Assembly: GCA_030669585.1 (NCBI GenBank)
Contig: DAOVDI010000008.1
Coordinates: forward strand, 1 to 47,750
Reading direction: 5' to 3'
DNA: 47,750 nucleotides
Source of the DNA: Acidobacteriota bacterium
Lineage (GTDB): Bacteria > Acidobacteriota > Aminicenantia > Aminicenantales > Aminicenantaceae
The notes under the pieces are model-generated. The model saw only the letters and a list, made by a program, of their open reading frames with translations. It did not search any database and was not told the origin of the DNA. The first letter of the stretch is position 1. Every line of letters starts with the position of its first letter. Position numbers and translations under genes: made by a program. Shown piece after piece: positions 1 to 47,750 of this stretch.

Positions 1-807
1 TGTTCAGGTGAGAGTATGGGAGCATTTGGTTTGACAGAGCCAGGTGCAGGATCTGATGCAGGTGGAACACGTACACAAGCGCATATCCAAGACGGTAAAT
101 ACGTCGTTTCAGGTTCCAAGTGTTTTATTACCAACGGCGGCATAGCTGATCTATATGTGGTATTCGCATTGACCAACTCTGAGAAGGGCGCCCGTGGGAT
201 GAGCGCCTTTATAGTTCCCAGGGATACCCGAGGTATCTCTATAGGGAAGGAAGAAGATAAGATGGGTCATAGAGCTTCAAATACTGCAGAGGTTTTTTTC
301 GAAGATGTCAGAGTTCCAGCAGAGAACCTTATTGCAAAAGAGGGGATGGGGTTTGTTATTGCAATGAAAACTCTGGACCAGACGCGTGCCTCTGTAGGAG
401 CTGCAGGAGTCGGTGTGGCGCGGGCAGCTCTTGAACATGTGATCGATTATACCAAAACAAGAGTACAGTTCGGAAAGCCAATAGCTCTCTTTCAAAATAC
501 AGCTTTTGAGATCGCCAAGATGGCGACCAAGGTGAATGCAGCCAGACATCTGGTCTGGCATGCTGCCTGGCTTCTGGATGAAGGGAAACCCTGTGGAAAG
601 GAATCGGCCATGGCAAAATGTTTTGGCTCGGATGCCGCAATGCAGGTTTCTGTGGATGCCCTGCAGTTGTTCGGAGGATACGGTTACATGAAGGATTATC
701 CTATGGAAAAGCTTGTACGTGATGCCAAGCTTCTTCAGATCTATGAAGGGACGAACGAGGTTCAGAATTTAGTTATATCGAGAGAAGTAATAGGCCCTAT
801 TAAATAA
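1..807 (+). CDS. acyl-CoA dehydrogenase, 3' part (5' end outside window)
   Basis: This gene encodes an FAD flavoenzyme that introduces the alpha,beta double bond into acyl-CoA and passes electrons to ETF. The frame is open from base 1, so the ATG at 16 is internal and about 110-120 N-terminal residues are missing; 268 residues are present. Near the left edge lies the FAD/substrate signature GLTEPGAGSD. Further on are RASNTAEVFFEDVRVP and the C-terminal helical-domain signature RVQFGKPI. Close to the end is IYEGTNEVQ, where the Glu of YEGT is the catalytic base position of short/medium-chain enzymes. The chain length specificity cannot be told. It ends one base before the convergent exbD. The membrane Fe-S oxidoreductase at 33262-35274 is a plausible downstream electron acceptor via ETF. 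Confidence 0.95.
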   Translation, partial: CSGESMGAFGLTEPGAGSDAGGTRTQAHIQDGKYVVSGSKCFITNGGIADLYVVFALTNSEKGARGMSAFIVPRDTRGISIGKEEDKMGHRASNTAEVFFEDVRVPAENLIAKEGMGFVIAMKTLDQTRASVGAAGVGVARAALEHVIDYTKTRVQFGKPIALFQNTAFEIAKMATKVNAARHLVWHAAWLLDEGKPCGKESAMAKCFGSDAAMQVSVDALQLFGGYGYMKDYPMEKLVRDAKLLQIYEGTNEVQNLVISREVIGPIK

Positions 808-808
808 T

Positions 809-1201
809 TTATTCTTCTGTGATGTATTCGGGAATAATGCCGAGGATTTCTATTCCAGCAGATTTCGCAATATCAATCATTTCAATTACTTTAGCATAAG
901 AAACCTTGGCATAGGCACGGATAAAGATGGTTTTATCCGACCTTGCAGAATATAAACCAGACAATCTTGACTGTAATGCGTTTAAGGCAATAGGAGGATC
1001 CTGATTGATCTTTACAGTGAAGTCTTTTTGCATTGTCAAAACTATAAGACCTTGGGGAACTCCGCCTTCCTCTGAAGTCGTTTCTGGGAGTTTGACATCA
1101 ATGCCTTTCTGAACCATGGGGGTGATAACCATAAAAATGATGAGCAGAACTAACAGGACATCACATAAAGGAACGACATTGGGTTCTGCGGTTAAGCTCA
1201 T
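809..1201 (-). CDS. exbD: ExbD/TolR-family biopolymer transport protein
   Basis: This is a small inner-membrane subunit of an ExbB-ExbD or TolQ-TolR type proton-driven motor. It has 130 residues. One membrane helix follows almost directly after the start, and the conserved Asp of the family sits at its beginning (NVVPLCDVLLVLLIIFMV). A periplasmic domain follows, with the IRAYAKVSYAKVIEMIDIAKSAGI pattern typical of ExbD. The N-terminal cytoplasmic tail is short. The start ATG at 1201 has an AAGGAGG ribosome site and a good promoter at 1237-1266. No exbB/tolQ or tonB lies next to it, so it is an orphan here. It could energise the TonB-receptor-like protein at 35286-38069, but that is inference only. 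Confidence 0.9.
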   Translation of the reverse strand: MSLTAEPNVVPLCDVLLVLLIIFMVITPMVQKGIDVKLPETTSEEGGVPQGLIVLTMQKDFTVKINQDPPIALNALQSRLSGLYSARSDKTIFIRAYAKVSYAKVIEMIDIAKSAGIEILGIIPEYITEE

Positions 1202-1236
1202 ACTGGCCTCCTTAAAATTGTCGGAATCAAGAAAAT

Positions 1237-1266
1237 ATTCTATGACAAACCCTTTTCACTTGTCAA
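1237..1266 (-). promoter_or_regulatory. sigma-70-like promoter of exbD
   Basis: On the minus strand, TTGACA (1266-1261) is followed by an 18-bp spacer and TAGAAT (1242-1237), 36 bp upstream of the exbD start. Confidence 0.55.
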
Positions 1267-1274
1267 TGTGAAAG

Positions 1275-1303
1275 TTGATTTTTTTCCACGAGGCATTTAT
1301 ATT
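1275..1303 (+). promoter_or_regulatory. sigma-70-like promoter of the TIGR04076-like gene
   Basis: TTGATT (1275-1280), a 17-bp spacer and TATATT (1298-1303) are followed by AAAGGAGGA at 1314-1322 and the start codon. It lies back to back with the exbD promoter. The TTG at 1275 reads in frame with the gene but is better explained as the -35 box. Confidence 0.45.
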
Positions 1304-1328
1304 GAAAGAGATGAAAGGAGGATCCATG

Positions 1329-1595
1329 ATGGATTTAAAAGTTGAGGTCACTGAGATCAGGGAGCGCTGCGGAGCAAAGCACAAGGTCGGAGATGTTTTT
1401 TACATTCGGGGGCAGGGGACCATTGAAATTCCGGATGGGAAAAAACTCTGTGTATATGCCTTAAACAGCCTGTTTCCTTTTTTAGTAACAAAACAAAGAG
1501 AGGACGAGCTTTCCAATGATGATTGGGTAGCTGAAACAGAATATCTTTATTGTCCTGATCCTAAAGGGGTCACGTTTAAAATAACCGCCGTATAA
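1329..1595 (+). CDS. TIGR04076-like small conserved protein
   Basis: The product is an 88-residue soluble protein of unknown function. The pattern resembles the TIGR04076 family: a C-x-x-K/G-H-KVGD motif near residue 12-20, a short central segment around VYALNSLFPFL, and a Cys near the end (YCPDPKGVTFKI). No membrane segment or signal peptide is visible. I chose the ATG at 1329 because AAAGGAGGA (1314-1322) lies 6 bp upstream; 1326 is also ATG, but its spacing is only 3 bp. A longer frame back to 1275 would run through the promoter. It is transcribed divergently from exbD with no operon partner. No function can be given. Confidence 0.75.
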   Translation: MDLKVEVTEIRERCGAKHKVGDVFYIRGQGTIEIPDGKKLCVYALNSLFPFLVTKQREDELSNDDWVAETEYLYCPDPKGVTFKITAV

Positions 1596-1740
1596 TACCG
1601 TTATTCCGCTTGTCTCGTTCATCTCGTTTCAATTTCCAGCACGAAAAGGTGAACAGTGAAAGAGTGAAAAGATAGAAAAAGAGGATTCAAGGATTCGAGT
1701 GAAAAGAAAAGATATAAGAATTTATTGGGTTCGTGAAGTA

Positions 1741-3399
1741 TTATTCTTTTTTATTGAGATTGAAAAGGATCGTTCTGGCATCATAAACAATGATCAGGGC
1801 CAGGAAAATCAATAGAGTGCAGATACCCCCAAGAACGAATTTCGATGATTTGATAAAATGATAACCCTGATAGAAAAGGGCTGCGAGGGTTGTCAACAGC
1901 ATAAAGTACGCAGGATAGAGAGTATATTTTATTGGTTTTTTTATCCCAACAAGATAAGAGGTTACAACGATCAATGCAAGTGCCGCTACCAGTTGATTAG
2001 CTGCACCGAAAACCGGCCATATGGCTTTGTAACCCCCTGTTGCGCCTAGAGCGGAAGCAAAGACCAGGATGAAAAAAGATGCAATCCAGCGGTTTTTAAA
2101 AAGTAAGATTTTTTTCCCTAGAAGCTCGGATGTGATCAATCGCCCCAATCTGGTGCTTGTATCCAGCGTTGTTAACACAAAAGCATTCAACATCACCATT
2201 CCAAAAAAAGCCCCCAAAACCGGAGTGATGACTGGGAGAGAGGATGCAATTTCTCCATACCCGTTAGCAAAGGCTTTGATCGGGTCATCCAGCTTCAAGA
2301 TCAGATAATGATATCCAAGAGGATTTGCTGTTTTGGAGGGATCCCAGATGAGCACACCTGCAGCAATAAAGATCACAAGTCCGGCAAGAGCTGCCTCAAG
2401 AACCATAGCTCCGTATCCGATCAGTCTTCCGCTGCTTTCATTGGGAAGTTGTTTAGCGGTCGTTCCTCCGGCTACAATGGAGTGGAATCCGGATATAGCG
2501 CCGCAAGCGATAATTACAAACAGCATGGGCCAGAGCGGTCCTCCTCTACTGGAAAAGGAAACAAATGCAGGCGCATGAATAGGTGGATGGGTCAGGATCA
2601 GGCCGATATAGCCTATTAAAAGGCCAAAAAAAAGGATCCAGGTGCTGATATAATCCCTGGGCTGCAATAAAAACCAGACTGGAAGAGAGGATGCAAAAAA
2701 GCTGTAGATGATCAAAGTGAAAAACCAGACTGTTTGTGCGGGAATTCCAAGAACATAGGAAGGAAGTTCTATGGGGCAAGCTTTGCCCAGATAGATCAGG
2801 AGAAAAAGAAGGATCAAAACAGCTCCTGTTCCGATCATAATATTCATTCCTCTTCGGTAGATAAGCCAACCGAAAAGCATTGCCATGATGATCAATCCAA
2901 AGGTTGGTATCACAATCTCAGGTTGATTGACAAGAGTTTTAGAGGCAACAACAGCAAAAACAGCGATGACAAGGGAAAGAGCGAGCCACAAAAATATCGA
3001 AAAAATGACTTTTGTCCTTTGCCCCAGGGTTTTTTCCGAAACATCGGCCAGGGAATGTCCTTTGTTTTGAACCGATGTCATCAGGGAGGTGAAGTCGTGG
3101 ACAGCGCCAATAAAAACACTGCCCAGAGCGATCCACAACAATGCTCCCAGCCAGCCGAAATATAACACTCCTAACAAAGGGCCTAGGATAGGCCCAGCTC
3201 CGGCTATGGATGAGAAATGATGTCCGAACAGCATGAGCTTTTTAGCCGGAGAGTAATCAATGCCGTCTTGAAGCTTATGGGCGGGTGTGATGCGGCTGTT
3301 ATCGATCCCAATGACTTTTTTTGCAATGAAACGGCCATAAATTGCGTAACCGGCAATAAGCCAGGCGATTAATATTGCGGCAATGATCAGTATACTCAT
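1741..3399 (-). CDS. cstA: CstA-family peptide/carbon-starvation transporter
   Basis: This is an integral inner-membrane protein of 552 residues made almost entirely of hydrophobic helices. CstA-family members take up peptides or pyruvate. The family signatures are visible: DGIDYSPAKKLMLFGHHFSSIAGAGPILGP near residues 45-75, GAVHDF around 100, GFHSIVAGGTTAKQL near 305, and LDTSTRLGRL near 415. It matches the shorter CstA type rather than the roughly 700-residue E. coli form. The start codon at 3399 lies 39 bp downstream of the stop of the OPT transporter on the same strand. The two are therefore probably co-transcribed, which supports peptide as the substrate. No 3' terminator is visible. Confidence 0.93.
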   Translation of the reverse strand: MSILIIAAILIAWLIAGYAIYGRFIAKKVIGIDNSRITPAHKLQDGIDYSPAKKLMLFGHHFSSIAGAGPILGPLLGVLYFGWLGALLWIALGSVFIGAVHDFTSLMTSVQNKGHSLADVSEKTLGQRTKVIFSIFLWLALSLVIAVFAVVASKTLVNQPEIVIPTFGLIIMAMLFGWLIYRRGMNIMIGTGAVLILLFLLIYLGKACPIELPSYVLGIPAQTVWFFTLIIYSFFASSLPVWFLLQPRDYISTWILFFGLLIGYIGLILTHPPIHAPAFVSFSSRGGPLWPMLFVIIACGAISGFHSIVAGGTTAKQLPNESSGRLIGYGAMVLEAALAGLVIFIAAGVLIWDPSKTANPLGYHYLILKLDDPIKAFANGYGEIASSLPVITPVLGAFFGMVMLNAFVLTTLDTSTRLGRLITSELLGKKILLFKNRWIASFFILVFASALGATGGYKAIWPVFGAANQLVAALALIVVTSYLVGIKKPIKYTLYPAYFMLLTTLAALFYQGYHFIKSSKFVLGGICTLLIFLALIIVYDARTILFNLNKKE

Positions 3400-3438
3400 T
3401 GATCCTCCATTTATTCTGTGTTGATCTAGATATGAAGG

Positions 3439-5343
3439 TTAATCTTTAGACTTAAAAAGAAGATATCCGACAAGGAGCAGGAACGCGGCAAGAGAGATAT
3501 AATCTCCCAGATTTCCCGGCCAGTGAAGGCCTATACCTTCGGGTTTTTTGCTCAAGACAAAAGCATACAGAGCGATAAGAACACCCCCGATACCTTCACC
3601 TGCAATAAATCCGGAGCCGAGAAGGACCCCTTTTTCACTCTTTTTTTTCTTTTTTTCTTCATCACCCTTGTTTCGGCTGTCGATAAACATCCTGACAAGC
3701 CCTCCAACATAGATCGGCGTCATTGTTGAAAGGGGAAGATACATGCCTACGGCAAAGGGCAGGGAAGGGATTCTCAGTAGTTCAATAACAATGGCAAAAG
3801 CTCCTCCGGCGAGAACTAAGCCCCATGGAAGATCTCCCCCGAGTACTCCTTCGATAACGGTTTTCATCAGGGTAGCTTGTGGAGCGGCCAGCGCTTCTGT
3901 TCCGAACCCGAACGCTTTTCCCAAAAGCCAGACTGCTCCGGCCACTGCAAATGCGGCGGTAATGACTCCAATGAGTTCAGACACCTGCTGCCTTTTTGGA
4001 GTGGCCCCGATGATATATCCGGCTTTCAGATCCTGAGATATATCTCCGGCAATGGATGCTGCGACACAGACAATTGTTCCTATTGTTAATGCCGCTGCCA
4101 TTCCTGTGATGTCTGTCCATCCCATAGCCAAGAAAAGAAGGCTTGTGCCAAGCAGTGTGACGATCGTCATGCCTGATGTGGGGTTTGATGAAACTCCTAC
4201 CATGCCCACGATCCTGGAAGATACCGTGGCGAAAATAAACCCAAAAAACACTATGCATAGTGCTGCGACGGCACGAATATACAAGGAAGTATCAAAGCCG
4301 ATGAGTTTTGGGGAAAAAATGATCGCGCTTGCCACAACAAGAACTCCGGCTCCTATTACAGTAAAAGGAAGATCCCTTTGGGTTCTTTTTGTTTTTACAT
4401 GGGTTCCATTTTTTTTGAGGCTGAGGTCTTTTATTCCCATTTTCAGAGATCGATACATGGTGGGAATGGATTTAATGATCGTGATAATCCCAGCGAACGC
4501 GACGGCACCGGCGCCGAAAAAACGGATATAATTTTGCCATATTTCTTTAGCTGTCATTTCGGCAATACTCAAGTCCGAAGCAGGAAGCAGAGGGCTCTGA
4601 AGATGTTCACCCACATAGGCAATAAGAGGGATTATCCCCAACCAGGAGAGCAGCCCGCCAGCAACCATGATAGCAGCGATACGTGGGCCAAGGATGAACC
4701 CAACGCCAAGCAGTGCGGGTGTGGGTTCCATTCCGAGTTCCGCCTTCTTAAGCGCAGGGATTTTAAGTTTGATCTTTTCTGGCCAGAGATGCAGAAATGC
4801 GAGCATGATCTTGTAAACAAATCCGATGACAAGTCCGAGAATGACATTTATAGCTTTTCCGCCTCCTTCTTCAGCCGCCATGAGTACGGATGCAGCAGCA
4901 GTGCCTTCCGGATAGGGAAGTTCTTTATGTTTTTCGACAATAAGCGGCTTGCGGAGAGGGATCATAAAAAGAACTCCGATAATGCCTCCCAGCATAGCAA
5001 GCATTCCGATCTTGATCAGACTGGGATTAAAACCCCACATGAAAAGGGCGGGGATGGTGAAGATAATGCCGGATGCGAGAGAGGAACTGGCAGAACCGGT
5101 TGTCTGAGCGATATTAGCTTCAAGTAAGGAGCTTTTTCCGATAATAGGGGTTAAGACTTTAAATGCAGCGACTGAAATAACGGCCAGAGGAATGGCTGTG
5201 GATATGGTTAGACCAACACGCAGTCCCAGATAAGCATTGGCCGAACCGAAGATAATGCCGAAAATGGCACCCATGACTACTGAACGAATGCTGATGTCTC
5301 GTAAAGGTGTGTCGTCGGGAATATAAGGGCGTGAGTCATTCAT
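3439..5343 (-). CDS. OPT-family oligopeptide transporter
   Basis: This is a proton-coupled inner-membrane transporter of the OPT superfamily, which imports oligopeptides or metal-chelate peptides. It has 634 residues and many membrane helices. Conserved stretches include FGSANAYLGLRVGLTIS near the N terminus, LPYPEGTAAASVL around residue 140, and PFAVGMYLPLSTMTPI near 535. A charged loop rich in Lys/Glu (RNKGDEEKKKKKSEKG) lies near residue 560. The ATG at 5343 was chosen because GGGAGAGGA sits just upstream; the frame stays open 14 codons further but lacks a ribosome site. CstA follows 39 bp downstream, forming a peptide-uptake pair. Confidence 0.93.
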   Translation of the reverse strand: MNDSRPYIPDDTPLRDISIRSVVMGAIFGIIFGSANAYLGLRVGLTISTAIPLAVISVAAFKVLTPIIGKSSLLEANIAQTTGSASSSLASGIIFTIPALFMWGFNPSLIKIGMLAMLGGIIGVLFMIPLRKPLIVEKHKELPYPEGTAAASVLMAAEEGGGKAINVILGLVIGFVYKIMLAFLHLWPEKIKLKIPALKKAELGMEPTPALLGVGFILGPRIAAIMVAGGLLSWLGIIPLIAYVGEHLQSPLLPASDLSIAEMTAKEIWQNYIRFFGAGAVAFAGIITIIKSIPTMYRSLKMGIKDLSLKKNGTHVKTKRTQRDLPFTVIGAGVLVVASAIIFSPKLIGFDTSLYIRAVAALCIVFFGFIFATVSSRIVGMVGVSSNPTSGMTIVTLLGTSLLFLAMGWTDITGMAAALTIGTIVCVAASIAGDISQDLKAGYIIGATPKRQQVSELIGVITAAFAVAGAVWLLGKAFGFGTEALAAPQATLMKTVIEGVLGGDLPWGLVLAGGAFAIVIELLRIPSLPFAVGMYLPLSTMTPIYVGGLVRMFIDSRNKGDEEKKKKKSEKGVLLGSGFIAGEGIGGVLIALYAFVLSKKPEGIGLHWPGNLGDYISLAAFLLLVGYLLFKSKD

Positions 5344-5432
5344 GGTTTGTCCTCTCCCTGCAAATTTTCCTTTGCAGTCTAACACAGAGGTTTCTGTTTT
5401 TCCAAATAAAAAAGGAGGAGTCGAAAGATTTG

Positions 5433-6479
5433 TTATGACTGTTTGAGGAGAAGGCGGTGGACGGTATCTTCCCAGGTGATTTTGGACATGAATTCGAAAC
5501 CGTGTTTGCCCATTTTTTCTGCTTTAGAGCGATCTTCTGCCAGTGAATCAAATTTTTCAGCGATTTTATGTGGGTCTGAAGAGACAATGAATCCCGAAAT
5601 ACCGTCTTGAACAAGTTCTGACGGTCCGCCGCTGTCTTTTGTTGTGATAACTGCCTTGCGGCTGGTAAAGGCTTCCCCGGTGACAAAGCCGTAATCCTCT
5701 CTGAGGGGGGCAAAAAAAACAGCTCGGCAGCGGGCAAAATGGTTTAACACTGTTTTTTCATCTGTTCGTCCAAGGAGAATAACTCTTTTTTCTAAGTTAT
5801 TATCAAAGATCATATTTTTTAGCGCCTGTTCCTCCGGGCCTTCTCCGATGATATAAGCTTTAAGTATTTTGTTTTTAACATATTTGAAGGCTTCGACCAA
5901 AAGGTTAAGCCTTTTTAATTTCTGAAGCCGTGAGACAGCAAAAATAAAATCCTCATATCCTTCTGTATAGTATGCTCGTTGAGGTGGTGGCGGATAAAGC
6001 ACTTTGCTGGGGATTTTTCCCCAGCGTAAAAGCCTTTCCTGGATGGTTTGAGATTGTGCAAAAACTTTGTTCACATTATGTTTGAGAAGATGAGCATCAA
6101 GTTTATGGATCATGCTCCGTCTGAAAGTTTCTTTGATTTTCCCTTTCCAGCTCAATTGGGAATACAACATATCCCATAGGTCATAATATTCTCTAAGTCT
6201 GTGGTTGAGCCAGGAAACATGCGCTGGGTGGCGGACAGCAAAGCTTGGGAACCTGAGAGATATAACTTGCTGGATCTTACGTCCGAACCCGTCTTCAGTG
6301 AGATCATAAAACCTGTTGGCCAGATAGGCTCTAAGCTGATGTCCGAATCGGTTTTGGGGCGTAAGAACGATATCCGCCTCGTGGCCGGATTCCTGGAGGG
6401 CTAGTTTCAAACATTGGGCGATGGTCAGATGTCCTCCAGTTACAAAGGGAACATCCGAAGTAACAACAGCAACTCTCAT
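5433..6479 (-). CDS. family-4-like glycosyltransferase (GT-B fold)
   Basis: The product is a 348-residue cytoplasmic glycosyltransferase with two Rossmann-like domains. The N-terminal half begins MRVAVVTSDVPFVTGG, the usual acceptor-domain opening. The C-terminal half has the Glycos_transf_1 signatures GEGPEEQALKNM and PLREDYGFVTGEAF. In the latter, two Glu separated by seven residues form the EX7E nucleotide-sugar motif, and SGGPSELVQDGISGFI follows. Donor and acceptor are unknown. It starts 32 bp after the ACT-domain gene and probably shares its promoter. No other polysaccharide gene is adjacent; the rhamnose-pathway gene at 8683 is the nearest sugar gene. Confidence 0.9.
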   Translation of the reverse strand: MRVAVVTSDVPFVTGGHLTIAQCLKLALQESGHEADIVLTPQNRFGHQLRAYLANRFYDLTEDGFGRKIQQVISLRFPSFAVRHPAHVSWLNHRLREYYDLWDMLYSQLSWKGKIKETFRRSMIHKLDAHLLKHNVNKVFAQSQTIQERLLRWGKIPSKVLYPPPPQRAYYTEGYEDFIFAVSRLQKLKRLNLLVEAFKYVKNKILKAYIIGEGPEEQALKNMIFDNNLEKRVILLGRTDEKTVLNHFARCRAVFFAPLREDYGFVTGEAFTSRKAVITTKDSGGPSELVQDGISGFIVSSDPHKIAEKFDSLAEDRSKAEKMGKHGFEFMSKITWEDTVHRLLLKQS

Positions 6480-6511
6480 TTCTTCTCTTTTTCCATTTCA
6501 GGAAAATAAGG

Positions 6512-6907
6512 TTAGCTTAGTGTTTCCAGAGCGATTTTATTATTGGTGGTTTTGATGACGAATAGAACTTTTCCTAGACCTGGAGAAGTACTTAAACAGT
6601 AATCCACATCAATAACAGCATTTCCCAGGAGGGCTCCGATCTCAGCTCCAGATCCGACCCTGTCATGTATCAAGACTGTTACAACCTCTTCAGAATGGAC
6701 TTGATATCCAAGAGTTTTCATTGCCTTTTCAGCTTTTTTGTTGTCTGAGGTCAGAAGTATAAAAATGCCTTTATCTTTATCGGAATAAGCATGTAAACCT
6801 TTTAGATTGATCCCGGCATTTGCAAGTGTGCTCAATACCCGTCCAAGGATTCCGGGTTCATTGGGAGTTGTTACATGAAGAATTGTTTCCAAGTTTACAT
6901 TATGCAC
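6512..6907 (-). CDS. ACT-domain protein
   Basis: This is a small regulatory-type protein of 131 residues. The N-terminal 75 residues form an ACT domain (LHVTTPNEPGILGRVLSTLANAGINLKGL), the fold that binds amino acids in allosteric enzymes. The second half is a degenerate repeat of unclear role. The start is GTG at 6907: an AGGAG lies 8 bp upstream, and a promoter with an extended -10 lies at 6927-6956. A glycosyltransferase follows 32 bp downstream. The ligand and target are unknown. Confidence 0.8.
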   Translation of the reverse strand: MHNVNLETILHVTTPNEPGILGRVLSTLANAGINLKGLHAYSDKDKGIFILLTSDNKKAEKAMKTLGYQVHSEEVVTVLIHDRVGSGAEIGALLGNAVIDVDYCLSTSPGLGKVLFVIKTTNNKIALETLS

Positions 6908-6926
6908 TATGTATCTCCTCTAATAA

Positions 6927-6956
6927 ATTATACCAGAACAAGCCCTATAAAAACAA
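6927..6956 (-). promoter_or_regulatory. extended -10 promoter of the ACT-domain gene
   Basis: On the minus strand, TTGTTT (6956-6951), an 18-bp spacer and a perfect TATAAT (6932-6927) preceded by TGG (an extended -10 TGn) lie about 20 bp before the GTG start. Confidence 0.5.
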
Positions 6957-7058
6957 AAAAAATCAATAATCAATTCAAAAAAAGGATTCACGCCTGAAAT
7001 ATGCAGTTGTGAAAAATTTTCTTTGCAGATGAATGAATCATGAGAATAGTTTTTTTTC

Positions 7059-7087
7059 TTGACAATAAAAAATTTAGTATTAATAAT
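7059..7087 (+). promoter_or_regulatory. sigma-70-like promoter of the PKD/beta-barrel gene
   Basis: A perfect TTGACA (7059-7064), a 17-bp AT-rich spacer and AATAAT (7082-7087) precede the ATG at 7141. Confidence 0.55.
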
Positions 7088-7140
7088 TAGTTTATGTGAT
7101 AAGTCTATATTATGAATTCCAAGAAGGAAAGGAGAAGATT

Positions 7141-8601
7141 ATGAAAAATAAAAGAGTTATATTTGTCGTTATCGGTGTGCTGATTATATTTGCGATCAGT
7201 TCTTATGCTGAAACGAAAAAAATTAAGGAATTAGGACATTACACCCTTGTTCGGATCAAAGGACAGGTTCCATCCTCAGATGTGATGAAGGTACTGGTTG
7301 ATAAATATGCAGGCGACATCAAATATGGTTTTGATAAAGCCGGTTACAGTGATCTGTTTATTCCCTTTATGGAGCAGATCAAAAAAGCCAATTTTGTTGA
7401 AAAAGATCTTCCTGTTGGAACGCATTTTATGTGGATGCTTTTCCGTTCGGCAGGCAGAGTGAAACTGGTGGAAGACCTGGAATGGGCTGGAAAAGCGCCA
7501 TTACCGGTATTTTCTTTCATCCTTAATAAAGATTACAAAAACTACGAGATTATTATGCCGAGGCCCTGCGGGAATATTTCTCTGATGAATATTGAAGAAG
7601 TTATTCCTGATGCTATTTGCGATATAAAAGTGACTCCGGTTAAAGCTAATATCAATGATCCTATTACCGTAGACATGAGCGGAAGTCAGCATGCCAAATC
7701 AATGCAGGTTGAGGTCTTTAATGCAGATGAAGTCAAGGTAGACTCCAAATCTTTGACACCGGATTCACCTATATGGCAGACAAAATTTGATAAATGTGGA
7801 GAATATACATTTAAGGCCACTGCTTTTAATATCGAAGATAAGCCCTCGGTCAATGCATGTGATGCGAAGACATATATCAATTGTCCTCCTTTGTGCAAGA
7901 TCTGGACATCATGTCTCCCGTGTTTAGATTATGTAGGAAAGCCGATCACTATTGATGCCAACAACTCTACAGACCCGGATGGGAAGATCGCTAAAGTTGA
8001 CTTTGAGATAACTGATGTTGCGGGAAGTATTGTTGATACATTTTCCGATACAACAGAGCCTTTTACATGGGAGAAGATCTTTAATAAAGCTGGCATTTAT
8101 ACCATATCAGCGGTCGTCACTGATGATTTTGGCGCAATGTCCGATCCTTGTACTCCCCTTGAGGTCGAGGTTACTGAAAAGAGATTTTTCTTCCTGGTAG
8201 AGGCTGGCCCCATGTTCTCCAAAGGAACATTCACACTATATGGATTCGTGAGAGCGGGTATGTTTTATAAAATAGTTCCAAATACTTTCAGTTTGGCCAT
8301 TACAGCCGGCCCGGCGTTTCCTTTTGCCAATACCCATTCGTTCAAAACCTACTTCACTGTCAACGGTCTGTTGAACTTCCATGCGGATCGCATCTTTATC
8401 GGCGCTGGTGCCGGTTATACGAGCAAAGATCAGGATTCAAGAGAGTCTGGAATAGACTTGATAGGTCAGATTGGGGTCGACATTTTCGGCAGTTACAAAA
8501 CAACCGGATCCATCTTTGCCGAAGGACGAATTCCTCTGGGAAGTAACCGTCCATCAAAGGATTTGTTAAAGCTCGGTCTTGGTTTCAGAATGTTGTTTTA
8601 A
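7141..8601 (+). CDS. exported protein with two PKD-like domains and a C-terminal beta-barrel
   Basis: This 486-residue protein is probably in the outer membrane. Residues 1-23 are a classical signal peptide (MKNKR, hydrophobic core, SSYA). Residues about 24-150 are an unrecognised N-terminal domain. Two Ig/PKD-like modules follow, about 160-255 and 258-356; the second carries the PKD-type DANNSTDPDGKI and the ending FNKAGIYTISAVVTDDFG. Both modules have several Cys. From 357 to the end, alternating aromatic/small residues and a terminal Phe (GFRMLF) suggest an eight-strand barrel. AAGGAAAGGAG upstream fixes the start at 7141. The gene is monocistronic: it has its own promoter and a strong terminator at 8631. 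The function is unknown. A structural or adhesion role is possible; it is not obviously OmpA, since no peptidoglycan-binding motif is seen. Confidence 0.8.
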   Translation: MKNKRVIFVVIGVLIIFAISSYAETKKIKELGHYTLVRIKGQVPSSDVMKVLVDKYAGDIKYGFDKAGYSDLFIPFMEQIKKANFVEKDLPVGTHFMWMLFRSAGRVKLVEDLEWAGKAPLPVFSFILNKDYKNYEIIMPRPCGNISLMNIEEVIPDAICDIKVTPVKANINDPITVDMSGSQHAKSMQVEVFNADEVKVDSKSLTPDSPIWQTKFDKCGEYTFKATAFNIEDKPSVNACDAKTYINCPPLCKIWTSCLPCLDYVGKPITIDANNSTDPDGKIAKVDFEITDVAGSIVDTFSDTTEPFTWEKIFNKAGIYTISAVVTDDFGAMSDPCTPLEVEVTEKRFFFLVEAGPMFSKGTFTLYGFVRAGMFYKIVPNTFSLAITAGPAFPFANTHSFKTYFTVNGLLNFHADRIFIGAGAGYTSKDQDSRESGIDLIGQIGVDIFGSYKTTGSIFAEGRIPLGSNRPSKDLLKLGLGFRMLF

Positions 8602-8630
8602 TTCGAATCTGAATCTGAGTTAAAATAAAA

Positions 8631-8659
8631 AGGCCAGGGTTTTTCCCTGGCCTTTTTTT
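8631..8659 (+). terminator. intrinsic terminator after the PKD/beta-barrel gene
   Basis: A 9-bp perfect stem (AGGCCAGGG / CCCTGGCCT) with a five-T loop is followed by six further T. It lies 29 bp after the stop codon at 8601. Confidence 0.9.
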
Positions 8660-8682
8660 CAGAAGGAAAAATCAATCATATC

Positions 8683-9543
8683 ATGCGGATAGCTATTATC
8701 GGTGCTGATGGTCAGTTGGGAACAGATTTGCTTATTTCCCTCAGGAATTATGACATCCATCCTCTTTATTTTCCGGAATTTGATATTATTCAGAAAGAAA
8801 AAGCATATGGGATTCTGGCAGGTCTTGCGCCTGATATTGTTATTAATACAGCCGCTTACAATAGAGTGGATGAAGGAGAAGAGGATCCGGCCAAGGTATT
8901 TGCTCTGAATGCTCTGGCCGTCAGAAACCTGGCAATAAGTTGCGATAAAATAAGGTGTGCTCTAGTCCATTTCAGTACGGATTATGTCTTTGATGGAAAG
9001 AAAAAAACACCCTATGTTGAAGCTGACTGTCCAAATCCTTTGAATGTATACGGAATGTCAAAATTGACAGGGGAGTATTTCATTCGAAGCTTTCTCGATC
9101 GGTATTATATTGTAAGGACAAGCAGTCTATATGGAACCACAGGTTGCTGGGATAAAGGGCATAATTTTGTGGATATGGTCATTTCCATGGAGAAAAACAG
9201 ATCCCCGCTGAAAATAGTCAATGACCAGTTGATGACTCCTACATCCACATATGAACTGGCAGAGCGTATAAAAGAACTCATTAAGACCGAAAGATTCGGG
9301 CTTTATCACCTCACGAACGAGGGCCAGTGTTCATGGTACGAATGCGCTAAATCCATTTTTGAGATGATGAAAATACAGCCTGATATGGTATCTATTAACA
9401 GCAGTGAATACGGCTCAAAGGCTCGTCGTCCAGCTTATTCTGTACTTGAAAATATGAAGGCAAAAAAGATCGGAATTACGGAATTCTCTTATTGGAAAGA
9501 TGCGCTCAGAAATTACATGATCAAAAAAGGGTATATTAAGTAA
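8683..9543 (+). CDS. rfbD: dTDP-4-dehydrorhamnose reductase
   Basis: This enzyme is an NAD(P)H-dependent short-chain reductase that makes dTDP-L-rhamnose from dTDP-4-keto-L-rhamnose, the last step of rhamnose precursor synthesis. It has 286 residues, the usual family length. Visible motifs are the nucleotide-binding GADGQLGTDL at residues 7-16, INTAAYNRVDEGEEDP, STDYVFDG, and the catalytic YGMSKLTGE (YxxxK). Substrate-domain residues VNDQLMTPTSTYELA follow. The start lies only 23 bp after the terminator of the previous gene. Its promoter is therefore either within that terminator region or the gene depends on read-through. rfbA, rfbB and rfbC are not in the window. It might instead be a relative acting on another dTDP-sugar. 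Confidence 0.88.
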   Translation: MRIAIIGADGQLGTDLLISLRNYDIHPLYFPEFDIIQKEKAYGILAGLAPDIVINTAAYNRVDEGEEDPAKVFALNALAVRNLAISCDKIRCALVHFSTDYVFDGKKKTPYVEADCPNPLNVYGMSKLTGEYFIRSFLDRYYIVRTSSLYGTTGCWDKGHNFVDMVISMEKNRSPLKIVNDQLMTPTSTYELAERIKELIKTERFGLYHLTNEGQCSWYECAKSIFEMMKIQPDMVSINSSEYGSKARRPAYSVLENMKAKKIGITEFSYWKDALRNYMIKKGYIK

Positions 9544-9577
9544 ATAAAAAAAAGATTGTTGGATCTAAAGTGAAAGG

Positions 9578-9868
9578 TCAATCGTAGAGTTTGCCTAATT
9601 TAGAAATTTCATCATTATAGTATTTGCGATACAGAATTTCCCACTCTCTGCTTCCCTCTTTTATGGATTTCTTCTGCGATTCGATCTTCTCGATGGCTTT
9701 TTTATCCAGGCGTTCGTAAAGGTTTAATTCTTCTTCGATACTTTTGACGATCAAGAGCCGGATCTCATTAGGTTCGTCCAGAAATTCTACCTGATCATTG
9801 TTAAAAATCGCATCCAGAATGCATCGTGACAGGTAGTTTATTTTTTCTCGTGACAGTCTTATACTCAT
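9578..9868 (-). CDS. DUF507-family protein, second of a tandem pair
   Basis: The product is a 96-residue highly charged, mostly helical protein of the DUF507 type (MSIRLSREKINYLSRCI, then an acidic/basic helical pattern ending EILYRKYYNDEISKLGKLY). Its start overlaps the stop of the upstream DUF507 gene by the ATGA arrangement at 9865-9868, so translation is likely coupled. No membrane segment or catalytic motif is visible. The function is unknown. Confidence 0.78.
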   Translation of the reverse strand: MSIRLSREKINYLSRCILDAIFNNDQVEFLDEPNEIRLLIVKSIEEELNLYERLDKKAIEKIESQKKSIKEGSREWEILYRKYYNDEISKLGKLYD

Positions 9869-10143
9869 AGGATTATGTTCTTTTCTTTAGCGAGTTTCGT
9901 TTTGATCATTCGGAACATTGTCTGGTATTCGATATTTTTTTCCCGGATTTTTTCCATATAATCGCTTAATATCTCTCTGACTTCCTGATCAAGCTGATCC
10001 TCTTTAATAAACTCCTCCATGATAATATGGTTTATCTCTTCGATGAGTTTTTTTCTATCGTCTGCGATGATTTTTTCATCTTTCAGCATATGGCGGACTA
10101 TAGTAAACGCCATGTGTTCGATCTGAATTTTACTTAATCGCAT
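9865..10143 (-). CDS. DUF507-family protein, first of a tandem pair
   Basis: The product has 92 residues from the ATG at 10143 (MRLSKIQIEHMAFTIVRHML) and has the same charged helical build as its downstream neighbour. Both begin with M-R/I-LS-x-x-x-I, a tandem duplication typical of DUF507 loci. The frame continues six codons upstream of 10143, but the DUF507 consensus begins at this Met. No clear ribosome site is seen. The function is unknown; the pair probably acts as a heterodimer, which is inference. Confidence 0.75.
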   Translation of the reverse strand: MRLSKIQIEHMAFTIVRHMLKDEKIIADDRKKLIEEINHIIMEEFIKEDQLDQEVREILSDYMEKIREKNIEYQTMFRMIKTKLAKEKNIIL

Positions 10144-10280
10144 AACGCAATTAAAATACAATACTGTGTTTGAAAATTCAAGATATTATCTAATTTAAAT
10201 TCAAAGAATGCCGATAATAAAAATAGTATTATAGGATTCAAGGATTCGAGTGTTTTTATTGTGTCTTGTTGAAGTAAGTG

Positions 10281-10527
10281 CCTGGACTATTTACGAGTCG
10301 AGGCGAGGCCCGAGGCCAAGGAAAAACAGTCTATAGAAGTCCTTAGAAATCCATAGGAGTCTATCGGAGTCTATTGAAGTCGTTGAAGTCAAGAAGAGTT
10401 TGTTGAGTTTATTGGGTTCGTTGTGTTCTTTGGGTTATCTTAAGTCAACAAATTCAATTAGCTCAAAGCGCTTGAATCCTTGAACCCTTTTTTTCAACGT
10501 ATCGCAAATTTTTATGAATAATCCAGG
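10281..10527. repeat. element with CCTGGAYTATTYA inverted ends, copy 1
   Basis: The left end CCTGGACTATTTA (10281-10293) and the right end TGAATAATCCAGG (10515-10527) are inverted copies, matching at 11 of 13 positions and bounding 247 bp. The interior contains the decamer array. The left 100 bp resemble the segment before copy 3. Confidence 0.5.
10328..10397. repeat. 10-bp-period direct-repeat array, copy 1
   Basis: About seven degenerate units of AGTCTATAGA/AGTCTATCGG type occur with a period of 10 bp; the last two units are shortened. The preceding GGCCAAGGAAAAACAGTC is shared with copy 2 at 19987. Confidence 0.75.
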
Positions 10528-10627
10528 TTATTGGTGTTTAGAGGATATATAAAGCGATATGATAAATCCACCAAGACATACGCTAAAAATAATGATCATG
10601 AAAAAGACTGCTTCAATCGTCATTGAT

Positions 10628-12091
10628 TTATTGCCTTATATTTTTTGTTATGGTTTTATTAAACAGAATAAATATCAGGATAGCCATACTCCACTGGAAA
10701 AGAACTGTTCCAACCGAGGAAGAGTTAAATATGGAAAACCATTCTCCTGAAGAGCTTGTATAGCTGTCATGAAACCACCAGGCTATCATAGCCAGAAACT
10801 GGAGAGGAAGAAGAACCATCACTACGATATTAAACCATTTTCCAACTCGTATTTTTCTGTCTGGAGTGGAAATGATTTCATTCCGGAAACGTGTAGGGCC
10901 ATATCTAATTACAATAATCATAAAAAAAAGGCCGCTTACCAGTAAACCCAAGGACCAGACCCAATCCTGATTTTTAAAGAAACCCATACTTATAGCAGAC
11001 GGGAATCCAAGAAGAAATCCTGCTGTTCCCACCAAGATGACTGATTTTTTTCTTGTGAGACCGGCATCAATAAAAATACGTGTTACCAGTTCGATCATAG
11101 AGATTAGTGATGAAAAAGCAGCGAAAGAAAGGGCCAGAAAAAAAAGAGCCATAAATAAAGAACCCGCTGGTATTTGAGCAAACAGTTTTGGAATCCAGAT
11201 AAAAGTCAGGCCTTCATTGTTCTTTACCATTTCCGCGAAAACATCCTGCTGAGACAGGTTCTGAATGGAGAAGTAGGAAAAAACCGTCGGGATGATTGCG
11301 CAAGCCGCCAGGAGAGAAGCCAGTGAGTTGCCGAACCCGATAGTTGTGGATGTGAGGATAGGATTTTCCCTTTTATGAGTATAGACCGCATAGGTCAGTA
11401 TTAGTCCCCATCCTGCACCTGTGGACCAAGCGGATTGAGTTAAAGCCTGGAGCCAGACTTCAAAATTCCCGAGACTTGAAAGGTTAACTGTGAATAAAAA
11501 ATTTAGCCCGTCCGATGCCGAGGGGAGGATGACAGCTCTGATGGCGGCGACGAGCAGGAGAAAAAACAAAGAAGGGATAAGTATTTTGTTAACCCTCTCA
11601 ATTCCCTTGACTACGCCTGAATAGATGATCGCTGTTCCGATTCCCAGAGCAAGAAAATGAAATAAAACAGGCTCCAATGATCTTGAAAGAGCGAATGAAT
11701 TCCAGAATGATGCTGAATCCCTTTTGATGAGGTTTTGGAAAATCGTTGCGAAGAAATATTTAAGACACCATCCTGTTACAACTGAATAGTAAAACATAAT
11801 GGCTGTTGTCACAAATGCAATAAATGACCCCATCCAGGCAAACTTTTTTCCCATTATCCGGCTGACAGACCCAATAACTCCGAGCCGGGTTTTTTTTCCT
11901 ATGGAGATCTCGATTATCAAGAGAGGAATCGACCATAAAAATAAAAAAACGATCCAGGCGACGATAAAAGCTCCTCCTCCCTGCTGGGCAACAATACGGG
12001 GAAAGCGCCAGATATTACCTGTTCCGACAGCCATTCCAAGACCGGCGAAAATTATACCCCATCTGGATGCGAAATGTTCTCTGTTTTTCAT
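10628..12091 (-). CDS. NSS-family sodium-dependent amino-acid symporter
   Basis: This is a 487-residue inner-membrane neurotransmitter:sodium-symporter family protein with 11-12 helices, probably importing an amino acid with Na+. The family signature GLGMAVGTGNIWRFPR lies at the first helix, where the unwound region binds Na+ and substrate. GGGAFIVAWIV and the later helix SAWSTGAGWGLILTYAVY are also typical. I chose the ATG at 12091; a TTG three codons upstream (12100) would overlap truB. The start is 6 bp after the truB stop, so the gene is the last member of the translation operon, an odd place for a transporter. The substrate cannot be read from sequence. Confidence 0.93.
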   Translation of the reverse strand: MKNREHFASRWGIIFAGLGMAVGTGNIWRFPRIVAQQGGGAFIVAWIVFLFLWSIPLLIIEISIGKKTRLGVIGSVSRIMGKKFAWMGSFIAFVTTAIMFYYSVVTGWCLKYFFATIFQNLIKRDSASFWNSFALSRSLEPVLFHFLALGIGTAIIYSGVVKGIERVNKILIPSLFFLLLVAAIRAVILPSASDGLNFLFTVNLSSLGNFEVWLQALTQSAWSTGAGWGLILTYAVYTHKRENPILTSTTIGFGNSLASLLAACAIIPTVFSYFSIQNLSQQDVFAEMVKNNEGLTFIWIPKLFAQIPAGSLFMALFFLALSFAAFSSLISMIELVTRIFIDAGLTRKKSVILVGTAGFLLGFPSAISMGFFKNQDWVWSLGLLVSGLFFMIIVIRYGPTRFRNEIISTPDRKIRVGKWFNIVVMVLLPLQFLAMIAWWFHDSYTSSSGEWFSIFNSSSVGTVLFQWSMAILIFILFNKTITKNIRQ

Positions 12092-12096
12092 GCAGA

Positions 12097-13038
12097 TCAA
12101 TCTTTCTTTGTCTGATCCTGCGTATTTAAGACCAGAAAAGGATGATAGCCATCATTTGTGCGCAATTTTTTAGCCAAGGCAATAATTCGATCCTGGCCGC
12201 TGAAAATACGGAATATGTCTATGTTTTGCTTGTTAATTTCAAACATCTTGTTATGTATGATATTTATTATATTATCCGGGGAAAAAACGTTTCCGTTTCG
12301 TGCCAGAGCAGAACCGGTTTCGTTCAGAGTGATCTTGGGGAATTCAGGTAGAAGTATTTCCAGGGGAAGTAAGAAAGCCTCAAAATCTTTATTTTCCACA
12401 AATGTATTAATGGATTCAAGAGACATACTATCTGCGATTGTAAAAGCCCCTGATGCCGTTCTTGAGAGTTCAGAGAGATGTGCGCCGCATCCAAGCATTT
12501 GACCCAGATCATGAGCCAGAGAACGGATGTATGTTCCTGAAGAACATTTGATATCAAAATGAATGCCGGGCAAAGAAAAGCGGGTCAGTCTGAAATGGTG
12601 AATATTTTTTTTGATCGGTTTAAGAGGAAATTTTTTTTGTGCTCTTGTCAGGGCATAGAAGGGTTTACCATGATATTTTTTTGCAGAGTAAGAGGGAGGA
12701 GTTTGAAAGATTTCTCCTTCTAAACTTTTTATTGCCTTCAGAACATTTTTTTCTCCAGGGAATACATGCGTTTCCTTGGAAGTTTTTCCCCCTTCTGCGT
12801 CATATGTATTGGTTGAAAATCCCAGCTTAATGACCCCGGTATAGACTTTATCTGTTTTGGAATAAAAGGGAAACAGGCGTGTTGCTTTTCCCACTGAGAT
12901 TATCAGGAGCCCTGTGGCCATTGGGTCCAGTGTTCCAAAATGTCCAACCTTGGACATCCGAATCATTGTGCGAATTTTTAAAACTATATCATGGGACGTG
13001 CAGTTACGTGGCTTATTGACAAGGATTATTCCATCCAT
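12097..13038 (-). CDS. truB: tRNA pseudouridine(55) synthase
   Basis: TruB makes pseudouridine 55 in the T-loop of tRNAs. The protein has 313 residues. It opens MDGIILVNKPRNCTSHDIV, followed by the catalytic-Asp motif KVGHFGTLDPMATGLL near residue 30-45. KVYTGVIKLGFSTNTYDAEG, QTPPSYSAKKYHGKPFYALTR and CSSGTYIRSLAHDLG then follow in the standard order. The C-terminal part is short and divergent. The gene lies 2 bp after nrnA and ends 5 bp before the symporter, inside the nusA-infB operon where truB is usually found. Confidence 0.97.
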   Translation of the reverse strand: MDGIILVNKPRNCTSHDIVLKIRTMIRMSKVGHFGTLDPMATGLLIISVGKATRLFPFYSKTDKVYTGVIKLGFSTNTYDAEGGKTSKETHVFPGEKNVLKAIKSLEGEIFQTPPSYSAKKYHGKPFYALTRAQKKFPLKPIKKNIHHFRLTRFSLPGIHFDIKCSSGTYIRSLAHDLGQMLGCGAHLSELSRTASGAFTIADSMSLESINTFVENKDFEAFLLPLEILLPEFPKITLNETGSALARNGNVFSPDNIINIIHNKMFEINKQNIDIFRIFSGQDRIIALAKKLRTNDGYHPFLVLNTQDQTKKD

Positions 13039-13040
13039 AA

Positions 13041-14027
13041 TTATCCATTATTAAGTTTCTTTTTCAACAGGGAAGCCACTTTTTCAGGAACATCCTTTAT
13101 AAGATTATCATAGTTCCCGGTAACAGTAAATCCTGCAGCATGAAGATGACCACCCCCTCCAAAATGCTCGGCCACCTGTGCAGAATTGGCATTGCCCCTT
13201 GAACGAATACTCACGCGGAAGGTGTTTTTTTTCATCTCTTTGAAGAAAAGGACTATTTGGGTATCTTTTATGGAACGGGCAAGAGTTGTTATATATTCGG
13301 AATCGATCTCTTTCCTGAGCTTCAGGTCGATCAGATCGTCTTTAAACATGGTTATAACAGCAATCTTTCCCTCGTAAAACGTTTTAAGCCGGGAGAGTAC
13401 ACGGCCGAGAAGCTTGATTTTTTCCGGTGAGTTGTTGTGAAACATAAACTCTGAGATCATGAGGGGATCTGCCCCTTTTTCTGTCAGGTGATAACTTACT
13501 TCAAAAGCCCTGGTATTGGTGTTGGAGAATTGAAAGGATCCTGTGTCGGATACGATAGCGCAGTATAGATGATTGGATATCCCGGGTGTAAAAATGATAT
13601 TCAGCGCTTTACCAAGGTCATAGGCCATGCAGGCTACAGCAGGGGCCTCGGGTTCGACCCAATTGATGTCAGCATAAAAATCATTGGTATGATGATGATC
13701 GATATTGATCTTAAAATAATTGCCCAGATGTTTTTGGCCAGAACGTGAAATATTGGCACACTCAAGGAGGATGACCAGGTCGAACTTATCAGGAGGAATG
13801 CTGCCGATCGTAATACAACCGCTATCTGGAAAGAGATTGAATGGGGAAGGAGTGTTATCTTTATTGATGATCTCAACATGTTTTCCAAGGCTTTTTCCCA
13901 TATGATAGAGGGCAAGGCTGGTGCAGATGGAATCCCCGTCAGGTCTGAGGTGGGAAGTTATAGCTATACGCTGGCATTGGATGATCTTATCCGCGATTTC
14001 GGTCAAGGCTTTATTCATCATTCTCAT
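13041..14027 (-). CDS. nrnA: DHH/DHHA1 phosphoesterase (NrnA-like)
   Basis: This is a bifunctional oligoribonuclease/pAp phosphatase type enzyme that degrades nanoRNAs and clears 3'-phosphoadenosine 5'-phosphate. It has 328 residues. Metal-binding motifs are visible: SHLRPDGDS near residue 25, NIDHHHTND (the DHH motif) near 110, VSDTGSFQFSNT near 165, and the DHHA1 GGGGHLHAAGF near 295. The start overlaps the 3' end of rbfA; ATG codons at 14027, 14021 and 14018 are all possible. The position between rbfA and truB is a conserved arrangement. Confidence 0.92.
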   Translation of the reverse strand: MRMMNKALTEIADKIIQCQRIAITSHLRPDGDSICTSLALYHMGKSLGKHVEIINKDNTPSPFNLFPDSGCITIGSIPPDKFDLVILLECANISRSGQKHLGNYFKINIDHHHTNDFYADINWVEPEAPAVACMAYDLGKALNIIFTPGISNHLYCAIVSDTGSFQFSNTNTRAFEVSYHLTEKGADPLMISEFMFHNNSPEKIKLLGRVLSRLKTFYEGKIAVITMFKDDLIDLKLRKEIDSEYITTLARSIKDTQIVLFFKEMKKNTFRVSIRSRGNANSAQVAEHFGGGGHLHAAGFTVTGNYDNLIKDVPEKVASLLKKKLNNG

Positions 14028-14391
14028 AAGTCCTGTTTAACTCGTTTTTCTCGCTGTTTATATTGGCGAAGATGTTATCCAATTTCTCATCAATGGATAA
14101 CAGTGGATCAATTGAAAAAATTAGCAAAGGATTATACTTTAAATCTATTTTGGTGGCAATCAATTTTCTGAGATATCCCTTTCTTCGATCCAGTTCTTTC
14201 AACAGATGATCTCGCTTCTGGTTTTTAAAAAAGCTGAGAAAGACATGTGCGGTTTTTAGGTCATTGGTCATGTTAACTTGTGTGATCGAGACAGGTCCCG
14301 CATCTTCCCCCTGAAAAAAATCAAGCAGGATATGGCTCAATTCTTGCCTGACCAGGCTTGCAACCTTTTTTTGTCTAAGGGAAGAACTCAT
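14011..14391 (-). CDS. rbfA: 30S ribosome-binding factor A
   Basis: RbfA is a late 30S maturation and cold-shock factor that binds near helix 1 of 16S rRNA. The protein has 126 residues. The family pattern is visible: RQKKVASLVRQELSHILLDF, then SITQVNMTNDLKTAHVFLSFF and KGYLRKLIATKIDLKYNPLLIFSID. A charged C-terminal tail follows. It starts 39 bp after the DUF503 gene, and its last codons overlap the nrnA start. Confidence 0.95.
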   Translation of the reverse strand: MSSSLRQKKVASLVRQELSHILLDFFQGEDAGPVSITQVNMTNDLKTAHVFLSFFKNQKRDHLLKELDRRKGYLRKLIATKIDLKYNPLLIFSIDPLLSIDEKLDNIFANINSEKNELNRTYENDE

Positions 14392-14430
14392 TCTCGTTTA
14401 TCCTGTTTAACTTGTTATCTGGGAGATTGC

Positions 14431-14715
14431 TCATATGAAATAAATGTGGGATTGAAGGATCTCTCCATCCACATTTTCTTCAACATCGCGGATGACCTTT
14501 TGGAGAAGACTTTCAACGATTTTTTTTTCGCTGTTAAGAGTGACAATTCCAAGCTTTGTTCTCTGCCATTTATCCTGATAATCCAGTTCCGCAAATGCAA
14601 TATTGTACTTCTTATGGAGCCTGTCCCGGCAGCTGATCAATCGTTTCCTCTTTTCCTTGAGAGAATGTGAAAAAGGAATATGAATTTCAAGTATAAGACA
14701 ACCGATAATCATCAA
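14431..14715 (-). CDS. DUF503 (YlxP-like) protein
   Basis: The product is a 94-residue protein of the DUF503 family, which is regularly encoded between infB and rbfA. The typical opening is visible (IIGCLILEIHIPFSHSLKEKRKRL), as is the stretch YNIAFAELDYQDKWQRTKLGIVTLNSE. The molecular role is not established; conservation of the locus suggests a part in ribosome function. The ATG at 14715 is directly followed by a second ATG at 14712. The gap to infB is 12 bp. Confidence 0.9.
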   Translation of the reverse strand: MMIIGCLILEIHIPFSHSLKEKRKRLISCRDRLHKKYNIAFAELDYQDKWQRTKLGIVTLNSEKKIVESLLQKVIRDVEENVDGEILQSHIYFI

Positions 14716-14727
14716 TTTTTTAAACGG

Positions 14728-16512
14728 TTATACCTGAGGGATTTTTTCAATCAGGTAAGCCTCGATAGTGTCTCCTTCCTGTATATCTTTGAATTTATCC
14801 AGGCCTATACCGCATTCATAATCTTTTTTGATCTCAGTGACATTTTCTTTAAGATGTTTCAAAGAAAAGATCTTTCCCTTGTGAATAACTTCTCCGTTTC
14901 TGAGGACTTTGATCTCTGAATTTCTTCGAATAATTCCATCCGTAACAAGACATCCGGCAATAATGCCAATACGTGAAAGGCGAAAGACGCGGCGGACATC
15001 AGCTCTGCCAAGATAAGTTTCTTTGATAACCGGTTCCAAAAGCCCGGAAATGGCGTTTTTAATATCTTCGATCAGTTGGTAGATCACAGTATAAGTACGG
15101 ATCTCAACATTTTCCTTTTTAGCGAGATCCATGATCTTTCCCGTTGCTTTTGTATTATATCCGATGATGATCGCTCTGGAGGCAGAGGAAAGCAGCACGT
15201 CGGATTCGTTGATCATTCCTGTTGCAGAGTGGATGAGCTTCACTTTGACTTTATCTGTACTGAGGTTAGGAAGGGTGTCTTGTAATACCTCAACAGAACC
15301 CTGGACATCGGCTTTGACAATGATAGTAAGATCTTTAACATCTCCCTTTTCGATCTGCTTAAAGAGTTGATCGAGAGTCATGGATTCTGACTCCTGCTGG
15401 TCCTCTTCTTTTAATTGATTGAAGCGGAACTGGGAGATCTTCTTTGCCGTCTCAAGATTTTCAACAACCTGGAAAAGGTCGCCAGAAGAAGGAATGGTGT
15501 TGAATCCAAGCACTTCCACAGGAATGGAAGGACCAGCCATTTTGATGGTTTTTCCGATCTCATCAAATAAAGCCCGGGCTTTTCCGAATGTTATGCCTGA
15601 TATGAACGCCTCGCTTTGATGTAGTGTTCCTTGTTGTATTATAACCGTGGCAACGGGCCCTTTTTTTGCATCCAGGTGTGTTTCTAATACTACGCCCTGG
15701 GCCTTTATTTTAGGATTGGCTTTGAGTTCCTGTATTTCAGCCACAAGTAAGATCATCTCTAACAGATCTTCGAGATTTATTTTTTCTTTTGCGGAAATAT
15801 CTACGCTTACTACATCCCCGCCCCATTCTTCGATCAGAAGTCCTTCCTTGGACAGTTGTTGTTTTACCTTATCCGGGTCAGCACCGGCTTTATCGATTTT
15901 ATTAATGGCAATAATGATCGGGACACCAGCGGCTTTGGCATGGTTAATGGCTTCTTTTGTCTGAGGCATGATTCCGTCATCAGCAGCCACGACAAGTATA
16001 ACAATGTCCGTAAGAGTAGCGCCTCGTGCACGCAATTTGGTAAAAGCTTCGTGGCCTGGAGTGTCGATGAATGTGATGAATTTATCTTTATATTCGACCC
16101 GATAAGCTCCGATGTGCTGTGTGATCCCTCCGGATTCTCTGGATACAATGTTGGATTCACGGATCGCATCCAGAAGGGTTGTTTTACCGTGATCAACATG
16201 CCCCATGATGGTTACAATAGGAGGCCGGATGATAAGGCTTTTCTTATCACTTGCGGCATGATGTTTCAGATCTTCTTCAATTGTGATGATCTGAATATCA
16301 ACATCGAGAATATCTTCAATGGTCTGTTTGATGGTATCAGTCATGGGATCGGTTGAATTAACTGAGAAACCTTTTGAGTTGAGGACCTCTATCAAGTCCT
16401 TTGTCCGGACTTCGATCTGTTCGGCAAATATTTTCAGGCTGACGCCTTCGGCAACCTTAAGAGTTTTTTTCTTGTCTGATTTTGAAGTACTTTTTTTCCC
16501 TTCACTTGTCAT
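14728..16512 (-). CDS. infB: translation initiation factor IF-2
   Basis: IF-2 is a GTPase that brings fMet-tRNA to the 30S subunit and promotes subunit joining. The product has 594 residues from the ATG at 16512. A short Lys-rich leader is followed by the IF-2N module ([21 protein letters not shown]). The G domain has [31 protein letters not shown] and [10 protein letters not shown]. Domains II-IV follow, with the C-terminal [16 protein letters not shown]. It lacks the long repetitive N-terminal region of enterobacterial IF-2. The frame is open up to 16599 and would overlap nusA, but the Met at 16512 with a GGGAGA site is favoured. It is the second gene of the operon. Confidence 0.97.
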
Positions 16513-16543
16513 GATTACTCTATTCTCCCAATACGAATCTATT

Positions 16544-17572
16544 TTAATCTGATTTGATATCGATTCTCCAGCCGACAAGACGAGATGCCAGCCTGACATT
16601 AATTCCTTTTTTTCCTATGGCAAGAGACAGTTGGTCTTTAGTTACAGTAGCCTGCAGGATTTTTTTTTCAGTGTCCAGGATGGAGATAAGGGTGGGCTTG
16701 GCTGGGCTGAGCGCGGATTTGGCATATTCTTTGGGGTCTTTAGAAAAAACGATAATATCGATTTTTTCGCCATTCAATTCTTTGCTGATCGCCAGGATCC
16801 TGTTTCCTCTAACACCGATACAGGCACCAATAGGATCAATGTCTTTCTCTTTGCTGGCGACAGCAACTTTTGTTCTTTCTCCAGGCTGGCGGCATATATC
16901 CATGATCTCGATATTGCCGTTTGCGATCTCAGGGATCTCTATTTCCAGAAGTTTTTTTAAAAACTTTGGTGATGTTCGTGAAACAAAGACTTGATAGTCT
17001 TTTTCCTCCCTTGATACATGGTTGATGATGGCTCGGACCCGGTCACCCCGTATGTATTCATCGTTTATTAACTTTTCACGATAGGGAAGAAGAACTTCGG
17101 TCTTGCTTACATCCAGAATGATATTGTTATTCGGTTCAAACCGTCTTAAAACGCCGGTAACAAGCTCTCCGATGCGGGCATTGAATATCTTGTAGATTTT
17201 TTCCTGCTCTGCTGTTTTAACTTTTTTCAGGATAACCTGTTTGGCAGCCTGAGCGGCGATACGGCCGAGGGTTAAGGAGGGAAGATCGATTTCTATAGTT
17301 TCGCCAACTTTTACTGAAGTATCAATAAGTTTTGCATCATTAAGGGATATTTCCGTGGCAGGGTTCTTTGGGCTTTTTGTGATTATTTTGAAGGCATATA
17401 TTCGAAGTTCGCCTTTTTCAGGAATAAAATGAATACGAACATCTTCATTATGTGTAAAGTATTGTGTGGAAGCTACCTTGAGCGATTCCTTGATGGCATT
17501 GACTACAATAGACGTGTCCACTCCTCTTTCTTTGCTCAATTGCTGGATGGTGTTCCACACGTTTATTTTCAT
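16544..17572 (-). CDS. nusA: transcription termination/antitermination factor NusA
   Basis: NusA binds RNA polymerase and nascent RNA to modulate pausing, termination and antitermination. The protein has 342 residues: an N-terminal polymerase-binding domain (residues 1-125), an S1 domain (about 130-200, IGELVTGVLRRFEPNNNIILDV), and two KH domains (GACIGVRGNRILAISKELNGEKID and SLAIGKKGINVRLASRLVGW). It lacks the acidic C-terminal repeats of E. coli NusA. It is the first gene of the operon. A strong promoter lies 50 bp upstream, so rimP, the usual first gene, is absent here. Confidence 0.97.
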   Translation of the reverse strand: MKINVWNTIQQLSKERGVDTSIVVNAIKESLKVASTQYFTHNEDVRIHFIPEKGELRIYAFKIITKSPKNPATEISLNDAKLIDTSVKVGETIEIDLPSLTLGRIAAQAAKQVILKKVKTAEQEKIYKIFNARIGELVTGVLRRFEPNNNIILDVSKTEVLLPYREKLINDEYIRGDRVRAIINHVSREEKDYQVFVSRTSPKFLKKLLEIEIPEIANGNIEIMDICRQPGERTKVAVASKEKDIDPIGACIGVRGNRILAISKELNGEKIDIIVFSKDPKEYAKSALSPAKPTLISILDTEKKILQATVTKDQLSLAIGKKGINVRLASRLVGWRIDIKSD

Positions 17573-17621
17573 AATGAAAAGACCTCATTATTTCTTACAA
17601 AAGGTAACTCGAGAGGCGCAG

Positions 17622-17650
17622 ATTATAACTGAAAGAGTCAGGAATATCAA
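17622..17650 (-). promoter_or_regulatory. sigma-70-like promoter of the nusA operon
   Basis: On the minus strand, TTGATA (17650-17645), a 17-bp spacer and a perfect TATAAT (17627-17622) lie 50 bp before the nusA start. Confidence 0.65.
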
Positions 17651-17669
17651 ATTAACATTTTTGTTCTAA

Positions 17670-17903
17670 CCTGGATTATTCACAAGTTGATATGCGAGGC
17701 ACAGCGTATGAAGCTGTATTCATATAATGCGAATGTGCTGTAACAAAGCAGATCGGCTTGCCCGGAGGGGAAAATACGAGGGCTTAGATTGGATGTTTGA
17801 CAAGTGGAAATGCTTGAATCAGAGTCTTTATAAAAATCAATCTTCAAAGCTGCAATCATTGGAATTGTACTTGTAGGCCGTCGAATTTTATGAATAGTCC
17901 AGG
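17670..17903. repeat. element with CCTGGAYTATTYA inverted ends, copy 2
   Basis: The left end CCTGGATTATTCA (17670-17682) and the right end TGAATAGTCCAGG (17891-17903) match inversely at 12 of 13 bases over a 234-bp span. The interior shares GTATT-ATATA-TGCGAA and AGATCGGCTTG with copy 3. It carries no open reading frame of note. Confidence 0.55.
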
Positions 17904-17913
17904 CTAATAAACA

Positions 17914-19878
17914 TCACATGATCAGTGGGGCAAATACAAGACTGACTACTGCCATAAGCTTGATAAGGATATTCATGGATGGGCCAGAGGTGTCTTTCAA
18001 AGGATCTCCAACAGTGTCAGCGATCACTGCGGCGGCATGCACTTCTGTCCCTTTTCCCCCAAAATGCCCTTCTTCAATATATTTCTTGGCATTATCCCAA
18101 GCCGCTCCTGTATTGGCCATGAATATGGCTAAAAGGACGCCGGATGCTGTAGCTCCTGCGAGAAAGCCACCGAGGGATTCTGCGCCCATAAAAAAGCCAA
18201 CCAGAAGTGGTGCTATGACGGCGGATATTCCGGGAAAGATCATTTCCCGGAGAGCGCTCCGCGTCACAATGTCGATACAACGGTCAGAATCGGGCTTTGC
18301 CCGGCCTTCCAGAAGGCCGGCAATCTCCCTGAACTGTCTTCTTATCTCATTGATCATTTTATCCGCGGCGCGTCCTACCGCTTTCATAGTCATAGCCGCG
18401 ATCAGGAAAGGCATCAGTGCTCCGAGAAAAAGTCCGATCACAGTATTTACATTGGTCAGACTGATTATCTGGATGCCGGTGGTTTTTTGGTAGGCAGAGA
18501 ACAGAGCCAATGCCGTCAATGCTGCGGATCCGATGGCGAACCCTTTTCCGATAGCCGCGGTCGTGTTCCCAGTTGCATCAAGTTTATCTGTGATCTTCCG
18601 GATTTTTCCCCCTGCTTTGGACATCTCGGCGATGCCACCAGCATTATCAGCAATAGGGCCATAGGAATCCGTGGTCATTACAATGCCAATAGTAGAAAGC
18701 ATTCCTACAGCGGCCAGAGCAATGCCGTAAAGCCCTGCAAATTTAAAGGAGACAAAAATGGCTGCAACAATGGTCAATAGAGGCAAAATAGTGCTCTGAA
18801 AACCGATGGCCATTCCGGTTATAATCATGGGTGCGCTTCCTGTCTGGGCGGTTTTAGCCAAAGTCTTGATAGGAGGGCCTGATGTGAAATATTCGCTTTC
18901 AAGCCCGATAAGAACACCTGCAACCATCCCACTTAATACGGTCCAAAATACACTGATGTCGGCAACAACGAGTTTGATGGCAATAAACGCTCCAGCGAGA
19001 AAAAGAATGCCACTGAAATAATAAGAGTTTCTCAGTGCGGACTGTGGGCTGAATTTATTCAGCATTTTTATGGAGAAAACCCCAAGTATCGAGCTGGCTA
19101 GTCCCCATGTGATCAATACCAGAGGGAGAGTAATGTAATTGATAGCCGGTGTCAGCGTGGCCCCGATAGCGATGGACGCAATGACCGATCCTACATAGGA
19201 TTCAAAAAGATCTGCTCCCATTCCAGCTGTATCTCCGACGTTATCTCCGACATTATCAGCGATAACTCCGGGATTTCTGGGATCGTCTTCCGGAATTCCG
19301 GCTTCGATCTTTCCCACAAGGTCGGCGCCGACATCCGCGCTTTTAGTAAAGATGCCTCCTCCTACTCTGGCAAATAATGCGACTGAACTTGCTCCCATTG
19401 CAAAACCGTTGATGATCTTTGGATCTTTTGTGAAAAGATAAATAAGACCGATGCCGGCTACTCCAAGAGCGGCAACTGAGATTCCCATTACAGCGCCTCC
19501 CTGGAATGCGATTGTCAATGCCTTGGCTGCTCCATGAGAGATGGCGCCCTGTGTGGTCCGGACTGCAGCACGGGTCGAACCTTTTAGGCCGATAAAACCG
19601 GCCAGCATTGAACATCCTGCGCCGGCAAGAAATGCAAGGCTGGTGAATATGGAGAAAAAATTCCATAGGATCAAAAAAACTACAGCGACAAATATGATGA
19701 TGAAGGTATATTCTCGACGTAGAAATACCATTGCTCCGGAATGAATAGCATCGGAGATCTCGATCATGGTTGTATTTCCCCTGGGGTATTTTTTTACGAG
19801 AAAGTACAAACCCAAGGCAAATGCCAGTCCTAGAAGACCGATAATAAAGGAATATTGAGTTAAATTTACTAAATCCAT
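17914..19878 (-). CDS. hppA: membrane-bound ion-pumping pyrophosphatase
   Basis: This enzyme couples PPi hydrolysis to ion export across the inner membrane. The product has 654 residues and about 15-16 helices. The catalytic loop motifs are clear: [38 protein letters not shown] and, at the C-terminal side, [32 protein letters not shown] carries Ala and Gly where K+-independent enzymes have Lys and Thr, which points to the K+-dependent class. [10 protein letters not shown] keeps the Glu in helix 6 in the position typical of Na+-pumping members rather than shifted as in plant H+ pumps. Na+ transport is therefore likely but unproven. A GAGGG ribosome site and its own promoter at 19907 are present. 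Confidence 0.96.
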
Positions 19879-19906
19879 GGGCGACCCTCGTATTAAATTT
19901 CCGTTA

Positions 19907-19936
19907 TTTATATCATAAAAAGATTCGTTATTGCAA
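19907..19936 (-). promoter_or_regulatory. sigma-70-like promoter of hppA
   Basis: On the minus strand, TTGCAA (19936-19931), an 18-bp spacer and TATAAA (19912-19907) lie 29 bp before the hppA start. Confidence 0.5.
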
Positions 19937-19940
19937 CGGC

Positions 19941-19968
19941 CTGGATTCCCGTTTCCACGGGAATGACG
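19941..19968. repeat. dRS3-like hairpin repeat, reverse orientation
   Basis: ATTCCC (19945-19950), 8 bp and GGGAAT (19959-19964), flanked by CTGG and GACG. The N8 is GTTTCCAC, so the stem is CCCGT/ACGGG. Confidence 0.8.
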
Positions 19969-19986
19969 GAGAGGCCAAGGAAAAAC

Positions 19987-20046
19987 AGTCTATAGAAGTC
20001 CATAGGAGTCCATTGAAGTCGTAGAAGTCTATTGAAGTCGAAGAAG
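19987..20046. repeat. 10-bp-period direct-repeat array, copy 2
   Basis: About six units of AGTCTATAGA/AGTCCATAGG type; two units are shortened by deletion. It is followed by a GGCCAAGGG purine-rich stretch, as in copy 4. Confidence 0.75.
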
Positions 20047-20070
20047 GCCAAGGGTTCAAGGCCTGCCTAT

Positions 20071-20098
20071 GCCTGTCTGCGTGCGGTCACGCACAGGC
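20071..20098. repeat. GC-rich imperfect hairpin
   Basis: Stem GCCTG plus TGCGTG, loop CGGT, then CACGCA plus CAGGC, with a two-base bulge on the left arm. No T-run follows, so it is not a standard terminator. Confidence 0.55.
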
Positions 20099-20220
20099 AG
20101 GCGTTGCATGAAGACAGGGGTCAAGGATTCGAGTGAAAAGAAAAGAGGCGAAAGGCCAAAGGCCAATGCAAAAGAGGCCCAAAGCCCAAAGCAGCTTAGC
20201 CCAAAGTCATTTAATTTCTG

Positions 20221-20275
20221 TCATTCCCGCGCAGGCGGGAATCCAGACGTCGTTCCTGCGAAAGCGGGAATCCAG
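20221..20275. repeat. two dRS3-like hairpins in tandem
   Basis: First unit: ATTCCC (20223-20228), GCGCAGGC, GGGAAT (20237-20242). The second unit (about 20250-20275) is degenerate on its left arm (GTTCCTGCG) and intact on the right (GCGGGAATCCAG). Confidence 0.75.
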
Positions 20276-20463
20276 CCAAGCAAGACAAACGATTTTTTCC
20301 TACTGCGAATGCGCCGCAACAAAGCAGATCGGCTTGCCCGAAGGGTGAAAAATGTCGATAATAAAAATAGGATTCAAGGATTCGAGGATTCTAGTGTTTT
20401 TCTTTCTAACAATTTAATAATGGATTGTCATAGTGTTTTTATTGTGTCCCGTTGAATTGAGTG

Positions 20464-20587
20464 CCTGGACTATTTACGAGTCGAGATTGATGCATCTGCA
20501 AGAGGTTGTTCGTGAAGCCGTATTTATATACTGCGAACGGACGGCATCACAGCAGATGGGATAAGATCGGCTTGTAAATTGTTCAGG
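20464..20587. repeat. element with inverted ends overlapping the miaB stop, copy 3
   Basis: The left end CCTGGACTATTTACGAGTC and the right end GCTTGTAAATTGTTCAGG (20570-20587) are imperfect inverted copies bounding 124 bp. The right end runs into miaB, and the TGA stop (20583-20585) lies inside its CCTGAAC. Confidence 0.55.
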
Positions 20588-21933
20588 TCAAACTGTGTCC
20601 GTGGAGACTGTATGATCCACACCCCGTAATCTTAACAATGACGAATTGTCCAATAACATTTTTATCAGAAACAAAGTTTACAACCTGGTAGCCCTCATTG
20701 CGGCCGGTATACCCTGTACTGTCTTTTTTGCTATGTCCCAGGCACAAAGTTTTAACGGTTTTTCCGATAAAAGATCTGTTGATCTCTAACTGAATATCTT
20801 TTTGGAGTGCCTGGAGATCGATAAGCCTTTTCTTTTTAACATCCAGTGCGACAGAATCTTCTTCCAGGGCAGAGGATGTCCGTGGCCGGGGAGAGTAGCG
20901 GAAGGAAAAAATATTTGTGTAGTGAACTTCTTTAAGAAGATTCAGAGTTTCTTGATATTCTTCATCAGTTTCCCCAGGATATCCAACAATGATATCTGTA
21001 CTTAAACTTATATCAGGCATCAAATTGCGGAGGATCATTACCTTTTCCATATATTCTTCCCTTGTATACCTCCGTTTCATGCGTATCAATGTGGCTGTAG
21101 ATCCAGTCTGTACTGGAAGATGGAGAGAGTGACAGATCTTTTTATTTTCCTTCATAGCAAAAGCGGTCTCTTCTGTGAAATTTCTTGGATGAGAAGTGAT
21201 GAATCGAAGCCATTCGAAACCGCTTATACGGTTGATCTCATATAAAAGCTCTACAAATCCAAAATGGTTGTCAGGATCTTTGTAGGAATTGACATTTTGG
21301 CCCAATAAAATGATCTCTTTGTAATTTAGATCTGAAAGAGCTTTGATCTCATCCAGGATGAGGGTTTTTGGGCGGAATTTTTCTCGCCCCCTGGTAAAAG
21401 GAACAATACAATAGGAACAGAAATTGTTACAGCCTTCCATTATGGTGACAAAAGCGCTGTGCCTGCTTTTATGGATCACATGCGACTCAGAAGGCTTGTT
21501 CCAGTCACTGCTCCAGGTTGTGGATACTATCTTTTCTTTTTTATCCTGGGCTAGGATCTGAGGAATCTGCCTGTAGTTGTCCGGACCAACAACAAAATCA
21601 ATGATAGGTTTTGATTTAAGGAGTTCGGCCCGGTAGAGTTGGGCCATACATCCGATCACCCCGATCTTAGCATTATTTTTTTTTTTTAATATGTCCAAGG
21701 CGACCCAGCAGGGAGTAGAGCTTTTCCTCTGTTTTTTGCCGTACGGCACATGTGTTGATAATGATAAGATTGCTTTCTTCTAATGACAGCGCCGGTTGTG
21801 CGTTTAGGCTCTGAAGGCATCCTGCAACCAGCTCGGAATCATTTTCATTCATCTGGCAGCCAAACGTGTGGATATAGTATTTTAATCCGGTGTGTTCTTT
21901 TCTTTTGTTTTTATTCAATATCCGCCTGTACAT
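20583..21933 (-). CDS. miaB: tRNA 2-methylthio-N6-isopentenyladenosine synthase MiaB, split by a frameshift
   Basis: MiaB is a radical-SAM methylthiotransferase that modifies A37 of tRNAs reading UNN codons. Two frames make one protein of about 449 residues: N-terminal part 21933 to 21676, C-terminal part from there to 20583. The N-terminal part has the UPF0004 cluster Cys in [12 protein letters not shown] (C26) and NTCAVR (C62); the third Cys, in VIGCMAQ, is in the other frame. The C-terminal part has the radical-SAM [18 protein letters not shown] and a TRAM end. The frames meet in a run of twelve A (minus strand), after which the first frame stops at once. Loss of one A, or slippage to 11 or 14, restores the protein. 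All key residues are intact, so sequencing error or slippage is likelier than decay. Confidence 0.88.
21676..21687 (-). other. A12 homopolymer at the miaB frame junction
   Basis: Twelve T on the plus strand. In the upstream frame it reads ATT followed by four AAA and TAA; in the downstream frame it reads through AAT AAT GCT. The position corresponds to the linker between the second and third cluster Cys. Confidence 0.9.
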
Positions 21934-21971
21934 CCATACTTAATTAAGATGATGTACTCTATTTTCAATTG

Positions 21972-22000
21972 AATATACTCGTTCCAAAACAAATTTGCAA
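21972..22000 (-). promoter_or_regulatory. sigma-70-like promoter of miaB
   Basis: On the minus strand, TTGCAA (22000-21995), a 17-bp spacer and TATATT (21977-21972) lie 38 bp before the ATG at 21933. Confidence 0.5.
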
Positions 22001-22119
22001 TTGTCAGTCCATCACGTTCTGTCGAAATTTCTGAGCAAAAGTTTTTACATTTTATCCTTTTTTTATAAGAGTGGTTATAATATATTGTCAAAATGTATTA
22101 TTAATAATTTTGGAGAAAT

Positions 22120-23166
22120 ATGATGAAAGTAAAAATGAACCGGCGTGAATTTATCAAAAAAAGTTCTTCGGCAGTAGTAGGTGCTGGGATCGCGCTTAAT
22201 TCCAGTATAAATATTGACGCTGAACCGGCAAAATCAAGGGTTGTGGAAGTCATGCATTCCGGAGCTGTGAAAAACAAGCGAATAGTAGATGCACAGGCAG
22301 TTAAAGAAATGATTCGTATTGGAATAGAAACTTTAACAGATTCAAAAAATCCCTGGAAGCAGTTCATAAAACCGGAAGATAGGGTTGGGCTAAAGATAAA
22401 TACTCTTGGCCGTCCAATGCTTTATACACATCATGAGTTGATTAAGGCCGTAGCTGAAGAGCTTTTAGATATAGGTGTCAAGGAAAAAAATATCATTATT
22501 TGGGACCGGTTTGAAGGACATATGAAGAATTCTAATTTTACATTTAACAATACAGGTATTGGGATACAATGCTATGGCACAAATTCCCGTGAAAAAAGAG
22601 TAAAGAGAAGTGACATGAATGTATTTTATGAATCAAGCTTCGACGATCCCGGAAAAAGAGACAACAATGGAACGATCTCTCCTTTTTCGAAAATATTTAC
22701 TCAGGATTGTGACAAGATCATCAACATGGCGATCCTCAAGGATCACATGTTGTCTGGTGTCACGCTCTGCCTTAAGAATCTGGCTTACGGAGTTTGTAAT
22801 AATAATTACAGATTTCACGGAAAGGAACACATCGGGCCTTTTATTTCGGAATTCTGTGCAATGCCACAAATAAAAGAAAAGGTCGTTCTTCACATAATAG
22901 ACGGTCTTGAAGCATGTTTTGACAAAGGGCCGGTTCCAAGCAGTCCGAATGTTTTATATGCGCCAAAAACTCTATGGCTTGGTACAGATCCGGTTGCCCT
23001 GGATGCGGTTGGATTCCAGGTGATAGACGCCAAGAGAAAGGATGAAAGTCTTCCCCCTCTGTCTCAAACAGGGCGGCCGGTCGACCATATCAAGCTTGCA
23101 GCACAAAAAGGGGTTGGCACAGATGATCTCAGTAAGATCAAAATTGATAGGATCAAACTCAGTTAG
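22120..23166 (+). CDS. Tat-exported DUF362 protein
   Basis: The product has 348 residues. A twin-arginine signal (NRREFIKKS, then a weakly hydrophobic SAVVGAGIAL stretch) implies export of a folded, perhaps cofactor-bearing protein. The body matches the DUF362 pattern: PEDRVGLKINTLG near residue 88, NMAILKDHMLSGVTLCLKNLAYGV near 205, and LWLGTDPVALDAVGFQVID near 290. Three or four Cys are scattered, but there is no ferredoxin-like CxxCxxC, so no Fe-S domain is visible. GGAG precedes the ATGATG start. The DUF1846 gene starts 16 bp after its stop, suggesting an operon. The function is unknown. Confidence 0.85.
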   Translation: MMKVKMNRREFIKKSSSAVVGAGIALNSSINIDAEPAKSRVVEVMHSGAVKNKRIVDAQAVKEMIRIGIETLTDSKNPWKQFIKPEDRVGLKINTLGRPMLYTHHELIKAVAEELLDIGVKEKNIIIWDRFEGHMKNSNFTFNNTGIGIQCYGTNSREKRVKRSDMNVFYESSFDDPGKRDNNGTISPFSKIFTQDCDKIINMAILKDHMLSGVTLCLKNLAYGVCNNNYRFHGKEHIGPFISEFCAMPQIKEKVVLHIIDGLEACFDKGPVPSSPNVLYAPKTLWLGTDPVALDAVGFQVIDAKRKDESLPPLSQTGRPVDHIKLAAQKGVGTDDLSKIKIDRIKLS

Positions 23167-23182
23167 AAAGGATCATTCACAA

Positions 23183-24706
23183 ATGTTGAGTTTCAATCAA
23201 GGCTTTAACAATGAAAAATATCTGGAAAAACAGACTGCATCAATCATAGAAAGAGTTAAACTTTTTAATAACAAATTGTATCTTGAATTTGGAGGGAAGC
23301 TACTCTTTGATTTTCATGCCTCAAGAGTGCTGCCAGGTTACGATCCAAATATCAAGATGCGGCTTCTGCAAAATTTAAAGGATGAAGCTGAAATTTTACT
23401 TTGTATCTATGCAGGAGATATTGAACGCAAAAAAATCAGAGCGGATTTTGGAATCACTTACGATGCGGATGCAATGAAGCTAATTGATGATTTGCGGGAA
23501 TGGGGGCTTCAAATTTCATGTGTGATCATTACTCGATTCAATGGCCAAACTTCTGCGACAATATTTAAAAACAAGCTAGAACACCGGGGGATCAGAGTTG
23601 TGTTTCACAAATTTACAAAAGGATACCCTTCTGATATTGACGTTGTTGTAAGTGACGAAGGATATGGAAAAAATGAGTATATTCCTGTCAAAAAACCTCT
23701 CACAATAGTGACAGGTCCAGGGCCTGGAAGTGGTAAACTGGCAACATGTCTTTCTCAGATGTATCATGATTGTAAACGTGGAATTAAGTCAGGTTATGCA
23801 AAATTCGAGACGTTTCCTATTTGGAATATAGATTTAAAACACCCGGTCAATATTGCTTACGAAGCTGCTACGGCAGATATTGGAGATTATAATCTCATCG
23901 ATCCATTTCATATGGAAGCCTACGGTAAATCAGCAGTTAATTATAATCGGGATGTAGAAGTATTTCCTGTACTAAAGCGAATCATGGAAAAATTAATTGG
24001 CTCAAAGTTTATTTATCAATCACCGACCAATATGGGAGTCAATAACGCCAGAGAAGGAATTATGGATGACAACATTGTGCGAGAAGCTGCAAAACAAGAA
24101 GTCATTCGAAGATTTTTTCGCTATAACTGCGAATATGTGATGGGCTTTATAGAAAAAAAAGTGGTCGAGAAAATTGAAACACTCATGAAAGACCTAGAAG
24201 TTAAGCCCGAAGATCGTCGCGTCGTCAAACCGGCAAGAAATGCTGCTATGGATGCAAGTCAAAGAGAAAAAGGAAACAAAGGCATATTTTGCGGTGCAGC
24301 TATTGAACTTAAAAATGGCACAATTGTCACAGGAAGCAATTCCCCGCTGATGCATTCAGCCTCGAGCCTTATAATAAAAGCGATAAAAAAAAATGCAAAA
24401 ATCCCTGATGAAATCCGTCTATTACCAAAAGATGTCATAGAATCAATAGGCGGCCTAAAAAAGAATATTCTGCAGTCTAAAACAGTAAGCCTGGATTTGG
24501 AAGAAACTCTGATCGCTCTTAGTATAAGCGCTACCTCCAATACTGCAGCTAAACAGGCGATCAGTAGCCTGAAAGAGCTAAGAGAATGCGAGGTACACAT
24601 GACTCATATGCCTACACCTGGCGACGAGGCAGGATTAAAACGGTTGGGCGTTAACTTAACGAGTGAACCAAATTTTATAACACGAAATCTTTTTCCCGTA
24701 TATTAA
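23183..24706 (+). CDS. DUF1846/UPF0371-family protein
   Basis: This is a 507-residue soluble protein of the UPF0371/DUF1846 family. Family-like stretches are FGGKLLFDFHASRVLPGYDP near the start, ICVIITRFNGQ-type text, and the glycine-rich IVTGPGPGSGKLATCLSQMYHD, which resembles a nucleotide-binding loop. KFETFPIWNIDLKHPVNIAYEAATADI and YQSPTNMGVNNA follow. The length matches the family. The biochemical function is not established. The ATG at 23183 was chosen because the DUF362 gene ends at 23166; the frame is open upstream but only as an overlap with DUF362. The pair looks co-transcribed. It ends convergently 16 bp from recN without an obvious terminator. Confidence 0.85.
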   Translation: MLSFNQGFNNEKYLEKQTASIIERVKLFNNKLYLEFGGKLLFDFHASRVLPGYDPNIKMRLLQNLKDEAEILLCIYAGDIERKKIRADFGITYDADAMKLIDDLREWGLQISCVIITRFNGQTSATIFKNKLEHRGIRVVFHKFTKGYPSDIDVVVSDEGYGKNEYIPVKKPLTIVTGPGPGSGKLATCLSQMYHDCKRGIKSGYAKFETFPIWNIDLKHPVNIAYEAATADIGDYNLIDPFHMEAYGKSAVNYNRDVEVFPVLKRIMEKLIGSKFIYQSPTNMGVNNAREGIMDDNIVREAAKQEVIRRFFRYNCEYVMGFIEKKVVEKIETLMKDLEVKPEDRRVVKPARNAAMDASQREKGNKGIFCGAAIELKNGTIVTGSNSPLMHSASSLIIKAIKKNAKIPDEIRLLPKDVIESIGGLKKNILQSKTVSLDLEETLIALSISATSNTAAKQAISSLKELRECEVHMTHMPTPGDEAGLKRLGVNLTSEPNFITRNLFPVY

Positions 24707-24722
24707 GAGGATAATCTGGAGC

Positions 24723-26402
24723 TTATTCTCTGTGAAGAGAAACAGCGTTCTGCTCCAACATCTCTCTGGCATTTTGGCGGGATGTTGTTGTGATACGGCT
24801 TCCTGAGATCAAGCGGGCGATTTCTTCGACCCGTTCATCTAAAGTCAATTTTTTTATAGTCGTATAGGTTCGTTCGTTTTTTATGGTTTTATCAATTCGA
24901 TAGTGATGTTCTGCAAAGGATGCGATCTGGGGTAGATGGGTGATACAGATCACCTGGTTTTCTTTAGCCAGATTTTTCAGTTTAAGGGCGACAAAATCCG
25001 CGATCTTTCCTCCTATTCCGGAATCTATCTCATCAAAGATCAAAGTTTTGTAACAACCTTTTTCTTTCCCAATGGATTTTAATGCCAGCATTATCCGGGA
25101 AAGTTCCCCTCCTGAGGCGATTTTTCGAAGTGGTTTCAGATCTTCTCCGGGATTCGGGCTGATAAGAAACTCGACATCTTCGGTCCCTGTATCCTTGATG
25201 TTTGAGATGGTATCGTTCTGGGCCTTCCTGAGAATGATATCGATCTTTACTTTGGCCTTAGTCATACCCAGGTAGCTGATCTCTCGTTCGATGTCCTGTT
25301 CAAGTTTGCGGGCGTTTTTTATCCTTTCAGCCCGCAGTTTTTCAGCTATTTTGTAATAATCCAGGGTTTTTTCGCGAATGGAAATTTCCAGTTCCTCCAA
25401 TTTTTCCTGGCTGTGGCTGAGATCTTCTTGTTCGCTTTTACATTTTTCAAGGTGAATGAGTACCTCGTTGATATTCGCCCCATATTTTCGTTTGAGTTTT
25501 TCGATCTGGCTCAACCGTTCTTCGATGGATTCAAGTTTTTCAGGAGAAGAGCTTTGTTTTTCTTTAAAGGTCACAAGAAAATCGGATAGTTCGCGTACTG
25601 TGATGGATAACTGGTCCAAATTTTTCTGAGTATCCTTGAAGAATGTATGATATTCCTCCAGCTCTAGGATGATTTCTTGGAGCCGCGAAAGCTGAGGCAG
25701 GATAGAATTTTCCCGGTCATAGGAAAGGTTCAGAGACTCTGAAATTAGATTATTGATTTTTTCCGCATTCTTAAGGATATTCCGTTCCTGAAGGATCTCC
25801 TCATCCTCACCGGATAACAATCCCGCCTCTTCGATCTCGGTGATCTGGAATTGTAGAAAATCCAATCGTTGTACTCTTTCTTTCTCCCTGTTCTCAAGGT
25901 CGCGTTTTTCCCGAAGAATCCTGCGTAATTCCTGGGCTATCAGCCCGATTTCTTGCCTTATCAACATCGTTTCAGCATAAAGGTCGAGATAGTCGAGCTG
26001 ATTTTCGGTCTTGCGCAGAAAAACATGATCATTCTGGCCGTAAATATCCACCAGATCATTTCCCTGTTCTTTGAGAACCTTAACAGGAACAAGGGTTCCG
26101 TTAAAATACCCGCGGCCAGATCCTTGATCTGAGAGAATTCTCTGTGCGAATATTTCAGAATCTTCTTTATTAGAAGAAAGTGCGGCCTGTCTGGAAAGGA
26201 ATACCCCTTCAACGGAAATCTGTTTTTCGCCTGTACGGATCATGTCTTTGGACCCTTTTTCCCCCAGGATCAGTCTGATACCGTCTATAAGAATGGATTT
26301 TCCTGCTCCTGTTTCTCCGGTAAAAATAGTAAATCCTGGTTTCAATGCGAGTTCGATGTTTTCAATTGTCGCCAGGTTATGAATACAAAGAGATTTCAGC
26401 AT
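24723..26402 (-). CDS. recN: DNA repair protein RecN
   Basis: RecN is an SMC-like ATPase acting in double-strand-break repair. The protein has 559 residues. Walker A GETGAGKS lies near residue 30, long coiled-coil segments at about 150-370, the ABC signature ASGGELSRIMLALK near 435 and Walker B TLIFDEIDSGIGG near 460. VICITHLPQIASFA follows. It is the last gene of the minus cluster 31805-24723 and is separated by 69 bp from the subtilase gene, so it may have its own start of transcription. No SOS-type operator was recognised. Confidence 0.97.
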   Translation of the reverse strand: MLKSLCIHNLATIENIELALKPGFTIFTGETGAGKSILIDGIRLILGEKGSKDMIRTGEKQISVEGVFLSRQAALSSNKEDSEIFAQRILSDQGSGRGYFNGTLVPVKVLKEQGNDLVDIYGQNDHVFLRKTENQLDYLDLYAETMLIRQEIGLIAQELRRILREKRDLENREKERVQRLDFLQFQITEIEEAGLLSGEDEEILQERNILKNAEKINNLISESLNLSYDRENSILPQLSRLQEIILELEEYHTFFKDTQKNLDQLSITVRELSDFLVTFKEKQSSSPEKLESIEERLSQIEKLKRKYGANINEVLIHLEKCKSEQEDLSHSQEKLEELEISIREKTLDYYKIAEKLRAERIKNARKLEQDIEREISYLGMTKAKVKIDIILRKAQNDTISNIKDTGTEDVEFLISPNPGEDLKPLRKIASGGELSRIMLALKSIGKEKGCYKTLIFDEIDSGIGGKIADFVALKLKNLAKENQVICITHLPQIASFAEHHYRIDKTIKNERTYTTIKKLTLDERVEEIARLISGSRITTTSRQNAREMLEQNAVSLHRE

Positions 26403-26471
26403 AATGATTTCTATCTATATAATTATACAGATTATAACGAAATAGAGAAAGTATTTAGCTCAGCAGGCTGT

Positions 26472-27821
26472 TCACTTGATCTTGACAGGGACTAGAGCTT
26501 TTTCCATATTAATCCGGCCGTAACCGACGTATTCATCCAATCCAGGGTGTTCATTCCGGTTGATGTCATCTGCTGTGTACCGGATGATGTTCATGATGTC
26601 TTTTGGTGACAGCCAGGGTTTGATGGATTTGATCAACGCGGCAAGTCCGGAAACATGAGATACGGATGCGGAGGTTCCGGAGCCATAGCCGTAGGGAATA
26701 GAACCCTGCCCGAAATACCATGTCGGAACACAGCTCAAGATGCGTTCGCCAGGTGCAGCAACATCGATTTGAGGGCCGAAGTTTGACCATGTTGTCCTGT
26801 TATCATTGTAGTCTGTTGCGGCAACTGCCAGAACATAGTCGTCATAAGCAGCGGGATATAAAACAGGCTCTGTGTCATTTCCAGCGGCAGCAGCGATAAG
26901 CACTCCTTTTTGATAGGCATCTTCCAATGCGTCTTTCAAAGCATCTGATGGCGCATCACCTCCAATACTCATATTGATGATGTCCACTCCCTGGTCGGCT
27001 GCCCAGGTAATGGCTTCGATCATCCAGGTGTAAAGCCCTGTGCCATCATTATCGATCGCTTTGATCGGGAGAATTTTACAGTTCCAGGAGACTCCTGCTA
27101 TTCCTTCTTTATTGTTTGTGTCTGCGGCAATAATACCGGAAATAAAAGTTCCGTGGTAGTAGTCGTCTGTGGCATCCATATCATCATTGACAAAATCGCG
27201 GCCGCGCGAAATCATTTTTTCGCTGAGATCCGTGTGATCAAAATCCACCCCGGAGTCGATAACTGCAATAATGATGTCTTGATTACCCTTGGATTCTTCC
27301 CATGCTTCTGGAGCATTGATGTCGGCCAGGTTTTTTCCTTGAGGGCTCCCGGGAACACTCCCGATGATCTGACCTGTATTGTGAAGGGCATATTGGTATT
27401 GAAAAAGGGTATCATTAGGTGTGGCGAGGATATGAGTTTTATAATTGGGCTCAGCATATTCCACGTCAGGATTGCGCTTAAGCAGGGCCAGCATTTCCTC
27501 TACTGTGAGGTCAGATGGGATCTGGACCTGAAAAACATCGATTTCCGGGATTTGCCGGAGCGGCTTTACCCTGTAAAAAGACAGTGCAGATGATATCTGG
27601 TGATGCGTAGTCCTGGATTTAAACTTGATCAGGACTTGATCCGCTGCATATTGAGACCTGGGTGGTCGATGAAGGCGGTTTTTGTTGAGTGACGGGATTT
27701 TATGTCCGGTTTTAAGGTTCCTGTGTAATTTTTTACTGTCCTTTTGATCAAAGCTGAAATTAACTGTAATAAAAAGGATATATATGAGAACAGGAATAAA
27801 AATGAGTTTTTTTCTCTTCAT
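26472..27821 (-). CDS. S8 subtilisin-family serine protease, exported
   Basis: The product has 449 residues from the ATG at 27821; GGAGG lies 5 bp upstream, between this ATG and another at 27833. Residues 1-25 are a signal peptide or anchor. About 55-130 is a fervidolysin-like propeptide ending NPDVEYAEPNY. The catalytic triad is visible as VIDSGVDFDHTDL (Asp189), YYHGTFISGIIAA (His223) and GTSASVSHVSG (Ser384). The oxyanion Asn is at about 315 (AAAAGND). The usual Pro after the nucleophile motif is Ser here. The enzyme is expected to degrade extracellular or periplasmic protein, in line with the peptide transporters at 1741-5343. It lies 15 bp after the upstream outer-membrane gene. Confidence 0.93.
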   Translation of the reverse strand: MKRKKLIFIPVLIYILFITVNFSFDQKDSKKLHRNLKTGHKIPSLNKNRLHRPPRSQYAADQVLIKFKSRTTHHQISSALSFYRVKPLRQIPEIDVFQVQIPSDLTVEEMLALLKRNPDVEYAEPNYKTHILATPNDTLFQYQYALHNTGQIIGSVPGSPQGKNLADINAPEAWEESKGNQDIIIAVIDSGVDFDHTDLSEKMISRGRDFVNDDMDATDDYYHGTFISGIIAADTNNKEGIAGVSWNCKILPIKAIDNDGTGLYTWMIEAITWAADQGVDIINMSIGGDAPSDALKDALEDAYQKGVLIAAAAGNDTEPVLYPAAYDDYVLAVAATDYNDNRTTWSNFGPQIDVAAPGERILSCVPTWYFGQGSIPYGYGSGTSASVSHVSGLAALIKSIKPWLSPKDIMNIIRYTADDINRNEHPGLDEYVGYGRINMEKALVPVKIK

Positions 27822-27836
27822 CATATCCTCCATACC

Positions 27837-28625
27837 TTAATTAAATACATAGATGAGTCTGAACATTGACCCAAAATCTGAATTTTTAAAATCGGAGTGA
27901 GGCATCAGAATCCCTTCCGCTTTAACCGTCAGATTCCGGGAGATCTCATAAATGAATCCGACACTCAGGCTCAGATCGCTCCTGCCGGTTAGTTTTTTTT
28001 CTTCCGAACCGGTCAGGTCCTGTATGGTTTCGTCCATTTTGAATTTGCCCCATAGCTTGTTGTAGCTGAAATTCACATAGGGAAGGAAATAGGCAAAACC
28101 TGTATAAGTGAAAACAGGGCCGGCCTGAACGGTCAGTAAGGAAGGTTTTCCCTCTGCTGTTCCCTCCACACTCAATCCTGGGATATCCCAGGTCTGTTTT
28201 GTGCTTTTTGAATAATAAATCCGGCCGGAGATATCCATTTCAAAATTCCTCAGCCTCAAGATATTCATATTTAGATTGAGCCCTCCAAGTAAACCTCCGA
28301 TCGATCCGACATCCAGTTCAAGTGAGACAGGAATATTACGAAATGTCATTGAGTTGAAGTTGGAAATCGAATAGCCAAGGATTGCCGTAATGGAAAATCC
28401 ATCATTGATCTCAAATTCCGTATTCAGGGTTAGAAAAAAGCATTTTATTCTGTTGGTGGTGTCTTCATCTTTTGCCCTGACCGTTCTTGAAAAATAATCG
28501 AGCCCGATTCCTGGTTTGATCTTGATATTAGACAGCAGGCTTTGTTCAGGGTATTGTGAAAAAATTAGTCCAGACGAAAACATCAGGATAAGCAGTCCGA
28601 CAAAAAATGTTTTAATCTTAAACAT
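27837..28625 (-). CDS. small outer-membrane beta-barrel protein
   Basis: The product has 262 residues. It has a clear signal peptide (MFKIKTFFVGLLILMFSSGLIFS). After it, alternating hydrophobic and polar strands with many aromatic residues suggest a barrel of about 10-12 strands, ending in GSMFRLIYVFN. No family was recognised. The start at 28625 follows GGAGGA closely. It lies between the BamD-like gene and the subtilase on the same strand with gaps of 39 and 15 bp. A porin-like or surface role is plausible but unproven. Confidence 0.75.
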   Translation of the reverse strand: MFKIKTFFVGLLILMFSSGLIFSQYPEQSLLSNIKIKPGIGLDYFSRTVRAKDEDTTNRIKCFFLTLNTEFEINDGFSITAILGYSISNFNSMTFRNIPVSLELDVGSIGGLLGGLNLNMNILRLRNFEMDISGRIYYSKSTKQTWDIPGLSVEGTAEGKPSLLTVQAGPVFTYTGFAYFLPYVNFSYNKLWGKFKMDETIQDLTGSEEKKLTGRSDLSLSVGFIYEISRNLTVKAEGILMPHSDFKNSDFGSMFRLIYVFN

Positions 28626-28664
28626 AACTTCCTCCTGCACAACCAAAATAGGCTGTGCGGTAAT

Positions 28665-29453
28665 TTACTTTTTTTCTAAGTTTTTCCGGCTGATTTCTTC
28701 CATTCGTTTTTGAGCTTTTTTTGCGAGTTTGCTTTTAGGGTAATCTGTGATGAGTTTGGTGAAAAAAGGAATACTTTCTTCATAGAGTCCTGCTCTAAAA
28801 TTGGAATCACCGATATAGAAATAGACCTTGTCCATCTCAGAATATTCGATATAATTATTAAGAATATCGTTTAAGCGGCTGATCGCCGCTTTATATGCCT
28901 TGGTTTTGTAATAATGTTTGGCGATGCTGAGGACATGCTTGGCAAGATATTCCTCGCATTCTTTGATTTTTGCCCTTGTGTCTTTAGCTTCCTCACTCAG
29001 TGGATAATTGGTGATAACCTTTTTTAGTTCTGTTAAAGCCTGGTGTGTTTTTGACTGATCCCTTCCCGGTTTCAATTTTTTCTTAAAAAAGGAAAGAGCT
29101 ATTTGATATTGTGCATAGGATGCTGATGGGGAGTATGGGTAGAGAGAGATAAATTCTCTGTATTCCGCTGCCGCGATGATCATATTGCCTTCATCTCCCT
29201 TTTTGAAATATGAATCGGCAATAGCCAGTTTTGCCCTTTGTGCATAAAAACTTTTGGGGAAAGAATCAATGATCTGTCTGAAATACAATCGTGCTTTTTC
29301 AGGATTTTTTTTGACATGTTCTTGGCCGATGTTGTAAAGCTGTTCGTCGGAAGAGGCGATATCTGGACTTATCTCCACTTTTTTGTCCTTGCAAGCAGAC
29401 ATCATCACCAGGGCAAGTAGAGTGACTAGTATCAGGAAGGTATGTTTTTTCAT
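28665..29453 (-). CDS. bamD: BamD-like TPR lipoprotein
   Basis: This is a 262-residue lipoprotein. The signal sequence MKKHTFLILVTLLALVMMSAC ends in a lipobox Cys at about residue 21. Tetratricopeptide-type helices follow (SDEQLYNIGQEHVKKNPEKARLYFRQIIDSFPKSFYAQRAKLAIADSYFKKG and later repeats), ending in a Lys-rich tail. The overall order matches BamD/YfiO, the outer-membrane-protein assembly subunit, though a related YbgF/TPR lipoprotein cannot be excluded. AAGGA precedes the ATG at 29453. The neighbouring outer-membrane protein gene fits the role. Confidence 0.85.
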   Translation of the reverse strand: MKKHTFLILVTLLALVMMSACKDKKVEISPDIASSDEQLYNIGQEHVKKNPEKARLYFRQIIDSFPKSFYAQRAKLAIADSYFKKGDEGNMIIAAAEYREFISLYPYSPSASYAQYQIALSFFKKKLKPGRDQSKTHQALTELKKVITNYPLSEEAKDTRAKIKECEEYLAKHVLSIAKHYYKTKAYKAAISRLNDILNNYIEYSEMDKVYFYIGDSNFRAGLYEESIPFFTKLITDYPKSKLAKKAQKRMEEISRKNLEKK

Positions 29454-29476
29454 GGTGTTTTCCTTACTATTAAATG

Positions 29477-30421
29477 TTAAAAAGAATAAATGGTTTTCAG
29501 CCATTTCCATTCTTCAGAAAGACCATCCTCAATGCTAGTTTTCGGGGAATAGAACAAGTCTTTCCGGGCCTTTTGGATAGAGGCCGCAGTATGTAGCACA
29601 TCTCCCTTTTGAAGGTCCAGCCACTGGATATTCACATTTTTTTGGCTGATTTTTTCAAAGATCGGAAATAGATCAGCCAGTTTTATACGGTTTCCTCCTC
29701 CGATATTATAAATTTCTCCTGATTTTCCATTAATCATGGAAGAAATATTAGCTTGAATGATGTCATCCACATAGGTGAAGTCACGCGTCTGCTGACCATC
29801 TCCAAAAACAGGAATGGGCTTGTTTTCAGCAATCGCTTTCAAAAACCTGTGAAATGCCATGTCAGGCCGCTGTCCGGGGCCGTACACTGTGAATAGTCTG
29901 AGGGATATGGTAGGGACCCCGTAATTCCTGTTATAAAGCGAGCAGAGATGTTCGGCAGCAAGTTTTGATACTCCATAGGGGGAATAAGGATAAAGATGGC
30001 TTGTTTCTGACCATGGAAGGTCAGGACAGGAACCGTACACAGAAGACGAAGATGCATAGATGAATTTTTGTACAGGAAAATTTCTTGCCGCCTCGAGCAT
30101 TTTTTGTGTGACCTCAATATTATTGTGAGTATAGATAGAAAAACTTTCTCCCCAGCTTTCTCTTACGCCGGCCTGGGCTGAGAGATGAAAAATAAATTCT
30201 ATATTTTTTAAAAGAGAATTTAGATCGATCTGAGTGATATCCTTTTCAATAAATGAAAAATTCTTGTGATCTATTAGAAACCGAAGATTTTGTTCTTTGA
30301 TCCACCTGGGATAATAATCGGTAAAACTGTCAATGCCTGTTACTTTATAATTGTCTTTTAAAAGACGGCCGGCAAGACGGGAGCCGATGAAACCTGCAGC
30401 TCCGGTGACAAGACAGGTCAT
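29477..30421 (-). CDS. NAD-dependent sugar-nucleotide epimerase
   Basis: The product is a 314-residue extended short-chain dehydrogenase. The NAD-binding motif VTGAAGFIGSRLAGRLL lies at residues 4-20, followed by GIDSFTDYYPRWIKEQNLRFL, which resembles UDP-glucuronate 4-epimerases. The catalytic motif is YSPYGVSKLAAE, and SLRLFTVYGPGQRPDMA and DFTYVDDIIQA follow. UDP-glucose/UDP-glucuronate epimerisation is likely, but the exact substrate is uncertain. Its start overlaps the rpe stop by ATGA at 30418-30421, so the two are translationally coupled. It probably supplies a surface-polysaccharide precursor. Confidence 0.9.
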   Translation of the reverse strand: MTCLVTGAAGFIGSRLAGRLLKDNYKVTGIDSFTDYYPRWIKEQNLRFLIDHKNFSFIEKDITQIDLNSLLKNIEFIFHLSAQAGVRESWGESFSIYTHNNIEVTQKMLEAARNFPVQKFIYASSSSVYGSCPDLPWSETSHLYPYSPYGVSKLAAEHLCSLYNRNYGVPTISLRLFTVYGPGQRPDMAFHRFLKAIAENKPIPVFGDGQQTRDFTYVDDIIQANISSMINGKSGEIYNIGGGNRIKLADLFPIFEKISQKNVNIQWLDLQKGDVLHTAASIQKARKDLFYSPKTSIEDGLSEEWKWLKTIYSF

Positions 30422-31086
30422 GGCATTTTGTCCCCTGCAAGGATTTTTTTCATCTTGATGATGGTGTTTTTTGGGTTTTTTGATCTATAGATGGATGAAC
30501 CGACAACAAATACATCCACACCATCCAGCATAAGTTGATCCATGTTCTCAAGGCTGACGCCCCCATCGATCTCGATAAGGATGTCCAGATTTTGTCCCTT
30601 GATCCAGTTTTTAAGACGAGTGATCTTGGTGTGGCTTGCCTCGATGAACTGCTGCCCACCCCATCCAGGGTTAACAGTCATAATTAGAACATAATCCAGT
30701 TCCTGGATGATATTCTGCATATGAAGGATCGGAGTAGCAGGATTGAGGGCAAGTCCGGCTTTGAGTCCATTTTCTTTGATAAAAGAGATGTCTTTGTGAA
30801 GATGGACAGATGCCTCGATATGAATGGATATCCAATCAGCGCCAGCCTCTATAAAAAGGGGAGCGATCGCTTGAGGATCATCGACCATAAGATGAACGTC
30901 TACAGGCAGGGAAGTCGTTTTTTTGATCGCTGTGATCAGCTTTGGGCCGAATGTCAGATTAGGGACAAAATGTCCATCCATAATGTCCACATGGATGATA
31001 TCCGCGCCCGCGTTCTCTGCAATTAGGACAGCATCCTTTATATTTGTGAAATCCGCAGCCAGGATCGAAGAAGCAAGAAGTGCCAT
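30418..31086 (-). CDS. rpe: ribulose-phosphate 3-epimerase
   Basis: Rpe interconverts ribulose 5-phosphate and xylulose 5-phosphate in the pentose phosphate pathway. The product is a 222-residue TIM barrel. The full set of motifs is present: LASSILAADFTNI at the start, GADIIHVDIMDGHFVPNLTFGP (metal-binding His and Asp), DVHLMVDDP, VLIMTVNPGWGGQQFI, and IDGGVSLENM with GSSIYRSKNP near the end. It overlaps the PASTA gene stop by TAATG at its start and the epimerase by ATGA at its end, a compact operon. Confidence 0.97.
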   Translation of the reverse strand: MALLASSILAADFTNIKDAVLIAENAGADIIHVDIMDGHFVPNLTFGPKLITAIKKTTSLPVDVHLMVDDPQAIAPLFIEAGADWISIHIEASVHLHKDISFIKENGLKAGLALNPATPILHMQNIIQELDYVLIMTVNPGWGGQQFIEASHTKITRLKNWIKGQNLDILIEIDGGVSLENMDQLMLDGVDVFVVGSSIYRSKNPKNTIIKMKKILAGDKMP

Positions 31087-31805
31087 TATTTACTCACCTC
31101 CAATGTGATCAGAGTTCGCTTTTGAACTGGATAGCCTGGTTTAGGAAACAATTGATTGATGATGATTCCTGATTCGATTCCAGGATAGAAACTTTCTCTT
31201 AGATCGCTGACACGAAATCCCCTTTTTTTCAGGTATGCGATGACCCGGTCGGCATGTTTCCCTATGAGATCGGGCATCACGTGTTTTTCCTCTTTTTCGC
31301 CTTCGCTGACAAGAAAGCTTATCCGTGTTCCCTTTGGAACTTTTTCTCCCGGGATAGGGCTCTGGGCAATGATCCGGCCAGCGGAATATCGGCGTGTATA
31401 GACATAGGAACCCCTGCCTTTTTTTAATCCTGTTTCATTAAGAGTAGAGGATATAAGTTGAAACGATCTTCCTCTCAATCGAGGAACCACGACCTTTTCC
31501 TTTTCTGCGCTCAGGATCACCTTTACTTCCTGATGCAGTTTTATTTTTTTACCCGGGGCCGGGTCTTGATATATAATCATGCCCTTTTTATAGCGGTCAT
31601 GAAGCCTAACGCCGTTGTGGACGATGATCAATTTTTTGGTCTTAAGTTCGGCGCGGCCTTCTTCAAAGGTTTTTCCTTCCAGATCCGGGACAGTTGACAT
31701 TTCTCCATGGAGAGTGACCTGATAAGCAATTATAGCGCTGATAAAAAACAGGTTAAGAAAGATCAGAACATATAGTGCGATATTTGATATTTTTCGAATT
31801 GGCAT
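31086..31805 (-). CDS. membrane-anchored PASTA-domain protein
   Basis: The product has 239 residues. One membrane helix lies at about 8-30 (ALYVLIFLNLFFISAIIAYQV), then three PASTA repeats of about 65-70 residues: VPDLEGKTFEEGRAELKTK, VPRLRGRSFQLISSTLNETG and MPDLIGKHADRVIAYLKKRG. PASTA repeats bind peptidoglycan or lipid II. There is no Ser/Thr kinase or transpeptidase domain, so it is a stand-alone sensor or wall-binding protein. A weak promoter-like pair (TTTACT, 17 bp, TATAGA with a preceding TG) lies at 31863-31835. The gene heads the minus cluster and overlaps rpe. Confidence 0.88.
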   Translation of the reverse strand: MPIRKISNIALYVLIFLNLFFISAIIAYQVTLHGEMSTVPDLEGKTFEEGRAELKTKKLIIVHNGVRLHDRYKKGMIIYQDPAPGKKIKLHQEVKVILSAEKEKVVVPRLRGRSFQLISSTLNETGLKKGRGSYVYTRRYSAGRIIAQSPIPGEKVPKGTRISFLVSEGEKEEKHVMPDLIGKHADRVIAYLKKRGFRVSDLRESFYPGIESGIIINQLFPKPGYPVQKRTLITLEVSK

Positions 31806-31906
31806 ATTATTAAGAATAAATGAAAATAGATTTATCTATACCATAGATTTATAACCAAGTAAACTGCCAAAGAGTTTCATTCAGATCCGTGTATCAATGT
31901 TTATTA

Positions 31907-31936
31907 TTGATATTTGGGAACATAGTTGAATATAAT
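31907..31936 (+). promoter_or_regulatory. sigma-70-like promoter of ltaE
   Basis: TTGATA (31907-31912), an 18-bp spacer and a perfect TATAAT (31931-31936) lie 55 bp before the ATG at 31992. Confidence 0.6.
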
Positions 31937-31991
31937 ATTATATCTTTTTGTTACGAAAAATAACCCGGTTTTTCATTAATTGGAGGATTTC

Positions 31992-33026
31992 ATGACTGAT
32001 TATTCCGATTTCAGGAGCGATACTGTAACGCGGCCTACAAAAAAAATGCGTGAATGCATGGCTAAAGCCGTAGTCGGGGATGATGTTTTAGGTGATGACC
32101 CTACGGCCCAAGAACTGGAAAAGCTTTCGGCTGAGATAATGGGGAAAGAAGCAGCTCTGTTTATTCCATCAGGAATTATGGGAAATGCTATAGCCGTTAA
32201 GATCTGGACTCAAGAACTGGATGAGGTTATTGTTGAAGAACGGTCTCATATATATAATATGGAATCCACTCAAATGACGTTCATTTCAAGGGTGCAGCCC
32301 AGGCCTCTGCCATCAGATCGCGGCGCCATGGATCCTCATGTTGTCGAAGAAAACATAAGAAAGCCCAATGTCCATATTCCAAGGACATCGTTAATATGTT
32401 TGGAAAATTCCCACAACAACTGGAGCGGATCTGTGGTTGGGATCGAAAACGTCCGTTCAATAAAGGAGATCGCTGACCGTCACAATCTAAAACTGCATAT
32501 GGATGGGGCCCGCATCTTTAATGCCAGTCATGCAGCAGGAATTCCTGTAAAAGAGTTTGCGGAGATGGCCGACTCATTGATGTTCTGTCTTTCAAAGGGA
32601 TTGTCAGCGCCTATCGGTTCAATGTTGGTCGGTCCCAAGGACTTTATTGATTTTGGGAGGAGGATCAGAAAAGTATTGGGTGGGGGAATGAGACAGGTGG
32701 GTATTATTGCGGCTGCCGGTATCGTGGCTCTGACGGATATGACCGAGAGGATCAAGGAAGATAATGCGAGGGCAAAGCGGCTGGCTGCCGCAATAGCGAA
32801 ATTTCCTGGAATTGTATTGAATCCTGATGAAATCGACACTAATATTATTATTTTTGATCTTGATCATCCGCAATACGGGATTCCAGATTTTCTCGAAAAA
32901 CTCAATGTGCAGCGCATTCTGGCCTTACCCACCAGGGGAGGTATCCGGTTCGTCACCCATAAGGATGTCGATGATACGGATGTGGACAAAGTTATCGCAG
33001 CATTTCAGTCAATTCTAGGATCATAA
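31992..33026 (+). CDS. ltaE: low-specificity threonine aldolase
   Basis: This is a PLP enzyme cleaving threonine to glycine and acetaldehyde. The protein has 344 residues. SDFRSDTVTRPTKKMRECM at the start and GDDVLGDDPTAQELE are diagnostic. HMDGARIFNA supplies the cofactor Asp, and MFCLSKGLSAPIGS contains the PLP Lys. Next come GGGMRQVGIIAAAGIVAL and the terminal TRGGIRFVTHKDV. The ATG at 31992 was preferred because GGAGG lies 6 bp upstream; TTG at 31980 is in frame but precedes that site. Composite repeats follow directly after the stop. It fits amino-acid catabolism. Confidence 0.95.
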   Translation: MTDYSDFRSDTVTRPTKKMRECMAKAVVGDDVLGDDPTAQELEKLSAEIMGKEAALFIPSGIMGNAIAVKIWTQELDEVIVEERSHIYNMESTQMTFISRVQPRPLPSDRGAMDPHVVEENIRKPNVHIPRTSLICLENSHNNWSGSVVGIENVRSIKEIADRHNLKLHMDGARIFNASHAAGIPVKEFAEMADSLMFCLSKGLSAPIGSMLVGPKDFIDFGRRIRKVLGGGMRQVGIIAAAGIVALTDMTERIKEDNARAKRLAAAIAKFPGIVLNPDEIDTNIIIFDLDHPQYGIPDFLEKLNVQRILALPTRGGIRFVTHKDVDDTDVDKVIAAFQSILGS

Positions 33027-33030
33027 GAAA

Positions 33031-33090
33031 AGAAGTCTATAGGAGTCGATAGAAGTCCATCGAAGTCTATCGAAGTCTGTCGAAGTCGAA
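33031..33090. repeat. 10-bp-period direct-repeat array, copy 3
   Basis: Six uninterrupted 10-bp units: AGAAGTCTAT, AGGAGTCGAT, AGAAGTCCAT, CGAAGTCTAT, CGAAGTCTGT and CGAAGTCGAA. It begins 4 bp after the ltaE stop. Confidence 0.85.
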
Positions 33091-33171
33091 AAAAGCCAAA
33101 GGTGAAAGGTGAAAGGCAGAAAAGAGAGAGCCCAAGGCCCAAAGCAACTTAGCCCAAAGTCATTTAATTTA

Positions 33172-33199
33172 CGTCATTCCCGTGGAAACGGGAATCCAG
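33172..33199. repeat. dRS3-like hairpin repeat, forward orientation
   Basis: ATTCCC (33176-33181), GTGGAAAC, GGGAAT (33190-33195), with flanks GTC and CCAG. Confidence 0.8.
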
Positions 33200-33261
33200 A
33201 CGAACAAGACAAACGAGAGTAACGAGATAACGAGACAAACGAGATAACGGGCCAGACGAGT

Positions 33262-35274
33262 TTAAATTGCTTTGTCAACTACTTGGGCTATATCCTCAAC
33301 CTTAATCGTTTCTCTTTCTTTATCCTTTAATCCGTCCTGAAGCATTGTCTGGCAGAAGGGACATGATGTAGCGATTATTTCTGCGCCGCTTTTTATCACT
33401 TCATCCGTCCGTTTGTGATTGATACGGGTTCCAAGGTTTTCTTCGGTCCACATCAAACCTCCTCCAGCTCCGCAGCAGAAACTGTGTTCCTTATTATTGT
33501 CCAGTTCTATGATTTTTTTGCCGGTCAGTTTTAATAAAATATCTCTGGGTTCTTTGATGATACTGTTATGTCTTCCCAAATAGCATGAATCATGATAGGT
33601 CAATTCTTTGATAATCCTGTCTTTAAGTGTTAAGGCGCCGGTTTCAAGCAGGTGCTGTATAAACTGGACATGATGAAAAACTTCAATATTTTGCAGGGAA
33701 ACTTTATCCTCATCCGACAGCTTTGGAAGCAAGTCTAAAAGTTTTGGATATTCGTTTTTAAAAGTGTTATAGCCGTGTGGGCAGGTGACGATTATCTTTT
33801 TAACATTGTATTTCTTAAAGGTCTCGATATTGTCTCCGGCAAGTATTTGGAAAAGGTATTCATTTCCAAGCCTTTTGGCAGAGTCACCGCAGCACTTTTC
33901 TTCTGTTCCAAGAATACCGAACTTGATACCGGCTTTGTTGAGAATTGAGACCATGGCTTTTGTGATCTTCTGTCCTTGTTCGTCAAAGGCGCCGGCGCAT
34001 CCGATCCATAGAAGATATTCCGTGTCCGGTACATCGGTGAGCATTTTTACATCCAGTCCTTCAGCCCAGTTGGCGCGGTCGGCAAAACCAATGCCCCATG
34101 GATTGCTGTTTGTTTCCATATTCCTGAAAAACGCGTTTAATTCTTTGGGGAATTTACTTTCCATCAACACCTGACTCTGACGCATACTTACAATTTTCGA
34201 CACATGTTCGATCTCTACAGGACATACATGCATACAGGCGCCGCATGTAGTACAGGTCCAGATCTCATCCTCGGTGAATACGCCGTCCATTAGGTTATTC
34301 AGATTGTCCCTGTCTTTTTTAATTATCGCTTTTTTATTTTCCAGAAGATGGTGTTTGAGGTTAAAGATGATCATCTTTGGAGACAATGGCTTTTCAGTTG
34401 AAAAGGCCGGACATACATCCTGGCAGCGTCCGCATTCCATACAGGCAAATTCGTCCAGGAGATCTTTCCAGGTGAAGTCAAACGCTTTTTCTGCTCCAAA
34501 AACCTCGATGTTCTCCAGGTCAAGAGAGCACAATTCACCATGGGGCCTTTCATTCCTGACTAAAACATTAAATGACCCTGCAAACATGTGAAAATATTTA
34601 GAGTGTGGAACATACGAGATAAATCCCAAAACGATCAGGATGTGCAGCCACCAGGCCACATAAAAATGAGTATGAACAGCAGAGGCGGTCATTCCTGACA
34701 CATTCAATATATTCCCAAAAAAGACTCCCAGAAAAGACAAACGTTCTGTTCCGGGATTGAAGGCGATTGAGAATATCTCAAAGTACAGATAGCTTAATGT
34801 GACAACCGTAATTAGAAAATAGATAATAAAGGAATCCATGGGGGTGGTCTGATAGGCCTTTGGCCGGATAATGAATCTTCTGATTGCAAAAAACGCTATT
34901 CCGGTCAGCACCAGTATAGCCATCACATCCACAACAAGTGAAAAAAACAGGCTGAAGCCCCCGTGTCCGAACAGATGAAAACGAGGGAAAAACCCCTCTA
35001 ATATATGGTTGACCGACATAGTATCAAATGTCAAAGCGCTGTAAAAAATAAACACATGCATCAGGCCGGTGAAAGCCCTTTCGTTTTTCAGGGTACATCT
35101 TTGCAGAAGGATTTTAGACAGAGAATTCCATATTCTTCTGAAAGGATTGTTGAACCTTTTATTAGGAAGTCCTGCTATCACTATTCGAATGCGATAGTAA
35201 ACAGGAACTGCAAAGGCAGTAAAGGTTAATAGAAGCACCAGCCCAAAAACGATTTTACCTGTGAAAGAAAGCAT
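33262..35274 (-). CDS. membrane Fe-S oxidoreductase, ETF:menaquinone oxidoreductase type
   Basis: This 670-residue protein probably takes electrons from ETF and passes them to quinone. The first 240 residues are a nitrate-reductase-gamma-like membrane domain of about five helices, with His pairs suitable for haem b (for example H73, H201/H203, H211). A double 4Fe-4S ferredoxin domain follows: CMECGRCQDVCP (C278-C288) and CTTCGACMHVCP (C341-C351). Two Cys-rich CCG domains of the HdrD type have C426 with CCG at 461, and C564 with CCG at 600. The fusion matches the DUF224/EMO proteins of beta-oxidising anaerobes. A perfect AGGAGG precedes the start. It lies 11 bp after the receptor gene. Other HdrD-related roles remain possible. 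Confidence 0.85.
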   Translation of the reverse strand: MLSFTGKIVFGLVLLLTFTAFAVPVYYRIRIVIAGLPNKRFNNPFRRIWNSLSKILLQRCTLKNERAFTGLMHVFIFYSALTFDTMSVNHILEGFFPRFHLFGHGGFSLFFSLVVDVMAILVLTGIAFFAIRRFIIRPKAYQTTPMDSFIIYFLITVVTLSYLYFEIFSIAFNPGTERLSFLGVFFGNILNVSGMTASAVHTHFYVAWWLHILIVLGFISYVPHSKYFHMFAGSFNVLVRNERPHGELCSLDLENIEVFGAEKAFDFTWKDLLDEFACMECGRCQDVCPAFSTEKPLSPKMIIFNLKHHLLENKKAIIKKDRDNLNNLMDGVFTEDEIWTCTTCGACMHVCPVEIEHVSKIVSMRQSQVLMESKFPKELNAFFRNMETNSNPWGIGFADRANWAEGLDVKMLTDVPDTEYLLWIGCAGAFDEQGQKITKAMVSILNKAGIKFGILGTEEKCCGDSAKRLGNEYLFQILAGDNIETFKKYNVKKIIVTCPHGYNTFKNEYPKLLDLLPKLSDEDKVSLQNIEVFHHVQFIQHLLETGALTLKDRIIKELTYHDSCYLGRHNSIIKEPRDILLKLTGKKIIELDNNKEHSFCCGAGGGLMWTEENLGTRINHKRTDEVIKSGAEIIATSCPFCQTMLQDGLKDKERETIKVEDIAQVVDKAI

Positions 35275-35285
35275 TTGTCCTCCTA

Positions 35286-38069
35286 TTAAAAATCATAAGC
35301 TAAACCTAAACGAAATACTCTAGGAGACTGGATCTCTGTTGCGTAACGCAATGGATATATTGGACCTGTCCACTCATTTTCTTCTGTTGCAAGGCCCCGG
35401 TTCAGGATGTTGAAAGCATCCAGAATAATGCGGAATTTTTTTTCTCCGAAACGGAAGGTTTTTTCCAGGCGGACCTCAATGGTTCTGTTATATTCATACC
35501 TGGATACGCCGCGCGGATGAGCCTGTATATAAAAAGGTCCTTGATTCATGCCGGTTACAATGATCTTGCGGGCGAACGGCTGTCCGTCGTAATACTTGAT
35601 GACACAAGCAAGCCGGAATCCAAGAGGCATTAGATAGTTTATACCGATCCTGCCCGTATACGCACGGTCAAATCGCACCCTGCCGCGGGCATTGATAAGG
35701 GTGTTGGGATTGTCATAGAGAGTTCCTATAACACCGTCATCGTTCTCCCATTCGGTGTTGCCCGGATTGGTCGTTCCTTCGGCTTCGGTGGCAGTCAAGG
35801 ACAGAAAGAATGTAAATGTTTTTCCAAACTTTTTGACAATTGTCATATCTGCTCCGTAGTATTTTGTGAGCCTTTTTTCTCCCACTTCGTTGGTAAGAAG
35901 AAAAAAGTCCTGCCCAAGGGTTTCCGGGTTCTGGTTATAGACAACAAAATTCAGGTCATCGTGTGTATTGAACACCCTGTCGTCCCCAATATCGAATATC
36001 TTCTCCGGAGAATAAGAGGATAAAGGGACACCTGGGTTTAGGGGTTCTAGAAGGTTTCGAGTCTCGCGGATAAATCCGCTCAGAGTGAATATCCAGCCCG
36101 GGCCAAAAGATTTCAAGTATGAAATCGATAATTCATCCGTACAAGGCCTCTTGAGTTCAGGGTCGATATCCGAATAAAAAGCGCCTTCTCTTCGAAGGAA
36201 GGTTGATTTTTCGCCTGGCTGGAATTGGCCGTCCTGATTGGCATCGTTCCAATTATAGACCAATCCTCCCAGGGCATCAGGGTGGCCATATGTCAGATAG
36301 GAAAGAGGCAGGGTATAATAATATCTTGAAAGAGAGATCTTGAGAGCTGAAGACTTGTCTCTGGACAGGGGAATTGTCATACCGAAGCGGGGAGAGATAT
36401 TGAGCCATGTGATTTTTGCTCCCTCATCCTGTATTGTTGATCCGGGTATCCAGCCTCTGCTGTAAGCCAGTTGAGCCCCGAAATGTACGGAAAATAAATT
36501 GCAAAGGGTAATGGTATCCTGAAAGATTCCACTCAAGTGGAATGCTGATTCCCGGTGAAGGACCGGAGTATTGAAGAAGACGATTTCCAGAGGATAATTA
36601 TTGAAAAAACGAAGATGAAGATTTTCAAATATGTCCGTATCCGAGGTTGACGAGCTCAATTTAGCTTGCACTCCATACTGCAGGCGATGTTGTGCTTTCC
36701 CGATGTTTTTTATAAAGGAATCGCCCTGGAAGAGGAATGTGAGCAGGTCTCGGGACTCATGGTTGATAAAAGGGGTTGAGCCTGACGGGATCTTTCGGAA
36801 AATCTCGTATCCGTGCTGCATCCTGTCGTTTTCCTGAGGGTCGAAGTCCAGTTTCCCGTGAGCATAACTCAGACCGATCTTAAAGGCATGGTTCTCATTG
36901 GCTCGTGTTTGCCAGATCGCCTGAAGGACATTAAAATAGTCTTTGCGGATAGAGGTGGTTGAAAAGGGGATGTTACGGTCTGCGCCGTAAGAGTTATTGG
37001 ATCGGATCTGTCCGGTCCACAAAAGCTTAAATGAACTTGAATCGGCTTGATAGTCCAGGCTGAATAATCCTGAAATAAGGGATGATTTATCATCTTCTTC
37101 AAACTCAGCGATGTTTCTGGATGTATCGTTGGCAGAAATAGAAGAAAAATAATAGAGTTTATTTTGGACAAGAGGTCCTGAGATGTGAAGATTTCCATTG
37201 ATCATTGAGTTGAAAGAGTGGTTTTCCAATATCCCTTCTTGCTGCAGGGCAGGAGAAATATTGCTGCTCTGCAGATGGGAGTCTATGAAATAAACTTCCA
37301 GGCCGCCTGAGTAATCATCATTTCCATTGCGGGTGATGAGGTTAAAAGCCCCTCCGGGTGAGAGAACCTGGACCGGATGGGACGCATTAGTAAGTTGAGT
37401 AAATTTCAGGGAAAAGAAATCCGGATGAAATAAAGGAATTCCAGTTTGATAGGGGTCGCCCACATCCATCCCATTCAGATAATATTCGGTCTGAGTCCAG
37501 GACACGCCACCTCTAGAGCTGAAGAGCCCCGGTATATTTCCCCAGAGTCCGCCTACGTCAATGCGGTTAGTTGTTGCGGACAAATCCTGATTCTCCACGA
37601 GGTGCCAGATATTGTGGGCGGAAGGCATCTGATAGATGTTGGATTCATTTAGCACGGTTTGATGTGTGTTACTCGCATAATCCAGGTGTTGAAGCATTGA
37701 GTAAGACATAATGTCTTTTGTGCCGGGGATGAGAGTGATATCCACATAAAGCGATTGTCCTGGTTCAATGAAGATTTCCTCTTGGTAGAGAGGGTGGTAT
37801 CCTTCACATTCGATGTGAAGAGAATAGAGGCCCGGGGAAACTCCAATAAGGAAAAAGATGCCTTCTTGATCGCTCAAACCTGTTTGATAGTTGTCCTGTT
37901 TGTCTTTTATCAGCAAAATATGTGCGCCATGAATAGGGTTATTAGTGTCACTGACCACGCGTCCCCATAGCAAAGCGCTGTCAAATGCAAAGCTTGAGGA
38001 ATACAGAGAAATAATGAGAAAAAAAACAGTACAAAATAGTGTGGATATTCTTTTTAATTGAAAAATCAG
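35286..38069 (-). CDS. TonB-dependent-receptor-like outer-membrane protein with CarboxypepD_reg domain
   Basis: The product has 927 residues if initiated at CTG 38069. Signal peptide about 1-29 (LKRISTLF, hydrophobic core, SSSFA). Next comes a carboxypeptidase-regulatory-like beta domain (LLWGRVVSDTNNPIHGAHILL to about residue 115), then a plug region with RGGVSWTQTEYYLNGMDVGDP and PGGAFNLITRNGNDD. A long beta-barrel ends in LGLAYDF. No clear TonB box was seen. Start choice: the frame runs up to TTG 38144, but that TTG is the TTGACA box of the promoter and ATG 38126 lies before the -10. Downstream, the only well-placed site is AGGAGAG (38081-38075), 5 bp before CTG 38067-38069. It resembles the large Oar-type receptors of Acidobacteria-like organisms. 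The substrate is unknown; a Fur-like site suggests iron. Confidence 0.88.
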   Translation of the reverse strand: MIFQLKRISTLFCTVFFLIISLYSSSFAFDSALLWGRVVSDTNNPIHGAHILLIKDKQDNYQTGLSDQEGIFFLIGVSPGLYSLHIECEGYHPLYQEEIFIEPGQSLYVDITLIPGTKDIMSYSMLQHLDYASNTHQTVLNESNIYQMPSAHNIWHLVENQDLSATTNRIDVGGLWGNIPGLFSSRGGVSWTQTEYYLNGMDVGDPYQTGIPLFHPDFFSLKFTQLTNASHPVQVLSPGGAFNLITRNGNDDYSGGLEVYFIDSHLQSSNISPALQQEGILENHSFNSMINGNLHISGPLVQNKLYYFSSISANDTSRNIAEFEEDDKSSLISGLFSLDYQADSSSFKLLWTGQIRSNNSYGADRNIPFSTTSIRKDYFNVLQAIWQTRANENHAFKIGLSYAHGKLDFDPQENDRMQHGYEIFRKIPSGSTPFINHESRDLLTFLFQGDSFIKNIGKAQHRLQYGVQAKLSSSTSDTDIFENLHLRFFNNYPLEIVFFNTPVLHRESAFHLSGIFQDTITLCNLFSVHFGAQLAYSRGWIPGSTIQDEGAKITWLNISPRFGMTIPLSRDKSSALKISLSRYYYTLPLSYLTYGHPDALGGLVYNWNDANQDGQFQPGEKSTFLRREGAFYSDIDPELKRPCTDELSISYLKSFGPGWIFTLSGFIRETRNLLEPLNPGVPLSSYSPEKIFDIGDDRVFNTHDDLNFVVYNQNPETLGQDFFLLTNEVGEKRLTKYYGADMTIVKKFGKTFTFFLSLTATEAEGTTNPGNTEWENDDGVIGTLYDNPNTLINARGRVRFDRAYTGRIGINYLMPLGFRLACVIKYYDGQPFARKIIVTGMNQGPFYIQAHPRGVSRYEYNRTIEVRLEKTFRFGEKKFRIILDAFNILNRGLATEENEWTGPIYPLRYATEIQSPRVFRLGLAYDF

Positions 38070-38099
38070 CGAAACTCTCCTACCTTGAATGATACAGGT

Positions 38100-38119
38100 T
38101 AAATAATTCTCATTATTTA
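38100..38119 (-). promoter_or_regulatory. Fur-box-like perfect palindrome
   Basis: TAAATAAT, GAGA, ATTATTTA on the sense strand: a perfect 8-4-8 inverted repeat. The 19-mer at 38117-38099 agrees with the E. coli Fur consensus at 13 of 19 positions. It covers the region from the -10 box to about +10 of the receptor promoter, where a repressor would block transcription. Confidence 0.5.
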
Positions 38120-38144
38120 TCACCATTTTGGGATTCGCTGTCAA
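38116..38144 (-). promoter_or_regulatory. sigma-70-like promoter of the TonB-receptor-like gene
   Basis: On the minus strand, a perfect TTGACA (38144-38139), a 17-bp spacer and GATAAA (38121-38116). The predicted transcription start is near 38109. Confidence 0.55.
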
Positions 38145-38159
38145 GTCTGAATTATTTAT

Positions 38160-38315
38160 AAAAAAGGTGAAAGGTGAAAGTAAGAAGGCTAAAAGTTAAA
38201 AGCAACTTAGCCCAAAGTCATTTAATTTACGTCATTCCCGTTCCCCGATCGGAGTCGGGGACAGGGTTCACGGGAATCCAGATAAACGGGATGAACGAGA
38301 GTAGCGAGGAACCCT
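38160..38315. repeat. composite intergenic repeat, copy C (no decamer array)
   Basis: A GGTGAAAGG spacer, leader CAACTTAGCCCAAAGTCATT, extended dRS3-like hairpin (38231-38281) and tail GATGAACGAGAGTAGCGAGG. The lpdA promoter begins directly after it. Confidence 0.75.
38231..38281. repeat. extended dRS3-like hairpin with 32-bp insert
   Basis: ATTCCC (38234-38239) and GGGAAT (38272-38277) enclose 32 bp instead of 8. The insert holds CCCCGA, TCGGAG, TCGGGG, itself a hairpin. Confidence 0.8.
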
Positions 38316-38345
38316 TTGCATCAATTGATCGGGACGGGATATAAT
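38316..38345 (+). promoter_or_regulatory. sigma-70-like promoter of lpdA
   Basis: TTGCAT (38316-38321), an 18-bp spacer and a perfect TATAAT (38340-38345). The TTG reads in frame with lpdA but is better read as the -35 box. Confidence 0.55.
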
Positions 38346-38387
38346 ACATCAAAACTGAAAAAATCTTCGGCAAAGAAGGAATACAAG

Positions 38388-39785
38388 ATGAAATATGATC
38401 TAATAGTCATTGGTGGCGGCCCGGGAGGATACGTAGCTGCCATCAGAAGTGCACAGCTAGGGAAACAAGCAGTTGTTGTTGAGGAAGATACCTTAGGTGG
38501 TGTCTGTATGAACAGAGGGTGCATTCCAACAAAATATTTACTAAATCAGACTAAGAAATATAAGGATATTAAAGACAACAAAAATTTCACCGGGCCTGTA
38601 GATCAGATCGGATATGATTGGGACCAAGTTTTGGCTGGCAAACAAAAGATCGTTGCACGTTTAATCAAAGGAACTGAATTTCTTCTTCAGAACAATGGTG
38701 TAAAAGTGATTCAGGGGAAAGCCTTACTTTTGCCGGATCATAAAATCCAGGTGATTCAGGAAGACAAAAAACTTTTACTCGAGGCGGAAAACATCATTTT
38801 GGCTACAGGCAGTCGTCCGGCTGAACTCCAATTCTTGAAAATAAATGGAAAGGATATCTTGTCCAGCCGGGATGCCCTGGAACTTAAAAAAATCCCGGAA
38901 TCCATGGTCATTATAGGAGCCGGGGCCACAGGCCTGGAGATGGGTGTAATTTTCCAGCGAATGGGCACAGATGTGATCGTACTGGAATTGATGGCGGGAA
39001 TTCTTCCGGGATGTGATGTGGAAATGGTGACAAGGCTGGAAAGGCTGCTCAAGCGTCAGGGCATGAAGATCCATACCATGATGAGTGTCGAAAAACTCGA
39101 TAGGGTTAAAGGATCGGTGCGGCTCACAGGCCGGTCTTTAAAAGATAATAAGCCATTTGAGTTTAAATCGGAAAAGGTCCTGTCGGCTGTTGGTAGAAAG
39201 CCCAATTCCGAAGTGTTTCAAAACGTGGATGACAGGATAAGATTCGACCAAAATGGCTTTATCCAGGTCAATGCCCGGCTTGAAACCGGTCTTCCCGGCG
39301 TATATGCTATTGGGGATGTGATCGGAGGAAGATTACTGGCCCATAAGGCCTCCAATGAGGGGATAATTGCTGCGGAAAATGCAGCTGGTTTAGACCATGA
39401 TATGCGTTATCATGCTCTTCCCTCCGCTGTTTTTACCGACCCTGAATTTGCTTCTGTTGGGATGACTCAGGAAGAGGCGGAGGATAGCGGATTGGATGTT
39501 CGAATAGGCAAGTTTTCGCTTCAGGCGAATGGAAGGGCCTTAACTATTGGCAAGCCGGACGGGATGGTGAAGATCATTGCCGACAAAAAAGGCAAAGTTG
39601 TTGGTGCTCATATCCTGGCGCCGGATGCTGGTGATCTGATCACGGAGATGACCTTAGCAGTAGAAAAAGGATTGACTGTGGACAGCCTGTCTTCATGCAT
39701 ACACATTCATCCGACATTGTCAGAAGCTGTCATGGAAGCATGCCTAAATGCAGACAATCGGGCAATACACATGATGAATAAATAG
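38388..39785 (+). CDS. lpdA: dihydrolipoyl dehydrogenase
   Basis: This is an FAD flavoenzyme (E3) that reoxidises dihydrolipoamide of 2-oxoacid dehydrogenase or glycine-cleavage complexes with NAD+. The product has 465 residues. FAD motif VIGGGPGGYVAAIRSAQLG at 7-25, redox disulfide GGVCMNRGCIPTK (C40/C45), NAD motif VIIGAGATGLEMG, GLPGVYAIGDV, and the C-terminal HIHPTLSEAV His-Glu pair. The ATG at 38388 has AAGAAGGA 7 bp upstream and its own promoter at 38316. No E1/E2 or gcv genes are adjacent, so its partner complex is unknown. Confidence 0.95.
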   Translation: MKYDLIVIGGGPGGYVAAIRSAQLGKQAVVVEEDTLGGVCMNRGCIPTKYLLNQTKKYKDIKDNKNFTGPVDQIGYDWDQVLAGKQKIVARLIKGTEFLLQNNGVKVIQGKALLLPDHKIQVIQEDKKLLLEAENIILATGSRPAELQFLKINGKDILSSRDALELKKIPESMVIIGAGATGLEMGVIFQRMGTDVIVLELMAGILPGCDVEMVTRLERLLKRQGMKIHTMMSVEKLDRVKGSVRLTGRSLKDNKPFEFKSEKVLSAVGRKPNSEVFQNVDDRIRFDQNGFIQVNARLETGLPGVYAIGDVIGGRLLAHKASNEGIIAAENAAGLDHDMRYHALPSAVFTDPEFASVGMTQEEAEDSGLDVRIGKFSLQANGRALTIGKPDGMVKIIADKKGKVVGAHILAPDAGDLITEMTLAVEKGLTVDSLSSCIHIHPTLSEAVMEACLNADNRAIHMMNK

Positions 39786-39803
39786 GCAGAGGCCAAAGAT
39801 AGA

Positions 39804-39852
39804 AGAGTCTATCGAAGTCCATAGAAGTCTATTGAAGTCGTCGAAGTCGAAG
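39804..39852. repeat. 10-bp-period direct-repeat array, copy 4
   Basis: About five units of the GAAGTCCATA/GAAGTCTATT type, the fourth shortened. It begins 18 bp after the lpdA stop. Confidence 0.75.
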
Positions 39853-39927
39853 AAGGCCAAGGGCCAAAGGCCAATGCAAAAGAGACCCAAAGCCCAAAGC
39901 AGCTTAGTCTAATGTCATTTAATTTAC

Positions 39928-39954
39928 GTCATTCCCGCGCAGGCGGGAATCCAG
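39928..39954. repeat. dRS3-like hairpin repeat, forward orientation
   Basis: ATTCCC (39931-39936), GCGCAGGC, GGGAAT (39945-39950); identical in its core to the unit at 20223. Confidence 0.8.
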
Positions 39955-39984
39955 GAATACAACGAACTCAAAGAACTCAATAAA

Positions 39985-40036
39985 CTGGATTCCCACTCCC
40001 CGATCGGAGTCGGGGACAAGCTTCGTGGGAATGACG
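39985..40036. repeat. extended dRS3-like hairpin, outer arms reversed
   Basis: CTGG-ATTCCC (39989-39994) and GGGAAT-GACG (40027-40032) enclose 32 bp with the same CCCCGATCGGAGTCGGGG core as the copy at 38231. The outer arms are in the opposite orientation. The stem here is CCCAC/GTGGG. Confidence 0.8.
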
Positions 40037-40048
40037 AGACAAACGATC

Positions 40049-41680
40049 TTACTTAATATAGCCGAGAGAGCGCAGCATTTCTTCTGTCTTCTTATCGATC
40101 TTGATCTCTTCTTTATTCTTGAGAACATCCCTAGCAAATTCATTCAGGCGCTGTTTGAGAGTTTTTATCTCATCTGGTAAGTCTTTATTTCCAAAAAGAT
40201 CGTGTTTTTCTTCAGGGTCTGTTTCCAGATTAAAAAGTTGATAAGCGCGATTTTCAGGAGTGAAGATCATATGCAAGGGGAATTGGAGAATGGCAAATTT
40301 GTTCATGCCCGCTTCAGGTTTATGTGTTTCCATAAAGATGGCAGTTTCATTATGCTTTTCTGGATGAAGAAGATCTTTGCCCCTGAAGCCCTGAAAACTT
40401 TTTAATCCCATCATCCTGAAGATGGTTGGGGCCACATCCATGGGTGTGGCGATCTCTTTGACACGAAGGGCATTTTTAGGTTTGTGAGGATCAAATATAA
40501 TAAGAGGGATCTTCATATAGACGTCGTTGAGATAATGGATATGTCCGAAATGAGGATCGCCGATGAAATTCTTATATTCACCCAATCCCTCTCCATGGTC
40601 GCCAATGATCATAATCTTGGTTCGTTTATCTATGTCTAATTCTCTCAGTTTTTCCAGAAGTTTTCCGATCTCACCGTCCATGTATTCAACTTCATCTTTA
40701 TAAAGAGAGCGAACTGCTTGGGGCGTTAAAATTGGACTCCCGCGGAAGGAAAAGCTCATTTCCATTGGGTCTTTGTGATTGGTGATGTCAATAATGGAGT
40801 TATTTTTAAAGAAAAAAACATTCCGGTCGCGTTTTATGAGCCAACCTCTGGATAGATCTATATCCAAGTTTTCTGAATTGGCTTCAGGGAAAAATTCCAT
40901 CCGGTCCATTTTTCCGCGGAAATAATTTTCGTTTTCCACAAACTGATTTTTAATCTCGAGGCGAAGGCGATTTTTCCCTGACTTAAGCTCGAAATTTAGC
41001 TCATGGTATTCATATTTTCTCAAACAGGCATCGAGGAGAAGTTTTTCGTTAAAAAAAATTTTAAAGTCATTGGGAGTGTCAGGAGGAGAATAAGGATCAT
41101 GTGGGTCAGAATAATGGACCCAGAGGAAAAACTTTTTGTCCCGGCTTTCTTCAAGCCATGGAAGAACTTTATTGTTTACTTCTTCTGCTGTTAGGTACCA
41201 GCGTTTATCTGGAAAATCATCATTGTATAGATCAAAACCTTCGTCAAGTCCGAATTTTTTAGTAATAACTCCCAAAGAGACAAAAGCCGCTGTGTAGAAT
41301 CCATTTTTCTGAAAAAAAGAGACAAATGACGGCCTGTTTCTTTTGGGCCTTATGATCTGACCGTTGTTATAGTTTTTGACTTCATAAGGAGGTTTGGAAA
41401 AGAACATGCTGGCATGAGAGGGAAGTGTAATAGGTATCAAAGAGTAGCAGTTTTCAAAAAGAATGCCCTTTTTTGCCAGAGAATCGATGTTTGGAGTAGA
41501 CGCTTTACCGTCATTGTATGCGCTTATAAAGTCAGCCCGCTGTGTATCTAATGTAATGAAAATAAAGTTGTCATCACTAACTTTCTTTCGGCAGCCAGGC
41601 ATAGAGCCGAAAAGAGCTGCGGCCATAATAACCACGAGTGTCGTTTTGAAGATTTTTTTAAATAATTGGTATATATGCAT
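40049..41680 (-). CDS. sulfatase/alkaline-phosphatase-superfamily lipoprotein
   Basis: The product has 543 residues. Residues 1-30 are a lipoprotein signal ending GSMPGC, so the enzyme is probably membrane-tethered outside the cytoplasm. The superfamily fold is clear: FITLDTQRADF (metal Asp45), ITLPSHASMF at the nucleophile, FFLWVHYSDPHDPYSPP near 190-200 and IIGDHGEGLGEY (D361, H362). The nucleophile position carries Thr85 in T-L-P-S-H rather than the C/S-x-P-x-R that is converted to formylglycine. A phosphodiesterase or phospho-transferase activity is thus as likely as sulfatase. About 120 residues (201-320) of strand-rich sequence are inserted before SLYKDEVEYMDGEIG. It is divergent from nuoA. 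Confidence 0.88.
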   Translation of the reverse strand: MHIYQLFKKIFKTTLVVIMAAALFGSMPGCRKKVSDDNFIFITLDTQRADFISAYNDGKASTPNIDSLAKKGILFENCYSLIPITLPSHASMFFSKPPYEVKNYNNGQIIRPKRNRPSFVSFFQKNGFYTAAFVSLGVITKKFGLDEGFDLYNDDFPDKRWYLTAEEVNNKVLPWLEESRDKKFFLWVHYSDPHDPYSPPDTPNDFKIFFNEKLLLDACLRKYEYHELNFELKSGKNRLRLEIKNQFVENENYFRGKMDRMEFFPEANSENLDIDLSRGWLIKRDRNVFFFKNNSIIDITNHKDPMEMSFSFRGSPILTPQAVRSLYKDEVEYMDGEIGKLLEKLRELDIDKRTKIMIIGDHGEGLGEYKNFIGDPHFGHIHYLNDVYMKIPLIIFDPHKPKNALRVKEIATPMDVAPTIFRMMGLKSFQGFRGKDLLHPEKHNETAIFMETHKPEAGMNKFAILQFPLHMIFTPENRAYQLFNLETDPEEKHDLFGNKDLPDEIKTLKQRLNEFARDVLKNKEEIKIDKKTEEMLRSLGYIK

Positions 41681-41780
41681 TTAAAACATCCTGTTTTTAT
41701 AATATTTTCTGTTGAGTATGAAAATTCATATTCGATGGAAAGAATAATTATGGAAAAAATAAAATAAATTGTCAAAGTGT

Positions 41781-41809
41781 TTGCATTGTCCTTTTATCTC
41801 TTATAAAAT
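41781..41809 (+). promoter_or_regulatory. sigma-70-like promoter of the nuo operon
   Basis: TTGCAT (41781-41786), a 17-bp spacer and TAAAAT (41804-41809). The leader to nuoA would be only about 13-15 bases. Confidence 0.45.
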
Positions 41810-41829
41810 TGCAATTTAAAAAAAGCTAA

Positions 41830-42177
41830 ATGATAGAAATATTTATTGTCTTTTTAATTTTTGGTTTGCTGGGTATTGTTCTTATATTTATGAACAAGTT
41901 TCTCGGACCCAGCCGTACCAATCCCAGCAAAGAAAAACAGTTTGAGTGCGGGAGCCCTTTTTTACAAAAAGGAATAAATCCCATTCCCATCAAATTTTAT
42001 CTTGTAGCGTTCCTGTTTTTGCTCTTTGACATCGAAGTTGTTTTCTTTTTTCCCTGGGCTCTGATTTTTAAAGAAATGGGACTTACAGCTTTCATTGTTA
42101 TGTTTGCATATATATTTATACTGGCGATAGGATTTATATACGCTTGGAAAAAGGGCGCATTCAAGTGGGAAAATTGA
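41830..42177 (+). CDS. nuoA: NADH-quinone oxidoreductase subunit A
   Basis: NuoA is a membrane subunit of complex I. The product has 115 residues and three helices. The family pattern is clear: the loop FLGPSRTNPSKEKQFECGSPF with the conserved Cys, then RFYLVAFLFLLFDIEVVFFFPWAL-like sequence (here IKFYLVAFLFLLFDIE) and the third helix to WKKGAFKWEN. No ribosome site is visible before the ATG and the leader is short. It is the first gene of nuoABCDEFG and overlaps the nuoB start by TTGA. Confidence 0.95.
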   Translation: MIEIFIVFLIFGLLGIVLIFMNKFLGPSRTNPSKEKQFECGSPFLQKGINPIPIKFYLVAFLFLLFDIEVVFFFPWALIFKEMGLTAFIVMFAYIFILAIGFIYAWKKGAFKWEN

Positions 42178-42671
42178 ACAAAACAGAAAAGTTAGCCACG
42201 AATGGCGGATGGATAACTACAAAATTCAATGAAGTCCTTGGGTGGGGACGGAAGTATTCACTCTGGCATTATCCTTTTATCACGGCCTGTTGCGGCATGG
42301 AATACATGTCGGCAGCCTGTGCCCACTACGATTTCGACCGTTTTGGTATGGGATGGACGAGATTCACCCCCAGACAGGCAGATATGCTTCTAGTTTGTGG
42401 GACGATAACACACAAGGAAGCTCCTGTATTGAAGACCGTTTATGATCAGATGACAGAGCCAAAATGGGTGGTGGCATTTGGCGCCTGTGCTGTAAGTGGC
42501 GGGATCTACGACAATTATGCGGTTGTCCAGGGAATCGATCGTATCATTCCTGTTGATGTTTATATTCCCGGATGCCCACCTAGGCCTGAAACATTTTTTG
42601 ATGCATTGATCAAACTTCAGGAAAAAGTGCAGAAAGAGGGTCATGACTGGCGATGGAAAAAAAGAACATAA
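42174..42671 (+). CDS. nuoB: NADH-quinone oxidoreductase subunit B
   Basis: NuoB carries iron-sulfur cluster N2, the last electron donor to quinone. The product has 165 residues from TTG 42174. Cluster ligands are visible in ITACCGMEYM, FGACAVSGG and YIPGCPPRPE. The start TTG overlaps the nuoA stop (TTGA at 42174-42177), mirroring the ATGA overlaps further down the operon; GTG 42165 and TTG 42144 are alternatives. It overlaps nuoC by 19 bp. Confidence 0.94.
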   Translation: MNKTEKLATNGGWITTKFNEVLGWGRKYSLWHYPFITACCGMEYMSAACAHYDFDRFGMGWTRFTPRQADMLLVCGTITHKEAPVLKTVYDQMTEPKWVVAFGACAVSGGIYDNYAVVQGIDRIIPVDVYIPGCPPRPETFFDALIKLQEKVQKEGHDWRWKKRT

Positions 42672-43138
42672 TAGAAGCTCTCAGGAAAAAGTTCCCGGAA
42701 CAAATCATGGATATTTCCAGTCAATTCGGGGACGAGATTATCACTTTTGAAAGCAGCGCCCTTCTGGATATAGCAAATTTTCTGAATGATAAACCATATG
42801 AATACACAATGCTGTTGGACCTGACCTGTGTAGACTATAAGGGAGAGGATCAGCGGTTTGAAATGGTTTATCATTTCTTGTCTTTATCCCTGAATGACCG
42901 TATAAGGTTGAAAACCCGTCTCCCTGAAAAAAGCCCTAAAATCGATTCACTCACATCGATATGGAAAAATGCCAACTGGCTTGAGCGTGAAGTCTATGAC
43001 ATGTTCGGAATCCATTTCAACGGCCATCCTTATCTGATACGTATCTTTATGTATGAGGGGTTCGAAGGACATCCTCTCCGGAAGGATTATCCCTTGAGAA
43101 AGCAGCAGCCACGTATCCGGTTGAGAAAGTTAGAATGA
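42653..43138 (+). CDS. nuoC: NADH-quinone oxidoreductase subunit C
   Basis: NuoC is a 30-kDa-type peripheral-arm subunit of 161 residues. Typical features: LLDLTCVDY near residue 60, RFEMVYHFLSLSLNDRIRLKTRLPE, then the signature IWKNANWLEREVYDMFGIHFNGHPYLIRIFM and FEGHPLRKDYPL. It begins inside the end of nuoB and ends in an ATGA overlap with nuoD. It is separate from NuoD, not fused as in some bacteria. Confidence 0.95.
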   Translation: MEKKNIIEALRKKFPEQIMDISSQFGDEIITFESSALLDIANFLNDKPYEYTMLLDLTCVDYKGEDQRFEMVYHFLSLSLNDRIRLKTRLPEKSPKIDSLTSIWKNANWLEREVYDMFGIHFNGHPYLIRIFMYEGFEGHPLRKDYPLRKQQPRIRLRKLE

Positions 43139-44460
43139 AATTCAGAATACAAAAAGAAGCCAGGAAAGACAGCATGCTCATTAATATGGGACCATCGCAT
43201 CCTGCAATGCATGGAACTATCAGGATCATGCTCGAACTAGATGGTGAGAAGATCCTGAATTCTGAACTGGAAATCGGATACCTCCACCGGGGCTTGGAAA
43301 AAACTTGTGAACACAAGACTTATTTCAGCCTGCTCCCTTACACGGACCGGATGAATTATGTTTCACCGTTGATCAATAATCTGGGATATGCGATGACCAT
43401 GGAAAAAATGCTGGAGCTTGATGTGCCTCAGCGTGCCCAGTATATCCGGGTTATTCTATGTGAGTTATCACGCATATCTGATCATCTGACTGCTTTGGCG
43501 GCCATGACTATGGAATGCGGGGCTTTTACCGTCTTCCTGTATACGATTAAAGCCCGTGAGTTCATATGGGATGTGATAGAGCATACGACCAGTGCACGTA
43601 TGACAACGTCCTTTATCCGGATTGGCGGAGTCAGAGCAGATCTCCATCCGGATTGGAAGGATCATCTCAAAACAGCCATTATCGAGACAAAAAAGGTTCT
43701 GAAGGATGTCCATGGACTGATGGACAAAAATAAGATATGGCTGAACCGGACCCGGGATATTGCGGTTGTCAGTCCTGAAATGGCCATCAATTACGGATGG
43801 ACAGGCCCCTGTCTCCGTTCAACCGGAGTCAATTTTGATTTAAGAAAAGCAAGCCCCTATTCTTCATATGATCATTTTGATTTTGATGTGCCTCTGGGAG
43901 AGAGAGGAGATAATTATGACCGGTACATGGTGCGCATGATCGAGATGGAGCAGAGTATGCGTATAATCGAACAGGCAATGGAAAAAATGCCGAAAAATAA
44001 AGCGCCTCTTTTGGCTAAGGGGATGAAACCAGCCAAGGCGATCGAAGCGTCCAGGAAACAAAAAGTTGAGGGCGGCATCAAGCTTTCTCCAAACTTGGAG
44101 GGATCTGAAAAAGATAAATATGCAGACATTCTTTCCACAGGGAAAAAATACATTGTCCCGCCAAAAGAAGATACCTATACTTCGATAGAAGGTCTCATCA
44201 ACCATTTTATATTTTTCATGAAAGGCCATGGCATCAGGCCTCCCAAAGGAGAGGTATATTTTTCAGTCGAAGGGGGTAATGGTGAGCTTGGCTATTACAT
44301 CGTTTCCGACGGGACTGATAAGCCTTATAGATGGCATCTCAGAGCCCCGTGTTTCCATATTGTTTCCGCACTTGAAGAAATGATCAAGGGGCACTATGTT
44401 GCTGATGTGATACCGACATTTGGTTCAACGAATATGATCGGTGGAGAGTTCGACAGATGA
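43135..44460 (+). CDS. nuoD: NADH-quinone oxidoreductase subunit D
   Basis: NuoD is a 49-kDa-type subunit forming the quinone site with NuoB. The product has 441 residues, about 40-50 longer than common bacterial NuoD. Conserved: MGPSHPAMHGTIRI (17-30), EIGYLHRGLEKTCEH, DRMNYVSP, SRISDHL, GWTGPCLRSTGV, and the C-terminal IVSDGTDKPYRWHLRAPCFHI with the terminal Arg. An insertion rich in Lys and Ala lies at about 287-338 (KNKAPLLAKGMKPAKAIEAS onward) just before YIVPPKEDTYTSIEGLINHF. Start and end overlap nuoC and nuoE by ATGA. Confidence 0.96.
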   Translation: MKFRIQKEARKDSMLINMGPSHPAMHGTIRIMLELDGEKILNSELEIGYLHRGLEKTCEHKTYFSLLPYTDRMNYVSPLINNLGYAMTMEKMLELDVPQRAQYIRVILCELSRISDHLTALAAMTMECGAFTVFLYTIKAREFIWDVIEHTTSARMTTSFIRIGGVRADLHPDWKDHLKTAIIETKKVLKDVHGLMDKNKIWLNRTRDIAVVSPEMAINYGWTGPCLRSTGVNFDLRKASPYSSYDHFDFDVPLGERGDNYDRYMVRMIEMEQSMRIIEQAMEKMPKNKAPLLAKGMKPAKAIEASRKQKVEGGIKLSPNLEGSEKDKYADILSTGKKYIVPPKEDTYTSIEGLINHFIFFMKGHGIRPPKGEVYFSVEGGNGELGYYIVSDGTDKPYRWHLRAPCFHIVSALEEMIKGHYVADVIPTFGSTNMIGGEFDR

Positions 44461-44930
44461 ACCCAGAATATTCGGACATTAGGAAAAAGAAAATCGATGA
44501 ACTGATTTCCGGATATCCTGAAAGAAGAGCAGCGATACTGCCTGTTCTCCACATCACTCAGAAGGAATTTGGTCAGATCACGTCAGCAGAAGAAAAATTG
44601 GTTGCCGAACTTCTGGATATTAAACCCATAGAGGTTCATGAGGTTGTAACGTTTTACTCCATGTTCAATCAGAAAAAAGTCGGGAAATACCACATTCAGA
44701 TCTGTTCAAACTTGACCTGTACTCTTTTAGAGGCGGGAAATCTGCTGGAGTATCTGCAGAATAAACTCGGAATCAAACCGGGTGAAACAACAAACGATGA
44801 AAAATTCACTCTTTCGACAGTAGAATGCCTGGGAGCATGCGAAGAAGCTCCAGTTATGATGGTTAATTTTGATTATCACGGCCATCTGGACAAGAAAAAA
44901 ATTGATAAACTCTTGGATAACTTGAAGTAG
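44457..44930 (+). CDS. nuoE: NADH-quinone oxidoreductase subunit E
   Basis: NuoE is a 24-kDa-type subunit with a thioredoxin-like 2Fe-2S domain (cluster N1a). The product has 157 residues. An N-terminal helical part (AAILPVLHITQKEFGQIT) is followed by VHEVVTFYSMF. The cluster Cys are C83, C88 (ICSNLTC) and C124, C128 (VECLGACEEAP). nuoF follows after 4 bp. It forms the NADH-oxidising module with NuoF and NuoG. Confidence 0.95.
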   Translation: MNPEYSDIRKKKIDELISGYPERRAAILPVLHITQKEFGQITSAEEKLVAELLDIKPIEVHEVVTFYSMFNQKKVGKYHIQICSNLTCTLLEAGNLLEYLQNKLGIKPGETTNDEKFTLSTVECLGACEEAPVMMVNFDYHGHLDKKKIDKLLDNLK

Positions 44931-44934
44931 AAAA

Positions 44935-46182
44935 GTGGAAGAAAAAATCTTAACCAAGCTTTTTGGTCTCAAAGACTCACACACGATCGACGTCTATCTA
45001 AAACATGATGGGTATAAAACAACCCGAAAAGTCATCATGGAGATGAAACCGGGAGAAGTTCTGGAAGAAGTTAAAGCCGCGAATCTCAGGGGCAGGGGAG
45101 GGGCAGGATTTCCTGCGGGTGTAAAATGGGGATTTGTTCCACAGAATATCGACAAGCCCAAGTATCTGTGTGTCAATGCCGACGAAGGAGAGCCTGGTAC
45201 TTTCAAAGATCGCTATATCATGAACCATGACCCTCATCTCCTGCTTGAAGGGATCATCATTGCTTCCTATGCAGTGGGAATTCATAAAGCTTATATCTAT
45301 ATCCGCGGTGAATACGAGAATGTTGCTTTACGGATGGAGAAAGCAATTGAAGAGGCTGCGGCCAGAAGGTACCTCGGAAAGAATATTTTAGGAAAAGGTT
45401 TCGATCTGGATATTTATGTTCATCGGGGAGCAGGCGCTTATATCTGTGGCGAAGAGACAGCGCTGCTGGAATCCTTGGAAGGAAAAAGGGGCAACCCACG
45501 AATGAAACCTCCTTTCCCTGCATCCATTGGTCTTTTTGGATGTCCTACTGTTATAAACAATGTTGAAACCCTTTCTAATGTGCCGTTTATCATCCAGAAC
45601 GGAGCTGGTAAGTTCACCAGGAACGGGCTTCTTAAAGATGGAGGAACCAGGCTATTTGGTGTCAGCGGAATGGTGGAAAAACCTGGGATCTATGAGCTGC
45701 CTATTGGGACATCTCTGAAAGATATCATATTCAAATATGCGGGCGGAATGAAAAAAGGCAAAAAATTCAAGGCTGTGATCCCGGGCGGAATGTCTGCTCC
45801 GGTCCTGACAGCGGATGAAATAGATATTAATATGGATTTTGATTCTTTAGTCGAGGCCAAGTCCATGCTGGGTTCAGCCGGCGTGATAGTGATCGATGAA
45901 GAAACATCCATGCTCGATGTGCTGAAAACAATTGCCAAGTTTTATTCTCATGAGTCATGCGGTCAGTGTACTCCATGCAGGATAGGAAATGCCTGGATCA
46001 GAAAGATCGTTGAACGTATAGCCGAAGGAAAAGGAAAACCCGGGGACATCGATAATATCCACAGGCTGGCAAAAAATATGCTGCAGAAAACTCTCTGCCC
46101 GCTCGGAGACGCAGCAGCCATGCCTATCTTGGCCATCACTGAGAAGTTCCGGAAAGAACTGGAATCATACATAGGAAACTGA
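44935..46182 (+). CDS. nuoF: NADH-quinone oxidoreductase subunit F
   Basis: NuoF binds FMN, NADH and cluster N3. The product has 415 residues starting at GTG. NADH/FMN motifs GRGGAGFPAGVKW (53-65) and ADEGEPGTFKDR (82-93), GAGAYICGEETALLESLEG (165-183), an SLBB-type segment, and the N3 ligands C342, C345, C348 (SCGQCTPC) with C388 (TLCPLGD). The presence of E, F and G means the complex has its own NADH module. The last base of the stop is the first base of an ATG at 46182. Confidence 0.96.
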   Translation: MEEKILTKLFGLKDSHTIDVYLKHDGYKTTRKVIMEMKPGEVLEEVKAANLRGRGGAGFPAGVKWGFVPQNIDKPKYLCVNADEGEPGTFKDRYIMNHDPHLLLEGIIIASYAVGIHKAYIYIRGEYENVALRMEKAIEEAAARRYLGKNILGKGFDLDIYVHRGAGAYICGEETALLESLEGKRGNPRMKPPFPASIGLFGCPTVINNVETLSNVPFIIQNGAGKFTRNGLLKDGGTRLFGVSGMVEKPGIYELPIGTSLKDIIFKYAGGMKKGKKFKAVIPGGMSAPVLTADEIDINMDFDSLVEAKSMLGSAGVIVIDEETSMLDVLKTIAKFYSHESCGQCTPCRIGNAWIRKIVERIAEGKGKPGDIDNIHRLAKNMLQKTLCPLGDAAAMPILAITEKFRKELESYIGN

Positions 46183-46202
46183 TGCAGGAGAAACAAGGCA
46201 CG

Positions 46203-47747
46203 ATGATAAAAATTTTCATCGATGAAAAGCCCTTTGATGTAGAAGAAAGTTTGACCATTTTTAATGCTGCAGAACAGAATGGAATCAGTATTCCTCATTT
46301 ATGTTATCATCCTGCTTTTCCTCCTGAGGGAACATGCCGGATGTGCCTGGTGGAGATCGAAGGAGTTCCCAAGTTGGAATTATCTTGTTCCACACAGGTC
46401 AGAGACGGAATGAAAATCTTTACCCACAGCGATAGGGTAGAAGAAGCGCGCAGAGGAGTGTTGGAATTTCTTCTTGCGGAACATCCCATAGACTGCCCGA
46501 TATGTGATCAAGCAGGCGACTGTAAACTTCAAGATTATTACGATGAATACGGTCTTTATGATAGCCAATTCAGCGAAATAAAAGAAAAAAGAGAAAAAAA
46601 AGTTGAGATCGGCAAAAACCTTCTCCTTGATCAGGAACGTTGTATTCTCTGCAGGCGCTGTGTAAGGTTCCTCGGTGAAGTGACAAAAACCCGGGAACTG
46701 GGCGTTTTTCAGCGCGGTAATCATACAGAGATCAATGTCTATAACGGGCAACAAATCGACAACAATTATTCCGGCAATCTTGCGCAGCTCTGCCCGGTCG
46801 GTGCGATCACGGATAAGGATTTTCGCTTCCAGACGCGAAATTGGTTCCTGGATTCAGGGAAATCCATATGTCCCCTATGCAGTCGGGGATGCCGCATCTC
46901 TATAGATTATCACAAAGGATTTGCGCGTTTTCCCGTTCCAAAACGGGTTTACCGGGTCAAAGCTGAGTATAATCCGGATATCAACGGATATTGGATTTGT
47001 GACACGGGCCGTTATGGATACGGTTATCTCAACGGGTCAAGACTCGAAAAAGTCCTGACCAACAATGGATCTAAAAGTTCCGATGTGAAAAAGGCGATAG
47101 AGGACGCAGCGAAATGGATTGTTCGCCTGTGCCATATGAATAAAACGAAAAACATTATCCTGGTTTTGAATACATGGCTTTCCAACGAAGAATTGTATCT
47201 GATAAAGAAGATTTTTAATGAAAATCTTGGTGTGAAAAAGATCTATTTTGTCGATCTCCCGGATGGCAAAGGAGATGACATCCTTATGACTTCGGAAAGA
47301 ACTCCGAATAAGCGGGGTGCCAGAGAGTTGGGATTTGATCTCGTTCCATTCGATCTTGAAGCAATCAATAAAAAAACAGACATGATTATAGTTTTCGGTT
47401 CATTTATGGCCCTCCAGTACAAAAATACTGAGCTGTATGATGCTTTTGGACTGATCAAGCACAAGATCCTTTTTACTCCCAATACCGGAGAGTTTACTGG
47501 TTTATTTGATCTGGTATTACCTGTATCCTTGATTCCGGAAAAGGCTGGATCTTTAACAAATATAGATGGCATTATTCAAGAATTTACTTCGGTGCTGGAA
47601 CCAGCAGGTGACAGCCGGGCAGAATGGGATATCCTTGTGGAAATGGCCAAAATCATAAATATTGATTTTAAATATTACAAACAATTTTTATCTCCGGATA
47701 AAATCAGAACCGAGATGGGAAAAGAAATTCCATTTTTCAGGAAATAA
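46203..47747 (+). CDS. nuoG: NADH-quinone oxidoreductase subunit G, short form
   Basis: NuoG is the large Fe-S subunit of the NADH module. The product has 514 residues from ATG 46203; ATG 46182, overlapping nuoF, is also in frame, but the conserved ferredoxin domain begins at MIKIFIDEKPF. 2Fe-2S Cys are C34, C45, C48, C62; the His/Cys cluster HPIDCPICDQAGDC follows, then CILCRRCVRF with LCPVGAITD, and the CPLCSRGC of the molybdopterin-like domain. The remainder is short, and the stop at 47745 gives a protein well below the 700-900 residues of many NuoG. The stop lies in the window, so this is not an edge effect. Confidence 0.93.
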   Translation: MIKIFIDEKPFDVEESLTIFNAAEQNGISIPHLCYHPAFPPEGTCRMCLVEIEGVPKLELSCSTQVRDGMKIFTHSDRVEEARRGVLEFLLAEHPIDCPICDQAGDCKLQDYYDEYGLYDSQFSEIKEKREKKVEIGKNLLLDQERCILCRRCVRFLGEVTKTRELGVFQRGNHTEINVYNGQQIDNNYSGNLAQLCPVGAITDKDFRFQTRNWFLDSGKSICPLCSRGCRISIDYHKGFARFPVPKRVYRVKAEYNPDINGYWICDTGRYGYGYLNGSRLEKVLTNNGSKSSDVKKAIEDAAKWIVRLCHMNKTKNIILVLNTWLSNEELYLIKKIFNENLGVKKIYFVDLPDGKGDDILMTSERTPNKRGARELGFDLVPFDLEAINKKTDMIIVFGSFMALQYKNTELYDAFGLIKHKILFTPNTGEFTGLFDLVLPVSLIPEKAGSLTNIDGIIQEFTSVLEPAGDSRAEWDILVEMAKIINIDFKYYKQFLSPDKIRTEMGKEIPFFRK

Positions 47748-47750
47748 AGT

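Follow-up and report, generated by a model that had tools for sequence, protein, structure and literature searches.

Repeat composites in the window

The intergenic region at 33033-33261 of the window, a 47,750-nucleotide stretch of DNA from an Acidobacteriota bacterium, consists of a series of short modules read on the forward strand. It starts with a decamer array, (GAAGTCYATN)n, with 10-nt units and 9-nt variants (33033-33088), the outermost module of the cargo described below. This array is followed by a purine-rich spacer of the GGTGAAA / GGCCAAA type (33096-33147), an exact copy of the leader CTTAGCCCAAAGTCATTTAATTT (33148-33170), a CGTC-1 type REP hairpin with the layout CGTC-ATTCCCGT-GGAA-ACGGGAAT-CCAG (33172-33199 or, one base shorter, 33173-33199) and a ACGAGATAA/ACAAACGA array (33200-33261, with the tail at 33205-33217), which runs up to the stop codon of a convergent gene.

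An earlier note on this DNA had described the same series in the gaps 19941-20297, 33027-33261 and 39786-40048 and, lacking the array, in 38160-38315. The named pieces were located where claimed and the modules were recovered in all four gaps, but the tail was different in 38160-38315 and 39786-40048, and the true limits extended past the gap coordinates, with a conserved element core at 20293-20345 and a degenerate outer end at 38146.

The second composite (19941-20292, forward strand; h-array-G-P-leader-H-H-tail) contains the reported modules but begins with a reversed hairpin (19941-19967) and has two forward hairpins (20220-20246 and 20249-20275). Its array lies at about 19991-20046, the purine spacer at about 20150-20194, the leader at 20195-20217 and the tail at about 20280-20292. 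At 20293-20360 (forward strand), the cargo is joined to a structured core by the junction TTTTTTCC / TACTGCGAATGCGCCGCAACAAAGCAGATCGG..., which comprises the 3' side of arm 1 and the start of arm 2. The third composite (38146-38315, forward strand) starts with a degenerate terminal inverted repeat (TIR; TCTGAATTATTTATAAA). As reported, it lacks the array and retains leader (38206-38228) and REP hairpin (38230-38281 or, one base shorter, 38231-38281; forward strand), but the loop of this hairpin contains a second hairpin (CCCCGATCGGAGTCGGGGA). The fourth composite (39786-40048, forward strand) comprises array, spacer, leader (39903-39925, three mismatches), an H-h pair of REPs (hairpin 39928-39954, reversed hairpin 39985-40035) and tail, with no recognisable TIR left. 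A TIR-bounded composite with array is located at 10281-10527 (forward strand). Its alpha end is joined directly to the array head CCAAGGAAAAACAGTC (10281-10331) and its beta end lies at 10511-10527; it shows no target duplication (TSD).

Copy number and module order in the genome

The genome searched comprised 2.48 Mb in 191 contigs and was 88% complete. At up to three mismatches, the leader was found 55 times (22 exact copies; none with the reversed pattern), while the hairpin motif GTCATTCCC..GGGAATCCAG was found 176 times and decamer pairs 208 times, each with no match in the control. The repetition of the composite is thus beyond chance. Loci were taken by place around leader, hairpin or array matches, and 109 composites were parsed; because of this choice, the frequencies given for them are not those of a blind genome scan.

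The modules follow a single palindromic order. The array comes first, then the G/purine spacer, then either the leader or a reversed tail array, then the hairpin and the T array, after which the series is repeated in mirror image. Order and orientation fitted in 849 of 881 module pairs (96.4%), as opposed to 50% in the shuffled null with no shuffle above 58%, a figure that is descriptive only since the order tested came from the same data. The array lay outside the leader and was directed toward it in 57/57 array-leader pairs of the genome sample. Random order or independence of the modules had been named in advance as the observation that would speak against a composite; the order was non-random, but modules were found without the leader. 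On contigs C1-C90, for which the match lists are complete, the 75 composites carried array, leader and hairpin (22), array and hairpin (22), hairpin only (17), leader and hairpin (7), array only (6) or array and leader (1), so the modules are non-obligatory partners despite their fixed order. The genes flanking composites were in tandem (33), convergent (21) or divergent (19) arrangement, with no visible effect on composite content. A terminator or 3'-UTR role for the whole composite was rejected because a gene orientation bias was absent.

The suggestion that the leader serves as recognition sequence for the hairpin found no support. A hairpin directly followed the leader in 48 of 57 leader cases, but only about 48 of 172 parsed hairpins directly followed a leader, and 55 leaders stood against 176 hairpins. 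When related genomes were searched, the hairpin was detected in 11/60 and the leader in 0/60, save for one weak match with three mismatches. The leader was also rejected as a widespread motif, since the single exact 20-mer match in GTDB genomes (Paraferrimonas) is about what chance predicts for 257 Gb; IMG/VR contained no match.

The hairpin

The hairpin is a CGTC-1 REP of the dRS3 class. CGTC-1 REPs are defined by a CGTC tag, an 8-bp stem, a 4-nt loop and a CCA tail (Di Nocera et al. 2013, PMC3733652), and the hairpins studied here share with them, including Neisseria dRS3, the tag, an 8-bp stem starting with AT, the 4-nt loop and the CCA tail. The simple 28-nt form accounted for 107 of 136 distinct hairpins, with all 8 stem pairs in 91 of the 107. 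Nested forms made up 24/136, comprising 21 copies of 51-52 nt whose loop contains a second hairpin and 3 of 75-76 nt that contain a third. The loops of the 28-nt REPs were GGAA, GAAA, GTAA or GCAA and thus GNRA-like in 96/107 cases, a loop type that would be compatible with a function as RNA.

Among 76 close hairpin pairs, 51 were head-to-head (+-), 25 head-to-tail (18 ++, 7 --) and none tail-to-tail (-+); the head-to-head pairs had conserved short spacers. Published CGTC-1 dimers are likewise predominantly head-to-head with conserved spacers and rarely tail-to-tail, and CGTC REPs are reported to have neither a dedicated transposase nor a linkage to RAYTs (PMC3733652); none was found here among Y1_Tnp and IS1380-type genes either. 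In contrast to the reported dimers, in which the head-to-tail arrangement is negligible, it is found here in 25/76 pairs; in addition, many of the REPs lie in a cassette within an element with TIRs and TSDs, and 24/136 carry a loop hairpin. Some CGTC-1 dimers of H. neapolitanus lie within longer palindromes (PMC3733652). In the relative G002, where the leader is absent, the REPs are paired head-to-head across spacers that are very uniformly 22 nt long, and the second hairpin in their loop is a different one (GCCTGCGGAGGCAGG).

Terminal inverted repeats and target duplications

The composite had been put forward as the window's best candidate for an undescribed element; its hairpin has already been described (CGTC-1 REP / dRS3), and the earlier note had missed the TIRs at the outside, the duplicated target sites and the structured core that holds the cargo. 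Inspection of whole gaps revealed inverted ends (alpha, CCTGGATTATTCACGGGTCGA; beta, CCTGAATTATTCATAAAAATTGYCGATA) lying beyond the composites, and many composites are enclosed by the TIRs CCTGGATTATTCAC... and CCTGAATTATTCATAAAAAT... The TIRs are 11-17 bp long, with the ends CCTGGATTATTCAC... and CCTGAATTATTCATAAA... A weight matrix for the ends gave 189 matches in own-genome loci and 5 in reversed sequence.

Identical 4-bp flanks were present in 20 of 108 convergent TIR pairs from three genomes (3.67 expected, p=0.0005). In the same pairs, none matched at 5-6 bp and 0-2 matched at shifted offsets. Sixteen of the 20 matching flanks were not self-complementary, and the inverted-match control gave 1. 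The duplications are mostly of the NTAN type, and a TSD is kept in only about a fifth of the candidate TIR pairs. They surround base elements as well as composites: a 332-bp element (L016 1420-1751) extends from the array through a hairpin pair to the tail and is flanked by ATAG, and further elements with composite modules are flanked by CTAA (L007 1440-1869), TTAG (L090 993-1273 and L072 28-273) or ATAA (L177 and L182). Decamer arrays lie within the TSD-flanked elements of L016, L090, L177 and L182. The proposal that the whole composite is a unit, or that its modules are recruited to each other, is thereby partly supported, in that the order is fixed genome-wide and whole composites lie within single elements with TIRs and TSDs; they are therefore able to travel as part of one unit.

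Among 54 leader composites, recognisable TIRs bounded 13 completely and 20 at one end only, and 21 had none within 250 bp; the last group includes 33027-33261 and 39786-40048, and some of its members are cut by contig ends. The TIR-bounded units, with 204 ends in the own genome, measure 40-430 bp and are too small for a transposase gene. TIRs, a TSD of fixed length and small size at high copy number are features that they share with MITEs.

Neighbouring elements are often 3-5 bp apart (L153 358/362, L004 300/304, L006 180/184, L029 1425/1429), a spacing that would fit insertion of new copies at the target duplications of older ones. A separate 124-bp palindromic element with the TIRs CCTGGACTATTTACGAG / CCTGAACAATTTACAAG lies at 20464-20587 (forward strand). 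Elements of this subfamily (ends CCTGAACAATTTACAAG / CCTGGACTATTTACGAG), near-identical between copies, are also present in L184, L185, L004 and L069.

Base element, folded core and distribution

A cargo-free base element of 234 bp (TIRs CCTGGATTATTCAC / CCTGGACTATTCATAAAA) is located at 17670-17903 on the forward strand, between a nusA-like gene and an H+-pyrophosphatase gene. It is flanked by CTAA on both sides, has a fold z of -4.25 and aligns with elements of two other genera. Base elements without cargo measure 184-264 bp. The common element of G003 is about 252 bp long, and array, leader and REP were absent from all of its fetched copies.

Forty-two cargo-free elements from three genera align and fold into a three-way junction, in which the TIRs form the outer stem and two arms branch from it. 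In the core alignment, 96.6% of cells were standard pairs, as opposed to 34-43% in slid controls, a percentage favoured by construction because the structure was predicted from the same alignment. Two-sided (compensatory) changes were found in 30 of 48 core pairs, whereas shuffles gave 18.4 and 0/500 of them reached that number; these counts are stronger evidence for the core fold than the percentage paired. The outer TIR stem was 96.3% paired, also with compensatory changes. The core had no credible match in Rfam.

A single pattern search detected TIR ends in each of the 37 genomes examined from the GTDB family (the own genome and 36 relatives), at 3-555 per genome with a reversed control near 0 and the highest count, 555, in G003. 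Outside the family but in the same order, only 1 of 23 genomes had at least 5. The genome G058, from another family of the order, contained 42 TIR ends, with its neighbours at 0-4; horizontal transfer or misplacement is possible. Contigs of G003 (L147, L151, L155, L157, L161, L168, L171) often stop about 120-130 bp past an alpha end, as expected if recent near-identical copies break the assembly. Plasmid, phage and viral collections contained no match. A literature search for sequence strings returned no paper, and the hairpin start appeared only in a gonococcal one.

Position of the cargo

In 39 copies the apex of arm 1 is uninterrupted and has the sequence ...GGCGTGG-CGCATGAAGCCGTATTCATA-TACTGCGAA... 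In composites, CCAAGGAAAAACAGTC and the array come after the left part of this arm in 26 copies that have an alpha end, with the left part shortened in many of them, and tail-ATTTTTTCC precedes the right part in 13 copies. From these two junctions, alpha end to array head and tail to core, it follows that the cassette has a single, fixed position at the apex of arm 1, where it takes the place of the apical hairpin. The junction site is identical across several core subtypes. Both junctions are present in the window (10281-10331 and 20293-20345), the latter starting where the first composite of the earlier note ends. The cassette ends, GGAAAAA and TTTTTTCC, are mutually complementary. The cassette could have reached this apex through a single replacement that recombination then spread, or through insertion on repeated occasions.

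Search for the mobilising enzyme

Y1_Tnp (RAYT, PF01797) had no match in the 88%-complete own genome and was present in 46/60 relatives. REP and Y1 counts were uncorrelated (rho -0.07, 37 genomes). TIR counts were weakly linked to Y1 (rho 0.32, p 0.054, 37 genomes), with 204, 158 and 234 ends in Y1-less genomes. RAYT/REPIN was rejected as the driver because no Y1_Tnp was found in the own genome and the REP count shows no correlation with Y1.

IS1380 was rejected as a partner, since the sole IS1380-type gene of the genome is a remnant without matching ends, and the loci fetched from relatives likewise lack them. The remnant gene (G000:C88 4924-5707; L102, L103) is broken: it has lost an internal segment, carries a premature stop and has no CCTGGATTATTCA ends. 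Element ends were absent from the IS1380 and Y1 transposase loci fetched from relatives, and among the loci of these two families no autonomous partner with the same ends was found, the own genome being incomplete.

Discussion

The element combines known kinds, namely a MITE, a minisatellite MITE and a CGTC REP; its unusual traits are a cassette fixed in position at the apex of a hairpin and nesting at several levels. IS1380-type and IS5-type transposons have ends starting with CC and 4-bp target duplications that are AT-rich or YTAR-like. Such ends and 4-bp duplications are shared by the element, which makes these transposons a candidate source of the enzyme, as a lead only; unlike such transposons, no transposase gene with CCTGGATTATTCA ends was found in the searches described above. 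In neisserial intergenic mosaic elements (NIME), 20-bp dRS3 repeats flank RS repeats. A dRS3-like core and the alternation of dRS3-type with other repeats in intergenic mosaics are common to both, but here the order is strict and the modules lie within elements that are bounded by TIRs and flanked by target duplications. Porphyromonas gingivalis has a MITE, BrickBuilt, that carries a minisatellite with a 23-nt unit and is present in 19 copies in one strain (PMC4596501). BrickBuilt shares the inverted ends, the minisatellite between leader and tail units, the intergenic location and, as its defining trait, a tandem repeat inside a TIR-bounded element; by contrast, the unit here is 10 nt rather than 23 nt, there are about 200 ends in a single genome, the cargo contains a REP and the base element is family-wide.

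The composite is very probably the cargo of a family-wide MITE-like (non-autonomous, inverted-repeat) mobile element. A DDE-type transposase supplied in trans would have produced the copies by transposition, as suggested by TIRs combined with a TSD of fixed length. In this genome arm 1 carries a cassette that starts with CCAAGGAAAAACAGTC, continues with the decamer array, the purine spacer, the leader, one CGTC-1 REP or often a head-to-head pair of them, and the tail array, and ends with GATTTTTTCC; the fixed module order would be inherited from the transposed unit. The palindromes may grow by repeated insertion into older apices, with the cassette entering arm 1, REP pairs entering the cassette and second and third hairpins entering REP loops, and arms may be shuffled among copies via recombination. 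Most of the gaps discussed here would belong to the decayed or truncated members, as would other degenerate copies that lack TIRs. Counting against this explanation are the failure to find a transposase with these ends, the low share of TIR pairs that keep a TSD and the leader composites that have no recognisable TIR; nor is a covarying internal core obviously needed in a MITE moved purely by a DDE enzyme. A rather unlikely variant is that hairpin loops or apices receive palindromic DNA time and again through a mobilising activity, with the covarying three-way-junction core recognised as folded single-stranded DNA or RNA; if so, the element would belong to a class of structured mobile elements apart from ordinary DDE MITEs.

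The predominance of head-to-head hairpins (51/76 close pairs, none tail-to-tail) with spacers that are short and conserved, and REP pairs that occur without the other modules, also in G002, would be expected if the hairpins were mobile through a REP-associated tyrosine transposase, with the other modules passively co-duplicated. This REPIN-like process is improbable, given that Y1_Tnp is missing from the genome and REP counts do not follow Y1 counts, and that the outer elements carry 4-bp TSDs, a product that Y1 transposases are not known to leave. Moreover, the tag is CGTC and not GTAG, and CGTC REPs were reported without RAYT linkage (PMC3733652).

Selection for functional RNA near gene ends, as terminator or mRNA-stability hairpins that are not mobile DNA, would account for the strong core covariation across genera and the GNRA-like tetraloops, but it has a similarly low probability in view of the 4-bp TSDs, the range of 3 to 555 ends within one family, the lack of an Rfam family match and the absence of a bias to convergent gaps or to one orientation relative to genes. 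Least probable of all is a NIME-like mosaic of simple repeats inserted independently in intergenic space, with no unit. Partial module combinations, breakpoints at several different positions near the leader and common nested hairpins would fit such a mosaic; the agreement in order far above the null, the same two cargo junctions and the TSDs around whole composites argue against it.

With the composite read as cargo of a MITE-like element, a route of spread becomes testable for CGTC-tagged REPs, which have no known mobilising enzyme (PMC3733652): many of them ride here within elements that have clear target duplications. The range in the number of ends per genome provides natural replicates for tracing the enzyme. 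As a MITE family found in every searched genome of the family keeps a covarying fold, this structure seems important for spread or as RNA.

Follow-up and report, generated by a model that had tools for sequence, protein, structure and literature searches.

The window, a stretch of 47,750 nucleotides, is one contig of a 191-contig genome (G000 below). Its minus strand carries at positions 35286–38069 a receptor gene of 927 codons, counted from a CTG to the stop, whose product has an N-terminal CarboxypepD_reg domain and a predicted outer-membrane beta-barrel. A gene for a membrane Fe-S oxidoreductase, HdrD/GlpC-like with CCG domains (33262–35274, minus strand; Pfam/NCBIfam assignments, ATG start), begins 11 nt past the receptor stop, and a dihydrolipoamide dehydrogenase-like gene (38388–39785, plus strand; PF07992/PF02852) is transcribed divergently. 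Among the fetched loci, the oxidoreductase gene lies near the receptor in 20 genomes, with an ATG start in 19 of 19 readable cases, and the dihydrolipoamide dehydrogenase-like gene in 21, with 17 ATG and 1 TTG among 18 readable starts. The order seen at 33262–39785 (lpd-like gene, divergent receptor, HdrD/GlpC-like Fe-S oxidoreductase) recurs across Aminicenantes, and this conservation of gene order suggests that the receptor and the redox genes are functionally linked. The region between the divergent genes (38145–38387) also holds an imperfect ATTCCCG...CGGGAAT repeat-like element, which was missed by the inverted-repeat tool.

The receptor matches PF13620 (CarboxypepD_reg) at its N-terminus with an E-value of 1.8e-13, and none of the Pfam models for plug or barrel scores at E 0.1 or better. 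An AlphaFold2 model built from a 15-row alignment (pLDDT 66.6, pTM 0.72) is a beta-barrel, which Foldseek matches best to TonB-dependent receptors and to transporters of the SusC type (4zgv, E 7.7e-23). Matches to 22-strand barrel/plug transporters have a TMt of about 0.4–0.6, the plug region of the model (125–245) being of low confidence. We read the product as an outer-membrane protein of Candidatus Aminicenantes that resembles TonB-dependent transporters. It shares the N-terminal domain and the predicted barrel fold with the TonB-dependent receptors carrying CarboxypepD_reg (Oar/SusC-like), but differs from them in lacking a Pfam plug or barrel match at the threshold given. A sequence search of the PDB returned a single weak match, to an SdrD entry, and no relative was found among viral contigs. 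Relatives in named records belong to Candidatus Aminicenantes in 16 of 17 loci. One record titled Clostridiales bacterium (L044, G045) carries an Aminicenantia-type receptor, is placed with this order by the genome search and is probably mislabelled. Two receptor paralogues in G000 start with ATG, and the receptor of G093 (L050/L064) is found in two frames, owing to a frameshift or an assembly error.

Translated from CTG 38067–38069 (minus strand), the gene begins with a signal peptide, LIFQLKRISTLFCTVFFLIISLYSSSFA (37986–38069; first residue presumably fMet, cleavage site placed by eye). A Shine-Dalgarno (SD) sequence, AGGAGAG, occupies 38075–38081, 5 nt before the CTG. At this site, the 7-mer TAGGAGA pairs with the anti-SD at -7.3 kcal/mol and is followed by the in-frame CTG after 6 nt and by the adjoining ATT (38066–38064) after 9 nt. 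From 38121 to codon 32 past the CTG, the frame has no ATG, GTG or TTG. The canonical codons in frame are upstream: TTG 38144, the first of them, belongs to a -35 box TTGACA (38139–38144), while ATG 38126–38124 and GTG 38123–38121 fall in the spacer and at the edge of a probable -10 box, GATAAA (38116–38121). Separated by a 17-nt spacer, these boxes form the best-scoring pair and would place the transcription start near 38109. The sequence-only reading had described this arrangement with correct coordinates throughout. Its view of the upstream start codons as promoter bases holds, as ATG, GTG and TTG occur only within TTGACA-N17-GATAAA, and we confirmed both the AGGAGAG 5 bp before the CTG and the good signal peptide read from it. 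An 81-nt stretch of the leader folds no better than shuffled sequences (z 0.51). Around the -10 box and transcription start, the sequence ATAAATAATGAGAATTATTTAA (38098–38120) resembles a Fur-type palindrome by eye; none was seen in the leaders of relatives.

The class is represented by 142 genomes, of which 48 have the receptor, and 43 N-termini could be read, 42 together and that of G044 by eye; the other five (G014, G019, G028, G029 and G058) were unread because their matches begin far inside the protein. Starts were called by eye from the SD and the position, with the hydrophobic core of G040 set by hand. The 42 orthologues comprise 18 CTG, 17 ATG, 3 TTG and 3 GTG starts and one ambiguous case (G016); G044 has an ATG start with TTGACA upstream. 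The CTG thus occupies the same place after an SD in 18 of 43 readable orthologues (G000, G008, G032, G004, G012, G017, G001, G030, G020, G007, G026, G015, G011, G045, G039, G050, G049 and G037), the others carrying ATG, GTG or TTG. Its presence in 17 other assemblies excludes the sequencing error that the sequence-only reading had named as a way to be wrong. In 10 of the 18 CTG genes, no ATG, GTG or TTG lies between the preceding in-frame stop (the contig edge in G049) and the hydrophobic core of the signal peptide. In G032, G004, G012 and G017 the CTG immediately follows an in-frame stop codon, and in G012, G017 and G007 the first ATG, GTG or TTG comes only at codon 34–37, beyond the signal peptide. 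The remaining 8 of 18 are weaker cases: G000, G001 and G037 have another canonical codon upstream, and G032, G004, G030, G011 and G045 have one a short way downstream, within a few codons. Within one genus the start codon is swapped in place, as seen in G039, GAAGAACTGAGAAAA, and G053, GAAGAGTTGAGAAAA. The signal-peptide alignment is loose, its best column being NTG in 24 of 38 sequences.

As 25 of 43 orthologues do without a CTG start, the codon is not essential. In a tree with 42 rows, of which 41 carried a label (G016 left out), CTG versus other requires 8 changes; shuffling the labels 300 times gave a mean of 13.6 and a minimum of 9. Within the window's family, the divergence covered by the 13 CTG rows amounts to 6.9 substitutions per site (0.96 between G000 and G008). 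This pattern fits long inheritance with several switches; on this tree, with its 14 open forks, CTG may be either ancestral or derived.

Several controls bear on the specificity of the CTG start. The strongest SD 7-mer reaches -6.5 kcal/mol or below in 23 of 42 orthologues; an in-frame CTG follows it by 4–11 nt in 12 of these 23, compared with 0 of 23 for each of the other two frames. Over the wider region, five orthologues (G008, G026, G039, G045 and G050) have an SD-like 7-mer stronger than the one preceding the CTG. Leucine codon choice does not explain the CTG: in the receptor orthologues it accounts for 26% of Leu codons and for 2.7% of codons overall. Neither is CTG a general start codon in these genomes: among 304 ORFs sampled from G012 and 187 from G000, no convincing CTG start besides the receptor was found, and SD enrichment was present for ATG and absent for CTG. 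The other SD-associated CTG matches have the look of internal codons or stand beside a canonical start, except for one in G012 whose sequence reads N and which was left unjudged. An unusual initiator tRNA was rejected, a normal initiator-tRNA arm being found in 33 of 37 genomes. The exact pattern for the 16S 3′ end was matched in only 2 of 37 genomes, the window's own not among them, so a standard anti-SD was assumed. Coupled translation through an upstream ORF overlapping CTGA was also discarded, since that frame has no start codon in 10 of 16 CTGA genes and offers no consistent candidate in the other 6. Taken with the orthologue comparison, translation of the receptor very probably starts at the CTG.

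We compared the strength of the SD with the nature of the start codon. A mechanical rule blind to the SD, which takes whichever NTG comes first downstream of the predicted transcription start, agrees with the calls by eye in 32 of 42 orthologues, differs in codon or position in 9 (among them G001, TTG for CTG) and makes no call in G045. By this rule, 16 CTG genes have a median SD of -7.8 kcal/mol and 13 ATG genes one of 0.2 kcal/mol (p 3.7e-6, the sequences being related). Unambiguous ATG genes elsewhere have medians of -3.7 (G000, n 26) and -6.15 (G012, n 38), and strong SDs are common in general (38–47% of unambiguous ATG genes). A phylogenetic pair test yielded 4 supported independent pairs only, of which on average 1.8 agree and 0.0 disagree with a trade-off; the sign test (median p 0.5) has no power at this number. 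Given this lack of power and the relatedness of the sequences, the pairing of CTG with a strong SD and of ATG with a weak one is only suggestive of a conserved low initiation rate. It is in line with the proposal of the sequence-only reading that the CTG limits expression, and it is reasonable to infer that the codon limits or regulates receptor synthesis.

The infC gene, encoding IF3, served as positive control for the reading of non-canonical starts. An ATT or ATC start directly after GGAGG was read in 25 of 30 infC loci (L091–L120), 5 being unread, so that discrimination of start codons by IF3 probably operates in Aminicenantes; this extends the unusual infC start to the class. In E. coli, infC has an AUU start, limited expression and IF3 autocontrol, as the titles of works cited by PMC9845219 indicate. 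In E. coli and other bacteria this gene keeps a non-canonical AUU or AUC behind a strong SD, as the receptor keeps its CUG. In contrast to infC, the receptor uses CUG, has no link to translation and no apparent autoregulation, and its codon switches with ATG, GTG and TTG.

Few bacterial start codons are known to be as weak as CTG. PMC11497404 puts its output at 0.86% of that of AUG and its share at 0.024% of bacterial start codons. In PMC9845219, 20 annotated CUG ORFs are counted in 69 genomes (0.024%), and GUS activity from CUG is given as absent in E. coli. Sporadic bacterial CUG starts use the same codon as the receptor and presumably the same initiator tRNA; they are rare annotations, whereas the receptor CUG persists in different genera and families within one class. 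A search on CUG and other non-AUG bacterial starts and on start codons in Aminicenantes, in a paper library with few subscription journals and preprints, did not find the case reported. CUG starts are known as a kind; what is new is this unusually well retained instance.

Our preferred reading, to which we give a probability of about 0.88, is that the receptor is translated from CUG 38069–38067, behind AGGAGAG and a short leader from the TTGACA promoter; the combination of codon and SD would set a low initiation rate. Sequence comparison supports the position, the SD, the promoter, the lack of any other usable start in many orthologues and the persistence of CTG over deep divergence, whereas the low rate is an inference. 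The promoter would yield a leader of about 40 nt, on which the strong SD would direct the ribosome to the CUG, to be read by the normal initiator tRNA. A start codon this poor (in E. coli about 1% as efficient as AUG) joined to a strong SD would make initiation infrequent and probably sensitive to IF3, and so keep the output of a large outer-membrane protein small. Where a lineage has ATG, a weak SD seems to achieve much the same.

The alternative that survives best, a possibility we consider real although the less probable one, also has the CTG in use but as a neutral relic: any NTG would work, the SD would suffice and the codon would drift with no effect on dosage. The repeated switching among CTG, TTG, GTG and ATG fits such drift, as do the strong SDs of nearly all CTG genes and the canonical codons close by in G032, G004, G030, G011 and G045. 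Long retention in 18 genomes is, however, unexpected under drift, given the inefficiency of the codon in E. coli (PMC11497404) and the rarity of ancestral AUG to CUG switches, put at 2 of 61,358 starts in PMC5622118. In addition, CTG is never found at the start of either neighbouring gene.

A start further upstream, at TTG 38144 or at ATG 38126/GTG 38123, would add a 20–25-residue N-terminal extension to the signal peptide and require a promoter further upstream; we regard this as very improbable. The frame is indeed open to 38195, G037, G053 and G044 are likewise open through their own promoters, and a weak promoter-like pair lies at 38178–38151. The promoter scan lists that pair, which is no more than chance would give (1 found against 1.4 expected), and leaves out TTGACA/GATAAA because its -10 box lacks the final T. 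No SD precedes the upstream codons (2.3 and -0.5), and the TTG belongs to a promoter box that is itself conserved: 38 of 42 orthologues have TTGAC[AT] no more than 100 nt before the start (a mean of 1.64 in shuffles), and GATAAA or CATAAA is also present in G002, G001, G003, G031 and G021 with a 17-nt spacer and in G011 with one of 18 nt. Conservation of homologues upstream of the signal peptide, which the sequence-only reading had named as a refutation, is absent. An in-frame stop lies within 12 codons of the CTG in 15 of 18 CTG genes, G049 reaches its contig edge, and the frame is open for more than 40 codons only in G000 and G037, so that the open frame through the window's promoter is probably fortuitous. 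Initiation at ATT 38066–38064, once offered as a second option, or at another near-cognate codon is the least credible choice: the ATT is also near the SD and infC uses ATT/ATC in Aminicenantes genomes, but among the other CTG orthologues ATT follows the CTG only in G032 and G004 (elsewhere AAA, AGA, AAT, AGC, AAC, AAG, TTT or TTG), and orthologues without CTG carry ATG, GTG or TTG.

Beyond the start at CUG 38069–38067, a more speculative proposal, which we think rather unlikely, is that the CUG is a regulatory device: it would tie receptor synthesis to initiation stringency (the IF3-to-ribosome ratio, growth state), separately from the AUG-initiated redox neighbour, with selection holding the product of codon and SD strength constant. 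Gene callers limited to ATG, GTG and TTG would give such receptors a wrong start or truncate them, with loss of the signal peptide. A codon that is nearly non-functional where measured and yet kept across genera offers a natural test of selection on initiation strength, and because CTG goes with strong SDs and ATG with weak ones, the idea that a low initiation rate is being tuned can be tested directly. The conserved odd start suggests that production of this receptor is held low.
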